Source: Bacillota bacterium
Lineage (GTDB): Bacteria > Bacillota > Sulfobacillia > Sulfobacillales > Sulfobacillaceae
Direction of reading: 5' to 3'
Assembly (NCBI GenBank): GCA_021820485.1
Contig: JAKADO010000009.1
Span: 1-55,311 of the forward strand
Length of the DNA: 55,311 bases
Part shown: one piece after another, positions 1 through 55,311 of the stretch
Layout: each line of letters starts with the position of its first letter
Position numbering within the stretch: position 1 is the stretch's first letter
Notes under the pieces: model-generated
What the model saw: only the letters and a program-made list of their open reading frames with translations
What the model was told of the DNA's origin: nothing
Databases searched by the model: none
Position numbers and translations under genes: made by a program

Positions 1-17
1 ATTGACGCGGAAATGCC

Positions 18-50
18 AAAAACCCCGCAAAGCCTAATGCTTAGCGGGTT
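18..50 (-). terminator. Rho-independent terminator of the tRNA operon
   Basis: Read on the minus strand, this is a GC-rich imperfect hairpin (arms AACCCGC and GCGGGGTT with extra pairing of TAAGC and GCTTT) followed by a T run. It lies directly downstream of tRNA-Lys and would end the three-tRNA transcript. Confidence 0.75.
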
Positions 51-56
51 GAAAGG

Positions 57-132
<76 letters not shown>

Positions 133-146
133 ATGTCTGATGAAGT

Positions 147-223
147 TGGTAGCGGCGGGTGGACTCGAACCACCGACATCACGGGTATGAACCGTGTGCT
201 CTAACCAGCTGAGCTACGCCGCC
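147..223 (-). tRNA. tRNA-Met elongator (anticodon CAT)
   Basis: Minus-strand cloverleaf with acceptor GGCGGCG, anticodon stem CACGG/CCGTG, loop TTCATAC (anticodon CAT) and T stem GGTGG/CCACC. The body is 150-223 and CCA is encoded at 147-149. The acceptor closes with a normal first pair (a G-T wobble), unlike the initiator next to it. Its overall form resembles the Bacillus elongator tRNA-Met, so a lysidine-type tRNA-Ile2 is less likely. Confidence 0.9.
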
Positions 224-225
224 AT

Positions 226-302
<77 letters not shown>

Positions 303-330
303 ACGTCATTCCTCATCGGGAACACTAGAT

Positions 331-359
331 ATCATATCCGCCGCAAGAATGAGTGTCAA
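331..359 (-). promoter_or_regulatory. Sigma-A type promoter of the tRNA operon
   Basis: On the minus strand there is TTGACA (354-359), a 17-base spacer and TATGAT (331-336). This is a full -35 consensus and a five-of-six -10, placed about 30 bases before tRNA-fMet. It is the best promoter match seen in the window. Confidence 0.88.
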
Positions 360-452
360 GGACAAAAATTCTCCAGAAGGGAACTAAGAACCTGTCCTAT
401 GATACACTAAAAACACAGCGATAATACGCGTTTTTGCGGGGAGGTTGTCACG

Positions 453-683
453 ATGGAACGCAAAGCACGATTGGCAGGCGTCGAGGTGGCTGTCGACAAA
501 ACCGACCGAGGTTATCAATTTCGCATTGAAACCACTCCGGAACACGATGCAGCCCGCGAACAAGTCTTCGCATTGTTCGACCAGTTTCGGACCGAGGCAA
601 GGCGGGTTGGTGTCACTAGCCCGGAGATTGTGGCGCACTGGGTCCGCCGGCAAGTCAAGTTATGGGGCCGGCCGAGAAAATAG
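453..683 (+). CDS. Small hypothetical protein (76 aa)
   Basis: Short basic protein, not recognised. ATG at 453 follows a GGGGAGG ribosome site at about 438-444. The sequence has a mixed alpha/beta look, with an early EVAVDKTDRGYQFRIE stretch and a helical, Arg-rich C-terminus ending WGRPRK. It precedes a Spo0E-like gene and the flgN-flgK group, the place flgM holds in Bacillus, but no FlgM signature is visible. A longer overlapping frame at 445-735 has a weaker start and was not chosen. Function unknown. Confidence 0.55.
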   Translation: MERKARLAGVEVAVDKTDRGYQFRIETTPEHDAAREQVFALFDQFRTEARRVGVTSPEIVAHWVRRQVKLWGRPRK

Positions 684-771
684 TCGAAAATTCCTTTTCT
701 GGCAATTATTGTGCTACCGTCCAGAGGTGGGTTAAAATGGCCCTACTTCAATAGACGGGGGACAAGCATCC

Positions 772-975
772 ATGATTCCGATACGCACCCTAGCCGAATA
801 TCGTCGAAGCATCGATAAGATCAAGTCGCTCAAGCATCGCATGTGGATGCTGGCCGCCCAGAAGGGAAATTTAGACCCTGAAGTCATTCGGGTAAGTCAG
901 GAGATTGATGAGTACATTGTCTCCGTGCAACTGTACTGGAAACACCATCAAGCGGATGAAACCTTAATCGGATGA
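772..975 (+). CDS. Spo0E-like aspartyl-phosphate phosphatase family protein
   Basis: A 67-residue protein with the two-helix layout of the Spo0E family. A first helix (residues 8-30) leads to a turn and then to a second helix with the signature SQEID at about residues 43-47. In Bacillus, Spo0E dephosphorylates Spo0A~P, and the family motif is SQELD. The conservative L-to-I change keeps the acidic residue. Some family members act on other response regulators or have other roles. A GGGGGAC ribosome site precedes the ATG. Its place directly before flagellar genes suggests, but does not prove, a link between sporulation or phosphorelay state and motility. Confidence 0.72.
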   Translation: MIPIRTLAEYRRSIDKIKSLKHRMWMLAAQKGNLDPEVIRVSQEIDEYIVSVQLYWKHHQADETLIG

Positions 976-1011
976 CAGAAAGTGGATAAATCCGCGTTAT
1001 TCCTCTGCTGG

Positions 1012-1053
1012 GACGCACCACTCGCCGTAGAATAAAGGCTAAGGTGGTGCGTC
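1012..1053 (+). promoter_or_regulatory. Perfect inverted repeat over the ribosome site of the yaaR-flgN-flgK unit
   Basis: GACGCACCAC at 1012-1021 is exactly complementary to GTGGTGCGTC at 1044-1053, with a 22-base loop. The right arm contains the only purine-rich stretch before the ATG at 1056. In RNA it would form a hairpin two bases from the start codon. No T run follows, so it is not a usual terminator. It may be a translation-control hairpin or a protein-binding dyad. Confidence 0.6.
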
Positions 1054-1055
1054 TC

Positions 1056-1478
1056 ATGTCGATCAAACTCAACGCCGTTTCCCATCGCAGCCCAACAGAC
1101 CCGATTCGTGGCTCGACCATCGAAGCCCCGGCCGACGTGGTCAGTTCGCGCCTGGGGCGGCTCTCCCCCGTGGAAAGCTCGTTGTGGGAACGATTATCCG
1201 AAACAGAGTATGCGGTTTTGGAAAACCCGACTGATCCGCACATCACACATTATTTGGACACCGTTAAAGACTTGTTGAACCAAGCATTAAAACGCCATCA
1301 GGCCAAGTCGTCCACGTACTGGTCTCCTAAAGGTCGATTTCGGCAAATGGTCCATATTGTCCAAGTCAACCGGGCGCTGGACGACCTGCTGGAAGACATC
1401 CGGCACCGCCATCCGGCGACCCAGATGGCTCGGCGTTTGGATGCCATTCGCGGACTTTTGGTGGATTTGTGGATCTAG
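1056..1478 (+). CDS. YaaR/DUF327 family protein
   Basis: About 140 residues. The N-terminus is polar and low in structure. The C-terminal half is helical and ends with LDAIRGLLVDLWI, close to the conserved end of DUF327 (YaaR) proteins, which typically finish with an IDEIRGLLIDL-type motif. YaaR-type proteins are about this length and their biochemical role is not established. The ATG at 1056 was chosen. An upstream in-frame GTG at 1044 lies inside the inverted-repeat arm. It sits 9 bases before flgN and is probably cotranscribed with the hook-junction genes. Confidence 0.65.
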   Translation: MSIKLNAVSHRSPTDPIRGSTIEAPADVVSSRLGRLSPVESSLWERLSETEYAVLENPTDPHITHYLDTVKDLLNQALKRHQAKSSTYWSPKGRFRQMVHIVQVNRALDDLLEDIRHRHPATQMARRLDAIRGLLVDLWI

Positions 1479-1487
1479 GAGCGCACC

Positions 1488-1832
1488 ATGACGACAAATG
1501 CTCTATATGAGGCCATTCTGGCAGACCTGATAGAAGTGGAGCGCATTACAGAGGGCAAGATCCAGGCAGTCATCGGCCGCCGCGCTGACACCCTGGTTTC
1601 GTTGCTGCAGGAACAAATCGACCCCATGTATCGACTCAATACGCGGACGCTCGAAATGGGGGGCCTATCCGAGTCTGAGAAGGCGGAACTGAAGACTCAC
1701 ATCACACGGTGGGCCAGCCGCGAAGAACATTTGGCTGACCTCATTGAACAACATTTGGGTTACATTGCTTATTTACGGGAGCTTTTGGGAATCGGCCACC
1801 AGGAGCGCCCAGGTCTGAACTTGGGACTCTAA
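1488..1832 (+). CDS. flgN: FlgN, flagellar export chaperone for FlgK/FlgL
   Basis: All-helical 114-residue protein of FlgN size, placed immediately before flgK. FlgN binds the C-termini of the hook-filament junction proteins FlgK and FlgL and delivers them to the flagellar export gate. The sequence shows a long N-terminal helix (EAILADLIEVERITEGKIQ) followed by two further helices, the usual three-helix form. The start ATG follows GGAGCGCACC. Sequence identity in this family is low, so the call rests on size, fold and position. Neighbours flgK and flgL are its expected clients. Confidence 0.85.
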   Translation: MTTNALYEAILADLIEVERITEGKIQAVIGRRADTLVSLLQEQIDPMYRLNTRTLEMGGLSESEKAELKTHITRWASREEHLADLIEQHLGYIAYLRELLGIGHQERPGLNLGL

Positions 1833-1844
1833 GGAGGGACAAAA

Positions 1845-3347
1845 ATGGGTTTTGAAGTGCTAGGCATCGCTTCTCAGGCCTTGGCAGCCCAACAACTGGC
1901 TTTGGATGTCACGGGAAACAACATGGCCAACGCCACAACCCCGGGCTATCATGTAGAGTCCGTCAATCTCACCGAAAACGCCCCGGCACCCGACGCGGTG
2001 ATGCCCACCACGTTGATCGGAAACGGCGTCACTGCGACCGCTGTGACGCGTGCGACCAATGCCTTCCTATCTTCCAGCGTACGCAACGAAACCAGCGCGG
2101 TCGGATACGCCACCGCCCTAACCCAGGGCATCAGTCAGGTGCAAAACATTTTCCAAGAGCCGCAACAGGGTGGATTGGCGGAAATGATGAACCAGTTCAA
2201 CCAAAGCTGGCTGACGCTGTCGCAGAATCCGACCAGCCTCTCGGCCCGCCAGAGTGTGCTCCAAGACGGCCAAACCTTAGCCTCCACGTTAAATGGCATG
2301 TCCAGCTCCTTGCAGACCGAAGAGGCCAATGTAAACCAGAACATTACCAGCCAGGTGCAACAAATCAACCAGTTAGCGCAGCAAATCGCCCAACTGAACG
2401 GCCAGGTGGCCACTGTCAGCACATCAGGCCAACAGCCCAATGACCTGCTCGACCAACGAGGTCAACTACTGACCCAGCTGAGCCAACTCGTTCAAGTGCA
2501 TTATGCCAATGGTCCAGCCGGTTCCCTGGATGTCTACATTGGCTCCCACCCGTTGGTAACCGGGGAGCAAACCTTTCAAATGCAGGCCCAACCCGGTCCC
2601 TTCGGGAATCAGGTTCCGACCTGGACAGACACCCAAACGGCCGTACAAGCGCAATCCGGGTCGCTGGCAGGGAATATGGCTCTCCTGTATCAGTTGCCCC
2701 CGCACGGCGCAACGGGCGCAGCCTCGGCCGGGTATCTCACCAGCTATGGCCAAAGCCTCGACCTTATCGCAGGAAACCTGGCCAACATGGTCAACTACTA
2801 CCAGCAACAGGGGCTGAACCTATCGGGAACGGCCAGCACGTCAACCGGTGGGGTGACCCAGTTTTTTACGGGAACGACGGCGGGAACCATTGCGGTCAAT
2901 TCTTCCATGACGGCCGACCAAATTGCGGCGGCAACGCCCGCAGCCGGCACAGCCACCTCGGGTCCCGGGAACGGCTCCAACGCTCTTGACCTCTACAACG
3001 CACTGACGACGGGACCCATGTTTTATTCGACAGTCCCGACCAGTTCCTCGCCTCCAGCGGGGTTTGTTCCGCCAACGTCAACCTCATCCACCGCCCCTTC
3101 GCTAGCGAGCTATTACCAGTCCACCGTCGGCAAAGTGGGATTGGACGGACAAAATGCTACCAACCAACAGACCGATGCGCAAAACACCTTGACTTCACTG
3201 AACAACGACCTGCAGTCGGTGACGGGCGTAGACCTTAACCAGCAATCGGTCAACATGATTCAGGAACAGCAAAGCTATGAAGCGGCGGCCAAGCTGATTG
3301 CCGCGCAGCAGTCGATAACACAGAGCCTGCTGTCAGCAGTCAACTAA
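1845..3347 (+). CDS. flgK: FlgK, hook-filament junction protein 1 (HAP1)
   Basis: 500 residues, within the usual FlgK range. The N-terminus (GFEVLGIASQALAAQQLALD, then VTGNNMANATTPGYH) is the rod/hook-family ANxxTPGY motif. The C-terminus (VNMIQEQQSYEAAAKLIAAQ) is the partner coiled-coil segment. The middle is Gln/Ser/Thr-rich, as in exported axial proteins. FlgK is secreted by the flagellar export system and forms the first junction zone between hook and filament. AAGGAGGGAC precedes the ATG. It follows its chaperone flgN and precedes flgL. Confidence 0.95.
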   Translation: MGFEVLGIASQALAAQQLALDVTGNNMANATTPGYHVESVNLTENAPAPDAVMPTTLIGNGVTATAVTRATNAFLSSSVRNETSAVGYATALTQGISQVQNIFQEPQQGGLAEMMNQFNQSWLTLSQNPTSLSARQSVLQDGQTLASTLNGMSSSLQTEEANVNQNITSQVQQINQLAQQIAQLNGQVATVSTSGQQPNDLLDQRGQLLTQLSQLVQVHYANGPAGSLDVYIGSHPLVTGEQTFQMQAQPGPFGNQVPTWTDTQTAVQAQSGSLAGNMALLYQLPPHGATGAASAGYLTSYGQSLDLIAGNLANMVNYYQQQGLNLSGTASTSTGGVTQFFTGTTAGTIAVNSSMTADQIAAATPAAGTATSGPGNGSNALDLYNALTTGPMFYSTVPTSSSPPAGFVPPTSTSSTAPSLASYYQSTVGKVGLDGQNATNQQTDAQNTLTSLNNDLQSVTGVDLNQQSVNMIQEQQSYEAAAKLIAAQQSITQSLLSAVN

Positions 3348-3372
3348 CGCGGAAGACAAGGAGGTCTCCCTA

Positions 3373-4302
3373 GTGCAAATCACTCCGATGATTCTGTCCA
3401 ACACCCTATTGCAGAACATCCAGAACCAGGAAAGCCAAATAAGCCAGTTGCAGCAGGAAGTATCCACTGGCCAAACCTTTCAGGTGCCGTCGGATAATCC
3501 GATCGCAGCCGAAAACGCCTTGGGGCTCAACAACGCGTTGTCGCAGATACAAACCTACACGAGCTCGGCGCAATCTGCGCAAGGATGGCTCAATCAATCG
3601 AGCGGCGTGCTCAGCAATATGATTTCCCTCTGGGACCAAGCCATCCAAATCGCAACCCAAGCGGCAAACAGCACCAATAACGCCAGCGACTTGAGCGCCA
3701 TGGCGCAGACGGTAAGCGGCATCCAAAAGAACTTTGGTCAATTGCTCAATACCCAATACGAAGGCCAGTATCTGTTTTCGGGCTACCAAAACGGCACGGC
3801 CCCCATTACCGTGGCCAGTGGGACGGCGCTTGTGGCGTCCGGCACAACCCCAAATACGGTCATGTCGTCAACGGCAGGCAATGCCCTAAAGTTTGAAATC
3901 AACAGCGGCGCCACTGTGACTGTCAACCTCACGGGTTGGGAATCGGTCGGCCAAACCGGCAACTATTTCGTTAATGCGTACAACGATCTGGGCAACTTAG
4001 TGACGGCGTTGACCACAGGATCTCCCGCGCTCCAGACTGTGGCTCAGAACCTGCAAAATGACTTGAGCAACCTCACAAGCGCGCAGTCTTTGGTTGGCGG
4101 CCGCCTGGCGCGAGTGCAAAACACCTTGACCCAGCTCGGCAACGCATCGACCGACATTAGCCAAAGTTTGTCCAATGTCGCCAGCGCCAACATGGCGCAG
4201 GTGACCACTCAGTTGGCGCAGGAGGAAGATTCCTATCAGGCGGCGCTGCAAAGCGGCTCGAAGATTCTCTCGCTGTCGCTGTTGAACTTCATCAATCCTT
4301 AG
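3373..4302 (+). CDS. flgL: FlgL, hook-filament junction protein 3 (HAP3)
   Basis: 309 residues with a flagellin-like N-terminus (residues 1-140), including the VPSDNPIAAENALGLNNAL stretch, and a C-terminal helix that pairs with it. FlgL forms the second junction zone on which filament subunits add. The start is GTG at 3373, preceded by AAGGAGG at 3358-3364. It lies 25 bases after flgK. No flagellin gene is in the window. This protein is much shorter in its middle domain than a filament protein and sits in the classic flgK-flgL order. Confidence 0.93.
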   Translation: MQITPMILSNTLLQNIQNQESQISQLQQEVSTGQTFQVPSDNPIAAENALGLNNALSQIQTYTSSAQSAQGWLNQSSGVLSNMISLWDQAIQIATQAANSTNNASDLSAMAQTVSGIQKNFGQLLNTQYEGQYLFSGYQNGTAPITVASGTALVASGTTPNTVMSSTAGNALKFEINSGATVTVNLTGWESVGQTGNYFVNAYNDLGNLVTALTTGSPALQTVAQNLQNDLSNLTSAQSLVGGRLARVQNTLTQLGNASTDISQSLSNVASANMAQVTTQLAQEEDSYQAALQSGSKILSLSLLNFINP

Positions 4303-4339
4303 ACCGCCACTCCAAGAAATTCGTTAAAGAAGGGACACC

Positions 4340-4798
4340 ATGCCAACCATTGAGACGCGGTTTCACGGCACCATCACCATCGACGAGCAAGACATCCTGA
4401 CCGTTGACTATGAAATCCTGGGATTCCCTCAGGAGCGCCGTTTTGTGCTGCTGCCGCACCAGCCGGACAGCCCCTTTCTGTACCTGCAGTCTGTGACCAC
4501 CCCGGCCTTGGCCTTCGTGTGCATCGATCCTCTGTTGCGATTTCCCGAATATCAGTTGCCGGTGGAGGAACTGCCTAAAGCGTTGGGGGAACCTGTCGAT
4601 TGGGCCATCTTGTGTTTATGCACCATTGGGAATGGCCATAATCCCAGTATGAACCTCAAGAGCCCGCTCATCTTCAATCGCGGGACCCGGCATGGGGGCC
4701 AATTTGTGCTATCCTTGCCATATCCGCTTCAATATCCCTTGTTCCCCCCTCAGGGAACTCCGTCGGAGGCGCCGAGTCATGCTGGTACTCACCCGTAA
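4340..4798 (+). CDS. fliW: FliW, flagellar assembly factor / CsrA antagonist
   Basis: 152 residues. The beginning [25 protein letters not shown] matches the FliW start, in which the protein is a small beta barrel. Known FliW binds flagellin and CsrA alternately, so that CsrA is released to repress flagellin translation when flagellin accumulates. The ATG follows AAGAAGGGACACC. The last 20 bases overlap the first codons of csrA, implying translational coupling between antagonist and target. The C-terminal tail ([17 protein letters not shown]) is Pro-rich and probably unstructured. Confidence 0.93.
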
Positions 4799-5042
4799 AA
4801 TCAACGAAGCCCTCCTATTGGAGGAGGGCACCATCCGCGTTGTCGTGCTGTCAGTCCAGGGGGACCAAGTCAAATTGGGCATTGACGCACCCAAACATGT
4901 CAGCATCCTGCGGGAAGAAATAGCCCTGGCGCAGTCGCAAAACCGGGAGGCGGCCCAGTCCATCTCACCCGATGATTTAGCGCACCTTACGGAGTCGGAG
5001 AAGACGCCCCCACCTCGTCGCCGGACACCAGAATCTCAGTGA
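4779..5042 (+). CDS. csrA: CsrA, post-transcriptional regulator
   Basis: The first 55 or so residues follow CsrA closely: MLVLTRK, then [14 protein letters not shown] and an LREEI RNA-binding segment carrying the conserved Arg. CsrA binds GGA motifs in mRNA leaders and, with FliW, controls flagellin synthesis in Firmicutes. At 87 residues it is longer than the usual 61-75. The extra part is a charged, Pro/Arg-rich tail ([15 protein letters not shown]). The ATG at 4779 was chosen because it begins the conserved core. The 3' end overlaps fliN on the other strand by 56 bases. Confidence 0.95.
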
Positions 5043-5415
5043 TTTTCACCCCAAAATTGTCCCCAATGATGACAACATCGCCGCGCGCCACCAAGCGACC
5101 GTTGAGAAACAAATCAACGGGTTCTCCATAGGCGCGCTCCAGCTCAATCACGGATCCTGGGCCCACCTCCAGCACTTCTTTGACCGTCAGCTCGGTGGTG
5201 CCCAGAATCGCTTCAATGGACATGGGCACATCCCACACAAACTCCACCGATTCGGTACCCGCGGGACGGGGAGCGGACTCTTCGAGTTCCACAAAGTCCA
5301 CTTTCTTCACATCCACCATCAGCCCCGCATCCGGTTCCCCCTCCGCGACCGAATCCGAAGCGTCCACCAATGCTTGGATTTCTTCAGCGGTCAATCGTGC
5401 TGCTTTTTTCGCCAT
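4987..5415 (-). CDS. fliN: FliN, flagellar motor switch protein with N-terminal CheY-binding-type motif
   Basis: 142 residues. The C-terminal 80 are the SpoA/FliN domain ([20 protein letters not shown], then [19 protein letters not shown]). The N-terminus (residues 7-18, [12 protein letters not shown]) resembles the LSQ-EID-ALL CheY-binding peptide normally at the start of FliM and of FliY. The middle lacks the CheC-like phosphatase domain of full FliY. FliN forms the bottom of the C-ring and helps dock the FliH/FliI export complex. It is one base downstream of fliM. Its 3' end overlaps csrA antiparallel. Confidence 0.93.
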
Positions 5416-5416
5416 G

Positions 5417-6319
5417 TCATTCGTCCTCCACTCGTGAAATCACCCGCACGGCAAGCCGTCCACGCTGGCGCCCCGGCAAGACCAAAAACTTCTCCCGATT
5501 CGAGAGCCTTAAGGTCAAGGGCTGATCATACCGGCTCTTCAAGACCACGGCGTCACCCACCTTGAGCTGATCGAATTCCCCCAACGTGATGTCGGTTTTT
5601 CCCAACAGCACCGCCCCGCGTACCGGGACCGCCTCGACGTGCCGTTTCATTTCATGCGGTTTCAGCTCCACATTTTCCAATGAGCCATCGCGCATCAATT
5701 GAAACTTCACCGCCGCCTCTGCCAACGGAGCGATGTTGGCGTAGGGCCAGACAATCATCATCTGCCCCCGATTGCCGTCTAGGGTCATCTGCTGCCGGGA
5801 CACCAGAACCAAATCCCCCTCACCAGCAATCTGGGCGAACGCGGGGTTGTGCTCCATACTGGTCAATTTGGCCCGCATGGGCATGACGGGATGCCAAATG
5901 TCCCCATAGAACCCGAGAATGCGATCAAAAATGCGCCGTACGATGCTTTGCTCAATTTCGGAGAGGCGTCGGCCTGCCGCGACGCTGAGACCTGGGCCAC
6001 CCAGCGCCCGATCAATCATCGACAAGGAAATGGATGGCGTGCATTCCATCAAGGCCGTTCCGGGCAGCGGATCGGTGTTGAAAACCCCCAGCACGGCAGG
6101 CACCTTAATGGATTGAATCATATCCTCATACGAAATTTGGCTCACCGCCATTTGTTGCAACTGGACCGGTGTCCGCAAATAGGTTGAAAGAAAGTTGGCT
6201 GCGCTGCGCCAAAACGTGGTCACGATATGGGTGACCGCATCCAACTGCGCGCGGCTTAGCTGATGCGGCCGCTGAAAGTCATAGGGGCGAATCCCTTCGT
6301 GGTCTCGGACGAGGCCCAT
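5417..6319 (-). CDS. fliM: FliM, flagellar motor switch protein, short N-terminus
   Basis: 300 residues. The YDFQRP element, which in typical FliM lies about 40 residues in, is here at residues 13-18. The middle CheC-like domain is present (SISLSMIDRALGG, a GG motif for FliG contact). The C-terminus is FliN-like, with the DQLKVGDAVVLKSRYDQPLTLRL region. What is missing is the N-terminal LSQxEIDALL peptide that binds CheY~P in standard FliM. Upstream there are only 55 bases before fliL, so no longer start is hidden. FliM links FliG and FliN in the C-ring. Confidence 0.93.
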   Translation of the reverse strand: MGLVRDHEGIRPYDFQRPHQLSRAQLDAVTHIVTTFWRSAANFLSTYLRTPVQLQQMAVSQISYEDMIQSIKVPAVLGVFNTDPLPGTALMECTPSISLSMIDRALGGPGLSVAAGRRLSEIEQSIVRRIFDRILGFYGDIWHPVMPMRAKLTSMEHNPAFAQIAGEGDLVLVSRQQMTLDGNRGQMMIVWPYANIAPLAEAAVKFQLMRDGSLENVELKPHEMKRHVEAVPVRGAVLLGKTDITLGEFDQLKVGDAVVLKSRYDQPLTLRLSNREKFLVLPGRQRGRLAVRVISRVEDE

Positions 6320-6374
6320 GCGCTCCCCCCTCTCTCTCGTAATCGATCTCCAGACAGTGAGACAAGACGCAAGG

Positions 6375-6851
6375 CTACTGCGTCAAAAGGTTGGAGAAAT
6401 AGATGTCGGACACGGAATCGGGTCCGAAAATGGACTGCAGGATAGCCGACACCTGGTCCTTAAACACTGTCATCCCACCCGAACTGACCAGTTCCGAATA
6501 GGGGGTCGAACGAGCCAACGCAATCAACTGATTGCGAATTTTCGCGTCCAGCTCCGCGGAACCGGTCCCCGAGCCTCCGCTGGCTGCCGTGGCCGATCCG
6601 CCTGCCGCGGTCAGTGCCGCCGGCATCACCTCGAACTCCAAGTCGAAACTGACGTAATGGCTGTTGCCCGCCAGATTGCTTTGAATGCTGGTCTCCGTAA
6701 TGGCCACAGCAGTCTTGGAGCTGAACGGCACCGCCTCAATGACGGGGGGTGGGGTATGGCTCAGCATGGAAGGCTCTAAAAAGACAATCCCGGCCGCCCC
6801 CGCGCCGAGTCCAACGATGAAAATAATCACGAAGAGCAGAATCTTCTTCAA
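6375..6851 (-). CDS. fliL: FliL, stator-associated flagellar membrane protein
   Basis: 158 residues with one N-terminal membrane helix (about residues 3-25, [20 protein letters not shown]). An extracytoplasmic domain follows, with the FliL pattern of [11 protein letters not shown] and a closing helix ([14 protein letters not shown]). An Ala/Gly/Ser-rich insertion ([19 protein letters not shown]) sits in the middle. FliL rings surround the MotAB stator and support torque. It opens the fliL-fliM-fliN unit, divergent from the lytic transglycosylase gene. Confidence 0.85.
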
Positions 6852-6995
6852 TGGGGTCCCCTCTTTGCATGGCTAGCTCTCATGGTGTCGTTCCATTGCC
6901 AGTCGCCTCTATACGTTCCGAGACAACCGCCCTCTATTCCACAATTCGCCATAATTCGGGGAAATTCCTTCGCCGTGGAGCATATTTCGCAGCGC

Positions 6996-7022
6996 TAAAC
7001 TGGGCAAAATTCCCGCTAAAAC
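6996..7022 (+). promoter_or_regulatory. Possible sigma-D (FliA) type promoter before the transglycosylase gene
   Basis: TAAA at 6996-6999, a 15-base spacer and GCTAAAAC at 7015-7022 resemble the flagellar sigma pattern TAAA-N15-GCCGATAA, with a full -35 but only half of the -10 matched. The 220-base gap between fliL and the transglycosylase also has clustered AATTC elements at 6944-6967. Confidence 0.25.
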
Positions 7023-7072
7023 CTTCGACGTTGGGGGACAGCTTCGGTACACTAAACCCGGAGGGAAGCGCC

Positions 7073-7669
7073 ATGGATACCTATTTGTTGTGGGCATTGA
7101 ATACGCTGTTTCAAGAATTGCTGGATCCGTTGGCCCAGAACGCGTCTTCCAACTCCAACACCCTGTTTCAGTCGCTGTTGGCGCCACTGAGCGCGCCCTC
7201 AGCCAATGGAGCCGCGGCCACCAGCCAGCCTGTTCCGGAAGCCGGCGCATCCGCCAGCGTGCAAAGCGCCATTCAGTCCGCAGCTGCTTCAACTGGCCTT
7301 TCTCCCGCGTTGTTAAAAGCGGTGGCCAGCGTCGAATCGGGATTGAATCCCAGCGCAGTCAGTTCGGCCGGCGCCATTGGTTTAATGCAACTCATGCCTG
7401 GAACCGCGGCAGAACTGGGCGTCAACCCTGAAAACGCCGCCCAAAATGCTTTAGGCGGCGCAGAATATTTGAAGAGCCTGCTCAATCACTTCGGACAGAA
7501 CCTCTCGCTCGCCTTGGCCGCATACAATGCCGGTCCAGGGGCTGTCGAACAATATGGCGGCATCCCGCCCTACGCCCAGACGGAAAACTACGTCAAGTCT
7601 GTTCTTCAGGCATATCAGGCCCAGAGCGGCCCCCCTGCTACACCTGCAAGTTCGTCGTGGACTGGATGA
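7073..7669 (+). CDS. Lytic transglycosylase, SLT (goose-lysozyme-like) domain
   Basis: 198 residues. After a low-complexity Ala/Ser-rich linker, the domain from about residue 65 shows the SLT motifs: [14 protein letters not shown] with the catalytic Glu in VESGLN, then [13 protein letters not shown], then [12 protein letters not shown]. These enzymes cleave peptidoglycan between MurNAc and GlcNAc. Those in flagellar loci open the wall for rod passage. No clear signal peptide is seen, so flagellar-type export or direct translocation is possible. ATG at 7073 follows GGAGGG at 7060-7065. An upstream extension to 6851 was rejected. The 3' end overlaps flhP antiparallel by 32 bases. Confidence 0.9.
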
Positions 7670-8408
7670 CCTGTTGGCCAACCGTCAACACCTTCGCATT
7701 AACGCTGTAGGCTGTTTCTGCCTGCACCAAATCCACAAGGTTCTGTGATAGACTGGTCGCACTTTGGTTAAGCGCGGACGAAGTGAGAGTGCCGGTGCCG
7801 TTTTGACCCGGCGTGGTCACCGTCGGCTGCCCAGAGTTGGCTGACAACCCGTAGAGATTGTTCCCCAGGGCCACCAACCCCTGAGGGTTGGGGATCGAGG
7901 CAATTTTCACCTGTCCCACCACCTGCGGGCCGTTCGCACCCGACACCGTGACGACGCCATTGGCCGACACCGAGAATCGCTCACCCAACGGAACATTGAT
8001 GGGCGGATACAGCTTGGCCCCACCTGGCAGCACTAGTTCCCCGCCAGAATCAATCTGAAACATGCCAGCCCGCGTAAAGGCGATGCCCCCGGGCGCCGAA
8101 ACCATGAAGAATCCATCGCCCTGAATCGCCAGGTTCGACGGCGTGTTGGTCGGCTGAATGCCATTGCTGAAGACGGGTGTGTCGCCCACTAAAGCAGCCC
8201 CGGCATTCAAGGTCAGTCCGGCGTTGAGAGTCTGCCCCATGAGCGTCACCCCGGCCGGCCGAACGAGGGAATTTCCCGTCGCCGCCACCGCCGTCTCTCG
8301 GCTTCCATAGCCCGGCGTGTTGGCGTTGGCAATGTTGGATGCGATGGCATTCAACACCTCGCTTTGGGTATTCAACCCATTGGCCCCAATTCCAAGAACC
8401 GTAAACAT
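7638..8408 (-). CDS. flhP: FlhP, FlgG-type rod protein
   Basis: 256 residues of the flagellar rod/hook family. The N-terminus reads [22 protein letters not shown] (family motif ANxxTPGY). The middle is [12 protein letters not shown]. The C-terminus has [19 protein letters not shown], the terminal coiled coil. It resembles FlgG/FlgF. With the gene just upstream it forms the flhO-flhP pair known from Bacillus, where both are needed for the rod-hook structure. Which of the two is the true distal rod cannot be settled by eye. The ATG follows AGGAGCT. Confidence 0.85.
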
Positions 8409-8426
8409 AGCTCCTCCTTTCTGGCG

Positions 8427-9152
8427 TTACGCAAGCATTCCCAACGTCACCGCAGTCGATAGCCGTTTGCTTTCTTCATTCACCATTTGCGTCAAGGATT
8501 GATACCACGATTGAGCGTCCACCATTTGCACCAATGAATTCGGCAAGTTGACATTCGATGTATTGAGCGAGGATTGTATAACCTGCCCGGTAAAGGGAAG
8601 CCGGGTAGGACTCGTATAGAGATTGCCGCCCAAGGAAGTTAGCCCCTGAGGGGATAGATCGGTCAGCGCCAAAGTGCCCACCGTCGTATTGCCTTGGGTG
8701 ATGACACCAGAGGGACTGACGCTAAAAGCCACACCGAGCTGCAGTTGAATGGGCTTGCCAGCCTGGTTGAGTACGAAATCCCCCTGGCTGGTCACGAGGT
8801 TGCCCTGCGCATCCACCGAGAATTGACCATCCCGCGTATAGGCCAGTCCATTAGAGGTACGCACGGCGAAAAAGCCATTGCCCAAGATGGCCAAGTCATT
8901 GGAATTGTTCGTAGATTCCACGCCGCTCCCGCCGAGTGCAATGCCGGAGGTAAACGCCACCCCGCTCGAGCTTTGCCCAATGACGCCGGGATTCGCGCCA
9001 GTCCGCTCGACCGTACCGCTTGGGAAAGCCACAAAGGTCCCTGTCTCGGCCAAATAACCTGGCGACTGGCTGTTAGCCAGATTGCCGGCGATGACACCCA
9101 AAGACTGGTTTTGGGCAATCATGCCCGATGCGCCAATATAGAGTGCGTTCAT
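8427..9152 (-). CDS. flhO: FlhO, FlgF/FlgG-type rod protein
   Basis: 241 residues with the rod-family N-terminus (GASGMIAQNQSLGVIAGNLAN, then SQSPGY), the central NDLAILGNGFFAV and the C-terminal SLVQMVDAQSWYQSLTQMV. It is exported by the flagellar apparatus and built into the rod. It lies 19 bases upstream of flhP and 12 bases downstream of flhG, within the fliO-flhP series. A purine-rich AAGGGGGATATGC stretch precedes the ATG. Confidence 0.85.
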   Translation of the reverse strand: MNALYIGASGMIAQNQSLGVIAGNLANSQSPGYLAETGTFVAFPSGTVERTGANPGVIGQSSSGVAFTSGIALGGSGVESTNNSNDLAILGNGFFAVRTSNGLAYTRDGQFSVDAQGNLVTSQGDFVLNQAGKPIQLQLGVAFSVSPSGVITQGNTTVGTLALTDLSPQGLTSLGGNLYTSPTRLPFTGQVIQSSLNTSNVNLPNSLVQMVDAQSWYQSLTQMVNEESKRLSTAVTLGMLA

Positions 9153-9163
9153 GCATATCCCCC

Positions 9164-10075
9164 TTAAATGGGATCGCGGTTAATTTCCCGCGGCCAATTC
9201 TCCACCAGACGCTTGACGAAAGCCCCCCACCCCCCGCGGCGCGGTGGCGGCACACGATGCAGAATCCGATCCGCGATGTCTCCCAGGTCGAAGGCCGCCT
9301 CGCTATGCGGATAGGCGGTGTAGAACGGCACCTGTCTCAGCACCGAACGCGTCACCACCGGATCCTCCATCACTTGTCCCAAAAACTCGACAGGCTGGCC
9401 CAGAGCCTTTTCGGCCAAGTCAGTCAATCGGGTGCCCAGTCGCGATCCCTGCTCACGGCTCTGAATGCGATTCATCACCAACTTCAGGGCCACCCGTCCA
9501 TCCTGCTCCCAGACGGCCTTAATAAGGCCATAGGCATCCGCCAAAGCGGTCGGCTCAGGGTTGGTGACCACCAGCGCTTCGTCCGCCGCCAGCACAAAAG
9601 CCAGCACGCTGTCCGAAATCCCTGCGGACGTGTCGATAAGGAGCCAGTCGCACTCCCCCTCAAGCTCCTGAAACCCCTCAATGATATGAGAAATCTCGAC
9701 ACCGTCCAACCGAGCCAACTCGGTGATGCCGGAGCCTCCTGGGATGACGCGGATGCCGTTGGGCCCCTGCTGCAATGTATCCCGCAAGGTCACCCGTTTC
9801 TCAACCACATCCCACAGCGTGTAAACCGGTTCATAACCTAGCATAATATTGATATTGGCCAAACCCAAATCTGCGTCGAGAATAACCACGCGTTGACTTC
9901 TTTCGGATAGCGCCAGCGCCAAATTGAGCACCAAACTGGACTTGCCCACGCCACCTTTGCCAGAGGTGACGGCCAGCACGCGCCCTCCCGTCAGCCTCTG
10001 ATGCAACACCTCACGGGTCGCTTGGTCCGCCTTAGCCTTCACCCAACTCCGCAACGCGTCGCCTTGGTTCGCCAT
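9164..10075 (-). CDS. flhG: FlhG (YlxH), MinD-like ATPase controlling flagellar number and place
   Basis: 303 residues. The P-loop is the deviant Walker A SGKGGVGKS (residues 38-46), followed by VILDADLGLANINIML, the MinD-type switch I region. Near the N-terminus NQGDALRSW resembles the DQAxxLR helix with which FlhG stimulates the FlhF GTPase. The C-terminus (FVKRLVENWPREI) may form the amphipathic membrane helix. FlhG binds FliM/FliN and limits basal-body number. It is two bases downstream of flhF, as usual. Confidence 0.94.
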   Translation of the reverse strand: MANQGDALRSWVKAKADQATREVLHQRLTGGRVLAVTSGKGGVGKSSLVLNLALALSERSQRVVILDADLGLANINIMLGYEPVYTLWDVVEKRVTLRDTLQQGPNGIRVIPGGSGITELARLDGVEISHIIEGFQELEGECDWLLIDTSAGISDSVLAFVLAADEALVVTNPEPTALADAYGLIKAVWEQDGRVALKLVMNRIQSREQGSRLGTRLTDLAEKALGQPVEFLGQVMEDPVVTRSVLRQVPFYTAYPHSEAAFDLGDIADRILHRVPPPRRGGWGAFVKRLVENWPREINRDPI

Positions 10076-10077
10076 GG

Positions 10078-11217
10078 CTAGTCTCCTCCCTTCAGGAGGC
10101 CCACCAACGTCTCGCCAAAAGCCACCTGAATGTCATCCGGCACGTTTTGGCCGTCCGTAACGTACGACAGCGGCCACCCAAGGGTCAGGGCGGCCGTCAA
10201 GAGACTGCCCGGATAACGCACCTCGTCCGTTTTGGTAAAGCAAATCTTTGGATTGAGCCCGTCCCCAAAGCGAAGAGCCGTTTCGCACATCAGTTCCGCA
10301 TCCATGGTCGCAGGCAGTACGAGATGAATGTCGGTGGCCCGCGAAACTTCTGCGATAGTGCGGATTTCCGACATGTAGAGCGCGTGATTGAAGCTGTGGC
10401 CGGCTGTATCAATCAACACCACGTCCCATTGCCGATCCTTCAGGATCTGGGGAATGTCCTGCGGACGCAGCGCCACTTGGAAGGGCACACCGATGATTTC
10501 CGAGTAGGTCTTTAACTGCTCGACAGCCGCCACGCGGAAGGTATCCGTGGAAATGAGCAGCACCGACTTTTGCCGTTCCAGGTGGCAATAGGCGGCCAGC
10601 TTGGCGATGGTGGTGGTTTTGCCTGAACCCGTCGGCCCAATGAACAGCACGGTGGCAGGTTCCGCCAACGCAATCGGGGCCGGAGGGCCAAGCCGCTCGA
10701 GGAGTGTCTCCTTCACGGCCTCCTCAAAGTCAGCTTCCGTTTCCTCTTGATACTGGCGAACCGATTCCGCCAGCTTGCGGGCCCAGTGATCCGCGATGCC
10801 CCGGGAGAAAAGCCACTGATAGGCCTCGGCGGTGGCGTCGTCGGCATGTCCTTCCATGCGCTCCAAGCGCTGTCCCAAACCCTCGAGCATGGAAATCACG
10901 TGGTCAAGGCGATTGTCCGCGGCGTGCGTCTCCCGGGTCGGGGACGGGGTCGGCATGCCACCCACCTGGACAACCGGCGCAACGTCCGCGGAACGCGGAG
11001 TGTCCAGCATGGTGGGAGCGGCCTCGTGCGCGGCTGTCGCTGCATTTCGGCGCGGGTAATCCGTGGCCACCAGCACTTGAAAATTGCTTTGCCAAAACTT
11101 CCACCAATGGTCGCGTGCCTTGCCGGACGAGAGAATAATGGCATCCTCTCCGAGCTCCCACTTTGCCATCGCGAGAGCTTCCTCGGCAGTGCGCCCAGAA
11201 AATCGCTTCACAATCAT
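10078..11217 (-). CDS. flhF: FlhF, SRP-type GTPase for flagellar placement
   Basis: 379 residues. A basic N-terminal region comes first, then an N domain from about residue 130, and the G domain with P-loop GPTGSGKTT (194-202), DTAGH (about residue 275) and a TKTDE-type guanine motif (FTKTDEVRYPG). FlhF, a relative of Ffh and FtsY, marks the site of basal-body assembly at the membrane. Its start overlaps the flhA stop by four bases (ATGA), so the two are probably translationally coupled. Partner FlhG follows. Confidence 0.94.
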   Translation of the reverse strand: MIVKRFSGRTAEEALAMAKWELGEDAIILSSGKARDHWWKFWQSNFQVLVATDYPRRNAATAAHEAAPTMLDTPRSADVAPVVQVGGMPTPSPTRETHAADNRLDHVISMLEGLGQRLERMEGHADDATAEAYQWLFSRGIADHWARKLAESVRQYQEETEADFEEAVKETLLERLGPPAPIALAEPATVLFIGPTGSGKTTTIAKLAAYCHLERQKSVLLISTDTFRVAAVEQLKTYSEIIGVPFQVALRPQDIPQILKDRQWDVVLIDTAGHSFNHALYMSEIRTIAEVSRATDIHLVLPATMDAELMCETALRFGDGLNPKICFTKTDEVRYPGSLLTAALTLGWPLSYVTDGQNVPDDIQVAFGETLVGLLKGGD

Positions 11218-13256
11218 AGAGACACCACCCCAACCGTTTTCACCGAAATGTCACTCCCCAACTCCGCGTAGGACAAGACCGCCATGTCGCGCCACATGCG
11301 CTCTGTCAAGCGTTTCAGATACACCCGAATAATCGGCGATGTAATGATGGCGGGCGGCGCCCCCTGCGGCATTTTGCCCAGCGAATCGCGGATGCTCTGG
11401 AAGATTTGCTGAGCCTTGACGGGATCGAGGTTTAAGTAATTGCCTTGATCGGTATGCTCGATGGAACTGCGGATTTCAGCCTCAACCTCCGGAGACAGAA
11501 CCAGTGCATGCAAAACTCCCTGCCGCATGAGCCCCCTGGTAATATGCCGACCAATGGCCTGTCGAGCAGCCTCTGTCAACACGTCCACATCGTGGGTGAC
11601 CCGCGCGCGGTCGGCCAAGGCTTCCAAAATGGTGGGCAAGTCACGAATGGATACCCGCTCCCGCAAGAGGTTGGCCAAAACGCGCTGCACCTCGCCCAAA
11701 CTTAATAAATCGGGAATCAATTCCTGCACAACGACGGGATGCGTTTGGCGCACGTGATCAATCAAGAGTTTGACATCCTGCCGTCCCACAATTTCATGGG
11801 CATGCCGCCGAATGATTTCCGCCAGATGGGTGACCATGACAGACCCGGGATCGATGACGGTCGCACCGGCCATCTCCGCCCGGTCCCGCGAATCCTCTCG
11901 GATCCAAAAGGCCGGCAAGCCGAACACCGGATCGGTGGTCGGAACCGCCGTTTCAATGCCCAAGTCGCCACCCCCCATCGCCAAGAACCGGTCGGGCCGC
12001 ACTTCGGCCAAAGCCACCTCGGCTCCGCGGATTCGAATTCGATATTGGTTCAACTGCAATTCCAAGTCATCTCGCACCCGAATGGGTGGTATCACGAGAC
12101 CGAGTTCCACCGTAATCTGGCGCCTCAGGGCGGAAATGCGTTCCCGCAAATCGTGTCCCGCCTGTCCACCCACCAGCGGCACCAAACCGACGCCGACTTC
12201 CAACTCGACCGAGTCGCTGCCAATGAGGTTGAGTGCCGATTCCGGTCGATTCTTCTGACTTTCGCTTTCGACACGCTTCTTCTCTGCGACGGCCTCCTTT
12301 TCCTTCTTTTGGGTCGCATCTAATCGCCATGCCATATAAAATGCCGTCCCTCCCAGGAGCAGCGGAATAAGCGGCGGAATCCCCAGTATCGCCAAGAGCC
12401 CCAGCACAATGGCCACAATATATAAAACCCGGGGCAGCGCGGTCAGCTGGGTCAACACATCGGTATTCAAGGTACGGCCCGTGGAACCGGAGCGCGTCAC
12501 CAAAATACCGGTCGAGGTGGACAGCAAGAGCGCCGGAATCTGGGTGGTCAGACCCTCGCCCACGGTGAGGATGGTGTAGGTGGAGGCGGCAGCCCCTATG
12601 GCCATGTGCCGCTGCACCAGGCCGATGATGAGGCCTCCCAGAATGTTGATTACCACGATGACAATACCGGCAATGGCGTCTCCGCGGACAAACTTGGACG
12701 CACCATCCATTGCCCCGTAGAAGTCAGCTTCCCGTTCGATGTCCTGACGGCGGCGCTTGGCCTCTTCCTCCCGGATGAGGCCGGCGTTGAGCTCCGCGTC
12801 GACTGCCATTTGCTTCCCGGGCATGGCGTCCAAGGTGAAGCGGGCTGCCACCTCCGAGACGCGTTCCGCGCCCCGGGTAATGACCATGAACTGAATGACG
12901 ATCAAAATGATGAAGATGATAATCCCGACAATGACGTTGTTGCCGACCACCAAACGGCCGAACGTTTGAATGACAGCCCCTGGATCCCCTTCCAGAAGAA
13001 TCAGGCGGGTGGCGGTTACCTCGAGCGCCAAACGGAACAGGGTGGTCAACAACAGCAGCGACGGAAAGACCGATAGGTCGAGCACCTGATCAATAAACAT
13101 GGTGCTCACCAGCACCGTCACCGACAGCGCAATGTTCACCAACAGGAAAAAGTCCAGGATCCAAGGCGGAACCGGAATTACCAGCATCAAAATGGCGACA
13201 ATGGCGGCAATCGGGACAAACCCTTCGCGGAGAACCGCCCGTGGATTAAACCTCAT
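11214..13256 (-). CDS. flhA: FlhA, flagellar type III export gate protein
   Basis: 680 residues. The N-terminal 300 carry the membrane helices and the FHIPEP signature region (SEVAARFTLDAMPGKQMAVD). A linker (KKEKEAVAEKKRVESESQ) then leads to the cytoplasmic domain that receives chaperone-substrate complexes. FlhA forms the nonameric ring of the export gate and couples proton flow to export. The start overlaps the stop of flhB by ATGA, and the end overlaps flhF. Length and motifs are typical. Confidence 0.96.
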   Translation of the reverse strand: MRFNPRAVLREGFVPIAAIVAILMLVIPVPPWILDFFLLVNIALSVTVLVSTMFIDQVLDLSVFPSLLLLTTLFRLALEVTATRLILLEGDPGAVIQTFGRLVVGNNVIVGIIIFIILIVIQFMVITRGAERVSEVAARFTLDAMPGKQMAVDAELNAGLIREEEAKRRRQDIEREADFYGAMDGASKFVRGDAIAGIVIVVINILGGLIIGLVQRHMAIGAAASTYTILTVGEGLTTQIPALLLSTSTGILVTRSGSTGRTLNTDVLTQLTALPRVLYIVAIVLGLLAILGIPPLIPLLLGGTAFYMAWRLDATQKKEKEAVAEKKRVESESQKNRPESALNLIGSDSVELEVGVGLVPLVGGQAGHDLRERISALRRQITVELGLVIPPIRVRDDLELQLNQYRIRIRGAEVALAEVRPDRFLAMGGGDLGIETAVPTTDPVFGLPAFWIREDSRDRAEMAGATVIDPGSVMVTHLAEIIRRHAHEIVGRQDVKLLIDHVRQTHPVVVQELIPDLLSLGEVQRVLANLLRERVSIRDLPTILEALADRARVTHDVDVLTEAARQAIGRHITRGLMRQGVLHALVLSPEVEAEIRSSIEHTDQGNYLNLDPVKAQQIFQSIRDSLGKMPQGAPPAIITSPIIRVYLKRLTERMWRDMAVLSYAELGSDISVKTVGVVSL

Positions 13257-14344
13257 CGCGGCCGCCCTCCTTGCTTTCTCCGAATGATGAACGCCAAGAT
13301 GTCTGCCACGGCCTGATAGTGTTCCTCACGAATGGACTCTCCGAGCGGGACTAGGTAGAGGGAACGCGCCAGGGGCGGATTCTCGACAATCGGGATGTTG
13401 TTCTCGTAGGCAATTTCCCGCATCGCCAGGGCGGTCTCGTCGACCCCCTTGGCCGCAACCACCGGAGCCTGCATGACCTGTTCCTGCCACTTGAGGGCGA
13501 CCGCATAGTGGGTGGGGTTGGTGACAATCACCGAGGCATTCTTGACTTCCCGCATGCCAGTCTGGATCAAGCGGCGATGCAATTGCCGGCGCTTGCCGCG
13601 AATTTGCGGGTTGCCTTCGATGTCCTTCATTTCGTCCCGTACTTCTTCGGTCGACATTTTGAGGCTCTGCTGAAAGGAGCGGTATTGATACGCCGCGTCA
13701 ATGGCGCCAATCACAAAAAACGCGGCAGCGGCCCGCACCATGACGGAGGTCAACAGCTTTGCTGACTCCGTCAGCGCGGCGCCGAGCGGCATCACCAACA
13801 GGGTGGCATACGCGTGCAGCTGCGAAGAAATCGCGAGACCCACCGCGACCCCGATGATGCCCATCTTCAAGAATCCTTTGGCCAAGGCCCAGACACTTTG
13901 CACCGAGAACATGCGCTGCAGTCCCGCCAATGGGTTCAGCCGCGCAAAGTCGGGAGCCAACCGCTGAAAGTTAAACCGAAGGCCGTGCTGCGCCAGTGCG
14001 GCCACCACCCCCACCGCGGCCACGGGCAATACCAAGGGGATTAGCACGTTAACCAAAGAATGCGCAGCGGTGGAAACCGCGCTGTACCAGGTGACCGAGA
14101 AGTCCGGGCCGGTGTTCAGCATGAGGATGGCTGCTTCCATGTGCGTGAGCTGCCGGCCGCTCCACGGAAGATACCACCGTAGAATAAGCACCGCCACCAA
14201 GAGCGCAATGGCTGCTTGGAAGTCAGGACTGAACCACCCCTGCCCCTCCTCGCGCGCCCGCTGGCGCCGACGTGGAGTCGGAGCCTGCGTCCGCTCCGCC
14301 ATATACCACGGAATTGCTCCTTGAAGACTCAGTGCCACCGCCAT
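13253..14344 (-). CDS. flhB: FlhB, export switch protein of the flagellar type III system
   Basis: Membrane domain with four helices, then the cytoplasmic domain containing the self-cleaving NPTH (in VIVTNPTHYAVAL, about residues 276-279 from the far start). Cleavage between N and P lets the gate change from rod/hook to filament substrates together with FliK. Two starts are possible. ATG at 14344 abuts the fliR stop with GGAAGG upstream. ATG at 14302 begins MAERTQAPTPRRRQRAREEGQ, the usual FlhB start, with AAGGAG upstream. The shorter form (349 aa) fits the family better. Confidence 0.95.
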   Translation of the reverse strand: MAVALSLQGAIPWYMAERTQAPTPRRRQRAREEGQGWFSPDFQAAIALLVAVLILRWYLPWSGRQLTHMEAAILMLNTGPDFSVTWYSAVSTAAHSLVNVLIPLVLPVAAVGVVAALAQHGLRFNFQRLAPDFARLNPLAGLQRMFSVQSVWALAKGFLKMGIIGVAVGLAISSQLHAYATLLVMPLGAALTESAKLLTSVMVRAAAAFFVIGAIDAAYQYRSFQQSLKMSTEEVRDEMKDIEGNPQIRGKRRQLHRRLIQTGMREVKNASVIVTNPTHYAVALKWQEQVMQAPVVAAKGVDETALAMREIAYENNIPIVENPPLARSLYLVPLGESIREEHYQAVADILAFIIRRKQGGRPR

Positions 14345-15127
14345 CTACGCATGTCCTTCCAGATACACCAATAGCCGACTCACGTCGGTCCACGCGTGCT
14401 GCCAAATTGTCGGCATCACCGACAGCATCAACGGAAGAATCGCCACAAAGATCAAAAGGCTCAAGCCAAAGTTGATGGGCAACGAGAAAAAGTACGCGTT
14501 AAGTTGTGGAAATGCCCGAGACAACACACCAACGCTAATGTTGACGATGAGCCCCGTAATAATCAATGGAGCCGCCATCAAGAGCGCGATCTCCAAAACG
14601 GTTTGGAAGAGTCCCGCAACGAACCCGAAGGACGCTCCCGGAATCACCATGGCGTTGATGGAAATAGCCTGAAAGCTTGCATGCAGAGCGATCACCATCA
14701 ACTCTGGGCCACCGCCCACCACGAAAACAAACAGAGCCAATAGGGTTTCCCATTCCGACAGGAACGATCCTTCGGACAACAAGCCGGGGTTTGCGGCTAC
14801 CGCCAGCCCGACCCCCAACTGATAGGTGATGATTTGGCCGGCCATCCCGAATAAACTCAGAAACAGCGCCAGAACCAGCCCCATCATGGTACCCACCACA
14901 AACTGCACCAGGACCCCGGCGCCCAGCATCAGTCCACCGCTCATGGACGGTGCCGCATTGAGGCCCGGTGTCAGAATCAACGCCAACATGAAAACCATGG
15001 CCACCCGCAGCGATCGGGGAATGTAGCTCGAACTGAAGAAGGGTGCCGTGACAATGATGCCGGCTACCCGAGCCGCCACCAAGAAAAACGTGGTGGTCAG
15101 ACTGGTCATCTGCACCGTTAGCGTCAC
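14345..15127 (-). CDS. fliR: FliR, flagellar export gate protein
   Basis: 260 residues, almost entirely membrane helices. Family features are VAARVAGIIVTAPFFSS near the start and the later GQIITYQLGVGLAVAANP. FliR, with FliP and FliQ, forms the helical export pore, and one FliR copy closes the FliP5 ring. It lies between fliQ, 94 bases upstream, and flhB, directly adjacent. The 94-base spacer (15128-15221) is the longest gap inside the fliO-flhP series. It shows no clear hairpin and has an AT-rich middle. Confidence 0.94.
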   Translation of the reverse strand: MTLTVQMTSLTTTFFLVAARVAGIIVTAPFFSSSYIPRSLRVAMVFMLALILTPGLNAAPSMSGGLMLGAGVLVQFVVGTMMGLVLALFLSLFGMAGQIITYQLGVGLAVAANPGLLSEGSFLSEWETLLALFVFVVGGGPELMVIALHASFQAISINAMVIPGASFGFVAGLFQTVLEIALLMAAPLIITGLIVNISVGVLSRAFPQLNAYFFSLPINFGLSLLIFVAILPLMLSVMPTIWQHAWTDVSRLLVYLEGHA

Positions 15128-15221
15128 AGGGAGCCCGCCCTATCCCCTAGCTGGGATTTCGACTTTATTCTACGAAACCCCGGCCCCACACTCCCAGTTT
15201 TAACGGTGAAAAGAACGCCCC

Positions 15222-15494
15222 TCATGGCAAATTGCCTACTTGCCAAAAGGTCGACAGGTCACGCTGCATCAGACCGACCAAGATGCGGAGAAACCAGGGA
15301 CCCCCGATGTACAGGATAATCCCCAACGCAGCCAATTTCGGCAAGAACGACAGCGTCATCTCCTGAATCTGCGTTGTGGCTTGAAATATACCCACCAAAA
15401 GACCCACGATGAGCGACACCGCCAAGAGCGGCATGAGCACAATGCCGGCGGTAACCATAGCAGACTGGCTCAACTGCAACGCGTGATCGAACAT
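15222..15494 (-). CDS. fliQ: FliQ, flagellar export gate protein
   Basis: 90 residues with two membrane helices and the family patterns AMVTAGIVLMPLLAVSLIVGL and TTQIQEMTLSFLPKL. FliQ forms a helical hairpin that wraps the FliP/FliR pore. The ATG at 15494 (MFDHALQLSQ) was chosen. Extending the frame to 15545 would add a non-conserved segment inside fliP. It starts two bases after the fliP stop. Confidence 0.95.
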   Translation of the reverse strand: MFDHALQLSQSAMVTAGIVLMPLLAVSLIVGLLVGIFQATTQIQEMTLSFLPKLAALGIILYIGGPWFLRILVGLMQRDLSTFWQVGNLP

Positions 15495-15496
15495 CG

Positions 15497-16261
15497 CTAG
15501 CCTCCGTGAAACGACATGACCAGGGACTGCACCACCAAGCTCCATCCATTGGCGAGCACGAACAGCAACAGCTTCAACGGCAAGGAGATCAAGGTGGGCG
15601 GGACCATCATCATCCCCATCGACATCAGAATCGTCGCTACCACCATATCAATCACGACAAACGGGATGTAGATGTACACCCCAATCTCAAATGCCGTCTT
15701 AAGCTCCGAAATGATGAAAGCTGGAATCAGCGCCATCGTCGGAACGCCCGCCAAACTATGGGGTGTCTTGACGTGATCCAGTTTCAAAAACAGCGCCAGA
15801 TCGCTGGTGCGGGTTTGCGCGTACATGAAATGACGCAAGGGCCCCAATGCCCGCTTGCCCGCCGCCGTCAGCGACAGATGCCCCGCAAGGTACGGATGCA
15901 GGGCCTGGTGATTAATGGCCGTCAGCGTGGGAGACATGATGAAGAACGTTAAAAAAAGCGCCAAGCCGATCAGCACTTGGTTGGGCGGTGTCTGCTGGAG
16001 CCCCAAGGCGCTCCGCACAAAAGAGAGCACGGTGACCACCCGAGTAAATGCCGTCATCGTCAAGAGGATGGCCGGCAAAAACGAGAGCAGCGTGATAAGC
16101 GCCAAGATGCCGATGGTCTGGCTTGGTGATGACCCGTGGCTGGGATTGATGACAACGCTGGGCAGTCCCCCGCTCCCGCTTTGGGCCCAGACAGGAGATG
16201 ACACGCCCAGCACCAGCAGTCCTGCGATGACCGGTACTGCTCGCCGGAGCGCGGTCTTCAT
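15497..16261 (-). CDS. fliP: FliP, flagellar export gate protein
   Basis: 254 residues. A cleavable-looking signal sequence (residues 1-26, ending SSPVWAQ) is followed by the conserved FliP segments FTRVVTVLSFVRSALGLQQTPPNQVL and, near the end, FEIGVYIYIPFVVIDMVVA then GMMMVPP. Five copies of FliP form the core of the export pore. Its start overlaps the stop of fliO by four bases, and fliQ follows. Confidence 0.96.
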   Translation of the reverse strand: MKTALRRAVPVIAGLLVLGVSSPVWAQSGSGGLPSVVINPSHGSSPSQTIGILALITLLSFLPAILLTMTAFTRVVTVLSFVRSALGLQQTPPNQVLIGLALFLTFFIMSPTLTAINHQALHPYLAGHLSLTAAGKRALGPLRHFMYAQTRTSDLALFLKLDHVKTPHSLAGVPTMALIPAFIISELKTAFEIGVYIYIPFVVIDMVVATILMSMGMMMVPPTLISLPLKLLLFVLANGWSLVVQSLVMSFHGG

Positions 16262-16662
16262 TCGCGACCGTCCCGCTTTAGTCGCTTCATCATTTCTTCG
16301 GCAAACTGCGACAACGTTGGCGGCGTCGGACCCCCGCCTTCCAGGGGAACTGTTGCCCGCTCGGCCATCGCTTCTGGGGCGATTTCCATCAAGAGCGAAA
16401 TGGACTGATCCGTAACGCCCAAGGCCACGGTGCGATCCACGACCTGCACGAGGGCAATCCCACGCTTGGGCCCCAGTGACAGGTAGTCAATCTGATTCAG
16501 GTAACGGGAGGCGCTAGTCTTTCCGAACCCAATCTTCTTCAACATGCGAGCCGCCACATAGGCTAAGGCCAAGACCAACAACATGGCCCACAAAAAACGC
16601 AAGAATAATCCCACGGACGACACGGCCCCCATCGACAAAAGCCCCCAATCTCTTCTAGTCAT
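16258..16662 (-). CDS. fliO: FliO, flagellar export apparatus assembly factor
   Basis: About 134 residues from the ATG at 16662. It has one membrane helix (FLRFLWAMLLVLALAYVAARM) and then a small beta-rich domain (LSLGPKRGIALVQVVDRTVALGVTDQSISLL) typical of FliO. FliO helps the FliP ring form. A later ATG at 16632 also fits, and a TATAAT-like element at 16663-16668 lies just before the first ATG, so the true start is uncertain. The gene opens the fliO-P-Q-R-flhB-A-F-G-O-P series. Upstream the strand changes to an unrelated dehydrogenase. Confidence 0.85.
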   Translation of the reverse strand: MTRRDWGLLSMGAVSSVGLFLRFLWAMLLVLALAYVAARMLKKIGFGKTSASRYLNQIDYLSLGPKRGIALVQVVDRTVALGVTDQSISLLMEIAPEAMAERATVPLEGGGPTPPTLSQFAEEMMKRLKRDGRE

Positions 16663-16749
16663 TATAAAAACGGGCTTCCCCGAATACGAAACATCAAGGG
16701 GCATTTCTGGCGGTCTAAGGAAATGACACATTTTGGGAGTGGGAGATGA

Positions 16750-17697
16750 ATGATTCTTGTCAGCGAGTGGATTGATGCCCGGGGGCTGGAACTCTTGGAG
16801 CAATTGCCGTACCCAACCCAGTACCGTCCCGAACTCTGGGGTGACGAGGCGGAGTTAATTCATGCATTGAGCGAGGCGCAAGCTCTGGTCGTACGCAACC
16901 GGACGCGGGTGACCCCCGAAGTGCTGGATCGCGCCCGAGGCCTCAAGGTCATCGGCCGCCTCGGGGTAGGCCTCGACAATATCGACCTCGACGCCTGCCG
17001 TGAACGCCGCATTGCCGTCGTCTACGCACGGGGGGCAAACGCCATCGCCGTGGTCGAGTACGTGTTAGGAGCCCTATTGTACAGCGCGCGGCCCTGGCTG
17101 GATTGGACGGACCAAACCAAGGCGGGTGCTTGGGCGCGCCACTTGGGTGGACACGAAGTCCATGGCAAAACCCTCGGCGTGGTAGGGCTGGGGGACATCG
17201 GGAGCCGCGTGGCGCGGGCAGCCCGCCATCTCGGCATGACGGTCGAAGCGTATGATCCCCACTTAGCGCCATTTCACGCCCTTATTGCGGACGGTACTGT
17301 CATCCCCCGGCCGACTCTGGAAGAGTTGCTTCAAAACGCCGATGTGCTCACGCTGCACGCGCCGCTGCGGCTGGAAACGCGGCACCTGTTAAACCACCAG
17401 ACATTTTCCTTCATGAAGCCTGGCATGATACTCATCAATACGGCCCGCGGGGGACTCATCGATGAATCAGCCTTATTGGACGCCTTGGAGCAAGGCCTCG
17501 TCCGAGCAGCGTTTCTGGACGTACGCGAAAACGAGCCCCCCATTAACCCCGATCCGCTCGCCAATTGCGCTAACGTCTATCCCACGCCGCATCTTGCCGG
17601 ACTCACAGAGGAGGCGCTGGCCCGAACCACAGCATTGGTGTTGGAGGACGTCGTCCGTGTGCTGTCCGAACGTCCGCCGCGCTCTCCGGTTCGTTAG
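16750..17697 (+). CDS. D-isomer-specific 2-hydroxyacid dehydrogenase (SerA-like)
   Basis: 315 residues. The NAD-binding motif is VVGLGDIGSRVARAARH (GxGxxG at 146-151) with acidic D170 at the end of the second strand, indicating NAD preference. The catalytic set is Arg233 (NTARGG), Glu262 (ENEPP) and His281 (TPHLAG). The family reduces 2-oxo acids or oxidises D-2-hydroxy acids. 3-phosphoglycerate dehydrogenase is one possibility, but no ACT domain is present. The exact substrate is open. It is transcribed away from fliO and ends before a terminator. Confidence 0.88.
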   Translation: MILVSEWIDARGLELLEQLPYPTQYRPELWGDEAELIHALSEAQALVVRNRTRVTPEVLDRARGLKVIGRLGVGLDNIDLDACRERRIAVVYARGANAIAVVEYVLGALLYSARPWLDWTDQTKAGAWARHLGGHEVHGKTLGVVGLGDIGSRVARAARHLGMTVEAYDPHLAPFHALIADGTVIPRPTLEELLQNADVLTLHAPLRLETRHLLNHQTFSFMKPGMILINTARGGLIDESALLDALEQGLVRAAFLDVRENEPPINPDPLANCANVYPTPHLAGLTEEALARTTALVLEDVVRVLSERPPRSPVR

Positions 17698-17700
17698 CGC

Positions 17701-17730
17701 AGCAAAAGAAGGCGGGAGAGTTCCCGCCTT
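17701..17730 (-). terminator. Rho-independent terminator after the amidohydrolase gene
   Basis: Hairpin AAGGCGGGA/TCCCGCCTT with a four-base loop (17709-17730). On the minus strand it is followed by TTCTTTTGCT, so it should end the amidohydrolase transcript. It also lies just after the dehydrogenase gene on the plus strand, but no T run follows there. Confidence 0.75.
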
Positions 17731-17751
17731 CCGGAAGAGCCTCCGCGACGT

Positions 17752-18909
17752 TTACGATCGCAAAGCTAGCGAAGCGAAGCCGGCGGCACCAGCCCGGAGC
17801 CCACGCTCGTCCACAATCAAACCGGCCGAGTGAAGCCCGGTGGTGAATTGATCGCCAACAATCCCCACGTTCAGACACACGCCCGGAACCCGTTCGGCGA
17901 CATAAGCGAAGTCTTCCACGCCCAACGTCGGATCAATTTGACGAACGGCGTCGCCGCCCAACTCCGACTGCAATACGGACTCCACGCGTCGGGACCAACT
18001 GATATCTGCTACCAGCGGAGGATACCCGGGATCCATGACTAATTCCGCCTTTGCGCCATACGTGCCGGTGACCGACTCAACCACCTCGCGAAACCGCCGG
18101 ACCGCTCGTTCACGCGTGGCCGGCGTCATCGTCCGAATCGTTCCCGTCAGGTCCACACGATCTGCAATCACATTTTCCCGGTAGCCTCCGTGAATGGTGC
18201 CAAAACTGATGACCAGCGGGTCAAAGGAATCCTGCTCGCGGCTTACAATCCCTTGAACGGCCTGAATCACCGCTGAGGCTACATAAATTGCATCGACGCC
18301 CACATGCGGTGTTGAGCCATGGCCTCCCCGACCGAGAATGCTTAAGGTGAAGTCATCGCAGGCTCCCATCGCCGGACCCTCGCGCAACCCGATGACCCCA
18401 TAAGGCAGGTCGGAACTTACGTGCACCATCGCCGCTTCTTTGACGGGCGGGTCATTGAGCACGCCGGCCTCAATCATGGGAAGCGCGCCGCCCGGCCCTT
18501 CCTCGGCAGGCTGGAACATCAGCACCACCGGACGTGGCAGTTCTGCTTCATGGGCCTTCAAATAGCGTGCCGCTCCCAAGAGCATGGCGGTGTGGCAATC
18601 ATGCCCGCAGGCATGCATGCGGCCCGGTATCTCCGAGCGAAAGGGCAGATCATTGTTCTCCAATATTGGCAGCGCGTCCATGTCGGCCCGCAGAAGGATG
18701 GCCTCTCCGGCCTTCTCTGATCCAATTACGGCCTTGACCCCATGAAGAATCGGGCGGGTATGCTGAATGCCAAGCGAATCCAGAGCATCCTCGATTAGCT
18801 TCTGGGTTTCGGGTGTGTCCAATCCCAACTCCGGATGGCGGTGAATGCGACGGCGGAGTTCAATCATCCAAGGTTCAATTTCTTCCCACAAGGTGTCGTT
18901 GATAATCAC
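17752..18909 (-). CDS. M20-family amidohydrolase (N-acyl amino acid / hippurate hydrolase-like)
   Basis: 385 residues from a GTG at 18909, which has GAGGAGG eight bases upstream. An earlier ATG at 18951 would add a Cys-rich segment without homology. Family motifs are RRRIHRHPELG near the start, LRADMDALPI, the metal-binding HACGHDCHTAMLLG, the general-base region FQPAEEGPGGA and the closing GLHSAG. M20D enzymes remove acyl groups from amino acids such as N-acetyl amino acids or hippurate. Beside a peptide transporter it probably helps recover amino acids. The precise substrate cannot be read from sequence. Confidence 0.88.
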   Translation of the reverse strand: MIINDTLWEEIEPWMIELRRRIHRHPELGLDTPETQKLIEDALDSLGIQHTRPILHGVKAVIGSEKAGEAILLRADMDALPILENNDLPFRSEIPGRMHACGHDCHTAMLLGAARYLKAHEAELPRPVVLMFQPAEEGPGGALPMIEAGVLNDPPVKEAAMVHVSSDLPYGVIGLREGPAMGACDDFTLSILGRGGHGSTPHVGVDAIYVASAVIQAVQGIVSREQDSFDPLVISFGTIHGGYRENVIADRVDLTGTIRTMTPATRERAVRRFREVVESVTGTYGAKAELVMDPGYPPLVADISWSRRVESVLQSELGGDAVRQIDPTLGVEDFAYVAERVPGVCLNVGIVGDQFTTGLHSAGLIVDERGLRAGAAGFASLALRS

Positions 18910-18929
18910 GTTGGTCGCCTCCTCGCAAA

Positions 18930-18964
18930 AGCAAAACGAGGGTCTCCACATCGTGGGACCCTCG
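18930..18964 (-). terminator. Terminator downstream of the peptide permease pair
   Basis: On the minus strand, CGAGGGTC and GACCCTCG form an imperfect stem (18937-18964) followed by TTTTGCTTTTG. It lies between the dppB-like gene and the amidohydrolase start, so the hydrolase is probably transcribed apart from the permeases or by read-through. Confidence 0.75.
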
Positions 18965-18974
18965 GCGATTGCCT

Positions 18975-19928
18975 TTAGGTGTATTTGATTCGGGGGTCGA
19001 TAAGTCCGTACAACAGGTCCGCAAACAGGTTGCCAAGAATGGTCAGCAGCCCTGTCAGAACGACCACCCCGAGAATGATGGGATAGTCACGCTGCAATGC
19101 GGCGTTCCAGAAGAGAAGCCCCATGCCGGGATAGTTGAAGACCACTTCCACGTAGAGAGCTCCCGCGAACAAACTGGGCAAGGAGAAGCCCAGCAGGGTA
19201 ATCAACGGCAGGATGGAGTTGCGAAGGCCATGCTTCATGACCACCCATCCTTCGCTAACGCCCTTGGAGCGCGCGGTGCGAATGTAGTCTTGCACCAATG
19301 TCTCGTCCATGGAGGTGCGCATATACTGGGCCCAACCGGCGATTGTCACCAAGACAATGGTGACTACCGGAAGCGTCGTGTGGGCAATCCACGAACCAAA
19401 CCCAGGATTCGGGTTCATCGGGTTGGACAGGCCGCCCGAAGGGAACCAGTTGAGGTACACGGAAAACACGAGCACCATCATAATGCCCAGCCAGAAGGTC
19501 GGCATTGCATAGAAGAAGTACGTTACCGACGTCGCCACGTAGTCGAACACGGAATTCTTATAGTACGCCTGAATGCTGCCCAGAATGACCGAGCCGATAT
19601 GCGCCACTAAGATGCCGATGCCGACGATGGCCAGCGTGCGCGGCATGTTGATGGAAATCAGACTCCACACGGACTGATTGTAAAAATACGACGTTCCGAG
19701 ATTGCCATGGAGCAGTTGGATCAGCCAAATACCGTACTGCACAATAATCGGCTTGTTCAATCCATAAATGCGATCAATCTCAGCAATCTTCTGAGGTGTC
19801 GCTTTCGCGCCAAGCATTGCCTGCGCCGGACCCCCGGGGACAATGTGGACCAAGAAGAAGCCGATGATGGTAATTCCGATCATGGCCGGAATGGACTGAA
19901 TCAATCGGTACAAAATATACTTTGCCAC
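18975..19928 (-). CDS. ABC peptide transporter permease (DppB/OppB type)
   Basis: 317 residues with six membrane helices. The N-terminal LIQSIPAMIGITIIGFFLVHIVPGGP is the DppB-type opening. The ATPase-contact EAA-type loop is YIRTARSKGVSEGWVVMKHGLRNSILP. It would form the channel with the DppC-like partner upstream. No ATPase gene lies nearby, so these permeases must use ATPases coded elsewhere. The solute-binding gene is 3 kb away on the other strand. The ATG follows AAGGAGGGGAAAACGTGGC-type spacing. Confidence 0.92.
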   Translation of the reverse strand: MAKYILYRLIQSIPAMIGITIIGFFLVHIVPGGPAQAMLGAKATPQKIAEIDRIYGLNKPIIVQYGIWLIQLLHGNLGTSYFYNQSVWSLISINMPRTLAIVGIGILVAHIGSVILGSIQAYYKNSVFDYVATSVTYFFYAMPTFWLGIMMVLVFSVYLNWFPSGGLSNPMNPNPGFGSWIAHTTLPVVTIVLVTIAGWAQYMRTSMDETLVQDYIRTARSKGVSEGWVVMKHGLRNSILPLITLLGFSLPSLFAGALYVEVVFNYPGMGLLFWNAALQRDYPIILGVVVLTGLLTILGNLFADLLYGLIDPRIKYT

Positions 19929-19940
19929 GTTTTCCCCTCC

Positions 19941-20837
19941 TTACCGTCGCAGACGCGGGTCATAGGCCTGTTGCAAAGCCGTGCCAATGAAGTTGACGCT
20001 GAGCTCTGTGAACAAAATGGCCAAGCCGGGCGGATAAATCAGCCACCATGCGTTTTGGAACATGTAGGTCATGCTGTCGGACAGCATTTGTCCCCAGTTG
20101 GGCTGCGGCGGCGGAAGGCCCAGTCCCAAGAAGCTTAACCCGGCTACGGTGAGAATCGAGTTGGCCACCTGCAAGCTCGTCGATACCACCACCACGCCGG
20201 TCACGTTGGGCAGCAGGTGGCGAATCATGATGCGGGTGTTTCCCGATCCCAACGCGCGCGCTGCCTCAACATATTCACGGTTTTTCAAGGAAAGCACCTC
20301 GCCGCGCACCAAACGGGCGACGCCAAACCATGACACGACCGCAATGACGAAGGTCAAAAGCAACGCACTCGGCTTGAAGACCGAGTCCAAGAAAAGCAGA
20401 AAGAAAAGGCTGGGGATGGCGTATAGCACATCAACCACACGCATCATGACCACGTCGACGAAGCCGCCGGCATAGCCGCTCACCAATCCATACAATACCC
20501 CGATCACCATCGACACAATGGCCGAAGCGAAACCTACTTCCAGTGCCGATTGACCGCCTTTCATCAGACGGATGAGATTGTCGCGCCCCAAACTGTCTGT
20601 CCCTAAGGGATATTTCGAGTTGGGCGGCGACAAAGCAGCCGTCAGGTGGGGCGTCAGGTCGTTCACGTGGTAGAAAATCGGCCCCACAAACGAAAACAGC
20701 ACTAACAGAAGCAGCACGATGACCCCGATCCAGGCCAACGGGTTGCTCCAAAAGGTTCGCCATTCACGGGACGGACCTTCCCGCTCGACCGCGGCTGGCG
20801 AAGGGGGACTTAGTTGAAGCTCGGGCGTCGTTGCCAT
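19941..20837 (-). CDS. ABC peptide transporter permease (DppC/OppC type)
   Basis: 298 residues. A cytoplasmic N-terminus (about 30 residues, Pro/Ser-rich) is followed by the OppC_N helix (NPLAWIGVIVLLLLVLFSFVG), the PLGTDSLGRDNLIRLMKGGQ motif typical of DppC, and the EAA loop YVEAARALGSGNTRIMIRHLLPN. AGGAGGACGGTT precedes the ATG. It is the first gene of the two-permease unit, 12 bases before dppB. It is divergent from the lipoprotein gene across a 360-base gap. Confidence 0.93.
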   Translation of the reverse strand: MATTPELQLSPPSPAAVEREGPSREWRTFWSNPLAWIGVIVLLLLVLFSFVGPIFYHVNDLTPHLTAALSPPNSKYPLGTDSLGRDNLIRLMKGGQSALEVGFASAIVSMVIGVLYGLVSGYAGGFVDVVMMRVVDVLYAIPSLFFLLFLDSVFKPSALLLTFVIAVVSWFGVARLVRGEVLSLKNREYVEAARALGSGNTRIMIRHLLPNVTGVVVVSTSLQVANSILTVAGLSFLGLGLPPPQPNWGQMLSDSMTYMFQNAWWLIYPPGLAILFTELSVNFIGTALQQAYDPRLRR

Positions 20838-21198
20838 AACCGTCCTCCTATATCACTCTAAGATCAACACACCGGACCCCAAACGAGCGGCCCGGATTGG
20901 TCTCGCTTGCCTCACGCTGCGGAAGGAGGATGCGGATAGAACCCTTTTGCCTCCTAAAGCACGAGAAGTATTCGCGGTCCACACGGACAATTCCTGTCGG
21001 AACCGTTACCGAAATCCAAAAAAATGGACTGTTGCGATGCGGGAATTGGTGGAGAGGGCGCCACATTTATGGTTTTCTGGCCCGCTCCCCCAACAAACTT
21101 CGCTAATTTTCGCCAAAGCCCCAAGGGATTTTTATCTTATGGCTTCGCGAATTTTTTCTGGACGGGACACATGGTATCATAACCAAGACACTCGAATC
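20838..21198. other. Divergent intergenic region (about 360 bases)
   Basis: This gap separates the dppC-like gene (minus) from the lipoprotein gene (plus). No gene is supported in it. Its right half is AT-rich and holds two near-identical elements, TTCGCTAATTTT (about 21105) and TTCGCGAATTTT (about 21146), some 40 bases apart. A short hairpin GTCC/GGAC is near 20974. It likely holds promoters for both flanking units, but no clear -35/-10 pair was found. Confidence 0.4.
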
Positions 21199-21720
21199 AT
21201 GGGCTTGGAGGTGGAGATTATTCCCTCTCGATTATGGAGCGCGCTTGCCGCCATTGGCGCCACGCTCTGGCTGACCGGTTGTGGATCGTCGTCCCCAAAC
21301 CCACCCGCTACACTGCCATCGGCACAAACCTCTGCGGCTTTGCTGCACATCGGTGCCGTCACCTTGACCGAAGGCGCCGTTTGGCAGCTCAACAATCCCG
21401 GAGGCGGCACCCCGCGGGAATCCTTGACCATTCAGTCCATCCACGGCCACCAGTTAAGCGCCGTCGTATACCTCGGCGAATTTGGTTCCCTAATCCAGGC
21501 CAATCTTAAGGGCACCTGGCACACCGCGAAATCCCTGACACTTTCTGGAACATTGTCGGAATCCACCGTAACCGGCAGCGCCAAGTCCGTGCCCATTCAA
21601 ATGCTGCTTCAACCCGTGAAACCGCACACGCTCTGGGTTACGCAAAACATCCCTGGTGATACCGTCAACTCTTTCAGCCAAATTCCATTTCAGGAGACCT
21701 CCTCGAACAGCGGGTCTTGA
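21199..21720 (+). CDS. Hypothetical lipoprotein
   Basis: Up to 173 residues. A hydrophobic stretch (LWSALAAIGATLW) ends in the lipobox LTGC, then a Ser/Pro/Thr-rich linker and a beta-strand-rich domain of about 120 residues. No known family is recognised. ATG at 21199 has no ribosome site. A strong GGAGGTGG lies at 21206-21213, after which the in-frame codons are ATT ATT, so the true start may be a rare ATT at 21217 or 21220. Its place between peptide permeases and an amino-acid permease suggests a cell-surface role. Confidence 0.6.
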   Translation: MGLEVEIIPSRLWSALAAIGATLWLTGCGSSSPNPPATLPSAQTSAALLHIGAVTLTEGAVWQLNNPGGGTPRESLTIQSIHGHQLSAVVYLGEFGSLIQANLKGTWHTAKSLTLSGTLSESTVTGSAKSVPIQMLLQPVKPHTLWVTQNIPGDTVNSFSQIPFQETSSNSGS

Positions 21721-21744
21721 CAATCCAGCAAAACCGCGTAAAGT
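21717..21744 (+). promoter_or_regulatory. Possible promoter of the amino-acid permease gene
   Basis: TTGACA at 21717-21722, a 16-base spacer and TAAAGT at 21739-21744. The -35 is perfect and contains the stop codon of the lipoprotein gene. The -10 matches four of six positions. Confidence 0.4.
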
Positions 21745-21753
21745 GGCTTCCTG

Positions 21754-23388
21754 TTGATTTTACCCTATTTCATTAAAGCATTAGACCGTTGCGGGGATGA
21801 TTGTCATTTCACGCTTTCGCAGGGATTAGGCCTTGTGGATTTACTCATGACCGGAGTCGGCGGACTCATTGGGTCGGGGTGGCTCTTCAGCGCCATGAAC
21901 TCCTACGCCGTGGCCGAACCGGGAGCCATCGTGGCGTGGGTCATCGGCGGCTCAGCGGTCAGCGTCCTCGGTCTCAGTTTTGCAGAGCTCTCCACCATGA
22001 TTCCCGAAACAGGCGGCATCATTCGCTACCCGGACATCTCGCACGGGAGCCTGGTCAGCTGTCTGATCGGATGGGCAGTCTTGCTCTCCTATGCCGGACT
22101 TCCGGCCATCGAGGCAGAAGGTGTCATCCAGTACGCGGCGACCTATCTGCCCGGACTCTACAACGCCGCCAGCGGATCTCAGACCAGCGAAGGATTCGCC
22201 GTAGCTGTTCTCCTGGTGGCGTTGTTCTTTGCGCTCAATTACTTCGGTGTGCGACTCTATGCGCGGGTCAACACGCGACTAACCTGGATTAAGTTTGTGG
22301 AGCCCGGCCTAACCGCCATCCTCCTGTTGGCGACAGGATTTCACGGGCACAATTTCACCAATCCCTACACCGGCGGTTTTCTTCCCTATGGATGGTCTGG
22401 CGTGTTCTCGGCTGTCTCCACGGGCGGCATTATCTTTACCTTTACTGGGTATCGCACGCTATTCGACCTGGCTGGCATGGGCGAAAAACCCAGCACGGGA
22501 TTTGAGCCGCGCGCTCCTCTTGGCGCTCGCGATTGTTGGCGTCATATACCTCTTGTTGGAAGTCGCCTTTGCTGGTGCCATCCCCGCCCGTGACTTGATC
22601 CACGGGTGGGCGCGCTTGAACTTGGCCTCGCCCTATGCGAATTTGGCCATCACGCTGAATTTGGGATGGCTGGCCGTCGTCCTGTACGCCGATGCCATCG
22701 TGTCGCCCTTTGGGACGGGATTGGTCTACGCCGCTGCATTGCCGAGAAGCCTCTATGCATTCCGCCAAAACGGCTACCTCTCCCGCGCCTTGCAACGCGT
22801 GAACCGTTACGGAGCCCCGAACATCGGCATCGCCCTCTCGTTCATTGTTGGCGTTCTCTTTCTTCTGCCATTCCCCTCGTGGCAGAAGATGGTGGGCATC
22901 TTATCCAGCGCCACCATCATCGCCGATATGATAGGGCCCGTGGCGGCAGCTACCCTGCGCCGCACCGCCCCGGACGTTCCACGCCCTTTTAGAGCGCGCG
23001 GATTGGTCATTTTGGCGCCCATCGGGTTTGTTGTGGGCGGGCTTATTGAATATTGGAGTGGCTGGGACGTCAACTGGTGGATGGGCGTGCTGCTTTTGGT
23101 CGGATCGTGCTCTATCCAACTTGGGGATATCGCATGCTCGGCCGTCCGCGTCAAGACATCCGATTGGCGTTCTGGCTCCTATCCTATTTCGGCGCCATCA
23201 CGCTTCTCTCCTGGCTCGGTTCCAGCAGCTTCGGCGGCATGAATCTCATCCCCGCTCCATGGGACCAAGTGGCGGCAGCCATCGTTTCTCTGATCTCCTA
23301 TGCATGGGGCATACGATCCGGGCGTTCGGACGCCATGACATACGGAGCCCAAGACAACACTCCGAAGAGTCTTCAAGGCGCGTCCTAG
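21754..23388 (+). pseudogene. APC-family amino-acid permease with two compensating frameshifts
   Basis: Three open segments make one permease. The first (from TTG 21754) holds GLGLVDLLMTGVGGLIGSGW through FTFTGYRTLFDLAG. The second frame continues with NPARDLSRALLLALAIVGVIY to WWMGVLLLVG, and the third, back in the first frame, carries YPTWGYRML to the stop at 23388. Removing one A from the run at 22484-22488 joins segments one and two as GENPARDL. Adding one G at 23102-23103 joins two and three as VGIVLYPTW. The start is unclear, since no ribosome site precedes TTG 21754. It is either a recent pseudogene or sequencing error. Confidence 0.82.
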
Positions 23389-23410
23389 TCCTTCTCTCTC
23401 TGGCACACGG

Positions 23411-23440
23411 CGACGATTCCTGATGGGAATCGTCGTTGCT
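23411..23440 (+). terminator. Terminator-like hairpin after the permease gene
   Basis: CGACGATTCC and GGGAATCGTCG form a stem with a short TGAT loop, followed by TTGCTATCTT. The tail is only moderately T-rich. It separates the permease from the peptide-binding gene. Confidence 0.55.
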
Positions 23441-23552
23441 ATCTTCATCCAACAAAAAACAGTGCGACTTTTGCAGGAATATTTCCTTCTTTATCGAACT
23501 ATAGCGTACTCCGAATATGGTTCCGCGGAGATGACAACGAGGAGGGCGCTCC

Positions 23553-25304
23553 ATGAGACAAAAATTGCTCGCCTTATGCGGTGTGGGAGCATTGACCGTA
23601 GCACTGGCTGGCTGTGGTTCGGGCGGAACATCGTCATCGGGAACTCCGACAGCGAACAGCAACACGCCCCAATCTGGCGGTACGGCGGTCTATGCGCTGC
23701 AACCGCAAACTTCTCCCAATTGGTTCTTTCCATTAATTTCGCTCTCGGCGGATACGGTCATCAATTATCAGACCGACTACATGATGTACAAGCCGTTGGT
23801 GTACTTCAACAAGCAGGATCAGCTTGACTACAAGCATTCCATCGCGAGTTCCGTGACTTGGAACAGCGCAGGCGATGTCTACACCATCAAGCTGAACCCC
23901 AAGTGGCATTGGTCCAACGGCAATCCGGTCACCGCACAAGATGTCGTGTTTACGTACAGTCTAATGCGGGCTGCGTCCCTCCCGAACACCAACTACCCGT
24001 GGACATTCGCCGGACAGGGATTTGGCGGAATGCCAAGCGTGTGGAAAAGCGTCGTCGCCCAGGGCCAGCACACCGTCGTCATTACGCTCACCCAGCCTCG
24101 CAACCCGGAATGGTTTGTGCGGAATGGCATCAACCAGATAATTCCCGTTCCCGAGTCGGTGTGGAACAAGTACCCCAACAATATCTCGCAAGAGATGGCC
24201 TTCATCAATTCGGTGGCCAACTCCCCGACCAATCCAGTCTATAGCGTGGTGGACGGGCCTTATAAGCTGCAAAGTTACCAAGCCAACAACAACTGGACCT
24301 TTGTCCCGAACCCGCAATATGACGGACACAAGTCCTACCTGAGCAAGGTTATTTTCCAGTACGAGACCTCCACCTCTGCGGAATTCGCCGCCTTGAAGAC
24401 CGGCACCCTCAACGTGGGGTACCTGGGCGTCTCGCTCTTAACGGCCAAGAATGAATTGCCGAGCGACACCCTTTCGGTTGCGTATCCCTTTGGATTTGAC
24501 TATTTCAACATCAACATGAGTCCGAACGCCCCGAACGGCATCGGGAAGGCGTTTGACACGCTGCCGGTTCGTCAGGCGCTGCAGTATGGCATCGACGAAA
24601 AGGGCATCATCCAACACATTTTCCACGGGTATGGCGTGATAGACGATTCCACGCTGGCCCCGGCGCCCAAGACCTCCTTCTTTAACCCGGCGCTGAACAC
24701 GCAGCCGTATCCGTACAACCCGGCGCTGGGGAAGAAGATTCTCGAGAAGAACGGCTGGACGATGCAAAACGGCGTGATGACCAAGAACGGCGTCAAGCTC
24801 GAGTTCACCTTGATCTACGCGTCGGGCAGCCACAGCGGCACCGACATGGTGCAGTTGATGAAGAACGACTGGGCCAAGGAAGGCATCGTGGTCAACCTCG
24901 TATCCGCCCCCTTTGACACCGTGGTCAGCTACAACCAGTCCAATGCCACCAAGTGGGCCGCGGTGGACTGGGATCAGGGCAACTTGGGCGGCTGGACCTA
25001 CGGCGAGCCCTATCCGTCGGGTGGCGGACTCTTCGGCACCGGCGGTGCGGCCAACTCCGGAGGGTACAGCAACGCGACCATGGACAGCCTCATTCAGGCT
25101 ACGTATCAGCCCGGTACCCAACAGCAGGCGCTGCAACGGCTTTACGCATACCAGATGTATGCGGCCCAGCAACTGCCCGGCGCCATCTTCCTTCCGTGGG
25201 AACCGTTGTTCAATGAGCATGCCAACAACATCCACGGAACCGTATCCACGTACAACCCCATTGGCGACGTGATTTTCCCCAACTACTGGTGGATCTCCAA
25301 GTAA
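23553..25304 (+). CDS. Oligopeptide/dipeptide-binding lipoprotein (SBP family 5)
   Basis: 583 residues. Signal peptide with lipobox LAGC at about residues 17-20, followed by a Gly/Ser/Thr-rich linker. The fold then matches the OppA/DppA family: SSVTWNSAGDVYTIKLNPKWHWSNGNPVTAQDVVFTY is the signature region. Later segments are VVDGPYKLQSYQANNNWTFVPNPQYDG and LPVRQALQYGIDEKGI. It captures peptides outside the cell and presents them to permeases such as the pair at 18975-20837. GAGGAGGG precedes the ATG, and a strong terminator follows. Confidence 0.93.
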   Translation: MRQKLLALCGVGALTVALAGCGSGGTSSSGTPTANSNTPQSGGTAVYALQPQTSPNWFFPLISLSADTVINYQTDYMMYKPLVYFNKQDQLDYKHSIASSVTWNSAGDVYTIKLNPKWHWSNGNPVTAQDVVFTYSLMRAASLPNTNYPWTFAGQGFGGMPSVWKSVVAQGQHTVVITLTQPRNPEWFVRNGINQIIPVPESVWNKYPNNISQEMAFINSVANSPTNPVYSVVDGPYKLQSYQANNNWTFVPNPQYDGHKSYLSKVIFQYETSTSAEFAALKTGTLNVGYLGVSLLTAKNELPSDTLSVAYPFGFDYFNINMSPNAPNGIGKAFDTLPVRQALQYGIDEKGIIQHIFHGYGVIDDSTLAPAPKTSFFNPALNTQPYPYNPALGKKILEKNGWTMQNGVMTKNGVKLEFTLIYASGSHSGTDMVQLMKNDWAKEGIVVNLVSAPFDTVVSYNQSNATKWAAVDWDQGNLGGWTYGEPYPSGGGLFGTGGAANSGGYSNATMDSLIQATYQPGTQQQALQRLYAYQMYAAQQLPGAIFLPWEPLFNEHANNIHGTVSTYNPIGDVIFPNYWWISK

Positions 25305-25328
25305 GTTGGCCACGTAGCAAGGTAAAAA

Positions 25329-25360
25329 GGGAGGCGGGCATCGAGCCCGCCTCCCTAACT
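25329..25360. terminator. Bidirectional terminator between the peptide-binding gene and flgE
   Basis: An 11-base perfect stem GGGAGGCGGGC/GCCCGCCTCCC (25329-25339 and 25345-25355) has a five-base loop. TAACTTTT follows on the plus strand and TTTTTACC on the minus strand. It would end both the convergent peptide-binding transcript and the long flagellar operon. Confidence 0.9.
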
Positions 25361-25372
25361 TTTCCGCTCCCC

Positions 25373-26665
25373 CTACTGGATGGCGTTGACCAGCGTGGTG
25401 TCGAGCGTCTGCGACACGGTAATCACCTTGGAATTGGCCTGATACCCCTGCTGAGCAATAATCATATTGACGAACTCGTTGGCCAGGCTCACGTTGGAAC
25501 CTTCCAGTTCACCCGCCGCAATGCTGCCCAATTGGCCGGTGGACGCCGTTCCCACCTGAGGATTGCCCGAGTTGGGCGACTGCTGCCAGAGCGTATTGCC
25601 AATGTTCAGGAGCCCCCCGGGGTTGGTGAAGTTAGCCAGCGCCACCTGCCCCAGCACCTGCGTCTTGCCGTTGGAAAAACTACCGGTAATGGTGCCGTCG
25701 GAACCGATGGTGTAGTTTTCCAACGTGCCAGCCGGGTTTCCGTTGGCTGACGCCGTGATGCTGGTCGACATGGCATAGTCGGTCAGATTGGCAAAGGAGC
25801 TCGGATACACGGATATATTCAGAGGACCGGAGCCATCGTTGGGAGTAATGGCGATAGTTCCTAGTGCCGTCGTCGAGGTGGGACTGGGACTGGTCAACTG
25901 GCCGTTGGTCCACGTGAGCTGCCCTAGTGTTCCGGTAGTTGCTGTGGACGCCCCAGGCAACTGATAACTGTACCCGACAGTCCATGTCATCCCGCCCCCC
26001 GAAACCGCGGTAGGATGGGTAAATGTCATGGTCACAGGAATTTGATTGCCCTGCGAATCATAGACGGTGACCGGAATCGATGCCGACGTGTCCTGGCTGT
26101 TCAGGTTTCCCGACAGGGTGATTGGCGGATTGGTCGACGAACTATTGCTGCCTGTGGCCGTGGCTGGAAGTGTTTGATTGGGCGGAATGGTCAACGCCAC
26201 CATGTTATTCCCCGTCTGCGCCTTGTTGGCGACAGTGGTTGAGGACCACCCCAAGACCTTCTGGCCTTGCGGGGTCACCAAGTTGCCGTTGGCGTCCAGC
26301 GAGAAGTTGCCCGCTCGGGTATAGGCCAAGCCACCTTGCGAGGTTTGCACCACGAAGTAGCCATTGCCTTGAATGGCCAGGTTGGTGTTTATGCCCGTTG
26401 ATTGCAAAGTCCCCTCATTGGTGTTGATTTGCACCCCAGCTACGTTGACTGCGCCACCGGCCGCTTCCTGAACCGGGTTGATGCCGCCCAACGTGGCGGT
26501 GGGCGCAGAGGCACCGGAGAGTGTTTGCTGCAGCGCTTGGGCAAACGTCATTGAGCTTGCCTTATATCCCACTGTGTTGACGTTCGCAATGTTTTCCGAG
26601 ACCACACCCAATAAGGCTTGGTCCACGTTGAGCCCCGAAATGGCGGCATACATGCTACCCGACAT
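25373..26665 (-). CDS. flgE: FlgE, flagellar hook protein
   Basis: 430 residues. The N-terminal motif is SMYAAISGLNVDQALLGVVS then ENIANVNTVGYKASSMTF. The middle carries NLAIQGNGYFVVQT and the FlgE-type beta domains with VYDSQGNQIPVTMTF. The C-terminus ends EFVNMIIAQQGYQANSKVI. The protein forms the universal joint between rod and filament. AGGAGGTCAAACG precedes the ATG. It is the last gene of the mot/flg/fli operon here, and the genes that usually follow it (fliL onward) lie 9 kb or more away. Confidence 0.94.
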   Translation of the reverse strand: MSGSMYAAISGLNVDQALLGVVSENIANVNTVGYKASSMTFAQALQQTLSGASAPTATLGGINPVQEAAGGAVNVAGVQINTNEGTLQSTGINTNLAIQGNGYFVVQTSQGGLAYTRAGNFSLDANGNLVTPQGQKVLGWSSTTVANKAQTGNNMVALTIPPNQTLPATATGSNSSSTNPPITLSGNLNSQDTSASIPVTVYDSQGNQIPVTMTFTHPTAVSGGGMTWTVGYSYQLPGASTATTGTLGQLTWTNGQLTSPSPTSTTALGTIAITPNDGSGPLNISVYPSSFANLTDYAMSTSITASANGNPAGTLENYTIGSDGTITGSFSNGKTQVLGQVALANFTNPGGLLNIGNTLWQQSPNSGNPQVGTASTGQLGSIAAGELEGSNVSLANEFVNMIIAQQGYQANSKVITVSQTLDTTLVNAIQ

Positions 26666-26679
26666 CGTTTGACCTCCTG

Positions 26680-27123
26680 TTATTGGTCCATATTGTCGAT
26701 AAGACTCCAGTGGACTGGCGCCGGCTGTCCCCCGTCAGTCGGTCGGGGGGACGAAGCGCCCTCAGATGAGGTCCGGCCTACTAAGACCAGCGCGTCCACT
26801 TGCGATATCAATTGCATCGGTTGTCCCGTGTTCTTCGCCACGGTGGTGATGACCGTGTTGTTCTGCGGTGCGACGATGAAAATGCCTGGATCCATTACAA
26901 TCGCCGCTTGCTTGGCTCCCGCCGATCGCGCTTGCCCCATTGCCTGATGCAAGAGCGTCATGTCCTGCGGTGAGAGCGCAATGTTGCGTTCCCGCATGCG
27001 CTGTTCCGCATGACGGCTGAAGCTGACCTTGGCATCCACCAGCTCCCGGAATCCGGGCGCCGCCGAAGGCTGAGCCGCTTGCGTCGCAGGCGTCAGCGGA
27101 GCGACACTGCCAATCGGCTTCAT
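26680..27123 (-). CDS. Flagellar operon protein, TIGR02530-like
   Basis: 147 residues. The central segment VSFSRHAEQRMRERNIALSPQ then MTLLHQAMGQARSAGAK matches my recollection of the TIGR02530 flagellar operon family found between flgD and flgE in Firmicutes. Its role is not established in the family. It overlaps the flgD stop by four bases (ATGA), and flgE follows 14 bases later. The C-terminus is Pro/Ser-rich and variable. Confidence 0.72.
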   Translation of the reverse strand: MKPIGSVAPLTPATQAAQPSAAPGFRELVDAKVSFSRHAEQRMRERNIALSPQDMTLLHQAMGQARSAGAKQAAIVMDPGIFIVAPQNNTVITTVAKNTGQPMQLISQVDALVLVGRTSSEGASSPRPTDGGQPAPVHWSLIDNMDQ

Positions 27124-27575
27124 GACTGGCTGACCTGTTGAATCTCACTGGCTTGGATGGTGCCAATCCCCTGGACATCAAAGCTTAACCCGCTTGACGT
27201 TTGGGAGACCGCCGTCACCTGACCGCTTTGCCCCGCCTGAGTCGTCACCGTCTTGCCAATCAACTGGCTAGCCGAAATCAGATTGCCCGAATTGCCCTGC
27301 ACAGCTTGCAGGATTTGCTGCAAGGTGGAGGTTTGGCTTGTCACCGCCGACAGCTGTGAAAACTGCGCCAGTTCCGCCACGAACTGCGTATTGTCCATCG
27401 GCTGCAGCGGATTCTGGTACTTCAGCTCAGCCGAAAGCAACGTCAAAAACGCGGACTCCCCGAGTTGCGACGATAAACCCGTGGTGCTGGTTTGACTGGC
27501 CGACGTCCCGCTGGCAGCGTTTGTGGCGCTGCCCGTCGCATTGGCATTGCCCCCCAACAATGGATTGATGCTCAT
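27120..27575 (-). CDS. flgD: FlgD, hook capping / hook assembly protein
   Basis: 151 residues from the ATG at 27575, which has AAGGAGG six bases upstream. An in-frame ATG at 27650 lacks both ribosome site and conservation. The core is ESAFLTLLSAELKYQNPLQPMDNTQFVAELAQFSQLSAV, the FlgD hallmark. The protein caps the growing hook. It is short, with a reduced C-terminal beta domain, as in many Firmicutes. It is coupled to the following TIGR02530-like gene. Confidence 0.92.
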   Translation of the reverse strand: MSINPLLGGNANATGSATNAASGTSASQTSTTGLSSQLGESAFLTLLSAELKYQNPLQPMDNTQFVAELAQFSQLSAVTSQTSTLQQILQAVQGNSGNLISASQLIGKTVTTQAGQSGQVTAVSQTSSGLSFDVQGIGTIQASEIQQVSQS

Positions 27576-27597
27576 GTGGTGCCTCCTTTCTTCATCC

Positions 27598-28851
27598 TTA
27601 GGCGCGATAATCAATGCCGTCATTGGACCATCCCAGCCGCGACGCGTCACTGGCTAGCGCGGCCCCTGGGCTTGAACCATACATCCCGGATCCTCCCGCC
27701 CACCCTGATTGCGGCTGCGGCTGACCTCCGGACGCAGGATTATCTCCTCCTGTCCCCGCGAAGCCTCCTTGGGTCATCAGTGAGAACTCCAAGGTCGAGA
27801 CCCCTTCCGGCAAATGCACGGCGTGGTGGGGCAAAGCCGTCGGACTGGCATTAATCAGGCCCAGCACTGCCGCATTGACGGTCAGATCTGCCTTCAGATG
27901 CGTCCCTTGCTGGGTCAACTGCATCGTCATCGGCGGCGCTTGGGCCACAGGCGGACGGATGGTCCATGTTGACCGTTTCACACCGTCTTGCTGCTGGACA
28001 TGGGTCGCTTGGATTTTCCATCCCGGCTGCGGTTTCTGCGCTGGCAAATTGACGACCTTTTCGGGCGCTGCTCGACGCACGTGCGTCGCAGCGGCAGCTG
28101 CCGTTTTGACTGACGGCACCTGCGCCGCCGACCCATTGGCTGGCAAACTCGCAGGGCTCGTCGTGGACGGCGTCGCTCCTCGGGCCGCCGCTGCATGGCT
28201 CATGGCAGCCTTCCCTTGTGAAAGGGCCGGCTTCGCATGGGCAACCGGGGCGGGCTTCATCGCCGGCGTCAGCGGCTTTTTAGGCTCGAGCGGCGTGTTG
28301 GCCGGATGCGTGCCTGGTGACACCGGCCGTGTTGCCGGCTTTTCGATCTGCCCTGTTCCCGTGGGTTGGGCCGCGATCGGAGTGCGGGTGGCGGGCGGAG
28401 CCCCCTGTACGGACATCCTTGTCACACGCACCGCGGGTTTTTCTCCGGGACTGAAGACCGGCGTTTTTTCGCCGGGCTTGGCACTGTGCTTTGAAGGCGG
28501 CAGCGTCCCTTTGTGTACCACGGCGCCCTTTTGCAAGGACAACGGGGGTTTTTTGGGAACCCGCGCTCCTTCCAAGGCGACGGGAGGCGCGCTGGCTGCA
28601 GCGACTGCTGGCGGTGGGGATCCATGGCTTAGCCGGCCGTGATGGCTGACTTGCTTCCTGTGGGACTGTTCCTTTGTCGTGGACGGCACCGCATGCTTGG
28701 CTTCGTGCGGCTTCCCAGTCGGCTTGACGCCGACCGACTTCTTAAGCACGGAGCCAAATGAAGCGCTCTTGGCACTCTCACCTGTACCCGACGTCGAGGG
28801 AGCTTCCTTCAGCGCCACGTGGATCGGCATGGGAATCGGACTCATTGGCAT
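27598..28851 (-). CDS. fliK: FliK, hook-length control protein (candidate)
   Basis: About 417 residues, rich in Pro, Ala, Lys and Thr over the first 300, as expected for the extended ruler region of FliK. The C-terminal section (MTMQLTQQGTHLKADLTVNAAVLGLINASP) has the strand-helix pattern of the FliK substrate-switch domain but is divergent. Position between fliJ and flgD supports the name. The start at 28851 has GGAGG seven bases upstream, and an adjoining ATG lies at 28854. FliK exports itself during hook growth and triggers FlhB to change substrate class. Confidence 0.8.
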   Translation of the reverse strand: MPMSPIPMPIHVALKEAPSTSGTGESAKSASFGSVLKKSVGVKPTGKPHEAKHAVPSTTKEQSHRKQVSHHGRLSHGSPPPAVAAASAPPVALEGARVPKKPPLSLQKGAVVHKGTLPPSKHSAKPGEKTPVFSPGEKPAVRVTRMSVQGAPPATRTPIAAQPTGTGQIEKPATRPVSPGTHPANTPLEPKKPLTPAMKPAPVAHAKPALSQGKAAMSHAAAARGATPSTTSPASLPANGSAAQVPSVKTAAAAATHVRRAAPEKVVNLPAQKPQPGWKIQATHVQQQDGVKRSTWTIRPPVAQAPPMTMQLTQQGTHLKADLTVNAAVLGLINASPTALPHHAVHLPEGVSTLEFSLMTQGGFAGTGGDNPASGGQPQPQSGWAGGSGMYGSSPGAALASDASRLGWSNDGIDYRA

Positions 28852-28883
28852 CATATCACCTCCTTTCAATGGCGTAAGGCCTG

Positions 28884-29501
28884 CTATCCTCCGACCTGCA
28901 TACGGGAATGCTGGTGCCGGACGTACTGTTCCAACCATTTCCGGTCCTGAATATTGATGAGGGTGAACTGCACCGCGGTCTCCCAACTCTCCCGCCCTCG
29001 CACTTCACGAGACTTTGGCGCCACACGCACCACCTTGGCCACGATCTCCAGAATGCGGTGCTCCACCCGCACGCGCATCTTCAACTCGAGACCGTTCCAC
29101 AGCTTCACCGCACTGGGAAATCGGAGGCCTGTGGAGGACATGTCCAACGTCGTGGTCACCAACATTTCCGAGTCGGGCCGCACCAACCCATATTCCAACG
29201 GCAGAGCGACCTTGATGCGAAACGACTTCCGGAACTCGACGACGCGGGGAGCGCCCTCCATCTTCACTACAATGATGGGAATGGGATCCAGCACATCGGT
29301 CACTTTGCCAAACTGCTGAAAGAGCGTTTCGTCTTCGGACCACCGCAACGGAATCTTCTGACCCGGCAGTGGCGTGAGTTCCATTTCGGCATCGCGCAGG
29401 GCATCGATGTACACCTCATCCCGCATGGACCGAATCACGCGGCTGCGCACGGTGCGATTGGCAAATACAATTTGTATAGTTTGATTGGGCTCTAGTCCCA
29501 C
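28884..29501 (-). CDS. PilZ-domain protein, YcgR/YpfA type (c-di-GMP effector)
   Basis: 205 residues. The N-terminal half (1-88) is a YcgR-like beta domain. The PilZ domain starts at residue 91 with RKSFR, the RxxxR c-di-GMP motif, and D120-M-S-S-T-G is the (D/N)xSxxG motif, so both binding motifs are intact. In Bacillus and E. coli, YcgR-type proteins slow the motor by contacting MotA or the switch. It lies inside the fli operon, overlapping the end of fliJ by ten bases, so its dose follows the motor proteins. Confidence 0.9.
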   Translation of the reverse strand: MGLEPNQTIQIVFANRTVRSRVIRSMRDEVYIDALRDAEMELTPLPGQKIPLRWSEDETLFQQFGKVTDVLDPIPIIVVKMEGAPRVVEFRKSFRIKVALPLEYGLVRPDSEMLVTTTLDMSSTGLRFPSAVKLWNGLELKMRVRVEHRILEIVAKVVRVAPKSREVRGRESWETAVQFTLINIQDRKWLEQYVRHQHSRMQVGG

Positions 29502-29920
29502 AGCTCCCTCTCGGCCTCCTTCGCCACACGGCGGGCGATACCGCGTTGGGTGCGGTCGCGCTCCTGACGCCTTTGTGCGATCTGTTGACGGTCCCGCTCG
29601 CGCCGGACCAAGACCTCACGCAGGGCGTCTTTTCGCTGGGTTAATTGCAGTAACACATTGCGACACTCTGTTATTCGCGTTTCGACAAGAAAATCCTTTT
29701 CTACCAACATTTTCAGCTCTCGATCGGCCCGCTCCCCATATCGGAGTCGCATGGCGATATCCATCGGCCCCTCCAGCCCCGCGGCCTGGGCACTGGTTAG
29801 ATGCCCCCGCCAATACTCCCGCTCCCCTGCAAGCTCCCGCCGCTCCTTTTGCAATTCATTCAGCTGGCGCATCGTGTCGTCAATATCCCGATCAATCAAA
29901 TCCATCAAGGTTTGAATCAT
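29492..29920 (-). CDS. fliJ: FliJ, flagellar export coiled-coil protein
   Basis: 142 residues, almost wholly helical and rich in Arg, Glu and Gln with heptad pattern. FliJ is the central stalk of the FliH-FliI ATPase and helps recycle chaperones to the FlhA gate. The sequence is weakly conserved in the family, but the position right after fliI (ATGA overlap at its start), the size and the coiled-coil character all agree. The following PilZ gene overlaps it by ten bases. Confidence 0.87.
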   Translation of the reverse strand: MIQTLMDLIDRDIDDTMRQLNELQKERRELAGEREYWRGHLTSAQAAGLEGPMDIAMRLRYGERADRELKMLVEKDFLVETRITECRNVLLQLTQRKDALREVLVRRERDRQQIAQRRQERDRTQRGIARRVAKEAERELWD

Positions 29921-31239
29921 GCCGATTCCAACGCCGGTTCCCGCTCCAGCAACTCTCTCAGCGTCGTCAGCGTCTCGTCGGGCGTGTCAAACGCCTCCAC
30001 GGACTGCTGCAACCAGCGCGTCAGGTCCGGTTCAATGCGAAGGCAGGCATCGAGCATCGGATCGGCACCGGGATGATATGCACCCAACGCCACCAAGTCG
30101 GCATTCTTGTCCAACCGCGCCAGCACACGGCGCGCCTTGGAAGCCAGTTGTTGATGCGATGCACCTACCACCTCGGGCATGACCCGGCTCAAGCTCTTCA
30201 GGACATCGATGGCGGGGAAATGATCGCGTTCAGCCAAATGCCGCGACAAATAGAGATTGCCGTCCAAAATGCCGCGTACGGCGTCCCCAATCGGGTCGGT
30301 GGGATCATCGCTGTCCAACAGAACGGTAAAAAGTCCGGTAATGGTGCCGGGACCTACCCGACCGGCACGTTCCAGCACACGCGGCAACAGGTGGAACACG
30401 GATGGAGTGTAGCCGCGCACCGCAGCAATTTCCCCGCTTTCCAGCCCGACCTCGCTCTGCGCCATGGCCACTCGGGTCAGGGAATCTACAACCAGCATGA
30501 CATCCAACCCTTGCGCTCGGAAGGCTTCCGCGACCCGAAAGGTGGTATCCATGGCACGCAGCCGCAGAATGGCCGGGCTGTCCGAGGTGGCCGCCACGAT
30601 GACGGTCTTTGCCAGCGCCTCGGGGGCCAATTGGTGATAGAACTCGGAAATCTCGCGCCCGCGTTCTCCGATGAGTCCCACGACCGCAACATCCGCCGTT
30701 GTCCCTTCCAGCATTTGCTGCAAAAGAGTGGTTTTGCCAACCCCGGCGCCGGCGAATATCCCAACCCGCTGCCCCCGTCCCAGCGTCAGCAGCCCATCGA
30801 TGGCCCGGATGCCGGTCCATAATGGCGTGTCTATCGGCTTGCGATCCAAGGGCCGGATGGGTTCCGGGGTAATCTCGAAACGGCGCGACCAGACTGGCGG
30901 CTTGCCATCCATGGGTTCGCCCGTACCATCAACCACGCGCCCCAAGAGCCCGCGCCCCACCGGCACGCGCAGCCGACGCCCGGTGGATAGCACCATCATC
31001 CCTTGACGGATTCCCGTGAGATCGCCAAAGGGTGTGAGAAGGACGCGTCCGTGCGGCAGAAACCCCGACGCCTCCAGCGCCATAAGCCGACGGTCGCCGT
31101 CCATAAGCCACAAGATCTCGCCAATGGCGGCATCCGGGCCGCGGCTTACGACGGAAAGCCCCCGTACCGCCTCAATGCGCCCAAAGCGGCGGAACCGACG
31201 CTCAGCCGGGACCGCCCGAATGTCCTCCGCCGTAATCAT
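29917..31239 (-). CDS. fliI: FliI, flagellum-specific export ATPase
   Basis: 440 residues from the ATG at 31239. It resembles the F1 beta subunit: Walker A FAGAGVGKTTLL, the GERGREISEF segment, then SLTRVAMAQSEVGL and the LLPRVLERAGR region. It energises substrate entry with FliH and FliJ. The start overlaps the fliH stop (ATGA). An upstream in-frame ATG (31278) lies in fliH and would add an unconserved stretch. Confidence 0.96.
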   Translation of the reverse strand: MITAEDIRAVPAERRFRRFGRIEAVRGLSVVSRGPDAAIGEILWLMDGDRRLMALEASGFLPHGRVLLTPFGDLTGIRQGMMVLSTGRRLRVPVGRGLLGRVVDGTGEPMDGKPPVWSRRFEITPEPIRPLDRKPIDTPLWTGIRAIDGLLTLGRGQRVGIFAGAGVGKTTLLQQMLEGTTADVAVVGLIGERGREISEFYHQLAPEALAKTVIVAATSDSPAILRLRAMDTTFRVAEAFRAQGLDVMLVVDSLTRVAMAQSEVGLESGEIAAVRGYTPSVFHLLPRVLERAGRVGPGTITGLFTVLLDSDDPTDPIGDAVRGILDGNLYLSRHLAERDHFPAIDVLKSLSRVMPEVVGASHQQLASKARRVLARLDKNADLVALGAYHPGADPMLDACLRIEPDLTRWLQQSVEAFDTPDETLTTLRELLEREPALESA

Positions 31240-31919
31240 CCCATGACCTCCTCGAGGAGCGCCTTGAGCGAGAGCCACGGTCCGCCCAGAACGCCGCCAT
31301 TCTCCCCTTCGGCTCGCATGGTGCCCTGCGATAGGGTGTCATCGACCGCGAGGACAAGACCTGGCACTGCAGCGTCCAGAAGCTCCGTCAAAGCTTGCAG
31401 TCGGGGGCTCCAGGTAGGATCAAGGAACAGCGTCACCTTTTGGCTGTCAATGGTGGAGACCAATTCTTCAATGTAGGCCGCAATGACATCAAGCCGTTCC
31501 AGCCTAAGGCGCGAGTACACCGACAGGGACAAAGCCGCGGCCAGGGACAAGGTGCTTTCGTCATTGAGGCGGGCGAGATAGTCGCGCGTTTGGGACAGGA
31601 GAGCGAGCGGTTCCTCCAATTGCGCCCGTATGGAATCCCATAGACGGTGCGCCTCCGCCCGCCCCTGGTCTGCACCCGCTTGGTAACCGGCTTGGTAGCC
31701 CTCAGCGCGGGCGGCTTCACGAATGCGCACCGCGTCCTGCTCCGCCTGCTCCAAGATGGCCCGGGCCTCAGTTTTTGCCCGTTCCACCACCTCGCTGACC
31801 GCCTCGGTAATTTCCGGCTCGAAGTCGTCGGAGGTGTCCGGCAGAGTCGCGTCCACGGACACGCGCTGACGCCCTAACGCCTGTTGATTCGCTTTGACTA
31901 CCCTAGAGGATAAAATCAT
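31236..31919 (-). CDS. fliH: FliH, regulator of the export ATPase FliI
   Basis: 227 residues. The N-terminus carries variable coiled-coil sequence (ERAKTEARAILEQAEQDAVR) and then the Gly/Ala repeat AEGYQAGYQAGADQGRAEAH, the AxxxG/GxxxG helix motif characteristic of FliH. The C-terminal half is the FliI-binding domain. FliH dimers hold FliI and anchor it to FliN. The start lies 17 bases inside the end of fliG, so translation of the two is probably coupled. Confidence 0.92.
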   Translation of the reverse strand: MILSSRVVKANQQALGRQRVSVDATLPDTSDDFEPEITEAVSEVVERAKTEARAILEQAEQDAVRIREAARAEGYQAGYQAGADQGRAEAHRLWDSIRAQLEEPLALLSQTRDYLARLNDESTLSLAAALSLSVYSRLRLERLDVIAAYIEELVSTIDSQKVTLFLDPTWSPRLQALTELLDAAVPGLVLAVDDTLSQGTMRAEGENGGVLGGPWLSLKALLEEVMG

Positions 31920-32910
31920 CTTTCTCCCCCCGTGAAATGATGATTTCTCCCTGGTCCTCCAACTGACGGATAATGTTCACAATCTCGCGTTGAGCCTGCT
32001 CGACGTCGCGAATGCGGACCGGCCCCAACACCTCGATGTCTTCCTTCAGCAGTTCTGCCGCCTTCTGCGACAGGTTCTTCATGATCTTCGTGCTGATGTC
32101 AGGCTGAGACCCTTTCAAGGCCAATGCCAGCGTCTTGTTGTCGACCCGGCGCAACACCTTTTGAATGGCCCGATCCTCGAGCTGAACGATGTTCTCGAAC
32201 ACGAACATGCGATTGCGGATATTTTCGGCCAACTCCGGGTCCTGCTCTTCCAAGCGGGACATGATGAGGCGCTCCGCGGCGCGTTCGGTATTGTTGAGGA
32301 TCGGCACAATCACGTTCAGCCCGCCTCCACCGCCGCTCACATCATCAGCGGCCAGGTCCGCCAGCTTCTGTTCGATTAAGGTTTCCACCTCTTTGATCAC
32401 CTCGGGCGCCGCCCGGCCCATCAGGGCGATGCGGCGCGCCACGTCGGTCTGCAGTTCAGCCGGCAGCGCGGAGAGCACAGCGGCGGATTGCGCCGGTTCG
32501 GTGTGGGACAAAATCACAGCAATGGTTTGGGGATGCTCATCCTGCACCAGCGCGGTGATCTGTGGGGCATCAACCTTGCGGAGCACCTCAAAGGGCCGCT
32601 TCTGCAAAAAGTTGCGGAGCCGGTGCATAATCTCGGTGGCCCGTTGATCATCGAAAGCGCGCTCCAGCATTTCCTTGGCCAGGTCTGCACCGCCCTCGGC
32701 AATTTGCCGATCCGCCTGGCTGAGATGGTAAAACTCTCCCAAGACCTCGTCTTGGAAGGCTGGGTCGACGCGCTTCATTTTGGCGATCTCCACGGTAATC
32801 GCTTCGACGTCGGATCGCCGCATATATCGAACAATGCCGGCTGCTTGCTCTGCTCCCATGCTTAGCAACAGAACCGCGGCCTTTCGGGCTCCCTGCACCT
32901 TTTCCATCAT
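31903..32910 (-). CDS. fliG: FliG, flagellar motor switch protein
   Basis: 335 residues with the three FliG domains. The N-terminal FliF-binding part opens KAAVLLLSMGAEQAAGIVRY. The middle has DEHPQTIAVILSHTEPAQSA, the EHPQTIA motif that contacts FliM. The C-terminal stator-facing helix contains NRMFVFENIVQLEDRAIQKVLRRVD. The charged residues needed for torque are visible in that helix. Start one base after the fliF stop. Confidence 0.96.
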   Translation of the reverse strand: MMEKVQGARKAAVLLLSMGAEQAAGIVRYMRRSDVEAITVEIAKMKRVDPAFQDEVLGEFYHLSQADRQIAEGGADLAKEMLERAFDDQRATEIMHRLRNFLQKRPFEVLRKVDAPQITALVQDEHPQTIAVILSHTEPAQSAAVLSALPAELQTDVARRIALMGRAAPEVIKEVETLIEQKLADLAADDVSGGGGGLNVIVPILNNTERAAERLIMSRLEEQDPELAENIRNRMFVFENIVQLEDRAIQKVLRRVDNKTLALALKGSQPDISTKIMKNLSQKAAELLKEDIEVLGPVRIRDVEQAQREIVNIIRQLEDQGEIIISRGEKDDFIL

Positions 32911-32911
32911 G

Positions 32912-34486
32912 TTATGAGCTTTCCTCTTCCATCCACGCCTTCAGGAGACGCGCGGCCGTTTCCGGATCGTTGCGAGCCATGTCGTCGAGCCGTTGACGAG
33001 CTTGCTCCGAGATGCTCGGCTCCTTGCTGGCCCGCATTTCATTCAGCAAATCAGCGACAGACATTGGCTCTTGGAAGTCGATCGGCGCCCCGACCGCCGT
33101 GGGCAGCGTCATCGTCGACGGCTCCACGGCAGGGCGGTTCTTTAAGGTGCGGCGGATCATCAAAATCACGACGAGAAGCGCGACCACCGCTAAGGCGGCA
33201 GCGCCACCCCGACGGATGGTCTGGGCCTGTTGAGCCTTTTTCATGGCCGCCAACGCCTGATTGACAGCGGTATGGTTGAAGGGCATGCCCACGACCGTCA
33301 GTTGGTCCCCTGTCTTGAAGTTGATTCCCGCGGCATTCGCCACCAGACTCTTCAGCGACGCCGCTTCGGCCGCCGTCAGCTTCTTGTCCACCACAACCGC
33401 CACCGTCAGCCGCTGAATCTGGCCCGCCGGCACCGTTTGCGTCGTCTTGGTGGTATCCACCTTATAGTTGCTCACAGTGGTTTGGCTGTTGGACTTCGAC
33501 GTGCCCGTCCCGTTCGTGGTGGTGGTGACGGTTGCCGTATTCCCCTGCGTCCCCACCGGTGTAGAGGGTGGCGTCGTGCCGGAGCTGGTCTGGGTTTGCA
33601 CTTGCTGGCTTGACAGCACCGAGTGGCCGTATTGGGTCGATTGAATGGTGGAATGGTTGAAGTTCAGGATGGTGCTGACCTGCACCACCGCATTGCCAGG
33701 GCCCAACACTTGCGTCAGCATGTTTTCCACATTGTTGCGGATTTGGGCGGAAACCGCCGATTCTGCAGACAGTTCCGCACCTGACATGCCGGAAACGGCC
33801 GAGGCCTGCGAATTGTTCAGCACGCCGGCGGAGAGCACAGTGCCCGTTTGGTCGACCACAGACACCTGGCTTAAGGGCAGCCCTGACACGGAGTGAGCAA
33901 CCAGGTTTATGATGCCGCGCACCTGACCTGCGGTGAGCGAGCTGCCGGGGGCGAGGTCCACAAAGACTGACGCCGTTGCCTGCGAGGAGGTCTCGCCAAA
34001 CAAGCTGGGCGAGGGCTGATTAATCAGCACCCGGCTCGATCGGACGCCGTTGATGCTGTCAATGGTTGACTCCAGCGTGGCCTCCAAGTTGGCCAACTGG
34101 GTTAGCTGAATCTCTTGGCTGGTCTCGCCAAGAGTAAAGGTCAAGGACGAGGGCAATCCCACGTTCCCAGAAGGAATGTTCTGATCGGCCAACGTCACCC
34201 GCACTTGATTGACGTCCTGTTTGGGCACCAAAATGGTGGCGCCGCCGTTGGTCAATTGGTACGGAATCTTCATGGTGGTCAGCTGGTTGGTGATTTGTCC
34301 GGCTGTCCGCGCATTGAGATTGGTGTAGAGGGGCTGCCAGTTGGGGCTGGTGATAAACGCCCAGCCCCCAACCACTAAGGCTGCCGCCAGAACCAGAAGG
34401 CCTCCCAGTTGGAGCTTGCGCGTGGATGACTGACTGGTCCACCAGTCGCGAAACGATTTGACATATGATTGGACTCGGTCATTCAT
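32912..34486 (-). CDS. fliF: FliF, flagellar MS-ring protein
   Basis: 524 residues. A first membrane helix (residues 28-46, LGGLLVLAAALVVGGWAFI) precedes the ring-building YscJ-type domain (NLNARTAGQITNQLTTMKIPY). A large periplasmic-type Ser/Thr-rich region follows, then a second helix (AALAVVALLVVILMI). The C-terminal cytoplasmic end binds FliG. FliF forms the base of the rotor and houses the export gate. The gene lies 18 bases after fliE. Confidence 0.95.
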   Translation of the reverse strand: MNDRVQSYVKSFRDWWTSQSSTRKLQLGGLLVLAAALVVGGWAFITSPNWQPLYTNLNARTAGQITNQLTTMKIPYQLTNGGATILVPKQDVNQVRVTLADQNIPSGNVGLPSSLTFTLGETSQEIQLTQLANLEATLESTIDSINGVRSSRVLINQPSPSLFGETSSQATASVFVDLAPGSSLTAGQVRGIINLVAHSVSGLPLSQVSVVDQTGTVLSAGVLNNSQASAVSGMSGAELSAESAVSAQIRNNVENMLTQVLGPGNAVVQVSTILNFNHSTIQSTQYGHSVLSSQQVQTQTSSGTTPPSTPVGTQGNTATVTTTTNGTGTSKSNSQTTVSNYKVDTTKTTQTVPAGQIQRLTVAVVVDKKLTAAEAASLKSLVANAAGINFKTGDQLTVVGMPFNHTAVNQALAAMKKAQQAQTIRRGGAAALAVVALLVVILMIRRTLKNRPAVEPSTMTLPTAVGAPIDFQEPMSVADLLNEMRASKEPSISEQARQRLDDMARNDPETAARLLKAWMEEESS

Positions 34487-34504
34487 GGTGTCGTCCCCTT
34501 CGCC

Positions 34505-34798
34505 TTAACTCAACGGCATGTTCATGATGCTTTGGTACGCCGAGACAGCTTGATTCTGAATTGACGTCGCGATGTCCAGTTGCGACTGCGCGGTGGTCAT
34601 GGCCACCATCGCCTGCGTCACGCTCACATTGCCCACCATGGCTTGTTGAATCGTCTGGTTGGCGGTGTCCTGTCCTTGCTGCAGCCCTTGAATCGCCTGC
34701 CCCAGCATCGCGCCAAAACTGCTTGGAAGGCTGGATTGCTGCGTCTGGTTTCCTCCCAGCGTAACGGGAGGCAATAAGGTAATCGGTATCGTACTCAT
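34505..34798 (-). CDS. fliE: FliE, flagellar rod adaptor protein
   Basis: 97 residues. The body has the FliE pattern SSFGAMLGQAIQGLQQGQDTANQTIQQAMVG and then the closing helix QSQLDIATSIQNQAVSAYQSIMNMPL. FliE joins the MS ring to the rod. It begins two bases after flgC, in the usual flgB-flgC-fliE order. Confidence 0.94.
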   Translation of the reverse strand: MSTIPITLLPPVTLGGNQTQQSSLPSSFGAMLGQAIQGLQQGQDTANQTIQQAMVGNVSVTQAMVAMTTAQSQLDIATSIQNQAVSAYQSIMNMPLS

Positions 34799-34800
34799 GG

Positions 34801-35214
34801 CTACGACCCGATGGTCAGCGCTTTAAGATCCATGGCCTTGGCCGAGTTGAACGCGCTGACGTTGGCTTGATAGGCTTGCGACGCTTCAATCATGTCCACC
34901 ATTTGGGTCGGCAGGTTGACGTTCGGGTACAAGACGTTTCCCTGCGCATTGGCCTGCGGGCTGGTGGGATCGTAAACCACCTTCAACGGCCCTTGATCCT
35001 GATAGACCCCGTTGATAATCACCCCTTGGCCGATGCCCTGGTTTGGCCCCGACGCGGCAGCCGGGGCACTTTTGAAGACCACAAACTCGCTCCGATACGG
35101 CCCGCCCTGCGGCGTGACCGTGGTGTCCGCGTTTGCCAGATTGTTGGCGACCACAGACAGGCGAAAGGATTCAGCGACCAGTCCGGTCGAGGAAATGTTA
35201 AGTCCGTCGAACAT
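34801..35214 (-). CDS. flgC: FlgC, flagellar basal-body rod protein
   Basis: 137 residues. The N-terminal motif is LVAESFRLSVVANNLANADT followed by TPQGGPYRS, close to the FlgC pattern. The C-terminal helix is NLPTQMVDMIEASQAYQANVSAFNSAKAM, the signature end of proximal rod proteins. It is exported and forms the proximal rod together with FlgB. It overlaps flgB by one base. Confidence 0.94.
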   Translation of the reverse strand: MFDGLNISSTGLVAESFRLSVVANNLANADTTVTPQGGPYRSEFVVFKSAPAAASGPNQGIGQGVIINGVYQDQGPLKVVYDPTSPQANAQGNVLYPNVNLPTQMVDMIEASQAYQANVSAFNSAKAMDLKALTIGS

Positions 35215-35582
35215 TATTGCGCCTTCCCTTCTGTGACAATTTTGAGTTCTGTCACTTTCTCGTTATAGGCTTGGACAGCCGTCTCGTAGAGCAGTTGCGA
35301 TCGGGCCAAGTCTGACATCTCCGAGGTCATGGAAACGCTGTTGCCATTGTTGGTCACGGATCCGGCCGTCGTCTGAACCGTTCCTGCAACTTGGGCAACG
35401 GCATTGGGGCCCTGTTGCAGGGCCTGTGCCAATTGGCTTTGAAATGAGAGATTCTGGGCTTTAAATCCCGGTGTGTCATAGTTGGCCAGGTCATTGGTGA
35501 TGTAGAGCTCTTGCTGACGGCTAAGATTCATGGTGGCCACAATGGTAGCGTCAGTTAGATTGTTGAGCGGTCCCACACCCAT
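35214..35582 (-). CDS. flgB: FlgB, flagellar basal-body rod protein
   Basis: 122 residues. The N-terminus shows SRQQELYITNDLANYDTPGFKAQ, an NxANxxTPGF rod motif. The C-terminal helix (DLARSQLLYETAVQAYNEKV) completes the coiled coil. It builds the proximal rod. It is the first structural gene of the flg/fli part of the operon, 61 bases after motB. The short gap shows no obvious promoter. Confidence 0.93.
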   Translation of the reverse strand: MGVGPLNNLTDATIVATMNLSRQQELYITNDLANYDTPGFKAQNLSFQSQLAQALQQGPNAVAQVAGTVQTTAGSVTNNGNSVSMTSEMSDLARSQLLYETAVQAYNEKVTELKIVTEGKAQ

Positions 35583-35643
35583 CAGAACTCCCTCCTACTC
35601 GCTCGCCCGTCCTGGGATTCATCCGGACCTTCCTTGATCCGGC

Positions 35644-36399
35644 TTACGGCCCGCCGCCAATGGCGACCTGGGCCACATCGTTCCGGAGCACCAAAATGTT
35701 CACCCTTCGGTTTTGCGCGCGCCCCGCGGCCGTCGCGTTGGTCGCCACCGGATGATATTGGCCAAAACCCGCCAGAGACAGCCGATCGGGCTGAATATTG
35801 GGCACTTGACTCAGCGTGTAGACCACGTTCGCCGCCCGCATCGCCGACAACTGCCAGTTGCTTGGATACAGACTGGTGTGAATCGGCGTGGAATCGGTAT
35901 AGCCCACCACTTCAACATCGTTTGGCACCGTGGTCAGGACGCGGCCCAATGAAACGATCAACGCCTGCGCGGACGGAGACAGTACCGCTGATCCCGGCTT
36001 AAACAAGGTCGTTGCGTCGAGGCTCACCTCGACGCCGCGGACATTGCTCGATACGGTCACTGAACTGGCCAGACCCGCCTTGTCGATCGCCTGCTGCAGC
36101 TTGGTCTCCAGCCGGCTCAGCGATTGCAGCTGCTGCTGCTCGGCCCGCGTCGTGTGGGTGCCGCTGTTGCCTGTCACAATCGACGGCCCTGGCGAGCTCC
36201 CAACGATGCTGTTGGCGTCAAAGTTCTGCGCCAACGCTTGAGCCACCAGCGAAAACTTAATCTGCTCCGTACGGTTCATGGCATAGAGCACGATGAAGAA
36301 GGCCAGAAGCAGGGTAATCAAGTCGGCGTAAGTGATGAGCCAACGCATCATGCCACCGCCTTCGCCACCCCCGCCTTCTTCGTGCTCTTCCTCCATCAT
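35644..36399 (-). CDS. motB: MotB, flagellar stator protein
   Basis: 251 residues. An unusually Glu/Gly-rich N-terminus (MMEEEHEEGGGGEGGGMM) precedes the single membrane helix LITYADLITLLLAFFIVLYAMN with the essential Asp. The C-terminal OmpA-like domain has DVEVVGYTDSTPI and NWQLSAMRAANVVYTL for peptidoglycan binding. MotB pairs with MotA and conducts ions; protons are likely but cannot be proved here. Coupled to motA by an ATGA overlap. Confidence 0.95.
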   Translation of the reverse strand: MMEEEHEEGGGGEGGGMMRWLITYADLITLLLAFFIVLYAMNRTEQIKFSLVAQALAQNFDANSIVGSSPGPSIVTGNSGTHTTRAEQQQLQSLSRLETKLQQAIDKAGLASSVTVSSNVRGVEVSLDATTLFKPGSAVLSPSAQALIVSLGRVLTTVPNDVEVVGYTDSTPIHTSLYPSNWQLSAMRAANVVYTLSQVPNIQPDRLSLAGFGQYHPVATNATAAGRAQNRRVNILVLRNDVAQVAIGGGP

Positions 36400-37214
36400 G
36401 ACACCTGAACCTCCTCAACAGGGGTGGCGGCGCTGTCAGCACTCCCAGCCCCCGGACCACCGGACGGACGAATGAAGCTCATCAATTTGTCCCGCAGCAT
36501 GGAAGGCGCCATGCCCTGCTGGATGGACAACAGTCCTTCCAGGGCAATCTGGCGCATCAACGTGCCATGCTTGGCCTTGTTCTTCAGGTTTCCGGCCAAC
36601 GGCAACCAGATCAGGTTGGCACTGGCGACCCCGTACAGCGTCGCAATGAAGGCCAGGCCAATGGCCGATGCCAACTGGTTGGGGTTGCCTGACAATTCCC
36701 CGAGGACGTGCACCAATCCCATAATGGTTCCTACAATCCCCATGGTGGGCGCATACCCGCCGGCCGCTTCAAAAATGGACGCCCCCATCTTCTGCTGACT
36801 GGACTGCGCATAGATGTCAGTCTCCATCATTTGCCGCATGAAGGTGGGGTCGGCATTGTCCACAATCAACTGGAGCCCTTTCTCGAGGAAGGGGTCGTTA
36901 GCGATGGCGATTTCCGGTTCCAGGGCCAAGGGCGACTGGCGTCGCGCAATATCTGTGTACCGGACCAACTGCTCGATGAGTTGCACGGGGTCAAAGTTCG
37001 ACCGTGTTAGGCCCATGCGAAACAGTCGAGGCACCTGTTTCAACTCCTCCAGGGCAAAGCCGACCGCGGTGGCACCAATCGTGCCGCCAAACACAATCAT
37101 GGCCGCCGTTCCCTGCAATAGCGCCCCGGCTCGGCCGCCCTCCAGCACAAATCCGCCAACTAGAGCCACCACACCAAAAATGATGCCGCCGAAAGCACTG
37201 AAATCCAACCGCAT
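36396..37214 (-). CDS. motA: MotA, flagellar stator protein
   Basis: 272 residues with four membrane helices. The conserved regions are GTIGATAVGFALEELKQV, then GYAPTMGIVGTIMGLVHVL (with the functional Pro) and YGVASANLIWLPLAGNLK. It couples ion flow to torque by contact with FliG. The C-terminal tail is Gly/Ala-rich. Eleven bases separate it from the upstream unknown gene. Confidence 0.94.
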   Translation of the reverse strand: MRLDFSAFGGIIFGVVALVGGFVLEGGRAGALLQGTAAMIVFGGTIGATAVGFALEELKQVPRLFRMGLTRSNFDPVQLIEQLVRYTDIARRQSPLALEPEIAIANDPFLEKGLQLIVDNADPTFMRQMMETDIYAQSSQQKMGASIFEAAGGYAPTMGIVGTIMGLVHVLGELSGNPNQLASAIGLAFIATLYGVASANLIWLPLAGNLKNKAKHGTLMRQIALEGLLSIQQGMAPSMLRDKLMSFIRPSGGPGAGSADSAATPVEEVQVS

Positions 37215-37225
37215 CCCGGTTCCCC

Positions 37226-37798
37226 CTACATCCAGATTCCTCGTTCAGCAAAGGGAATCGCCCGATACCGCTCCGCCAATCCGCCGGTATAGCGGTCATA
37301 CTCTTCCGGCGTGGCGAAGCCGCGCCGAATTACTTCTCGTCTTAGCCGAATGGGGTCCAATTCAATGCCATTAAGATTATCCACACCGATGTAGTTGCCT
37401 GGAGACAATTGAATTTGCGGAACCCACGTACTTTCGTTGGGCAGATACTCCGCGCGAATGTCAAACATCCGGCGATTTCCAACCACTTCCCATACACCGG
37501 TCCAGGCATGTGGTCCAAGGACCACGTGATACATGCTTTCACGATTGCGCTCTCGGTTCGGTTTCATGATGTGCTTGCAAAAGATGGGTCCTCCCACGGT
37601 CGCATCGACCTGGTACAGCACATGGGTAAGTATGAATTGCAGCAGCTCGTCGCGGGTCGGCTTTACCATACCGTTCGGAAAATAGCGGTCCGATTCACTG
37701 CGTCGCCCCCGCCTCTTGCTGCGAGGCCGGGCAAAGATAGGAGAAGACAATTCAACCGCTTGTCCGTCCTGAAAGAAAGCCAGCGATTTACTCGACAT
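37226..37798 (-). CDS. Unknown protein upstream of motA
   Basis: 190 residues from ATG 37798 (GGGGGGTT upstream). An ATG at 37840 is less likely. Not recognised. Residues 18-32 are very basic (FARPRSKRRGRRSES). The middle has ELLQFILTHVLYQVDATVGG and the conserved-looking HVVLGPHAWTGVWEVVGNRR. No signal peptide or membrane helix is seen, so it is probably cytosolic. It lies 11 bases from motA and may be cotranscribed. No function is claimed. Confidence 0.7.
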   Translation of the reverse strand: MSSKSLAFFQDGQAVELSSPIFARPRSKRRGRRSESDRYFPNGMVKPTRDELLQFILTHVLYQVDATVGGPIFCKHIMKPNRERNRESMYHVVLGPHAWTGVWEVVGNRRMFDIRAEYLPNESTWVPQIQLSPGNYIGVDNLNGIELDPIRLRREVIRRGFATPEEYDRYTGGLAERYRAIPFAERGIWM

Positions 37799-37906
37799 GA
37801 TAACCCCCCCATGTCGGAATTTGTTCTTCCGATACTTCACCTTTCGACAGCTTTATTCCATTTCCTGCTTTTGGATGAAGAATTTAGCAAGAAATTCGCC
37901 TTAAAA

Positions 37907-39115
37907 TTAATGGTTTTTAAGCCAATCTCGGATACGCTGTTCTTCTTTGGTCGGATAGGTCACTGTTTTAAAAAATTGTCGAATTTGCGAGGGAGGCACC
38001 ACCGCCGCCATGGTGGTGAACACCTCATCAGGGGGCGTAGGCCCGAGGTGGGCGAGCACCGCCTGCCAGGCCGATCGATAGCGGGGATGTTCCTGAAGCA
38101 GCGCGAAGAGTCTCGCCAGCCCACCCGACACGTTTCCGCTTCGGATGTCAGCCTGGCTGCGCCGCAAGCGGGCGCCAAACGTCGCGTAGCCTGGCTCCAG
38201 GTAGGGGAGTGGGATTTCCTCGGCACGGGTTGCTCGTTGGAAATAATTGGAGGCTTCGGAGTGCCGTCCCAGCGCCGTGAGAGCGCGACCTCCCAAGGAC
38301 CAAAGGTCAGCCCGGCTGGGAGTCCGCTCCAGCGCGCTGTTGACCGCTTGATAGGCGGCCTCATAATGTCCTTCCGCAAGCCATGCGGACGCGGTCAGTC
38401 CTTCGAGCAGCGGAAGCGCTTCCTCGGGCGCGCTCCCCGACATCGCCGCCAGGCGCTCGCGAGCATCCTCAAAACGACGCTCGCCCCAATCGAGAGTGGC
38501 CTGGACCAGCGGCACCCGCCAGTCCTCCAGGGCCGCCCGTCCGACATCCGCCACAGAGGCCCTCAACCGCCGAGTAGCATCAGCTAGGGATTCCGACGTT
38601 CCCCCGCGTCGCGAGATACGCGCGCTTAACGAAGATACAGGATAGCCAAATTCCATCAAGCTTCCCTCGATTTGCGGCCAAATCCTCCCACCAAAACGAA
38701 CCACCGGCGAAACGGGGAAAAGCCGAACCTCCTCTTCGGGATCGGATGTCTGCACCGTCATGCAGAAGGCCTGCAGGTTGTCCGAACCCAGGGCTTGGAA
38801 CACGTCCGCCCGGTCCATGACGGTAAACTCTTCGCCCCCATCCAGGAAAAACACCCAGGGAGTCCCCACGAGCCCCATGAGTTCGTTCCTCAGTGACGCA
38901 AAGCTCCCCCAGAACGGCAAACGCGCGACCTCGGCAGGCACGCCCTCAAAATCTTCGACACCATAGGGAGAGAGCAGATCTGGAAGGAGAATCAAGACCC
39001 GGTCGGCAAGGTTCAAAGCGGAGTACACCGCGCGTTCAATATCCTGAACCGCGTGGGGCCACCCGTTGACAACCGCGGTGATTTGGGCGCTCTTTCGGTT
39101 TTCTTGGGTCCACAT
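37907..39115 (-). CDS. Glycosyltransferase-like protein with TPR region
   Basis: 402 residues. The first half looks like a family 2 glycosyltransferase: SFASLRNELMGLVGTPWVFFLDGGEEF (residues 71-97) parallels the SFAxARNxAL...WVLFLDADE block. The usual DAD metal motif is LDGGEE (91-96), so the metal-binding Asp pair is changed. The second half (about 200-370) has TPR-like repeats, such as EGHYEAAYQAVNSALERTPSRADLW and LGRHSEASNYFQRATR. Such enzymes often modify flagellin or surface polymers. Here the head-of-operon position fits, but activity is uncertain. Confidence 0.65.
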   Translation of the reverse strand: MWTQENRKSAQITAVVNGWPHAVQDIERAVYSALNLADRVLILLPDLLSPYGVEDFEGVPAEVARLPFWGSFASLRNELMGLVGTPWVFFLDGGEEFTVMDRADVFQALGSDNLQAFCMTVQTSDPEEEVRLFPVSPVVRFGGRIWPQIEGSLMEFGYPVSSLSARISRRGGTSESLADATRRLRASVADVGRAALEDWRVPLVQATLDWGERRFEDARERLAAMSGSAPEEALPLLEGLTASAWLAEGHYEAAYQAVNSALERTPSRADLWSLGGRALTALGRHSEASNYFQRATRAEEIPLPYLEPGYATFGARLRRSQADIRSGNVSGGLARLFALLQEHPRYRSAWQAVLAHLGPTPPDEVFTTMAAVVPPSQIRQFFKTVTYPTKEEQRIRDWLKNH

Positions 39116-39182
39116 CGGGTGTCACTCACTTCGTCGAGCATTTTCTCTCGTTTTCCCGAGAAATCGACCCTTTTCCTCTTTT

Positions 39183-39563
39183 TCAGCGCCAGAATCGTCC
39201 CAGCAAGCGGTCGCTGATCCATCGCACCAACAGGCGGGACACCCGTTCGCGAATGGCGGGAATGGTGAACAGGATGCCCAGCACGCCAGTCAACGGACCC
39301 GGCGTAATCATGAACGCCATGGCCGTGAGAAGAATGGCTCCCTCGCCCAAGCGATGGACCGGGAACCCCTCCCGCCCCCATTCCTCGCGCACGAGTCCCC
39401 ACCAACTGCGCCAGCTCCGACGGGCCAAATAGGCTCCCACCAACGAAGAGAGTACTGTGAGGGCAATGGTGATACCCCACCCGAGAAAGTGCGCCAGAAC
39501 GAAAATCAGCACCAGCTCGACCAGCGGCACCAGCAAAAAGGCTAAAAACATGCGCTTCAGCAC
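39183..39563 (-). CDS. FxsA-family membrane protein
   Basis: 126 residues with four hydrophobic segments. The opening FLAFLLVPLVELVLIFVLAHFLGWGITIAL and later ITPGPLTGVLGILFTIPAIRERV fit the FxsA family. E. coli FxsA counters F-plasmid exclusion of phage T7; a general function is unknown. Twenty-six or so residues of short basic tail (LVRWISDRLLGRFWR) end the protein. It lies nine bases after the MFS gene, so the two may be one unit. Confidence 0.85.
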   Translation of the reverse strand: MLKRMFLAFLLVPLVELVLIFVLAHFLGWGITIALTVLSSLVGAYLARRSWRSWWGLVREEWGREGFPVHRLGEGAILLTAMAFMITPGPLTGVLGILFTIPAIRERVSRLLVRWISDRLLGRFWR

Positions 39564-39572
39564 TGCGTCCTC

Positions 39573-40742
39573 CTAGGTGGTCACGGGCGGCACCGGGGTC
39601 GGTCGCCCTGGCAGTCCATTCCAAAGCCACCAAGCGATGAGCGCCGTACAGAACGACGCAACCACCAGCGGCGCATATGCCCAATGGCTGAACAAGAATC
39701 CACCCGGCAGGGGAGCCAGGGCACCGGCCAACTCGGTCACGAGGTTGAAGAGTCCGTAGGCCGTCCCGGTCTCGCCCGGTCGCGCCACACGGCCCACAGC
39801 TACCCCCTGCAGTCCTCGCGAGCCTTCACCCATTCCGCGCATCAGTCCCGAGAAGATGCCCCAGCCAATGGACTCCGGCGCCCATAAGAGCGCCATCCAT
39901 CCCACCACCAAGAGTCCCAGCCCGGCGCCCAGCGCACGGGGAAGACTCAAGCGCTCGCCGATGCGGCCCCAAAAGGGACCGGTCAAAGTCGCTGCCAGAA
40001 TCGCGATCGAGCCCAGTACCCCAATTGTTTCAACCGACAAGTGTCCCACACTTTTCCAATAGGGTACCACAAATGGCCACGCGATACCCTGGACCGACGC
40101 CAAGACGGCCGAAAAGATCATCCACTGGAAAAAGCGCGGGCGCGTGCGCGGACGCCACTCGATCTGTCGCCGCGTTCGCACCTCTGCCGGATGCGGCTTG
40201 ATCCGCATCATGACCAACGTCGAAATTCCATAGAGTATGCCTGACAGCACGAAAACCAATTGATAGGAATAGTGCGAGGCCAAATAGCCGCCCAGCGTGG
40301 GACCGAGAACCATGCCGGCGCCGAACACGCTCATCACCACGTTGTACGCGGTTGAGAGATGTTTCGGCGGGGCTTCGGAGACAATCACCGCTTGCATGGC
40401 CGGGGTTGAAAAAGCCGAACCAAAGTACAGCACGACACCCGGGATAAGCCATTCCCAGTGTGGCGCCGCGGCAAACAGAAAGGGAACGGGAATCGCCACA
40501 ATCCATCCCCAGAGAAGGATGGTGCGGCGGTCTACGCGGTCGGAAAGCCACCCCCCCGGAAGAACCACCAATGCCGTGATGATGCCGGCAACGGTCGTCA
40601 GAAGTCCGACAACCACCGGTCCGCCGCCCAGCTTTTCGATATAGAGGGGAAAGAGCAGCCCGTACAGGCCAAAACCCAGTCCCCACAAGCCCTGTGCGAA
40701 GGTCATCCACCACAAGTCACGGGTCATTCCGAGTCGCCGCAT
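39573..40742 (-). CDS. MFS transporter
   Basis: About 389 residues with twelve predicted membrane helices. The loop 2-3 motif is GGWLSDRVDRRTILLWG (a G-x-x-x-D-R-x-x-R variant). The second half has GRIGERLSLPRALGAGLGLLVVG. ATG 40742 was chosen, since it overlaps the ChrA-type gene stop by one base. An in-frame start at 40859 lies within that gene. Drug or metabolite export is likely in general terms, but no substrate can be named. Confidence 0.85.
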   Translation of the reverse strand: MRRLGMTRDLWWMTFAQGLWGLGFGLYGLLFPLYIEKLGGGPVVVGLLTTVAGIITALVVLPGGWLSDRVDRRTILLWGWIVAIPVPFLFAAAPHWEWLIPGVVLYFGSAFSTPAMQAVIVSEAPPKHLSTAYNVVMSVFGAGMVLGPTLGGYLASHYSYQLVFVLSGILYGISTLVMMRIKPHPAEVRTRRQIEWRPRTRPRFFQWMIFSAVLASVQGIAWPFVVPYWKSVGHLSVETIGVLGSIAILAATLTGPFWGRIGERLSLPRALGAGLGLLVVGWMALLWAPESIGWGIFSGLMRGMGEGSRGLQGVAVGRVARPGETGTAYGLFNLVTELAGALAPLPGGFLFSHWAYAPLVVASFCTALIAWWLWNGLPGRPTPVPPVTT

Positions 40743-41275
40743 CAACGCAAGAACCACGCTCCTCCGGCCATTGAGGCCAAAATCACCCATACAGCAGGCA
40801 CCTTCAACCAATACATCGCGACAAATCCTCCGGCAAAAAACACCGCCGGCAACACCCACCGATCCTTCGGAAAGGACGTCGGTATCAGCTCAATGATCAA
40901 GAGCAGCAACAGCACAATGACAATCGGCTTGACGCCGCGAATCAACCCGGCAATATAAGGGTTGGACCGATAGATGAGAAGCACGCGGTAAAGACCCAGC
41001 ATCAACACCAACGACGGCAAGACCACTCCCACAAGGGCGGAGACCGCCCCGACCGGCCCCCCCACCTGATAGCCGATGGTGGCCGCCAGCTTCGTGGCGA
41101 TAGGTCCGGGCAGGGCATTGCCGACTGCCAGCATTTCCGCAAACTGTTGGTTCGTCATCCAATGGTTTCCATCCACCGTGACCACCTGGATGAGGGAAAT
41201 AGAGCCCGGCCCACCTCCATACCCTAAAATTCCGACTTTGAAAAACCCCCAAAACAAGGACAGCCACGTCTGCAT
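40742..41275 (-). CDS. ChrA-family (chromate transporter type) protein, single domain
   Basis: 177 residues from ATG 41275 (GGGGAGGTTTGACG upstream). The family signature is FFKVGILGYGGGPGSISLIQ, then GNALPGPIATKLAATIGYQVGGPVGA. Short ChrA proteins usually act in pairs of two homologous genes. Here only one half is seen and an MFS transporter follows. The name reflects the family; many members do not move chromate. Membrane protein with about six helices. Confidence 0.85.
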   Translation of the reverse strand: MQTWLSLFWGFFKVGILGYGGGPGSISLIQVVTVDGNHWMTNQQFAEMLAVGNALPGPIATKLAATIGYQVGGPVGAVSALVGVVLPSLVLMLGLYRVLLIYRSNPYIAGLIRGVKPIVIVLLLLLIIELIPTSFPKDRWVLPAVFFAGGFVAMYWLKVPAVWVILASMAGGAWFLR

Positions 41276-41414
41276 CGTCAAACCTCCCCACAAGATTCCC
41301 AGACAAGTTCTCGCCTGGCCGTGAGGATTCCTCTTTCCACATCCTTACGCCAGGACACGGAGGAATAGACATGCCAGCCTGGCCCGATCCGGCCGACTGG
41401 TCATGAGAAAAAAT

Positions 41415-42398
41415 TTAGGAGAGTACTTCTGCGCTGATGCGGGTCAATGCCTCACGGTCGCTGGCGGAAAGGCGCCATCCCATGGCTCCGGCGTTTTGAG
41501 CCGCTTGGCTCACGCGCGTCGCGCCAGGAATGGCCATCACACCATCCCCGGGGTAGGTGATAATCCAATTCAGGGCGATTTGTGCCGGGCTGACCTGGTA
41601 TTGTGCGGACAGCTCCGCGAGCGCGTTGATGAGAGGCCGCGTCTTCTCGAGGGACTGCGGCTTGAAATGCGGATCCAATCGGCGCATGCCGGTAGGCTTG
41701 GCGTCGCCGCTGTGGAACTTTGCGGTCAAAAGTCCTTGTGCCAAGGGAGAATAGGCGATGATGCTGATCCCCAAGTCCTGGGCGGCTGCCATGACGCCGT
41801 TGGTTTCGATGCGCCGGTCGAGCAGATGGTAACGGACTTGGTTGGACATTAGTGTGTGGCCGTGGGACTTCAGTGCCTTGTGCGCCTCCACCATTTGCTC
41901 TGCCGAGAAGTTGCTGACGCCCGCATGGCGAATCAGTCCTTGGTCCAAAAGTCTCGCCATGGCTCGCATTTGGTCCCTAATGGAGGAGCGCGAAAAGGGC
42001 TGATGAATCTGATAGAGCGTAATCGGACGATGATGCAAGCGGCGCTGCCGCTCTCCGATGGTGGACTCCAAATTACGGGCAGAGCGCAGCAAGGGCCACC
42101 ATTTTGTCGCAATGGCCACATCGCCGGGCCCAATCTTGAGCTCGTCGAGCGCATTCGCCAGCGCCTCTTCCGACTGTCCTTTTCCGTACACTTCCGCGGT
42201 GTCAAACCAATTGATGCCATGCCGATAGGCTTCCTCAACAATCGACAGCATTAAGGCCGGGTCAAGCCGAGGCCAAAACTTGCCGACCATTCCCTGCCCC
42301 TGACTAAACTGCCAGGTGCCCAAGCCAATCGGTGACAGGAGTATGTCGCTCGCACCAAGGCGGTAGCGCGGTGATTCCTCTTCCACATTCATCTTCAT
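41415..42398 (-). CDS. Aldo/keto reductase
   Basis: 327 residues. The catalytic tetrad is visible as D66 and Y71 (in WFDTAEVYG), K99 (IATKW) and H132 (YQIHQP). The NADP-binding C-terminus includes IPGATRVSQAAQNAGAMGW. It reduces aldehydes or ketones with NADPH. The YajO/YccK-like subgroup is suggested by the AYSPLAQGLLTAKF segment. It lies seven bases after the GNAT gene. Starts at 42398 and 42392 are both possible. Confidence 0.88.
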   Translation of the reverse strand: MKMNVEEESPRYRLGASDILLSPIGLGTWQFSQGQGMVGKFWPRLDPALMLSIVEEAYRHGINWFDTAEVYGKGQSEEALANALDELKIGPGDVAIATKWWPLLRSARNLESTIGERQRRLHHRPITLYQIHQPFSRSSIRDQMRAMARLLDQGLIRHAGVSNFSAEQMVEAHKALKSHGHTLMSNQVRYHLLDRRIETNGVMAAAQDLGISIIAYSPLAQGLLTAKFHSGDAKPTGMRRLDPHFKPQSLEKTRPLINALAELSAQYQVSPAQIALNWIITYPGDGVMAIPGATRVSQAAQNAGAMGWRLSASDREALTRISAEVLS

Positions 42399-42405
42399 AG
42401 ACCCA

Positions 42406-42963
42406 TTATAATTCTTCTAAGGGGATTGTGAGCAGAGCCGAAATGTCATCCCAGCCATAGGCGCACTCATCCAAGGTGCGTTCTCCAATGGCGATAGGCG
42501 CAGTGGTGAGATAGGAGGCGCCGAGCCGCTCATAAAAATGGCGAGCGGGATTTTGAGCCAGTACCCAGACCATCATACGGGTTTGCCCTTCGGCCATAAA
42601 CGAGGCGGCCAGCGTGCCCGTCAATCGGCGGCCAATCCCAGTGCCCTGCCACCCTTTGAGCAGATAAATGGCATAGAGTTCGGCCGGATAGGCGGGGATT
42701 TCGCTCCGGGCGGGTCCGCCGTCAATGAACCCCACGATGTAGCCTCCCAGCGTCGTCGCCACCCATGATTTCACACCGGGCTTGCGCAGCCGCGCTTCGC
42801 GCGAGGCAATGCGGTCGTCGAGGCGTTGGTCAAAGAATTCATCGAAGAAGGCAGGGGAAACAAGGTCCGCATAGGTGGTGCGCCACGACGCCGCATGAAC
42901 CCGCGTGATTGCCTCGGCATCCTCGGGAACGGCAGCTCGAACGGAAAATTCTCGCGGGGCCAT
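42406..42963 (-). CDS. GNAT-family N-acetyltransferase
   Basis: About 185 residues. The fold elements begin FSVRAAVPEDAEAITRVHAASWRTTYADL. The acetyl-CoA motif A is YLLKGWQGTGIGRRL (QxxGxG), and ARHFYERLGA closes motif B. It transfers acetyl from acetyl-CoA to an unknown amine. ATG 42963 follows GAGGTGAAGAGG. An earlier ATG at 42984 is possible. Probably the first gene of a unit with the aldo/keto reductase. Confidence 0.87.
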   Translation of the reverse strand: MAPREFSVRAAVPEDAEAITRVHAASWRTTYADLVSPAFFDEFFDQRLDDRIASREARLRKPGVKSWVATTLGGYIVGFIDGGPARSEIPAYPAELYAIYLLKGWQGTGIGRRLTGTLAASFMAEGQTRMMVWVLAQNPARHFYERLGASYLTTAPIAIGERTLDECAYGWDDISALLTIPLEEL

Positions 42964-42982
42964 CCTCTTCACCTCGCCACCC

Positions 42983-43009
42983 ATTATAACGCGGAAGCGG
43001 CGTATTCAA
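42983..43009 (-). promoter_or_regulatory. Possible promoter of the acetyltransferase gene
   Basis: On the minus strand, TTGAAT (43004-43009) and TATAAT (42983-42988) are separated by 15 bases. The -10 is perfect but the spacing is short. It lies just before the ribosome site of the acetyltransferase gene. Confidence 0.4.
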
Positions 43010-43047
43010 CGGCTCATCTTGCTGGACCAATCACGCGTCCCCATTCC

Positions 43048-43386
43048 CTATTCGCGTTGCTCCTGGCCGTTCGTCGCAGTTTCGACGGCTCCGGTTGACG
43101 GCATGGGCTCACCAAATGCCGACTGCAATAGCTTGATGGGCAGCCGCGCCATCCCTTCCAATGCCCAGACCGCCTCATCGGCCCCCTGTGCCCAGGCCCC
43201 GCGAGACGACTGCAGCTGCCGCCGGACAGTGCGGAACGGTGATGCGACCATCGTATCCACATACCATAGTTCCTGGCGAACCGCCTGATTGAGCGAGTTG
43301 ATCTGACCCATCGGGGGCTTGGGATGCTCGCGCATTGGCTTGACTGCATGTTTCTTGTCGTGGTGTTGCTGCTCGTGGTCCTCCAT
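43048..43386 (-). CDS. Small hypothetical protein (112 aa)
   Basis: Not recognised. His/Gln/Lys-rich N-terminus (MEDHEQQHHDKKHAVKPMREH) followed by a helical region (QINSLNQAVRQELWYVDTMVASPFRTVRRQLQ, AVWALEGMARLPIKLLQSA). No membrane helix or signal is evident. AAGGAAGGGACGCTT precedes the ATG at 43386. An extension to 43440 is possible. Confidence 0.55.
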   Translation of the reverse strand: MEDHEQQHHDKKHAVKPMREHPKPPMGQINSLNQAVRQELWYVDTMVASPFRTVRRQLQSSRGAWAQGADEAVWALEGMARLPIKLLQSAFGEPMPSTGAVETATNGQEQRE

Positions 43387-43614
43387 AAGCGTCCCTTCCT
43401 TGTGAAAAATTTGAGAAATCGGGCAAGCCATCTCCCGCATTAGACTCTCACCCCGGAATTCTTTCTATGCGCCGGAGGCAACCTTCGCTCGGTGGCGGCA
43501 TAGGATGAACAGGAACCGCACCACAACGGGATTGGCCTGCGCTTTCCGTCTTCCAGACTTTTCCACGGCGAGGAGCGCATCCCCGTCCTCGATGCGCACG
43601 GGAGGAGAGATTCT

Positions 43615-44013
43615 GTGTTTCGAGAAATGCTGAAGTCCAAAATTCACCGAGCCACGGTCACCGAATCCAATCTCAACTATGTCGGCAGCCTGACCCTGGG
43701 ATATGCCCTGTGCGAGGCGGCCGACATCCTGCCCAATGAGTTTGTCCACATCACCAACATCAACAATGGAACCCATTGGGTCACCTATGTGATCGAGGAT
43801 CGGCAAAATCCCGGATCGCTGTGCCTCAACGGCACCGCTGCCCGGCATTTTCAACCCGGCGACCTCGTCATTGTCATGGCCTATGGTCATTACAGCATGG
43901 AGGAAATTCGGATGGGACTGTCGCCGCGTCTGGTCTACGTCGACGGCGACAACACCATCACCCGGGTTATGGCCGGAGAAACGCCCTTTACTTATGGCCC
44001 ATCGGACGACTGA
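43615..44013 (+). CDS. panD: Aspartate 1-decarboxylase (PanD)
   Basis: 132 residues, about the usual 115-140. Lys9, Tyr22, the Gly24-Ser25 self-cleavage pair (NYVGSLTL), Thr57, Tyr58 and Asn72-Gly73 match the family. Cleavage at Gly24-Ser25 gives the pyruvoyl group that makes beta-alanine from aspartate for pantothenate and CoA. The usual Arg54, which holds the substrate carboxylate, is His54 here (NNGTHWVTY). The start is GTG 43615 with GGGAGGAG upstream. No panB or panC is near. Confidence 0.93.
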   Translation: MFREMLKSKIHRATVTESNLNYVGSLTLGYALCEAADILPNEFVHITNINNGTHWVTYVIEDRQNPGSLCLNGTAARHFQPGDLVIVMAYGHYSMEEIRMGLSPRLVYVDGDNTITRVMAGETPFTYGPSDD

Positions 44014-44078
44014 TGAGGAATCTTTTCGGAGAGGCTATCCCTTGGGCATCGAACTTTTCAAACGGGGAGGCCGATCGC

Positions 44079-44387
44079 ATGCCAGTTGTCGAAGTCAAAG
44101 TTCTTCCCATCGGTACCGATGAAGCCAGCATCTCCAGCTACGTGCAGGACTGCTTCGAGATTGCCGCATCAGCCATGGGTGTGGATAGCGTATTGACGCC
44201 GACGGCAACCCTGCTGGAAGGGGATTTGGACGACATTCTCCCGGTTGTGGAGGCCATGCACCAGTCGCCTTTTTACAGCGGGGTAGATCGGGTCATCACC
44301 ACGGTCACCATCGATGACCGGCTGGATAAGCCGCTCGATATGGACACCATGGTGGAATCCGTATTGACAGACGATGTCTTGGGATAG
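44079..44387 (+). CDS. Thiamine-binding-type protein (MTH1187/YqgV family)
   Basis: 102 residues. The beta-alpha fold VVEVKVLPIGTDEASISSYVQDCFEI, then TATLLEGDLDDILPVVEAMHQSPF fits the MTH1187/YkoF-like family, of which some members bind thiamine. GGGGAGG precedes the ATG at 44079. Longer frames reaching 43776 run through panD. It lies 65 bases after panD and may share its transcript. A vitamin role for both genes is possible but not shown. Confidence 0.75.
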   Translation: MPVVEVKVLPIGTDEASISSYVQDCFEIAASAMGVDSVLTPTATLLEGDLDDILPVVEAMHQSPFYSGVDRVITTVTIDDRLDKPLDMDTMVESVLTDDVLG

Positions 44388-44390
44388 AGC

Positions 44391-44415
44391 AAACGGGGGC
44401 CACGCCCCCGTTTGT
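44391..44415. terminator. Bidirectional terminator
   Basis: AAACGGGGGC and GCCCCCGTTT form a 10-base stem with a three-base loop. It lies between the thiamine-binding-type gene (+) and the ABC exporter (-), which converge on it. The flanking T runs are short. Confidence 0.75.
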
Positions 44416-46205
44416 CATGAAGCCGAGTCCTGAAGGCCGCCCTGCTGCAGGAGATACATTTTGTGATAGAGCCCCTTCTTGGACAACAATTCCTGATGAG
44501 TGCCCCGCTCGACCACCTCGCCATGATGAAGAACCAAAATCAAATCCGCGTCCTGAATCGTCGACAAGCGGTGTGCAATGGCAATGGTGGTGCGGCCGTG
44601 GCGCATTTTTTGCAGCACCGCCTGAATGGCATCTTCGGTTTCCGTATCAACGCTGGCCGTCGCCTCATCCAGCACCAAAATCACCGGATCATGCGCCATC
44701 GTGCGAGCGAATGAGATTAACTGGCGCTGCCCCGTGGAAAGCGTCGCCCCCCGCTCGCCAATCGGCGCATGATAGCCGCCCGCCAGCCGATCGATAAACT
44801 GATCCGCCTGGACAAACTCCGCCGCCTGACGCACGCTGTCGTCAGAAATGTGCTGATCGCCCAGACGAATGTTTGACGTCACGTCCCCGACAAAGAGAAA
44901 CGGATCTTGAAGCACGAGCCCCATCTTGGAGCGCAGTTCGTCATCGGAATATTGCCTCAAATCGACTCCGTCGATGGTAATGCGCCCCTTCACCACAGGG
45001 TAAAAGCGCATCAAAAGGTTGATTGTGGAACTCTTGCCGCTGCCGGTATGGCCCACCAGCGCGACGGTTTGGCCGGGCTTGGCGGTAAAGCTGATGTGCT
45101 TCAGGACTTCTTCGGTCCCGTCATAGGAGAAAGAAACATCCTCAAACCGCACTTCCCCTCGAGTGATGACAGGCTCTCCCTCACCTTCGGCCATGGGTCG
45201 CCGGGAGGGATTGTCTAAAATTTGAAACACCCGGCTGGCCGACACCATGGCCTGTTGAAAGGAATTGAGGCGCTGCAGCATGTTGTTGATGGGCTCAAAA
45301 AAGCGGCTCAAGTAGCTGACAAAGGCGTACAGCACGCCAATGTTGACCGCGCGACTGAATGACTCGCCGCCGAAATAGGCCAACACCAACATCAATGCGC
45401 CCAAATAAATGACCTCCGTCAACGGCCGCAGCAGAATCCCGTTGACTTGGGTGTTGCGGTATCGCACCTTGCGGTAGGACTCATTCAACTCACCAAACTC
45501 TTGCCGCAATCGAGGTTCCTGCCGCATGGCTTGAATGATGCTCATTCCCTGAAGCGACTCGTTCAGCTTGGCATTCAACAACGAAAGCCGTTGGCGCGCC
45601 GTATGGAACAAGGGACTACTCACCTTCTGATACATCCACATTACCGCCCCGATAACCGGCACCAGCACGAGGCAATAGAGCGCGAGCCGGACATTCAGGG
45701 CAAACATCGCCACCATGACGCCCACCAGGATGGTGATGTTTTGCACAAACGTGGACAGCACCGTCATGAACATGTCCAAGATGGCTTCCGTGTCGTTGGT
45801 GATGCGGGAGACCAAGACCCCGACCGGCGTCTGGTCAAAGAAGGAGAGCGCCAGTTGCTGCACCTTGTCGAAGAGGTCAACGCGGAGACGTTGAATGATG
45901 TCCAGAGCCAACATTTGAAACAGCAGCAGCTGCACCACATTGAATGCAGCTGTCAACAGCACCAACAGGAGATAGGCCGCCCCCAAATCGATGAGCCGCT
46001 GTTCGGGAAAATGGCGCGGAATAAGATATCGGTCCAAGAAGACCTTAATCAGAATGGGCTGCAGCACGTCGGTCGCCGTAGCCGCGCCGAGCAACAGCAA
46101 CGCGAGCGCCAGCCTGAGCTTGTGGGGCATCATATAGCGCATCAGCCGCCAGAAGGTTCCTCGGCTAACCAGCGCGCCCTGGGACTCGAGAGATTCGATA
46201 CTCAT
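44415..46205 (-). CDS. ABC exporter half-transporter B (canonical catalytic Glu)
   Basis: 596 residues. The membrane domain has six helices in about residues 25-320. The nucleotide domain has Walker A GHTGSGKSS, signature LSTGQRQLIS and Walker B VILVLDEA with the catalytic Glu. The signature LSTGQ differs from the usual LSGGQ. It is translationally coupled (ATGA) to the gene upstream, with which it should form a heterodimer like BmrCD or TM287/288. A multidrug or lipid export role is inferred from the family. Confidence 0.92.
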   Translation of the reverse strand: MSIESLESQGALVSRGTFWRLMRYMMPHKLRLALALLLLGAATATDVLQPILIKVFLDRYLIPRHFPEQRLIDLGAAYLLLVLLTAAFNVVQLLLFQMLALDIIQRLRVDLFDKVQQLALSFFDQTPVGVLVSRITNDTEAILDMFMTVLSTFVQNITILVGVMVAMFALNVRLALYCLVLVPVIGAVMWMYQKVSSPLFHTARQRLSLLNAKLNESLQGMSIIQAMRQEPRLRQEFGELNESYRKVRYRNTQVNGILLRPLTEVIYLGALMLVLAYFGGESFSRAVNIGVLYAFVSYLSRFFEPINNMLQRLNSFQQAMVSASRVFQILDNPSRRPMAEGEGEPVITRGEVRFEDVSFSYDGTEEVLKHISFTAKPGQTVALVGHTGSGKSSTINLLMRFYPVVKGRITIDGVDLRQYSDDELRSKMGLVLQDPFLFVGDVTSNIRLGDQHISDDSVRQAAEFVQADQFIDRLAGGYHAPIGERGATLSTGQRQLISFARTMAHDPVILVLDEATASVDTETEDAIQAVLQKMRHGRTTIAIAHRLSTIQDADLILVLHHGEVVERGTHQELLSKKGLYHKMYLLQQGGLQDSAS

Positions 46206-47959
46206 CCGACCTGCCCTCCTTGCTCCACCAATGCTTCTAATTGCTGACGCTGATACATGTCGTAATACCGGTCACCCAGCGCGATAAGCTCGGCGTGCGT
46301 GCCGCGCTCCACAATCCGTCCATGCTCCAGCACAATGATTTGGTCGGCATGCTCGACCGCGCTCAGACGGTGCGTGGCAACAAGAGTGGTGCGGCGATCC
46401 CGGTTGTTTTTCAAGGCGGACAGGATGGCAGCTTCCGTCCGGGCGTCCACCGCCGACAATGTGTCGTCCAACAACAGGATTTCAGCGTCCGCCAACAAAG
46501 CCCGCGCAATGGAGATGCGCTGCTTTTGGCCCCCCGAGAGAGTGGCGCCGCGCTCGCCCACCACCGTGTCGTAGCCATCGGGAAAACGGAGAATGTCGTC
46601 ATGAATGCTGGCGATGCGGGCGACCTCTTCCACGGCGTCCATCGAGGCGTCGGGCTTCTGAAAGGCAATATTCTCGCGAATCGTCATCGAGAATAGGAAG
46701 TCATCCTGCGGCGCATACGCGAGCGCTTGCCGCAACGCGTGCAGGCGCATCTGATAAATGGACGTGCCGCCAATGGTGATGTCGCCCTCATCAATATCAA
46801 ATTCCCGCAGCAAGAGCCGCATCAGGGTGGTTTTGCCAGCCCCCGTACGTCCAACAATCCCAAGCGTCGATCCGGTCGGCACCGTCAGCGCAATGCGCTC
46901 CAGCACATGCCGCTCGCTCTCTGGATACTGAAAGGCGGGAATCTGAAACTGAATGTCGCCGGAAGGCACGCCCACGAGGGCATTGGGGGCATCCACCACC
47001 GTCGGTTGGATATTGAGCAAAGTTTGGATGCGATCGTACGATGCGCTGCCCCGTTCCACCACATTAAAGAGAAATCCGAAGGCCATCATCGGCCAGATGA
47101 GCTGGCCCAAATAGAGCGTAAAGGTGGTTAGGCTTCCCAAGTTCATGCGACCGTGCACCACAAACAGCGCGCCCACCGCCAAAGACAGGAAATAGGACAC
47201 GCCAATGATGACGGAAATGGTCGGGTCGAAGAGCGAGTCAATTTTAGCGACCGCTACATTTTTGCTGACCACGTCCCGTGACAATTCGACAAAGTTCTGA
47301 CGTTCCCACGCCTCTTGTCCGAACGCGCGGACCACCCGAACACCGGAAATGTACTCCTGCACCCGATCATTGATGTCCGAAAAGGCCTCCTGCGCAACCA
47401 TGAACCGATCATGCAGCATGCGTCCGTAGCGCGAGATCACGAACGCCATGATCGGCAGCGGCAACAAGGAGATGACGGTCAGTTTCCAACTGATGGAGAG
47501 GGCCATGGTCGCTATGAGCACCGCTCCGCTGACCACGGCATCCACCATCATGAATACCCCGTCCCCGGCCGTCTCCTGGACCGCGTTCACATCGTTGGTG
47601 GCATGCGCCATCAAATCGCCGATCCGGTGATGGTGATAGAACTCAGGGGACAGTTGCGTAAAGTGGCGATACAAGCGATCCCGCAGTTCGGTGGCGAGGA
47701 GGATGGAGCCTCCGTACAGCCGGATCCGCCATAGATAGCGGAGCCCATAGGAAAGGAGAGCCACGGCCGCAATGAGCGCCAGCATCAGCACCAAGAACCC
47801 CACGGTCATGGCATGGCGCGTAAGGCGATTCACCACCATGCCCACCAATGCCGGTGGAACCAAGGAAATCAGGGATACGATGATCAGATAGAAAATTCCG
47901 GCGATGTATTGCCTTTGGTGGGCTTTGAAAAACCACATTAAATCTCGAAATACCCGCAC
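46202..47959 (-). CDS. ABC exporter half-transporter A (Walker B Glu replaced by Asp)
   Basis: 585 residues from GTG 47959, with GAAAGGA eight bases upstream. Six membrane helices come first, then Walker A GRTGAGKTT and signature LSGGQKQRIS. Walker B is ILLLDDTLSAVD, where Asp holds the place of the catalytic Glu. Together with LSTGQ in the partner, this gives one degenerate and one working ATP site, the known design of heterodimeric type IV exporters. An ATG at 47995 is in frame but lacks a ribosome site. Confidence 0.92.
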   Translation of the reverse strand: MRVFRDLMWFFKAHQRQYIAGIFYLIIVSLISLVPPALVGMVVNRLTRHAMTVGFLVLMLALIAAVALLSYGLRYLWRIRLYGGSILLATELRDRLYRHFTQLSPEFYHHHRIGDLMAHATNDVNAVQETAGDGVFMMVDAVVSGAVLIATMALSISWKLTVISLLPLPIMAFVISRYGRMLHDRFMVAQEAFSDINDRVQEYISGVRVVRAFGQEAWERQNFVELSRDVVSKNVAVAKIDSLFDPTISVIIGVSYFLSLAVGALFVVHGRMNLGSLTTFTLYLGQLIWPMMAFGFLFNVVERGSASYDRIQTLLNIQPTVVDAPNALVGVPSGDIQFQIPAFQYPESERHVLERIALTVPTGSTLGIVGRTGAGKTTLMRLLLREFDIDEGDITIGGTSIYQMRLHALRQALAYAPQDDFLFSMTIRENIAFQKPDASMDAVEEVARIASIHDDILRFPDGYDTVVGERGATLSGGQKQRISIARALLADAEILLLDDTLSAVDARTEAAILSALKNNRDRRTTLVATHRLSAVEHADQIIVLEHGRIVERGTHAELIALGDRYYDMYQRQQLEALVEQGGQVG

Positions 47960-48010
47960 AATAACAATCCTTTCAATAATCTGAAACCGGCCCATATAAG
48001 AAGGCTTTTT

Positions 48011-48039
48011 ATTGTACTACACGAGAAGGGGTGATACAA
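48011..48039 (-). promoter_or_regulatory. Promoter of the ABC exporter operon
   Basis: On the minus strand, TTGTAT (48034-48039) and TACAAT (48011-48016) are 17 bases apart. This is a good sigma-A pattern about 50 bases before the GTG of the first exporter gene. Confidence 0.65.
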
Positions 48040-48143
48040 CCTTTACATGACTTTGACAAGCTGCAACGAGGCACTCGCATAACGGCGCTTGCCCTGATAG
48101 GCTAGGAATCGTTGACATTCTCGGAAGAGGAGAGACCCCAGAG

Positions 48144-49070
48144 ATGCCGAAAGACGTGTACTTACAGCCGCACGCTCCGGACCCGGTGCTAGATCCCGGA
48201 TTGGTGCTGTCCTTAACGCGCCGCCATATTCCCCGTGCCGATGCCGTGACCCAAGTGGACGAATCCGGCGGCGAAGCCCGCGTCTACGTAATCGACGATG
48301 GCATCATCGTGAAAACCCAGCGCCCACACCGGTTGCGCCCACGAACCAGCTTGGCGAAGGAGGTCGCTTTTCTTCAAGCGCTTCAGCCAAGCGGGGCGTC
48401 CGTCCCAGAAGTTTTGGGGTACGGGAAGGATGAATCCGTCGAATATACGGTCATGACACGCATCCCCGGCGTTGCGGTCGTCCATGCAAGTCTTGATGCG
48501 GAGGCCCGCCACAACATGCTGTTTGAACTAGGCCGAACCCTTCGCTCAATTCATGGCATCCCGCAAGAACCCCTGCGCGCCACCGCCCTCTTCCCTGTGG
48601 AGGACACCCCCGAGGCTTTTTCCGCCCACGTGTCCGAAGCGCTCGAGGATGCGGTCGCCCATCTTCGCGAGGCGGAGGCGCCTTGGGACATTCCTCACCT
48701 TTCGCCGGAACAGATCGCTCAGCTGGCCGTTGACGCTCTGCCCCGGACAACGCTTCGAGCAGCCGTCCATTCCAATCCGGGACCCACACATACCTTTGTT
48801 GATCCCATTTCCGGTGCATATGAAGGCCTTATCGACTTTGGCGACGCCTTTATCAGCCATCCTGCCTGGGATCTGCGCCGATGGAACCCGACCGAGCGTG
48901 AAGCACTACTGGCAGGATATCAAGCCGATGCGCCGCTCGACGCCGATTTCCTACAAACCTACCGCATCATTGCCATTGCCATGAACCTCGTCATGCTGAC
49001 CTCCCAGAAACCACTGGTTCGACAGGCTGCACAAGCCGACCTCGTCGAGAACCTCAGGGCCTTGCAGTAA
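48144..49070 (+). CDS. APH-family phosphotransferase-like protein, catalytic Asp changed
   Basis: 308 residues. The fold is that of aminoglycoside/macrolide phosphotransferases: nucleotide-binding region with Lys57 (IIVKTQR) and the metal-binding segment LIDFGDAFISHPAWDL (Asp231). The catalytic loop, normally HGDxHPGH/N, reads H209-S-N211-PGPTH. The essential Asp is therefore Asn and the following Gly is Ser. It may be an inactive or altered kinase. GAGGAGAG precedes the ATG, and a terminator follows. Confidence 0.8.
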   Translation: MPKDVYLQPHAPDPVLDPGLVLSLTRRHIPRADAVTQVDESGGEARVYVIDDGIIVKTQRPHRLRPRTSLAKEVAFLQALQPSGASVPEVLGYGKDESVEYTVMTRIPGVAVVHASLDAEARHNMLFELGRTLRSIHGIPQEPLRATALFPVEDTPEAFSAHVSEALEDAVAHLREAEAPWDIPHLSPEQIAQLAVDALPRTTLRAAVHSNPGPTHTFVDPISGAYEGLIDFGDAFISHPAWDLRRWNPTEREALLAGYQADAPLDADFLQTYRIIAIAMNLVMLTSQKPLVRQAAQADLVENLRALQ

Positions 49071-49077
49071 ATCTCTG

Positions 49078-49112
49078 CTCTTCGACCGGCAACCCGGTCG
49101 AAGAGCCTTTTT
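49078..49112 (+). terminator. Terminator after the APH-like gene
   Basis: CTCTTCGACCGG and CCGGTCGAAGAG form a 12-base perfect stem (49078-49089 and 49094-49105) with a four-base loop, followed by CCTTTTT. The T run reaches into the stop codon of the broken glyoxalase-family gene on the other strand. Confidence 0.88.
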
Positions 49113-49484
49113 AGAACACCGGCACCTCACTTTGGCGAGCCACGAGATTGTCTTCCGAATCGTGAAAAAAGGCCATCCACACGGCAATTCCTCCGAAGCG
49201 TCCAATTCATGCGGATCGTCCAAGAAGACGACCCCTTTGGCCTTGAACGCATGAACAGCTTGATCCAAATCATGAACCTGGTAATAAATTACCGAACTGG
49301 TCCCTGATAAGGTGCCCGACTCCGGCAGACTCAACATGACCCGCACCTCGCCACACTGAAAGAACGCTATGCGGGGCGCCTCCCCCAGATAGGGAAGCTC
49401 AAGCACATGCCGATAAAAATGTGTGGCTCAGGCCAAATCCCGAACGGTCACGCTCACTTGCCCAAGCCGTGATATGAGGCTCAT
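49111..49484 (-). pseudogene. Glyoxalase/VOC-family gene broken by stop and frameshift
   Basis: A complete VOC reading frame of about 124 codons can be restored. It begins with ATG 49484 (GAGGAGCGGGAT upstream) as SLISRLGQVSVTVRDLA, then meets TGA at 49428-49430 where Arg (CGA) would fit. It continues to HELDASEEL and then loses one base near 49185. With a G restored, it reads AVWMAFFHDSEDNLVARQSEV and ends at 49111. VOC proteins include glyoxalases and dioxygenases. Two lesions point to a decayed gene, unless they are sequencing errors. Confidence 0.82.
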
Positions 49485-49497
49485 GCGATCCCGCTCC

Positions 49498-50001
49498 TCA
49501 GCCAGGCTGATGCGGTCGCCGCGGTTGTCCCAACAACCGAATCAGCCCGATGTAATAAACATCCCAGTACGCAACAAAGAGGAAATAAAGCAACGCCGCT
49601 AGCCACGACGCAGCAAACGGATTGACCGGGCCGGGATGACTGATGCGCGCATGAGCCAGCATCGCATCATAGAGGATGCGGACTGCAAACAGCGTCACAA
49701 CCACGGCGCCTATGTAGGGATTGGTCTTATAGCGCGGCGGATCAACACTTTTTTGAAAAGCGGTGTGCCGAAGGCTGTAACCGCCCAATACGAGGCCAAG
49801 AATCAGGCCCACAGCAACCCCCGCCAGACTCGTTACCGAATGCATTTCCACCACAAGCACAAAAAGCCCCAGTAGGGAGAGCAACACCACACGGCTCCAT
49901 ATGGTTGCGGATCGATAAACCTGCTCGCTCATGGTCCGCCGCACGCGAAACGCCATGACCACAACCACCGCCAAGGCAATCGGAATGAGACGGCTGGTCA
50001 T
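49498..50001 (-). CDS. Membrane protein, DUF1453/CcdC-like
   Basis: 167 residues with four or five hydrophobic segments, such as LIPIALAVVVVMAF and LAGVAVGLILGLVLGG. The middle segment RYKTNPYIGAVVVTLFAVRILY is reminiscent of DUF1453 (CcdC-like) proteins. That family has no clear biochemical role. The ATG follows GGTGAAGAGGC. It is next to the broken VOC gene and transcribed in the same direction. The family match is tentative. Confidence 0.55.
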   Translation of the reverse strand: MTSRLIPIALAVVVVMAFRVRRTMSEQVYRSATIWSRVVLLSLLGLFVLVVEMHSVTSLAGVAVGLILGLVLGGYSLRHTAFQKSVDPPRYKTNPYIGAVVVTLFAVRILYDAMLAHARISHPGPVNPFAASWLAALLYFLFVAYWDVYYIGLIRLLGQPRRPHQPG

Positions 50002-50190
50002 GCCTCTTCACCGCCTTCGTGAAAGCGCGTGTCCTTGTGGCAATCGGTCCGAATCCCCCCGGCACGAAAGGCGATCTCCTGCCGCACGAATATCCCTCCT
50101 GCATCCGTGTATTCGCGAGATCCGCACGAAATCCCTTTCCGTACGTCTAGGTCAGGTTGTGATTTCCAGCCTGTCTTGATACCATGGCTG

Positions 50191-50196
50191 TATAAT
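50191..50196 (+). promoter_or_regulatory. Possible -10 element before the DUF1054 gene
   Basis: TATAAT at 50191-50196 lies 29 bases before the ATG at 50226. No convincing -35 sits 16-18 bases upstream. The nearby TTGATA is too close. Confidence 0.35.
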
Positions 50197-50225
50197 CCCT
50201 TCCGCGCCCAAGAAAGGACTCTGCC

Positions 50226-50873
50226 ATGTATCAGTTTGCCGGATTTGCCAAAATGGATTTTGACGTTTTTTTAATTCCTGAATTCCACGAGCGCATGAGC
50301 GCGCTGCGTACATTGGTGCGCCCCAAATTGGCCATGCTGGGCGACGATTTGGCCCCGCGCCTGCAAGAAATCACGGGACACGCCATGTACCCGCACACGG
50401 CATCACATGCCCGACGTCGGGTCAACCCTCCCGATGACACCTGGGTTGCGTTTTCCCGGTCTGAGCGCGGGTACAAGCGGTACGCCCATTTCGAAGTCGG
50501 AATCACGTTGGACTCCGTGTTCGTCCGGTTTGCCATCAAACCGGAGAGTGACGAGGACAAGCAAGCGTTTTTGCAGTATGTAGCCGTCCGCGGAACCGAG
50601 GCCTTCCAGTTGAAGGATCCGGAACCCATCTACTACTATCAGGATGATCATGGCCACGGCGGGCAAAACATCGACACATTGACGCCAGACAGCATCCGGG
50701 ACGTCTTGCATAAAACCGCTTTGAAAAGCCACGGATTTACGCTGGGCATCTCGTTCGACCGCGATAACCCCATTCTTAAAAGTGCGGAATTCGTCACCCG
50801 CGCGCACAATGCGATCAGGCATTTGGCACCACTCTACGAAGGGACGCTCCAAGACATCCACACTCCTCACTAA
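50226..50873 (+). CDS. DUF1054 (UPF0637, YktB-type) protein
   Basis: 215 residues. Clear family pattern: DVFLIPEFHERMSALRTLVRPKLAMLG, then HARRRVNPPDDTWVAFSRSERGYKRYAHFEVG. The family is found in Firmicutes and resembles a cytosolic enzyme fold, but its activity is unknown. AAGGACTCTGCC precedes the ATG. It ends before a strong terminator. Confidence 0.9.
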   Translation: MYQFAGFAKMDFDVFLIPEFHERMSALRTLVRPKLAMLGDDLAPRLQEITGHAMYPHTASHARRRVNPPDDTWVAFSRSERGYKRYAHFEVGITLDSVFVRFAIKPESDEDKQAFLQYVAVRGTEAFQLKDPEPIYYYQDDHGHGGQNIDTLTPDSIRDVLHKTALKSHGFTLGISFDRDNPILKSAEFVTRAHNAIRHLAPLYEGTLQDIHTPH

Positions 50874-50876
50874 CAG

Positions 50877-50904
50877 CGACCCCGGGGAATTAACCCCGGG
50901 GTCG
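50877..50904 (+). terminator. Terminator after the DUF1054 gene
   Basis: CGACCCCGGGG and CCCCGGGGTCG form an 11-base perfect stem with loop AATTAA. The T run after it is weak (TCCGATTG), so efficiency is uncertain. It also marks the border before the oxidoreductase genes. Confidence 0.65.
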
Positions 50905-51071
50905 TCCGATTGAAGGCCTCTGTTAGAGGTTCTCCGCCCCAACCTCACTGCGAAAAATTCCCTGTCCATTGGTGTGAAAAAAGGCGCGTTTTCCATTTCC
51001 TCTTGCGTAGGATTGCATTAATATCAAGAAGACTTTCAGAGATGTTTTACGCAGAGGAGGCATTCCAAGTC

Positions 51072-52823
51072 ATGATTGCCTGGAAGATTGGCGGAGAACA
51101 GGGCGAAGGCATTGACTCCACCGGAGACGTCCTGTCGACAGTCGCCAACCGCATGGGTTATTTCGTCTATGGCTACAAGTCTTTTTCATCGCGCATCAAG
51201 GGCGGACATACCACCTACAAGGTCCGCATCGCCAGCCAGCGGGTGGAAGCAGCCACCGAAGCGACTGACATCTTAGTGGCCCTGAATCAGGAAACCATCA
51301 ACAAGCATGGATGGGAATTGAACGGCGGCTTGCTTCTAGCCGACAGCGCCTTCGGCCCCATCCTTCCCGAGAATGTTCGAGCCACTCTCATCGCCATGCC
51401 CCTGACCGATATCGCCAAATCCCACGGTTCAGTGGTCATGCGCAACATGGTTTCGGTGGGGGCTTCGGCCGCGCTGTTGAATTTGCCAGCCGAACCTTTC
51501 CTCGCATACGTAGAATCAAAGTTCTCCCGCAAAGGCGACGAGATTGTCAAAGCCAACCAAGAGGCCTTAATGGATGGCTTCAACCGCATCAAGGACGAAT
51601 TTGGGGGATTGTCCCAGTTGAAGCTGGATGCTCCGGTGCCGGGCGACCGACTGGTCATTACCGGCAACGACGCCATTGCCTTGGGTGCTATTGCGGGCGG
51701 CTGCCGTCTGATGTGCGGGTATCCCATCACCCCGGCTACCGATATTATGGAGGCACTTACCAAGTGGTTCCCGCTCGTGGGCGGTGCCGTCGTGCAAATG
51801 GAGGACGAACTGGGCTCCATCACGGCCTGCATTGGGGCGGGATATGCCGGAGCCCGCGCCATGACGGCCACCTCAGGCCCGGGCTTTTCCCTGATGCAAG
51901 AAGGCATTGGGCTCGCATCCATGGCGGAAATTCCGGTCGTCATTGTCGACACCCAGCGCAGCGGCCCGTCGACAGGCATGCCCACCAAACAGGAGCAGTC
52001 GGACTTGATGGCCATTATCAACGGTGGCCACGGAGAGGGACCCCGGGTCGTGTTTGCGCCCAGCTCGCTCGAAGAGGCTTTCGAAGACGGCTATGAGGCG
52101 TTCAACATCGCCGACCAATTGCAGACACCGGTGCTCATCGCCACCGACCTCTCACTGTCCTTGTGGTCCCAGAGCGTCGATCGGGCCTCATTGAACGGCC
52201 CCGCCGTGGACATCCGCCGCGGCCCCATCATGAGCCCCAAGGAACTCTTGGACTTGGGAACCGACGCCTTCAATCGCTACGAATTTACCGAAGATGGCAT
52301 TTCCCCCCGCTCGCTCCCGGGCAGCCTCAATGGCCAGTACCTGGCGACCGGCGTCGAGCACCAGCCGAGCGGCAAAGTGTCGGAGGACCCGAAAAACCGT
52401 ATCCGCATGATGGAAAAGCGGTTGACCAAGATTCAGAAGGTGCACGAACTGCGCGAAGGCATTAAGTGGGAAGGCCCTCGAGATGCCGACTTGGTGCTCG
52501 TGGCTGTCGGAGCGACGGTGGGCGCCATTCGGGAGGCCGCAAAGGCCCTGGAATCCGAGGGGCACCGCGTCGCCGTCAGTTGGATTCGCACCCTTTCGCC
52601 CTTCCCGACAGCGCTGTTCGGAACACTCTTCGAGAAGGCTGGGCAGATTCTAATTGTTGAACAGAATGCCACTGGGCAAGTCGCGCTGCTGATGAGGGCT
52701 GCCGGAGTCTACGACGACGCCCGTTGCCACAGCCTGTTGAAATATGACGGGGTGCAATTCTTCCCTTCAGAAATCGTGAATGCGGCACAGCCGCTTTTGA
52801 GCTATGCGGAGGTGACCCACTAA
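51072..52823 (+). CDS. 2-oxoacid:ferredoxin oxidoreductase, alpha subunit (gamma-alpha fusion)
   Basis: 583 residues from ATG 51072. GAGGAGG at 51053-51059 lies 12 bases upstream. The N-terminal gamma domain shows WKIGGEQGEGIDSTGDVLS and GYKSFSSRIKGGHTTYKVRI. The alpha domain has GYPITPATDIMEAL (YPITP from residue 217), a motif known to be important in two-subunit enzymes. With the beta subunit it oxidises 2-oxoacids such as 2-oxoglutarate or pyruvate to acyl-CoA and reduces ferredoxin. The stop overlaps the next start (TAATG). Substrate range is not decided by sequence. Confidence 0.93.
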   Translation: MIAWKIGGEQGEGIDSTGDVLSTVANRMGYFVYGYKSFSSRIKGGHTTYKVRIASQRVEAATEATDILVALNQETINKHGWELNGGLLLADSAFGPILPENVRATLIAMPLTDIAKSHGSVVMRNMVSVGASAALLNLPAEPFLAYVESKFSRKGDEIVKANQEALMDGFNRIKDEFGGLSQLKLDAPVPGDRLVITGNDAIALGAIAGGCRLMCGYPITPATDIMEALTKWFPLVGGAVVQMEDELGSITACIGAGYAGARAMTATSGPGFSLMQEGIGLASMAEIPVVIVDTQRSGPSTGMPTKQEQSDLMAIINGGHGEGPRVVFAPSSLEEAFEDGYEAFNIADQLQTPVLIATDLSLSLWSQSVDRASLNGPAVDIRRGPIMSPKELLDLGTDAFNRYEFTEDGISPRSLPGSLNGQYLATGVEHQPSGKVSEDPKNRIRMMEKRLTKIQKVHELREGIKWEGPRDADLVLVAVGATVGAIREAAKALESEGHRVAVSWIRTLSPFPTALFGTLFEKAGQILIVEQNATGQVALLMRAAGVYDDARCHSLLKYDGVQFFPSEIVNAAQPLLSYAEVTH

Positions 52824-53686
52824 TGGCCACATTGCAGGACTTTAAAACCAGCGAGAAATCCTGGTGGTGTCCCGGTTGCGGAGACTTCGGCGTATTGGCC
52901 GCCATGCAAAAGGCGCTGGTCGCGGTAGGAGCGGAGCCCAGCACCACCGCCATCGTGGCGGGCATCGGGTGCTCGGGTAAACTGGGCAACTACATCAACT
53001 CATACAACATCCATGTTACCCATGGACGCACGCTGCCCGCCGCCTTGGGTCTGAAAATGGCCAATCGCGACCTCTTGGTGTTGGCCGCTGGCGGAGACGG
53101 CGACGCGTATGCCATCGGCATGGGACACTTCATGCACGCCCTGCGGCGCAACGTGAACGTGACGTATATTGTGATGGACAACCACGTGTACGGCCTCACC
53201 AAAGGGCAGACGTCGCCAACCTCCGAAAGCGGGTTTAAGACCAAAACCACTCCCAAGGGGAGCATCGACCGTCCCGTCCATCCCTTGATGCTGGCGGTCT
53301 CAGCGGGCGCGACGTTTGTGGCCCAAGGGTTCTCCAGCTGGCAGCCACAATTGGCTCGACTGATTCAGATGGGCATCGAACATCCGGGATTTTCGCTGAT
53401 TAACGTCATTTCACCGTGCGTCACCTACAATAAGGTGAACACCTATGACTGGTACAAGAAAACCTTGGTGAATCTGGAAGAGGACCCGGACTACAGCCCC
53501 AACAGCCGCACCGAGGCTCTGGCGCGACTGGACGCCACCGATGAACTGGTGACCGGCCTCATCTACCGAGAAGAGTCTGAACCCTATGAAGCCCTCGTTC
53601 CCGGGTTTCGCGAAGAGCCCTTGGTGCATCAGGACTGGAATGTTGACGAAACAACCTGGAGTCAAATTCTGGCCAGCTTCGAATGA
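52823..53686 (+). CDS. 2-oxoacid:ferredoxin oxidoreductase, beta subunit
   Basis: 287 residues. Thiamine pyrophosphate binding is shown by GDGDAYAIG (91-99), N120 and GLTKGQ (124-129). Four Cys residues (C16 and C19 in CPGCG, C50, C199 in SPCVTY) are in place for one [4Fe-4S] cluster. It pairs with the alpha subunit just upstream. This two-subunit form is known from archaea and several bacteria. Coupled to alpha by a one-base overlap. Confidence 0.94.
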   Translation: MATLQDFKTSEKSWWCPGCGDFGVLAAMQKALVAVGAEPSTTAIVAGIGCSGKLGNYINSYNIHVTHGRTLPAALGLKMANRDLLVLAAGGDGDAYAIGMGHFMHALRRNVNVTYIVMDNHVYGLTKGQTSPTSESGFKTKTTPKGSIDRPVHPLMLAVSAGATFVAQGFSSWQPQLARLIQMGIEHPGFSLINVISPCVTYNKVNTYDWYKKTLVNLEEDPDYSPNSRTEALARLDATDELVTGLIYREESEPYEALVPGFREEPLVHQDWNVDETTWSQILASFE

Positions 53687-53698
53687 GGGAAATTTACC

Positions 53699-53730
53699 AG
53701 AGGGGCTGTCTGGAGACAGCCCCTCTTCAA
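53699..53730. terminator. Terminator after the oxidoreductase genes
   Basis: AGAGGGGCTGTC and GACAGCCCCTCT form a 12-base perfect stem (53699-53710 and 53715-53726) around loop TGGA. TCAATCG follows on the plus strand. On the minus strand it is followed by GGTAAATTT. It may serve both the oxidoreductase and the convergent aldolase gene. Confidence 0.8.
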
Positions 53731-53789
53731 TCGTTCCAAGCAACATGCCCTTAGAGATCTCCGACCCATCATGCCGCAGCGACCTCACC

Positions 53790-54551
53790 CTACTCCAAAA
53801 AGTCGGGTTCCTCACGTACGATCATCTCCCAGAGCGGTTGAAAGCTGAACCAGCCCGCAAGCGGAAACCCAATCTGATCGTGCGTCAATTTGGCGTACAC
53901 TGGTTCAATCAGTTGGGGCCGCCCCGCAGCTTCGGCCAACAGCTGCGCCTGACAGGTGCGTTCCATGGTAATGAACCAAAAAGCCGCCTCATCAACGCTC
54001 TGGCCCACCGTGAGAAGGCCGTGGTTTTGAAGGATAATGGCTTTCTTCGCACCGAGCGTGGTCGATATGCGCAGGCCTTCCTCCGGCGTCAGCACCACCC
54101 CCGTATATTCCTTCATCAGAGCATGATCTTCGTAGAAGATGCACGAGTCTTGGGTAATCGGATCGAGAAGACGCCCCAGACTGGACCAGGACTTGCCGTA
54201 GATCGAGTGGGTGTGGGCCGCAGCCATGACGTCCGGCCGCGCCTTATGCACGGCGGCATGAATGGTGAAGGCCGCTGCGTTGACCATCCCTTCGCCCTCA
54301 ACAACTTCTCCCTGATGATTGACCAAGATGAGATCAGACGCCCGAATAGCCCCAAAATACCTCCCAAAGGGATTGACCCAAAAATGGTCGGTCCGCTCGG
54401 GATCGCGCACCGTAATGTGTCCCGCTACCCCTTCGTCAAAGCCAAAGCGCGCAAAAAGCCGGAATGCGCCGGCCAGGCGTTGCTTCAAATATTGGCGTTG
54501 CTCCGCCACCGAGTGAAACGTGGGCGGCGCCGTCGCAGCTTTGAGTTCCAC
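53790..54551 (-). CDS. Class II aldolase/adducin family protein
   Basis: 253 residues. The zinc-binding His residues are AAHTHSIYGK and, later, LQNHGLLTVG. The N-terminal FDEGVAGHITVRDPE region is the family start. Known members act on sugar phosphates, such as L-fuculose-phosphate aldolase or ribulose-phosphate 4-epimerase. This protein lacks close resemblance to any one of them. The start is GTG 54551, with AAGGAGG nine bases upstream. Confidence 0.87.
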   Translation of the reverse strand: MELKAATAPPTFHSVAEQRQYLKQRLAGAFRLFARFGFDEGVAGHITVRDPERTDHFWVNPFGRYFGAIRASDLILVNHQGEVVEGEGMVNAAAFTIHAAVHKARPDVMAAAHTHSIYGKSWSSLGRLLDPITQDSCIFYEDHALMKEYTGVVLTPEEGLRISTTLGAKKAIILQNHGLLTVGQSVDEAAFWFITMERTCQAQLLAEAAGRPQLIEPVYAKLTHDQIGFPLAGWFSFQPLWEMIVREEPDFLE

Positions 54552-54993
54552 GCTGCAGGACCTCCTTTATGGATTGTCGCTACATTCAGCATACACCCAC
54601 AGTCTGCGAAGTTGACGCCTTACGCAAAAATTGCAGATGGAAAATAAGAGGGGTGAGCAACTCTAGGACCGCGCCTTCCAATCTTTTAGGGGACTGATGA
54701 ATTGGCCTTTAGCGGCCGCGAGCGAGATGCGGTCATTAAGCGCCATGGGGATTGATCCGCGGGGCCCGAGATGGGCTCGCGGCTCAGCATGGTGGAATGA
54801 CCACCACAACCTCCTGATGGTCGCCTGGAATCGGCGGACGATCTGCACTTTTTTGGGGCGAAATGATAAGATTCTTCGGCAATTTTCAAAAGGTGGTGCG
54901 CGTAGCTCGTTGCTATCGCCGATTAAGCGATTTGACCCGTCTATCCCCAACCTGCACTGGACTCCACCGGGACGGCCCATTAACCGTGACGGC
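54552..54993. other. Stretch of about 440 bases without a supported gene
   Basis: No convincing gene was found. A hairpin TGGTGG/CCACCA (54790-54806) is present. The minus-strand open frame at 54663-55112 overlaps the MFS fragment frame and has no recognised motif. The aldolase promoter should be near its left end. Confidence 0.4.
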
Positions 54994-55311
54994 TCATCCT
55001 TCCGCGACCCGCATGGCAGCCCGGGCACAACACGCATCGGCATCGATGCGGCCAACCGCCGTGGCCATCGCGATGACGACCTCCGCCCCTTTGACAAGGG
55101 CCGCTCCGGCAAATAGGACCGAAAATCCCCACTGCATGCCCCACAGGGCGACGACTAGGCCTCCGGCGGGGATAAGGGTATTCGACATCAGACGAGACGT
55201 GGTCAAAATCAAGGGGCGGTCCTGCTTGGGAATCTGCTCCAGCCGCACTCCGGTACTGAGGATGACCCATGCGGTGTCACACAATCCGACCATGCCTTCC
55301 CCGATCCCTGC
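54994..55311 (-). CDS. MFS-type transporter, C-terminal part (runs off the right edge)
   Basis: Frame open from the window end, reading GIGEGMVGLCDTAWVILSTG and then VRLEQIPKQDRPLILTTSRL followed by two hydrophobic helices (GGLVVALWGMQWGFSVLFAGAALVKGAEVVIAM). This fits the last two helices of a major facilitator transporter. The visible end (DACCARAAMRVAEG) is about 99 residues from the first Met in view. Only the 3' part is in the window, so the family is tentative. Confidence 0.6.
   Translation of the reverse strand, partial: AGIGEGMVGLCDTAWVILSTGVRLEQIPKQDRPLILTTSRLMSNTLIPAGGLVVALWGMQWGFSVLFAGAALVKGAEVVIAMATAVGRIDADACCARAAMRVAEG

Follow-up and report, generated by a model that had tools for sequence, protein, structure and literature searches.

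According to one paper (PMC9126983), all motile bacteria have the EIDALL motif on FliM and FliY, and its occurrence on FliY is already known. FliY of Bacillus and Thermotoga combines an N-terminal EIDALL peptide, a CheC domain and a FliN domain, and in Bacillus FliM keeps a peptide of its own as well. The motors of Campylobacter and Helicobacter contain three SpoA proteins (FliM, FliN and FliY); most of their FliM proteins retain the CheY-bound EIDAL motif, and full or degenerate EIDAL motifs have been noted sporadically on FliN/FliY (PMC6946799). In the literature that we searched we did not find a report in which the peptide was lost from FliM and transferred to a chemotaxis-linked FliN paralogue, nor any such report for Sulfobacillus.

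The DNA analysed here, which we refer to as the window, is a stretch of 55,311 nucleotides from a member of the Sulfobacillaceae (GCA_021820485.1, contig JAKADO010000009.1); the genome to which it belongs measures 3.24 Mb and is 92% complete. The genes fliL, fliM and fliN are consecutive on the minus strand. The first of these (6375..6851; Pfam FliL, 8e-10) ends at 6375 and is followed, after a gap of 55 bases (6320..6374), by fliM (5417..6319, minus strand). The 300-residue FliM possesses a complete middle domain (Pfam FliM, residues 13-201, 7e-45) and SpoA domain (FliMN_C, residues 227-297, 9e-15); within the middle domain, the region of the GGxG motif, aligned to solved FliM structures, is intact and reads GGPG (residues 107-110; 5990..6001, minus strand). 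The protein lacks the N-terminal EIDALL peptide on which CheY docks. The NCBIfam fliM_switch alignment begins at model position 28, approximately the first 27 positions being absent, and the score is -23.6 bits, out of at most 39.2, against a 12-position matrix built from 39 peptides of FliM and FliY (consensus ILSQEEIDALLA) in genomes that do not belong to the class. A preliminary description of this DNA had considered FliM to be some 25-30 residues short and without the peptide and, in view of the 55-base gap, had held that this was not a start-call artefact; both points are borne out. The 21 in-frame codons upstream of the ATG hold no ATG, GTG or TTG start and no EIDALL-like string. The short start, MGLVR-(D/E)..(I/V)RPYDFQRP, i.e. 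MGLVR..(I/V)RPYDFQRPHQLS, is kept in the family, which excludes, together with the missing upstream start codon, an error of start calling or of assembly. Relatives with this FliM include Sulfobacillus harzensis, S. thermotolerans Kr1, MAGs labelled S. benefaciens and S. acidophilus, and Bacillota MAGs. A degenerate pattern search of the whole assembly likewise excluded a FliM peptide encoded elsewhere in the genome.

Adjacent to fliM lies fliN (4987..5415, minus strand), the 142-residue product of which contains a SpoA domain only (Pfam FliMN_C, residues 60-129, 6e-24; NCBIfam fliN). No Pfam match to a CheC domain was found, so that it is not a FliY, which would have a CheC-like middle with a phosphatase motif. 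Its N-terminus carries a stretch of the LTAEE type (residues 7-18; 5362..5397, minus strand) in which, relative to the canonical peptide, S is changed to T, Q to A, D to Q, and L to V; measured against the pattern [LIV]-S/T-Q-x-E-I-D/N-x-L-L, the Q, the D and the last L are missing. An AlphaFold2 model of low confidence (mean pLDDT 57.8) places a helix at residues 10-20, followed by a long low-confidence linker. This N-terminus scores 1.2 bits, whereas the FliM/FliY consensus can reach 39.2 and the canonical FliN2 peptides of the genus, described below, lie at 25-33. It outscores shuffles of the same stretch (p=0.004), which makes a distant relation to the canonical peptide credible, and in this respect the earlier reading of FliN, as a protein with a peptide-like start and no CheC-like middle, stands. 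The protein is conserved in 20 relatives and its N-terminus does not vary freely: within the motif LTAEE[IVL]xAL, residues L8, E12 and L16 are invariant among 21 sequences, and T9, E11 and A15 are at least 90% conserved. There is no association of the motif with chemotaxis genes (p=0.66). The helix is retained in genomes (G002-G005, G014-G018, G035 and G038) that have no CheA/CheW, MCP or CheB, which a role in CheY docking does not predict; its conservation seems to have a cause that is independent of CheY. A csrA-like gene downstream of fliW (4779-5042, plus strand) ends 56 bases into the 3′-end of fliN; the two genes converge and overlap, which could permit antisense effects.

A third, short FliN is encoded besides FliM and FliY in other Firmicutes (L153, L155, L157, L159, L161 and L162), where an N-terminus like LTxEEIQxLL or MTxEEIQxMM is followed by a VxxVxFxPL-type segment, in resemblance to the FliN of the window. 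Four of these (L153, L155, L157 and L159), with an LTxEEIQxL(L/V)-like N-terminus and then a VxxVxFxxL-type segment, are much like it. These Firmicutes differ from the lineage of the window in that canonical peptides are kept on FliY and FliM wherever these were read.

Exactly three SpoA (FliMN_C) proteins are encoded in the genome, as in the motors of Campylobacter and Helicobacter, namely FliM, FliN and a second FliN-type protein that we call FliN2. It was missed by the preliminary description because its gene (G000:C36, L033:7292-7741, minus strand) lies outside the window. FliN2 is 149 residues long and consists of an N-terminal LSQEEIDALL peptide, a linker and a C-terminal SpoA domain; its N-terminus reads MADANRPLSQEEIDALLAALS, also given as MADANRPLSQEEIDALLAAL. 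The codon pattern for QxEIDxL[L/I/V] has a single site in the assembly, and this is the FliN2 peptide PLSQEEIDALLAAL. With 32.6 of the possible 39.2 bits, PLSQEEIDALLA is almost the same as the consensus of FliM and FliY, agrees with the canonical pattern at each position, and corresponds to the peptide seen docked in the structures 1F4V and 4IGA; the difference is that the carrier here is a FliN paralogue.

The gene fliN2 is the last of the run cheW-cheA-cheY-HD-cheC-cheB-cheR-fliN2, from the upstream side of which an MCP gene diverges. The operon is otherwise ordinary; cheA (L033:11673-14387, minus strand) specifies Hpt and HATPase domains, two CheW domains and a C-terminal receiver. A CheY, which had been left to be found, is encoded in this run. 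It is most similar to the CheY of Thermotoga, including that of 4iga (the complex of CheY with the FliM peptide, from the paper of Ahn et al. that PMC9126983 cites), and the alignment is close through the C-terminal half. Like the FliY of Bacillus and Thermotoga, FliN2 combines a FliN-type SpoA domain with an N-terminal EIDALL peptide, the presumptive CheY input, in a system that may also include CheC activity. It differs in that no match to a CheC domain was found in its 149 residues, the FliY arrangement being absent here as well; instead, the operon has a separate gene for a CheC-like protein (L033:9661-10212, minus strand). The matches of this protein are weak (NF041093 CheC, 4e-8, under its cut-off; PDB CheC 3qta, 0.005), and the string SAMAEVGN-x22-P was read by eye in comparison with the active-site string (D/S)x3Ex2Nx22P. 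Further differences from Bacillus are the peptide-less FliM and the coexistence of FliN2 with a normal FliN; from Campylobacter and Helicobacter, the loss of the FliM motif and the linkage of the canonical copy to the che genes.

We consider it probable that, in this acid-loving Sulfobacillus-type lineage, the docking of CheY has moved off FliM and onto FliN2, a separate, chemotaxis-linked paralogue of FliN, and that the helix of the window FliN serves in assembly. From the architecture, the canonical peptide and the patterns of co-occurrence and decay, all of which are observed, we infer binding partners and ring position as follows. FliN2 would occupy FliN positions at the base of the C-ring by way of its SpoA domain, and its N-terminal peptide would tether the CheY-P generated by the CheA that this operon also encodes. 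The effect of CheY-P on FliN2 may then be transmitted to FliM and FliG via the SpoA ring, while the CheC-like protein of the operon might provide the CheY-P phosphatase activity that in Bacillus is carried by FliY. The FliN of the window would be a housekeeping C-ring subunit, its helix being a relict or re-purposed docking helix for assembly of the C-ring, most plausibly one for FlhG.

FliM, FliN and FliN2 were read in 39 genomes of the order, many of which are MAGs, and the presence of chemotaxis genes was judged from three families (CheW/CheA, MCP and CheB), which were concordant except in G037. In that genome CheW was missed at a contig end, yet an MCP and cheB/cheR, likewise at a contig end, are present; MCP and CheB were therefore searched as well, and the absence of CheW alone was dropped as proof of lost chemotaxis. 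FliM was readable in 36 genomes, and 19 of the 22 that have chemotaxis genes carry the canonical peptide, compared to 1 of the 14 that lack them (Fisher p=3e-6); these 14 have none of the three families, and most are 93-100% complete. On the FliM tree a mean of 3.3 of 4 independent pairs run in the expected direction and none in the opposite one, only four such pairs lying on supported branches, a number with which a sign test cannot reach significance. FliM is without the peptide in every genus but one, g3, and decay within a genus can be followed on either carrier. In FliN2, the congeners of G035 have PLSQAEIDALL or PLSQEEIDALL, and G035 itself has PLSPDETNTLL; in the FliM of g3, G011, which has chemotaxis genes, reads PLSQSEIDALL, compared to PLSGPEADALL in G012, which has none. 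In the che-less genera g5 and g7 the FliN2 peptide has been lost and the gene is located between fliR and fliP. In genus g9 fliN2 is found by motAB-fliFGH, outside the che operon, and the peptide is retained.

There are exceptions. No canonical peptide was found in S. harzensis (G031, 99% complete), which has a che operon and no FliN2 after cheR, nor in G001 and the 59%-complete G032, both with chemotaxis genes. Conversely, G038 has one canonical copy of FliN2 and no chemotaxis genes; the same holds for G041, a 71%-complete genome left out of the count. An apparently peptide-less FliN2 in G009 was rejected, the gene being split over two contigs with its N-terminus, PLSQAEIDALLAAL, at the end of the other contig. 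The string QREIDALL on contig C48 of G001 was discounted, since it is neither flagellar nor on a SpoA protein; a similar open reading frame with the string in G010 is recombinase-like by reading. Genus g11 (L128-L133) has two FliN2-type genes. In G038 these are a peptide-lost copy by motAB-fliFGH and the canonical copy, and in G037 and G039 one copy adjoins cheB/cheR.

The FliN2 proteins form one clade separate from FliN (SH-aLRT 100, on a short alignment), and the clade also has a member in G008, which belongs to a different family of the order. Elsewhere in the class, most genomes contain two SpoA proteins. Of 37 scorable FliM-FliN/FliY pairs from the class, at a cut-off of 10 bits, 14 carry the peptide on FliN/FliY only, 10 on both, seven on FliM only and six on neither; the class outgroups include a peptide-less FliM together with LSQEEIDALL on FliN/FliY. 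Outside the class the peptide is on FliM in 28 of 29 sampled genomes, the exception being a gene truncated at a contig end, in which SEIDMLL can still be read. The likely course of events would start with the peptide on both FliM and FliY; the FliM copy would have been lost in the class, FliY shortened to FliN, the canonical peptide taken up by FliN2 in the order, and the copy on FliN left to drift.

The preliminary description had placed the entry of the switch signal at the FliN of the window. With FliM devoid of the peptide, the signal very probably does enter via a subunit of the FliN family, and to that extent the proposal holds. That the N-terminus of the window FliN is itself the docking peptide for CheY-P, either alone or beside FliN2, we regard as unlikely. 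This helix is predicted, conserved and above its shuffles, descends from a class in which FliN/FliY often bears LSQEEIDALL, and is the sole remaining EIDALL-like helix in S. harzensis, which has its che operon but in which FliN2 was not found. Against this, three canonical residues (Q, D and the last L) are missing from it, it persists irrespective of chemotaxis genes, and a canonical peptide is available on FliN2. Still less probable, in our judgement, is a direct action of CheY-P on the FliM middle domain without any N-terminal tether, FliN2 being a mere sink for CheY-P or an adaptor of the che array. In other bacteria a two-step mechanism has been described in which the FliM middle domain provides a second site for CheY (PMC9126983), and the three genomes with chemotaxis genes and no canonical peptide could be accommodated in this way. 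However, conservation of the peptide goes mainly with chemotaxis genes, the peptide forms one protein with a C-ring (SpoA) domain, and in g9 it has been kept by a gene outside the che operon.

What the FliN helix does instead may be connected with FlhG, a MinD-like ATPase (MinD-family matches) encoded in the same cluster as fliN (9164..10075, minus strand). In Bacillus FlhG binds FliY, and in monotrichous bacteria its target is the N-terminus of FliM (PMC12826062). All 30 genomes with a close FlhG have the FliN motif, and the six without all lack it (p=5e-7); FlhG was called absent at E 1e-30 only, and G011, with a weak FlhG-like match (36% identity), was placed among the genomes without a close FlhG. 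About three changes on the tree account for these traits, and the six genomes carry divergent flagellar genes, so that the association is suggestive only. That the helix is a docking site for FlhG, a checkpoint of C-ring assembly unrelated to CheY, is compatible with docking of CheY on FliN2 and forms part of that explanation; we put it forward tentatively, since a structural role of the helix, or one involving FliH, would yield an identical pattern. The divergent fliM/fliN set without a close FlhG (L074, L075, L064, L069, L070 and L093), found in g3, g12, g14 and one genome of g1, looks like a second flagellar lineage within the order.

Docking of CheY on FliN2 would have consequences beyond this genome. 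The order and much of the surrounding class have a peptide-less FliM, and in them the tethering of CheY would be separated from FliM. The route by which a signal at the level of FliN reaches FliM and FliG in the C-ring becomes testable, as does the division between paralogues of the two known jobs of the peptide, CheY docking and FlhG-guided assembly; natural controls are at hand, as members of the group have lost their chemotaxis genes repeatedly. It is conceivable, and somewhat short of probable, that FliN2 represents an order-wide plug-in chemotaxis subunit: a che-linked FliN paralogue with the sole CheY-docking peptide, beside a FliM that has none and a FliN whose former peptide has become a docking helix for FlhG in assembly. 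Two functions that share one peptide elsewhere would then be split over two proteins.

The flagellar cluster of the window has two further features. An open reading frame resembling a lytic transglycosylase (SLT; 6851-7669, plus strand) lies between fliL and flgG on the opposite strand. At approximately 16750-25304 the cluster is split by dehydrogenase-like, amidohydrolase-like and oligopeptide-transport-like genes, after which it continues with flgE, flgD and fliK.
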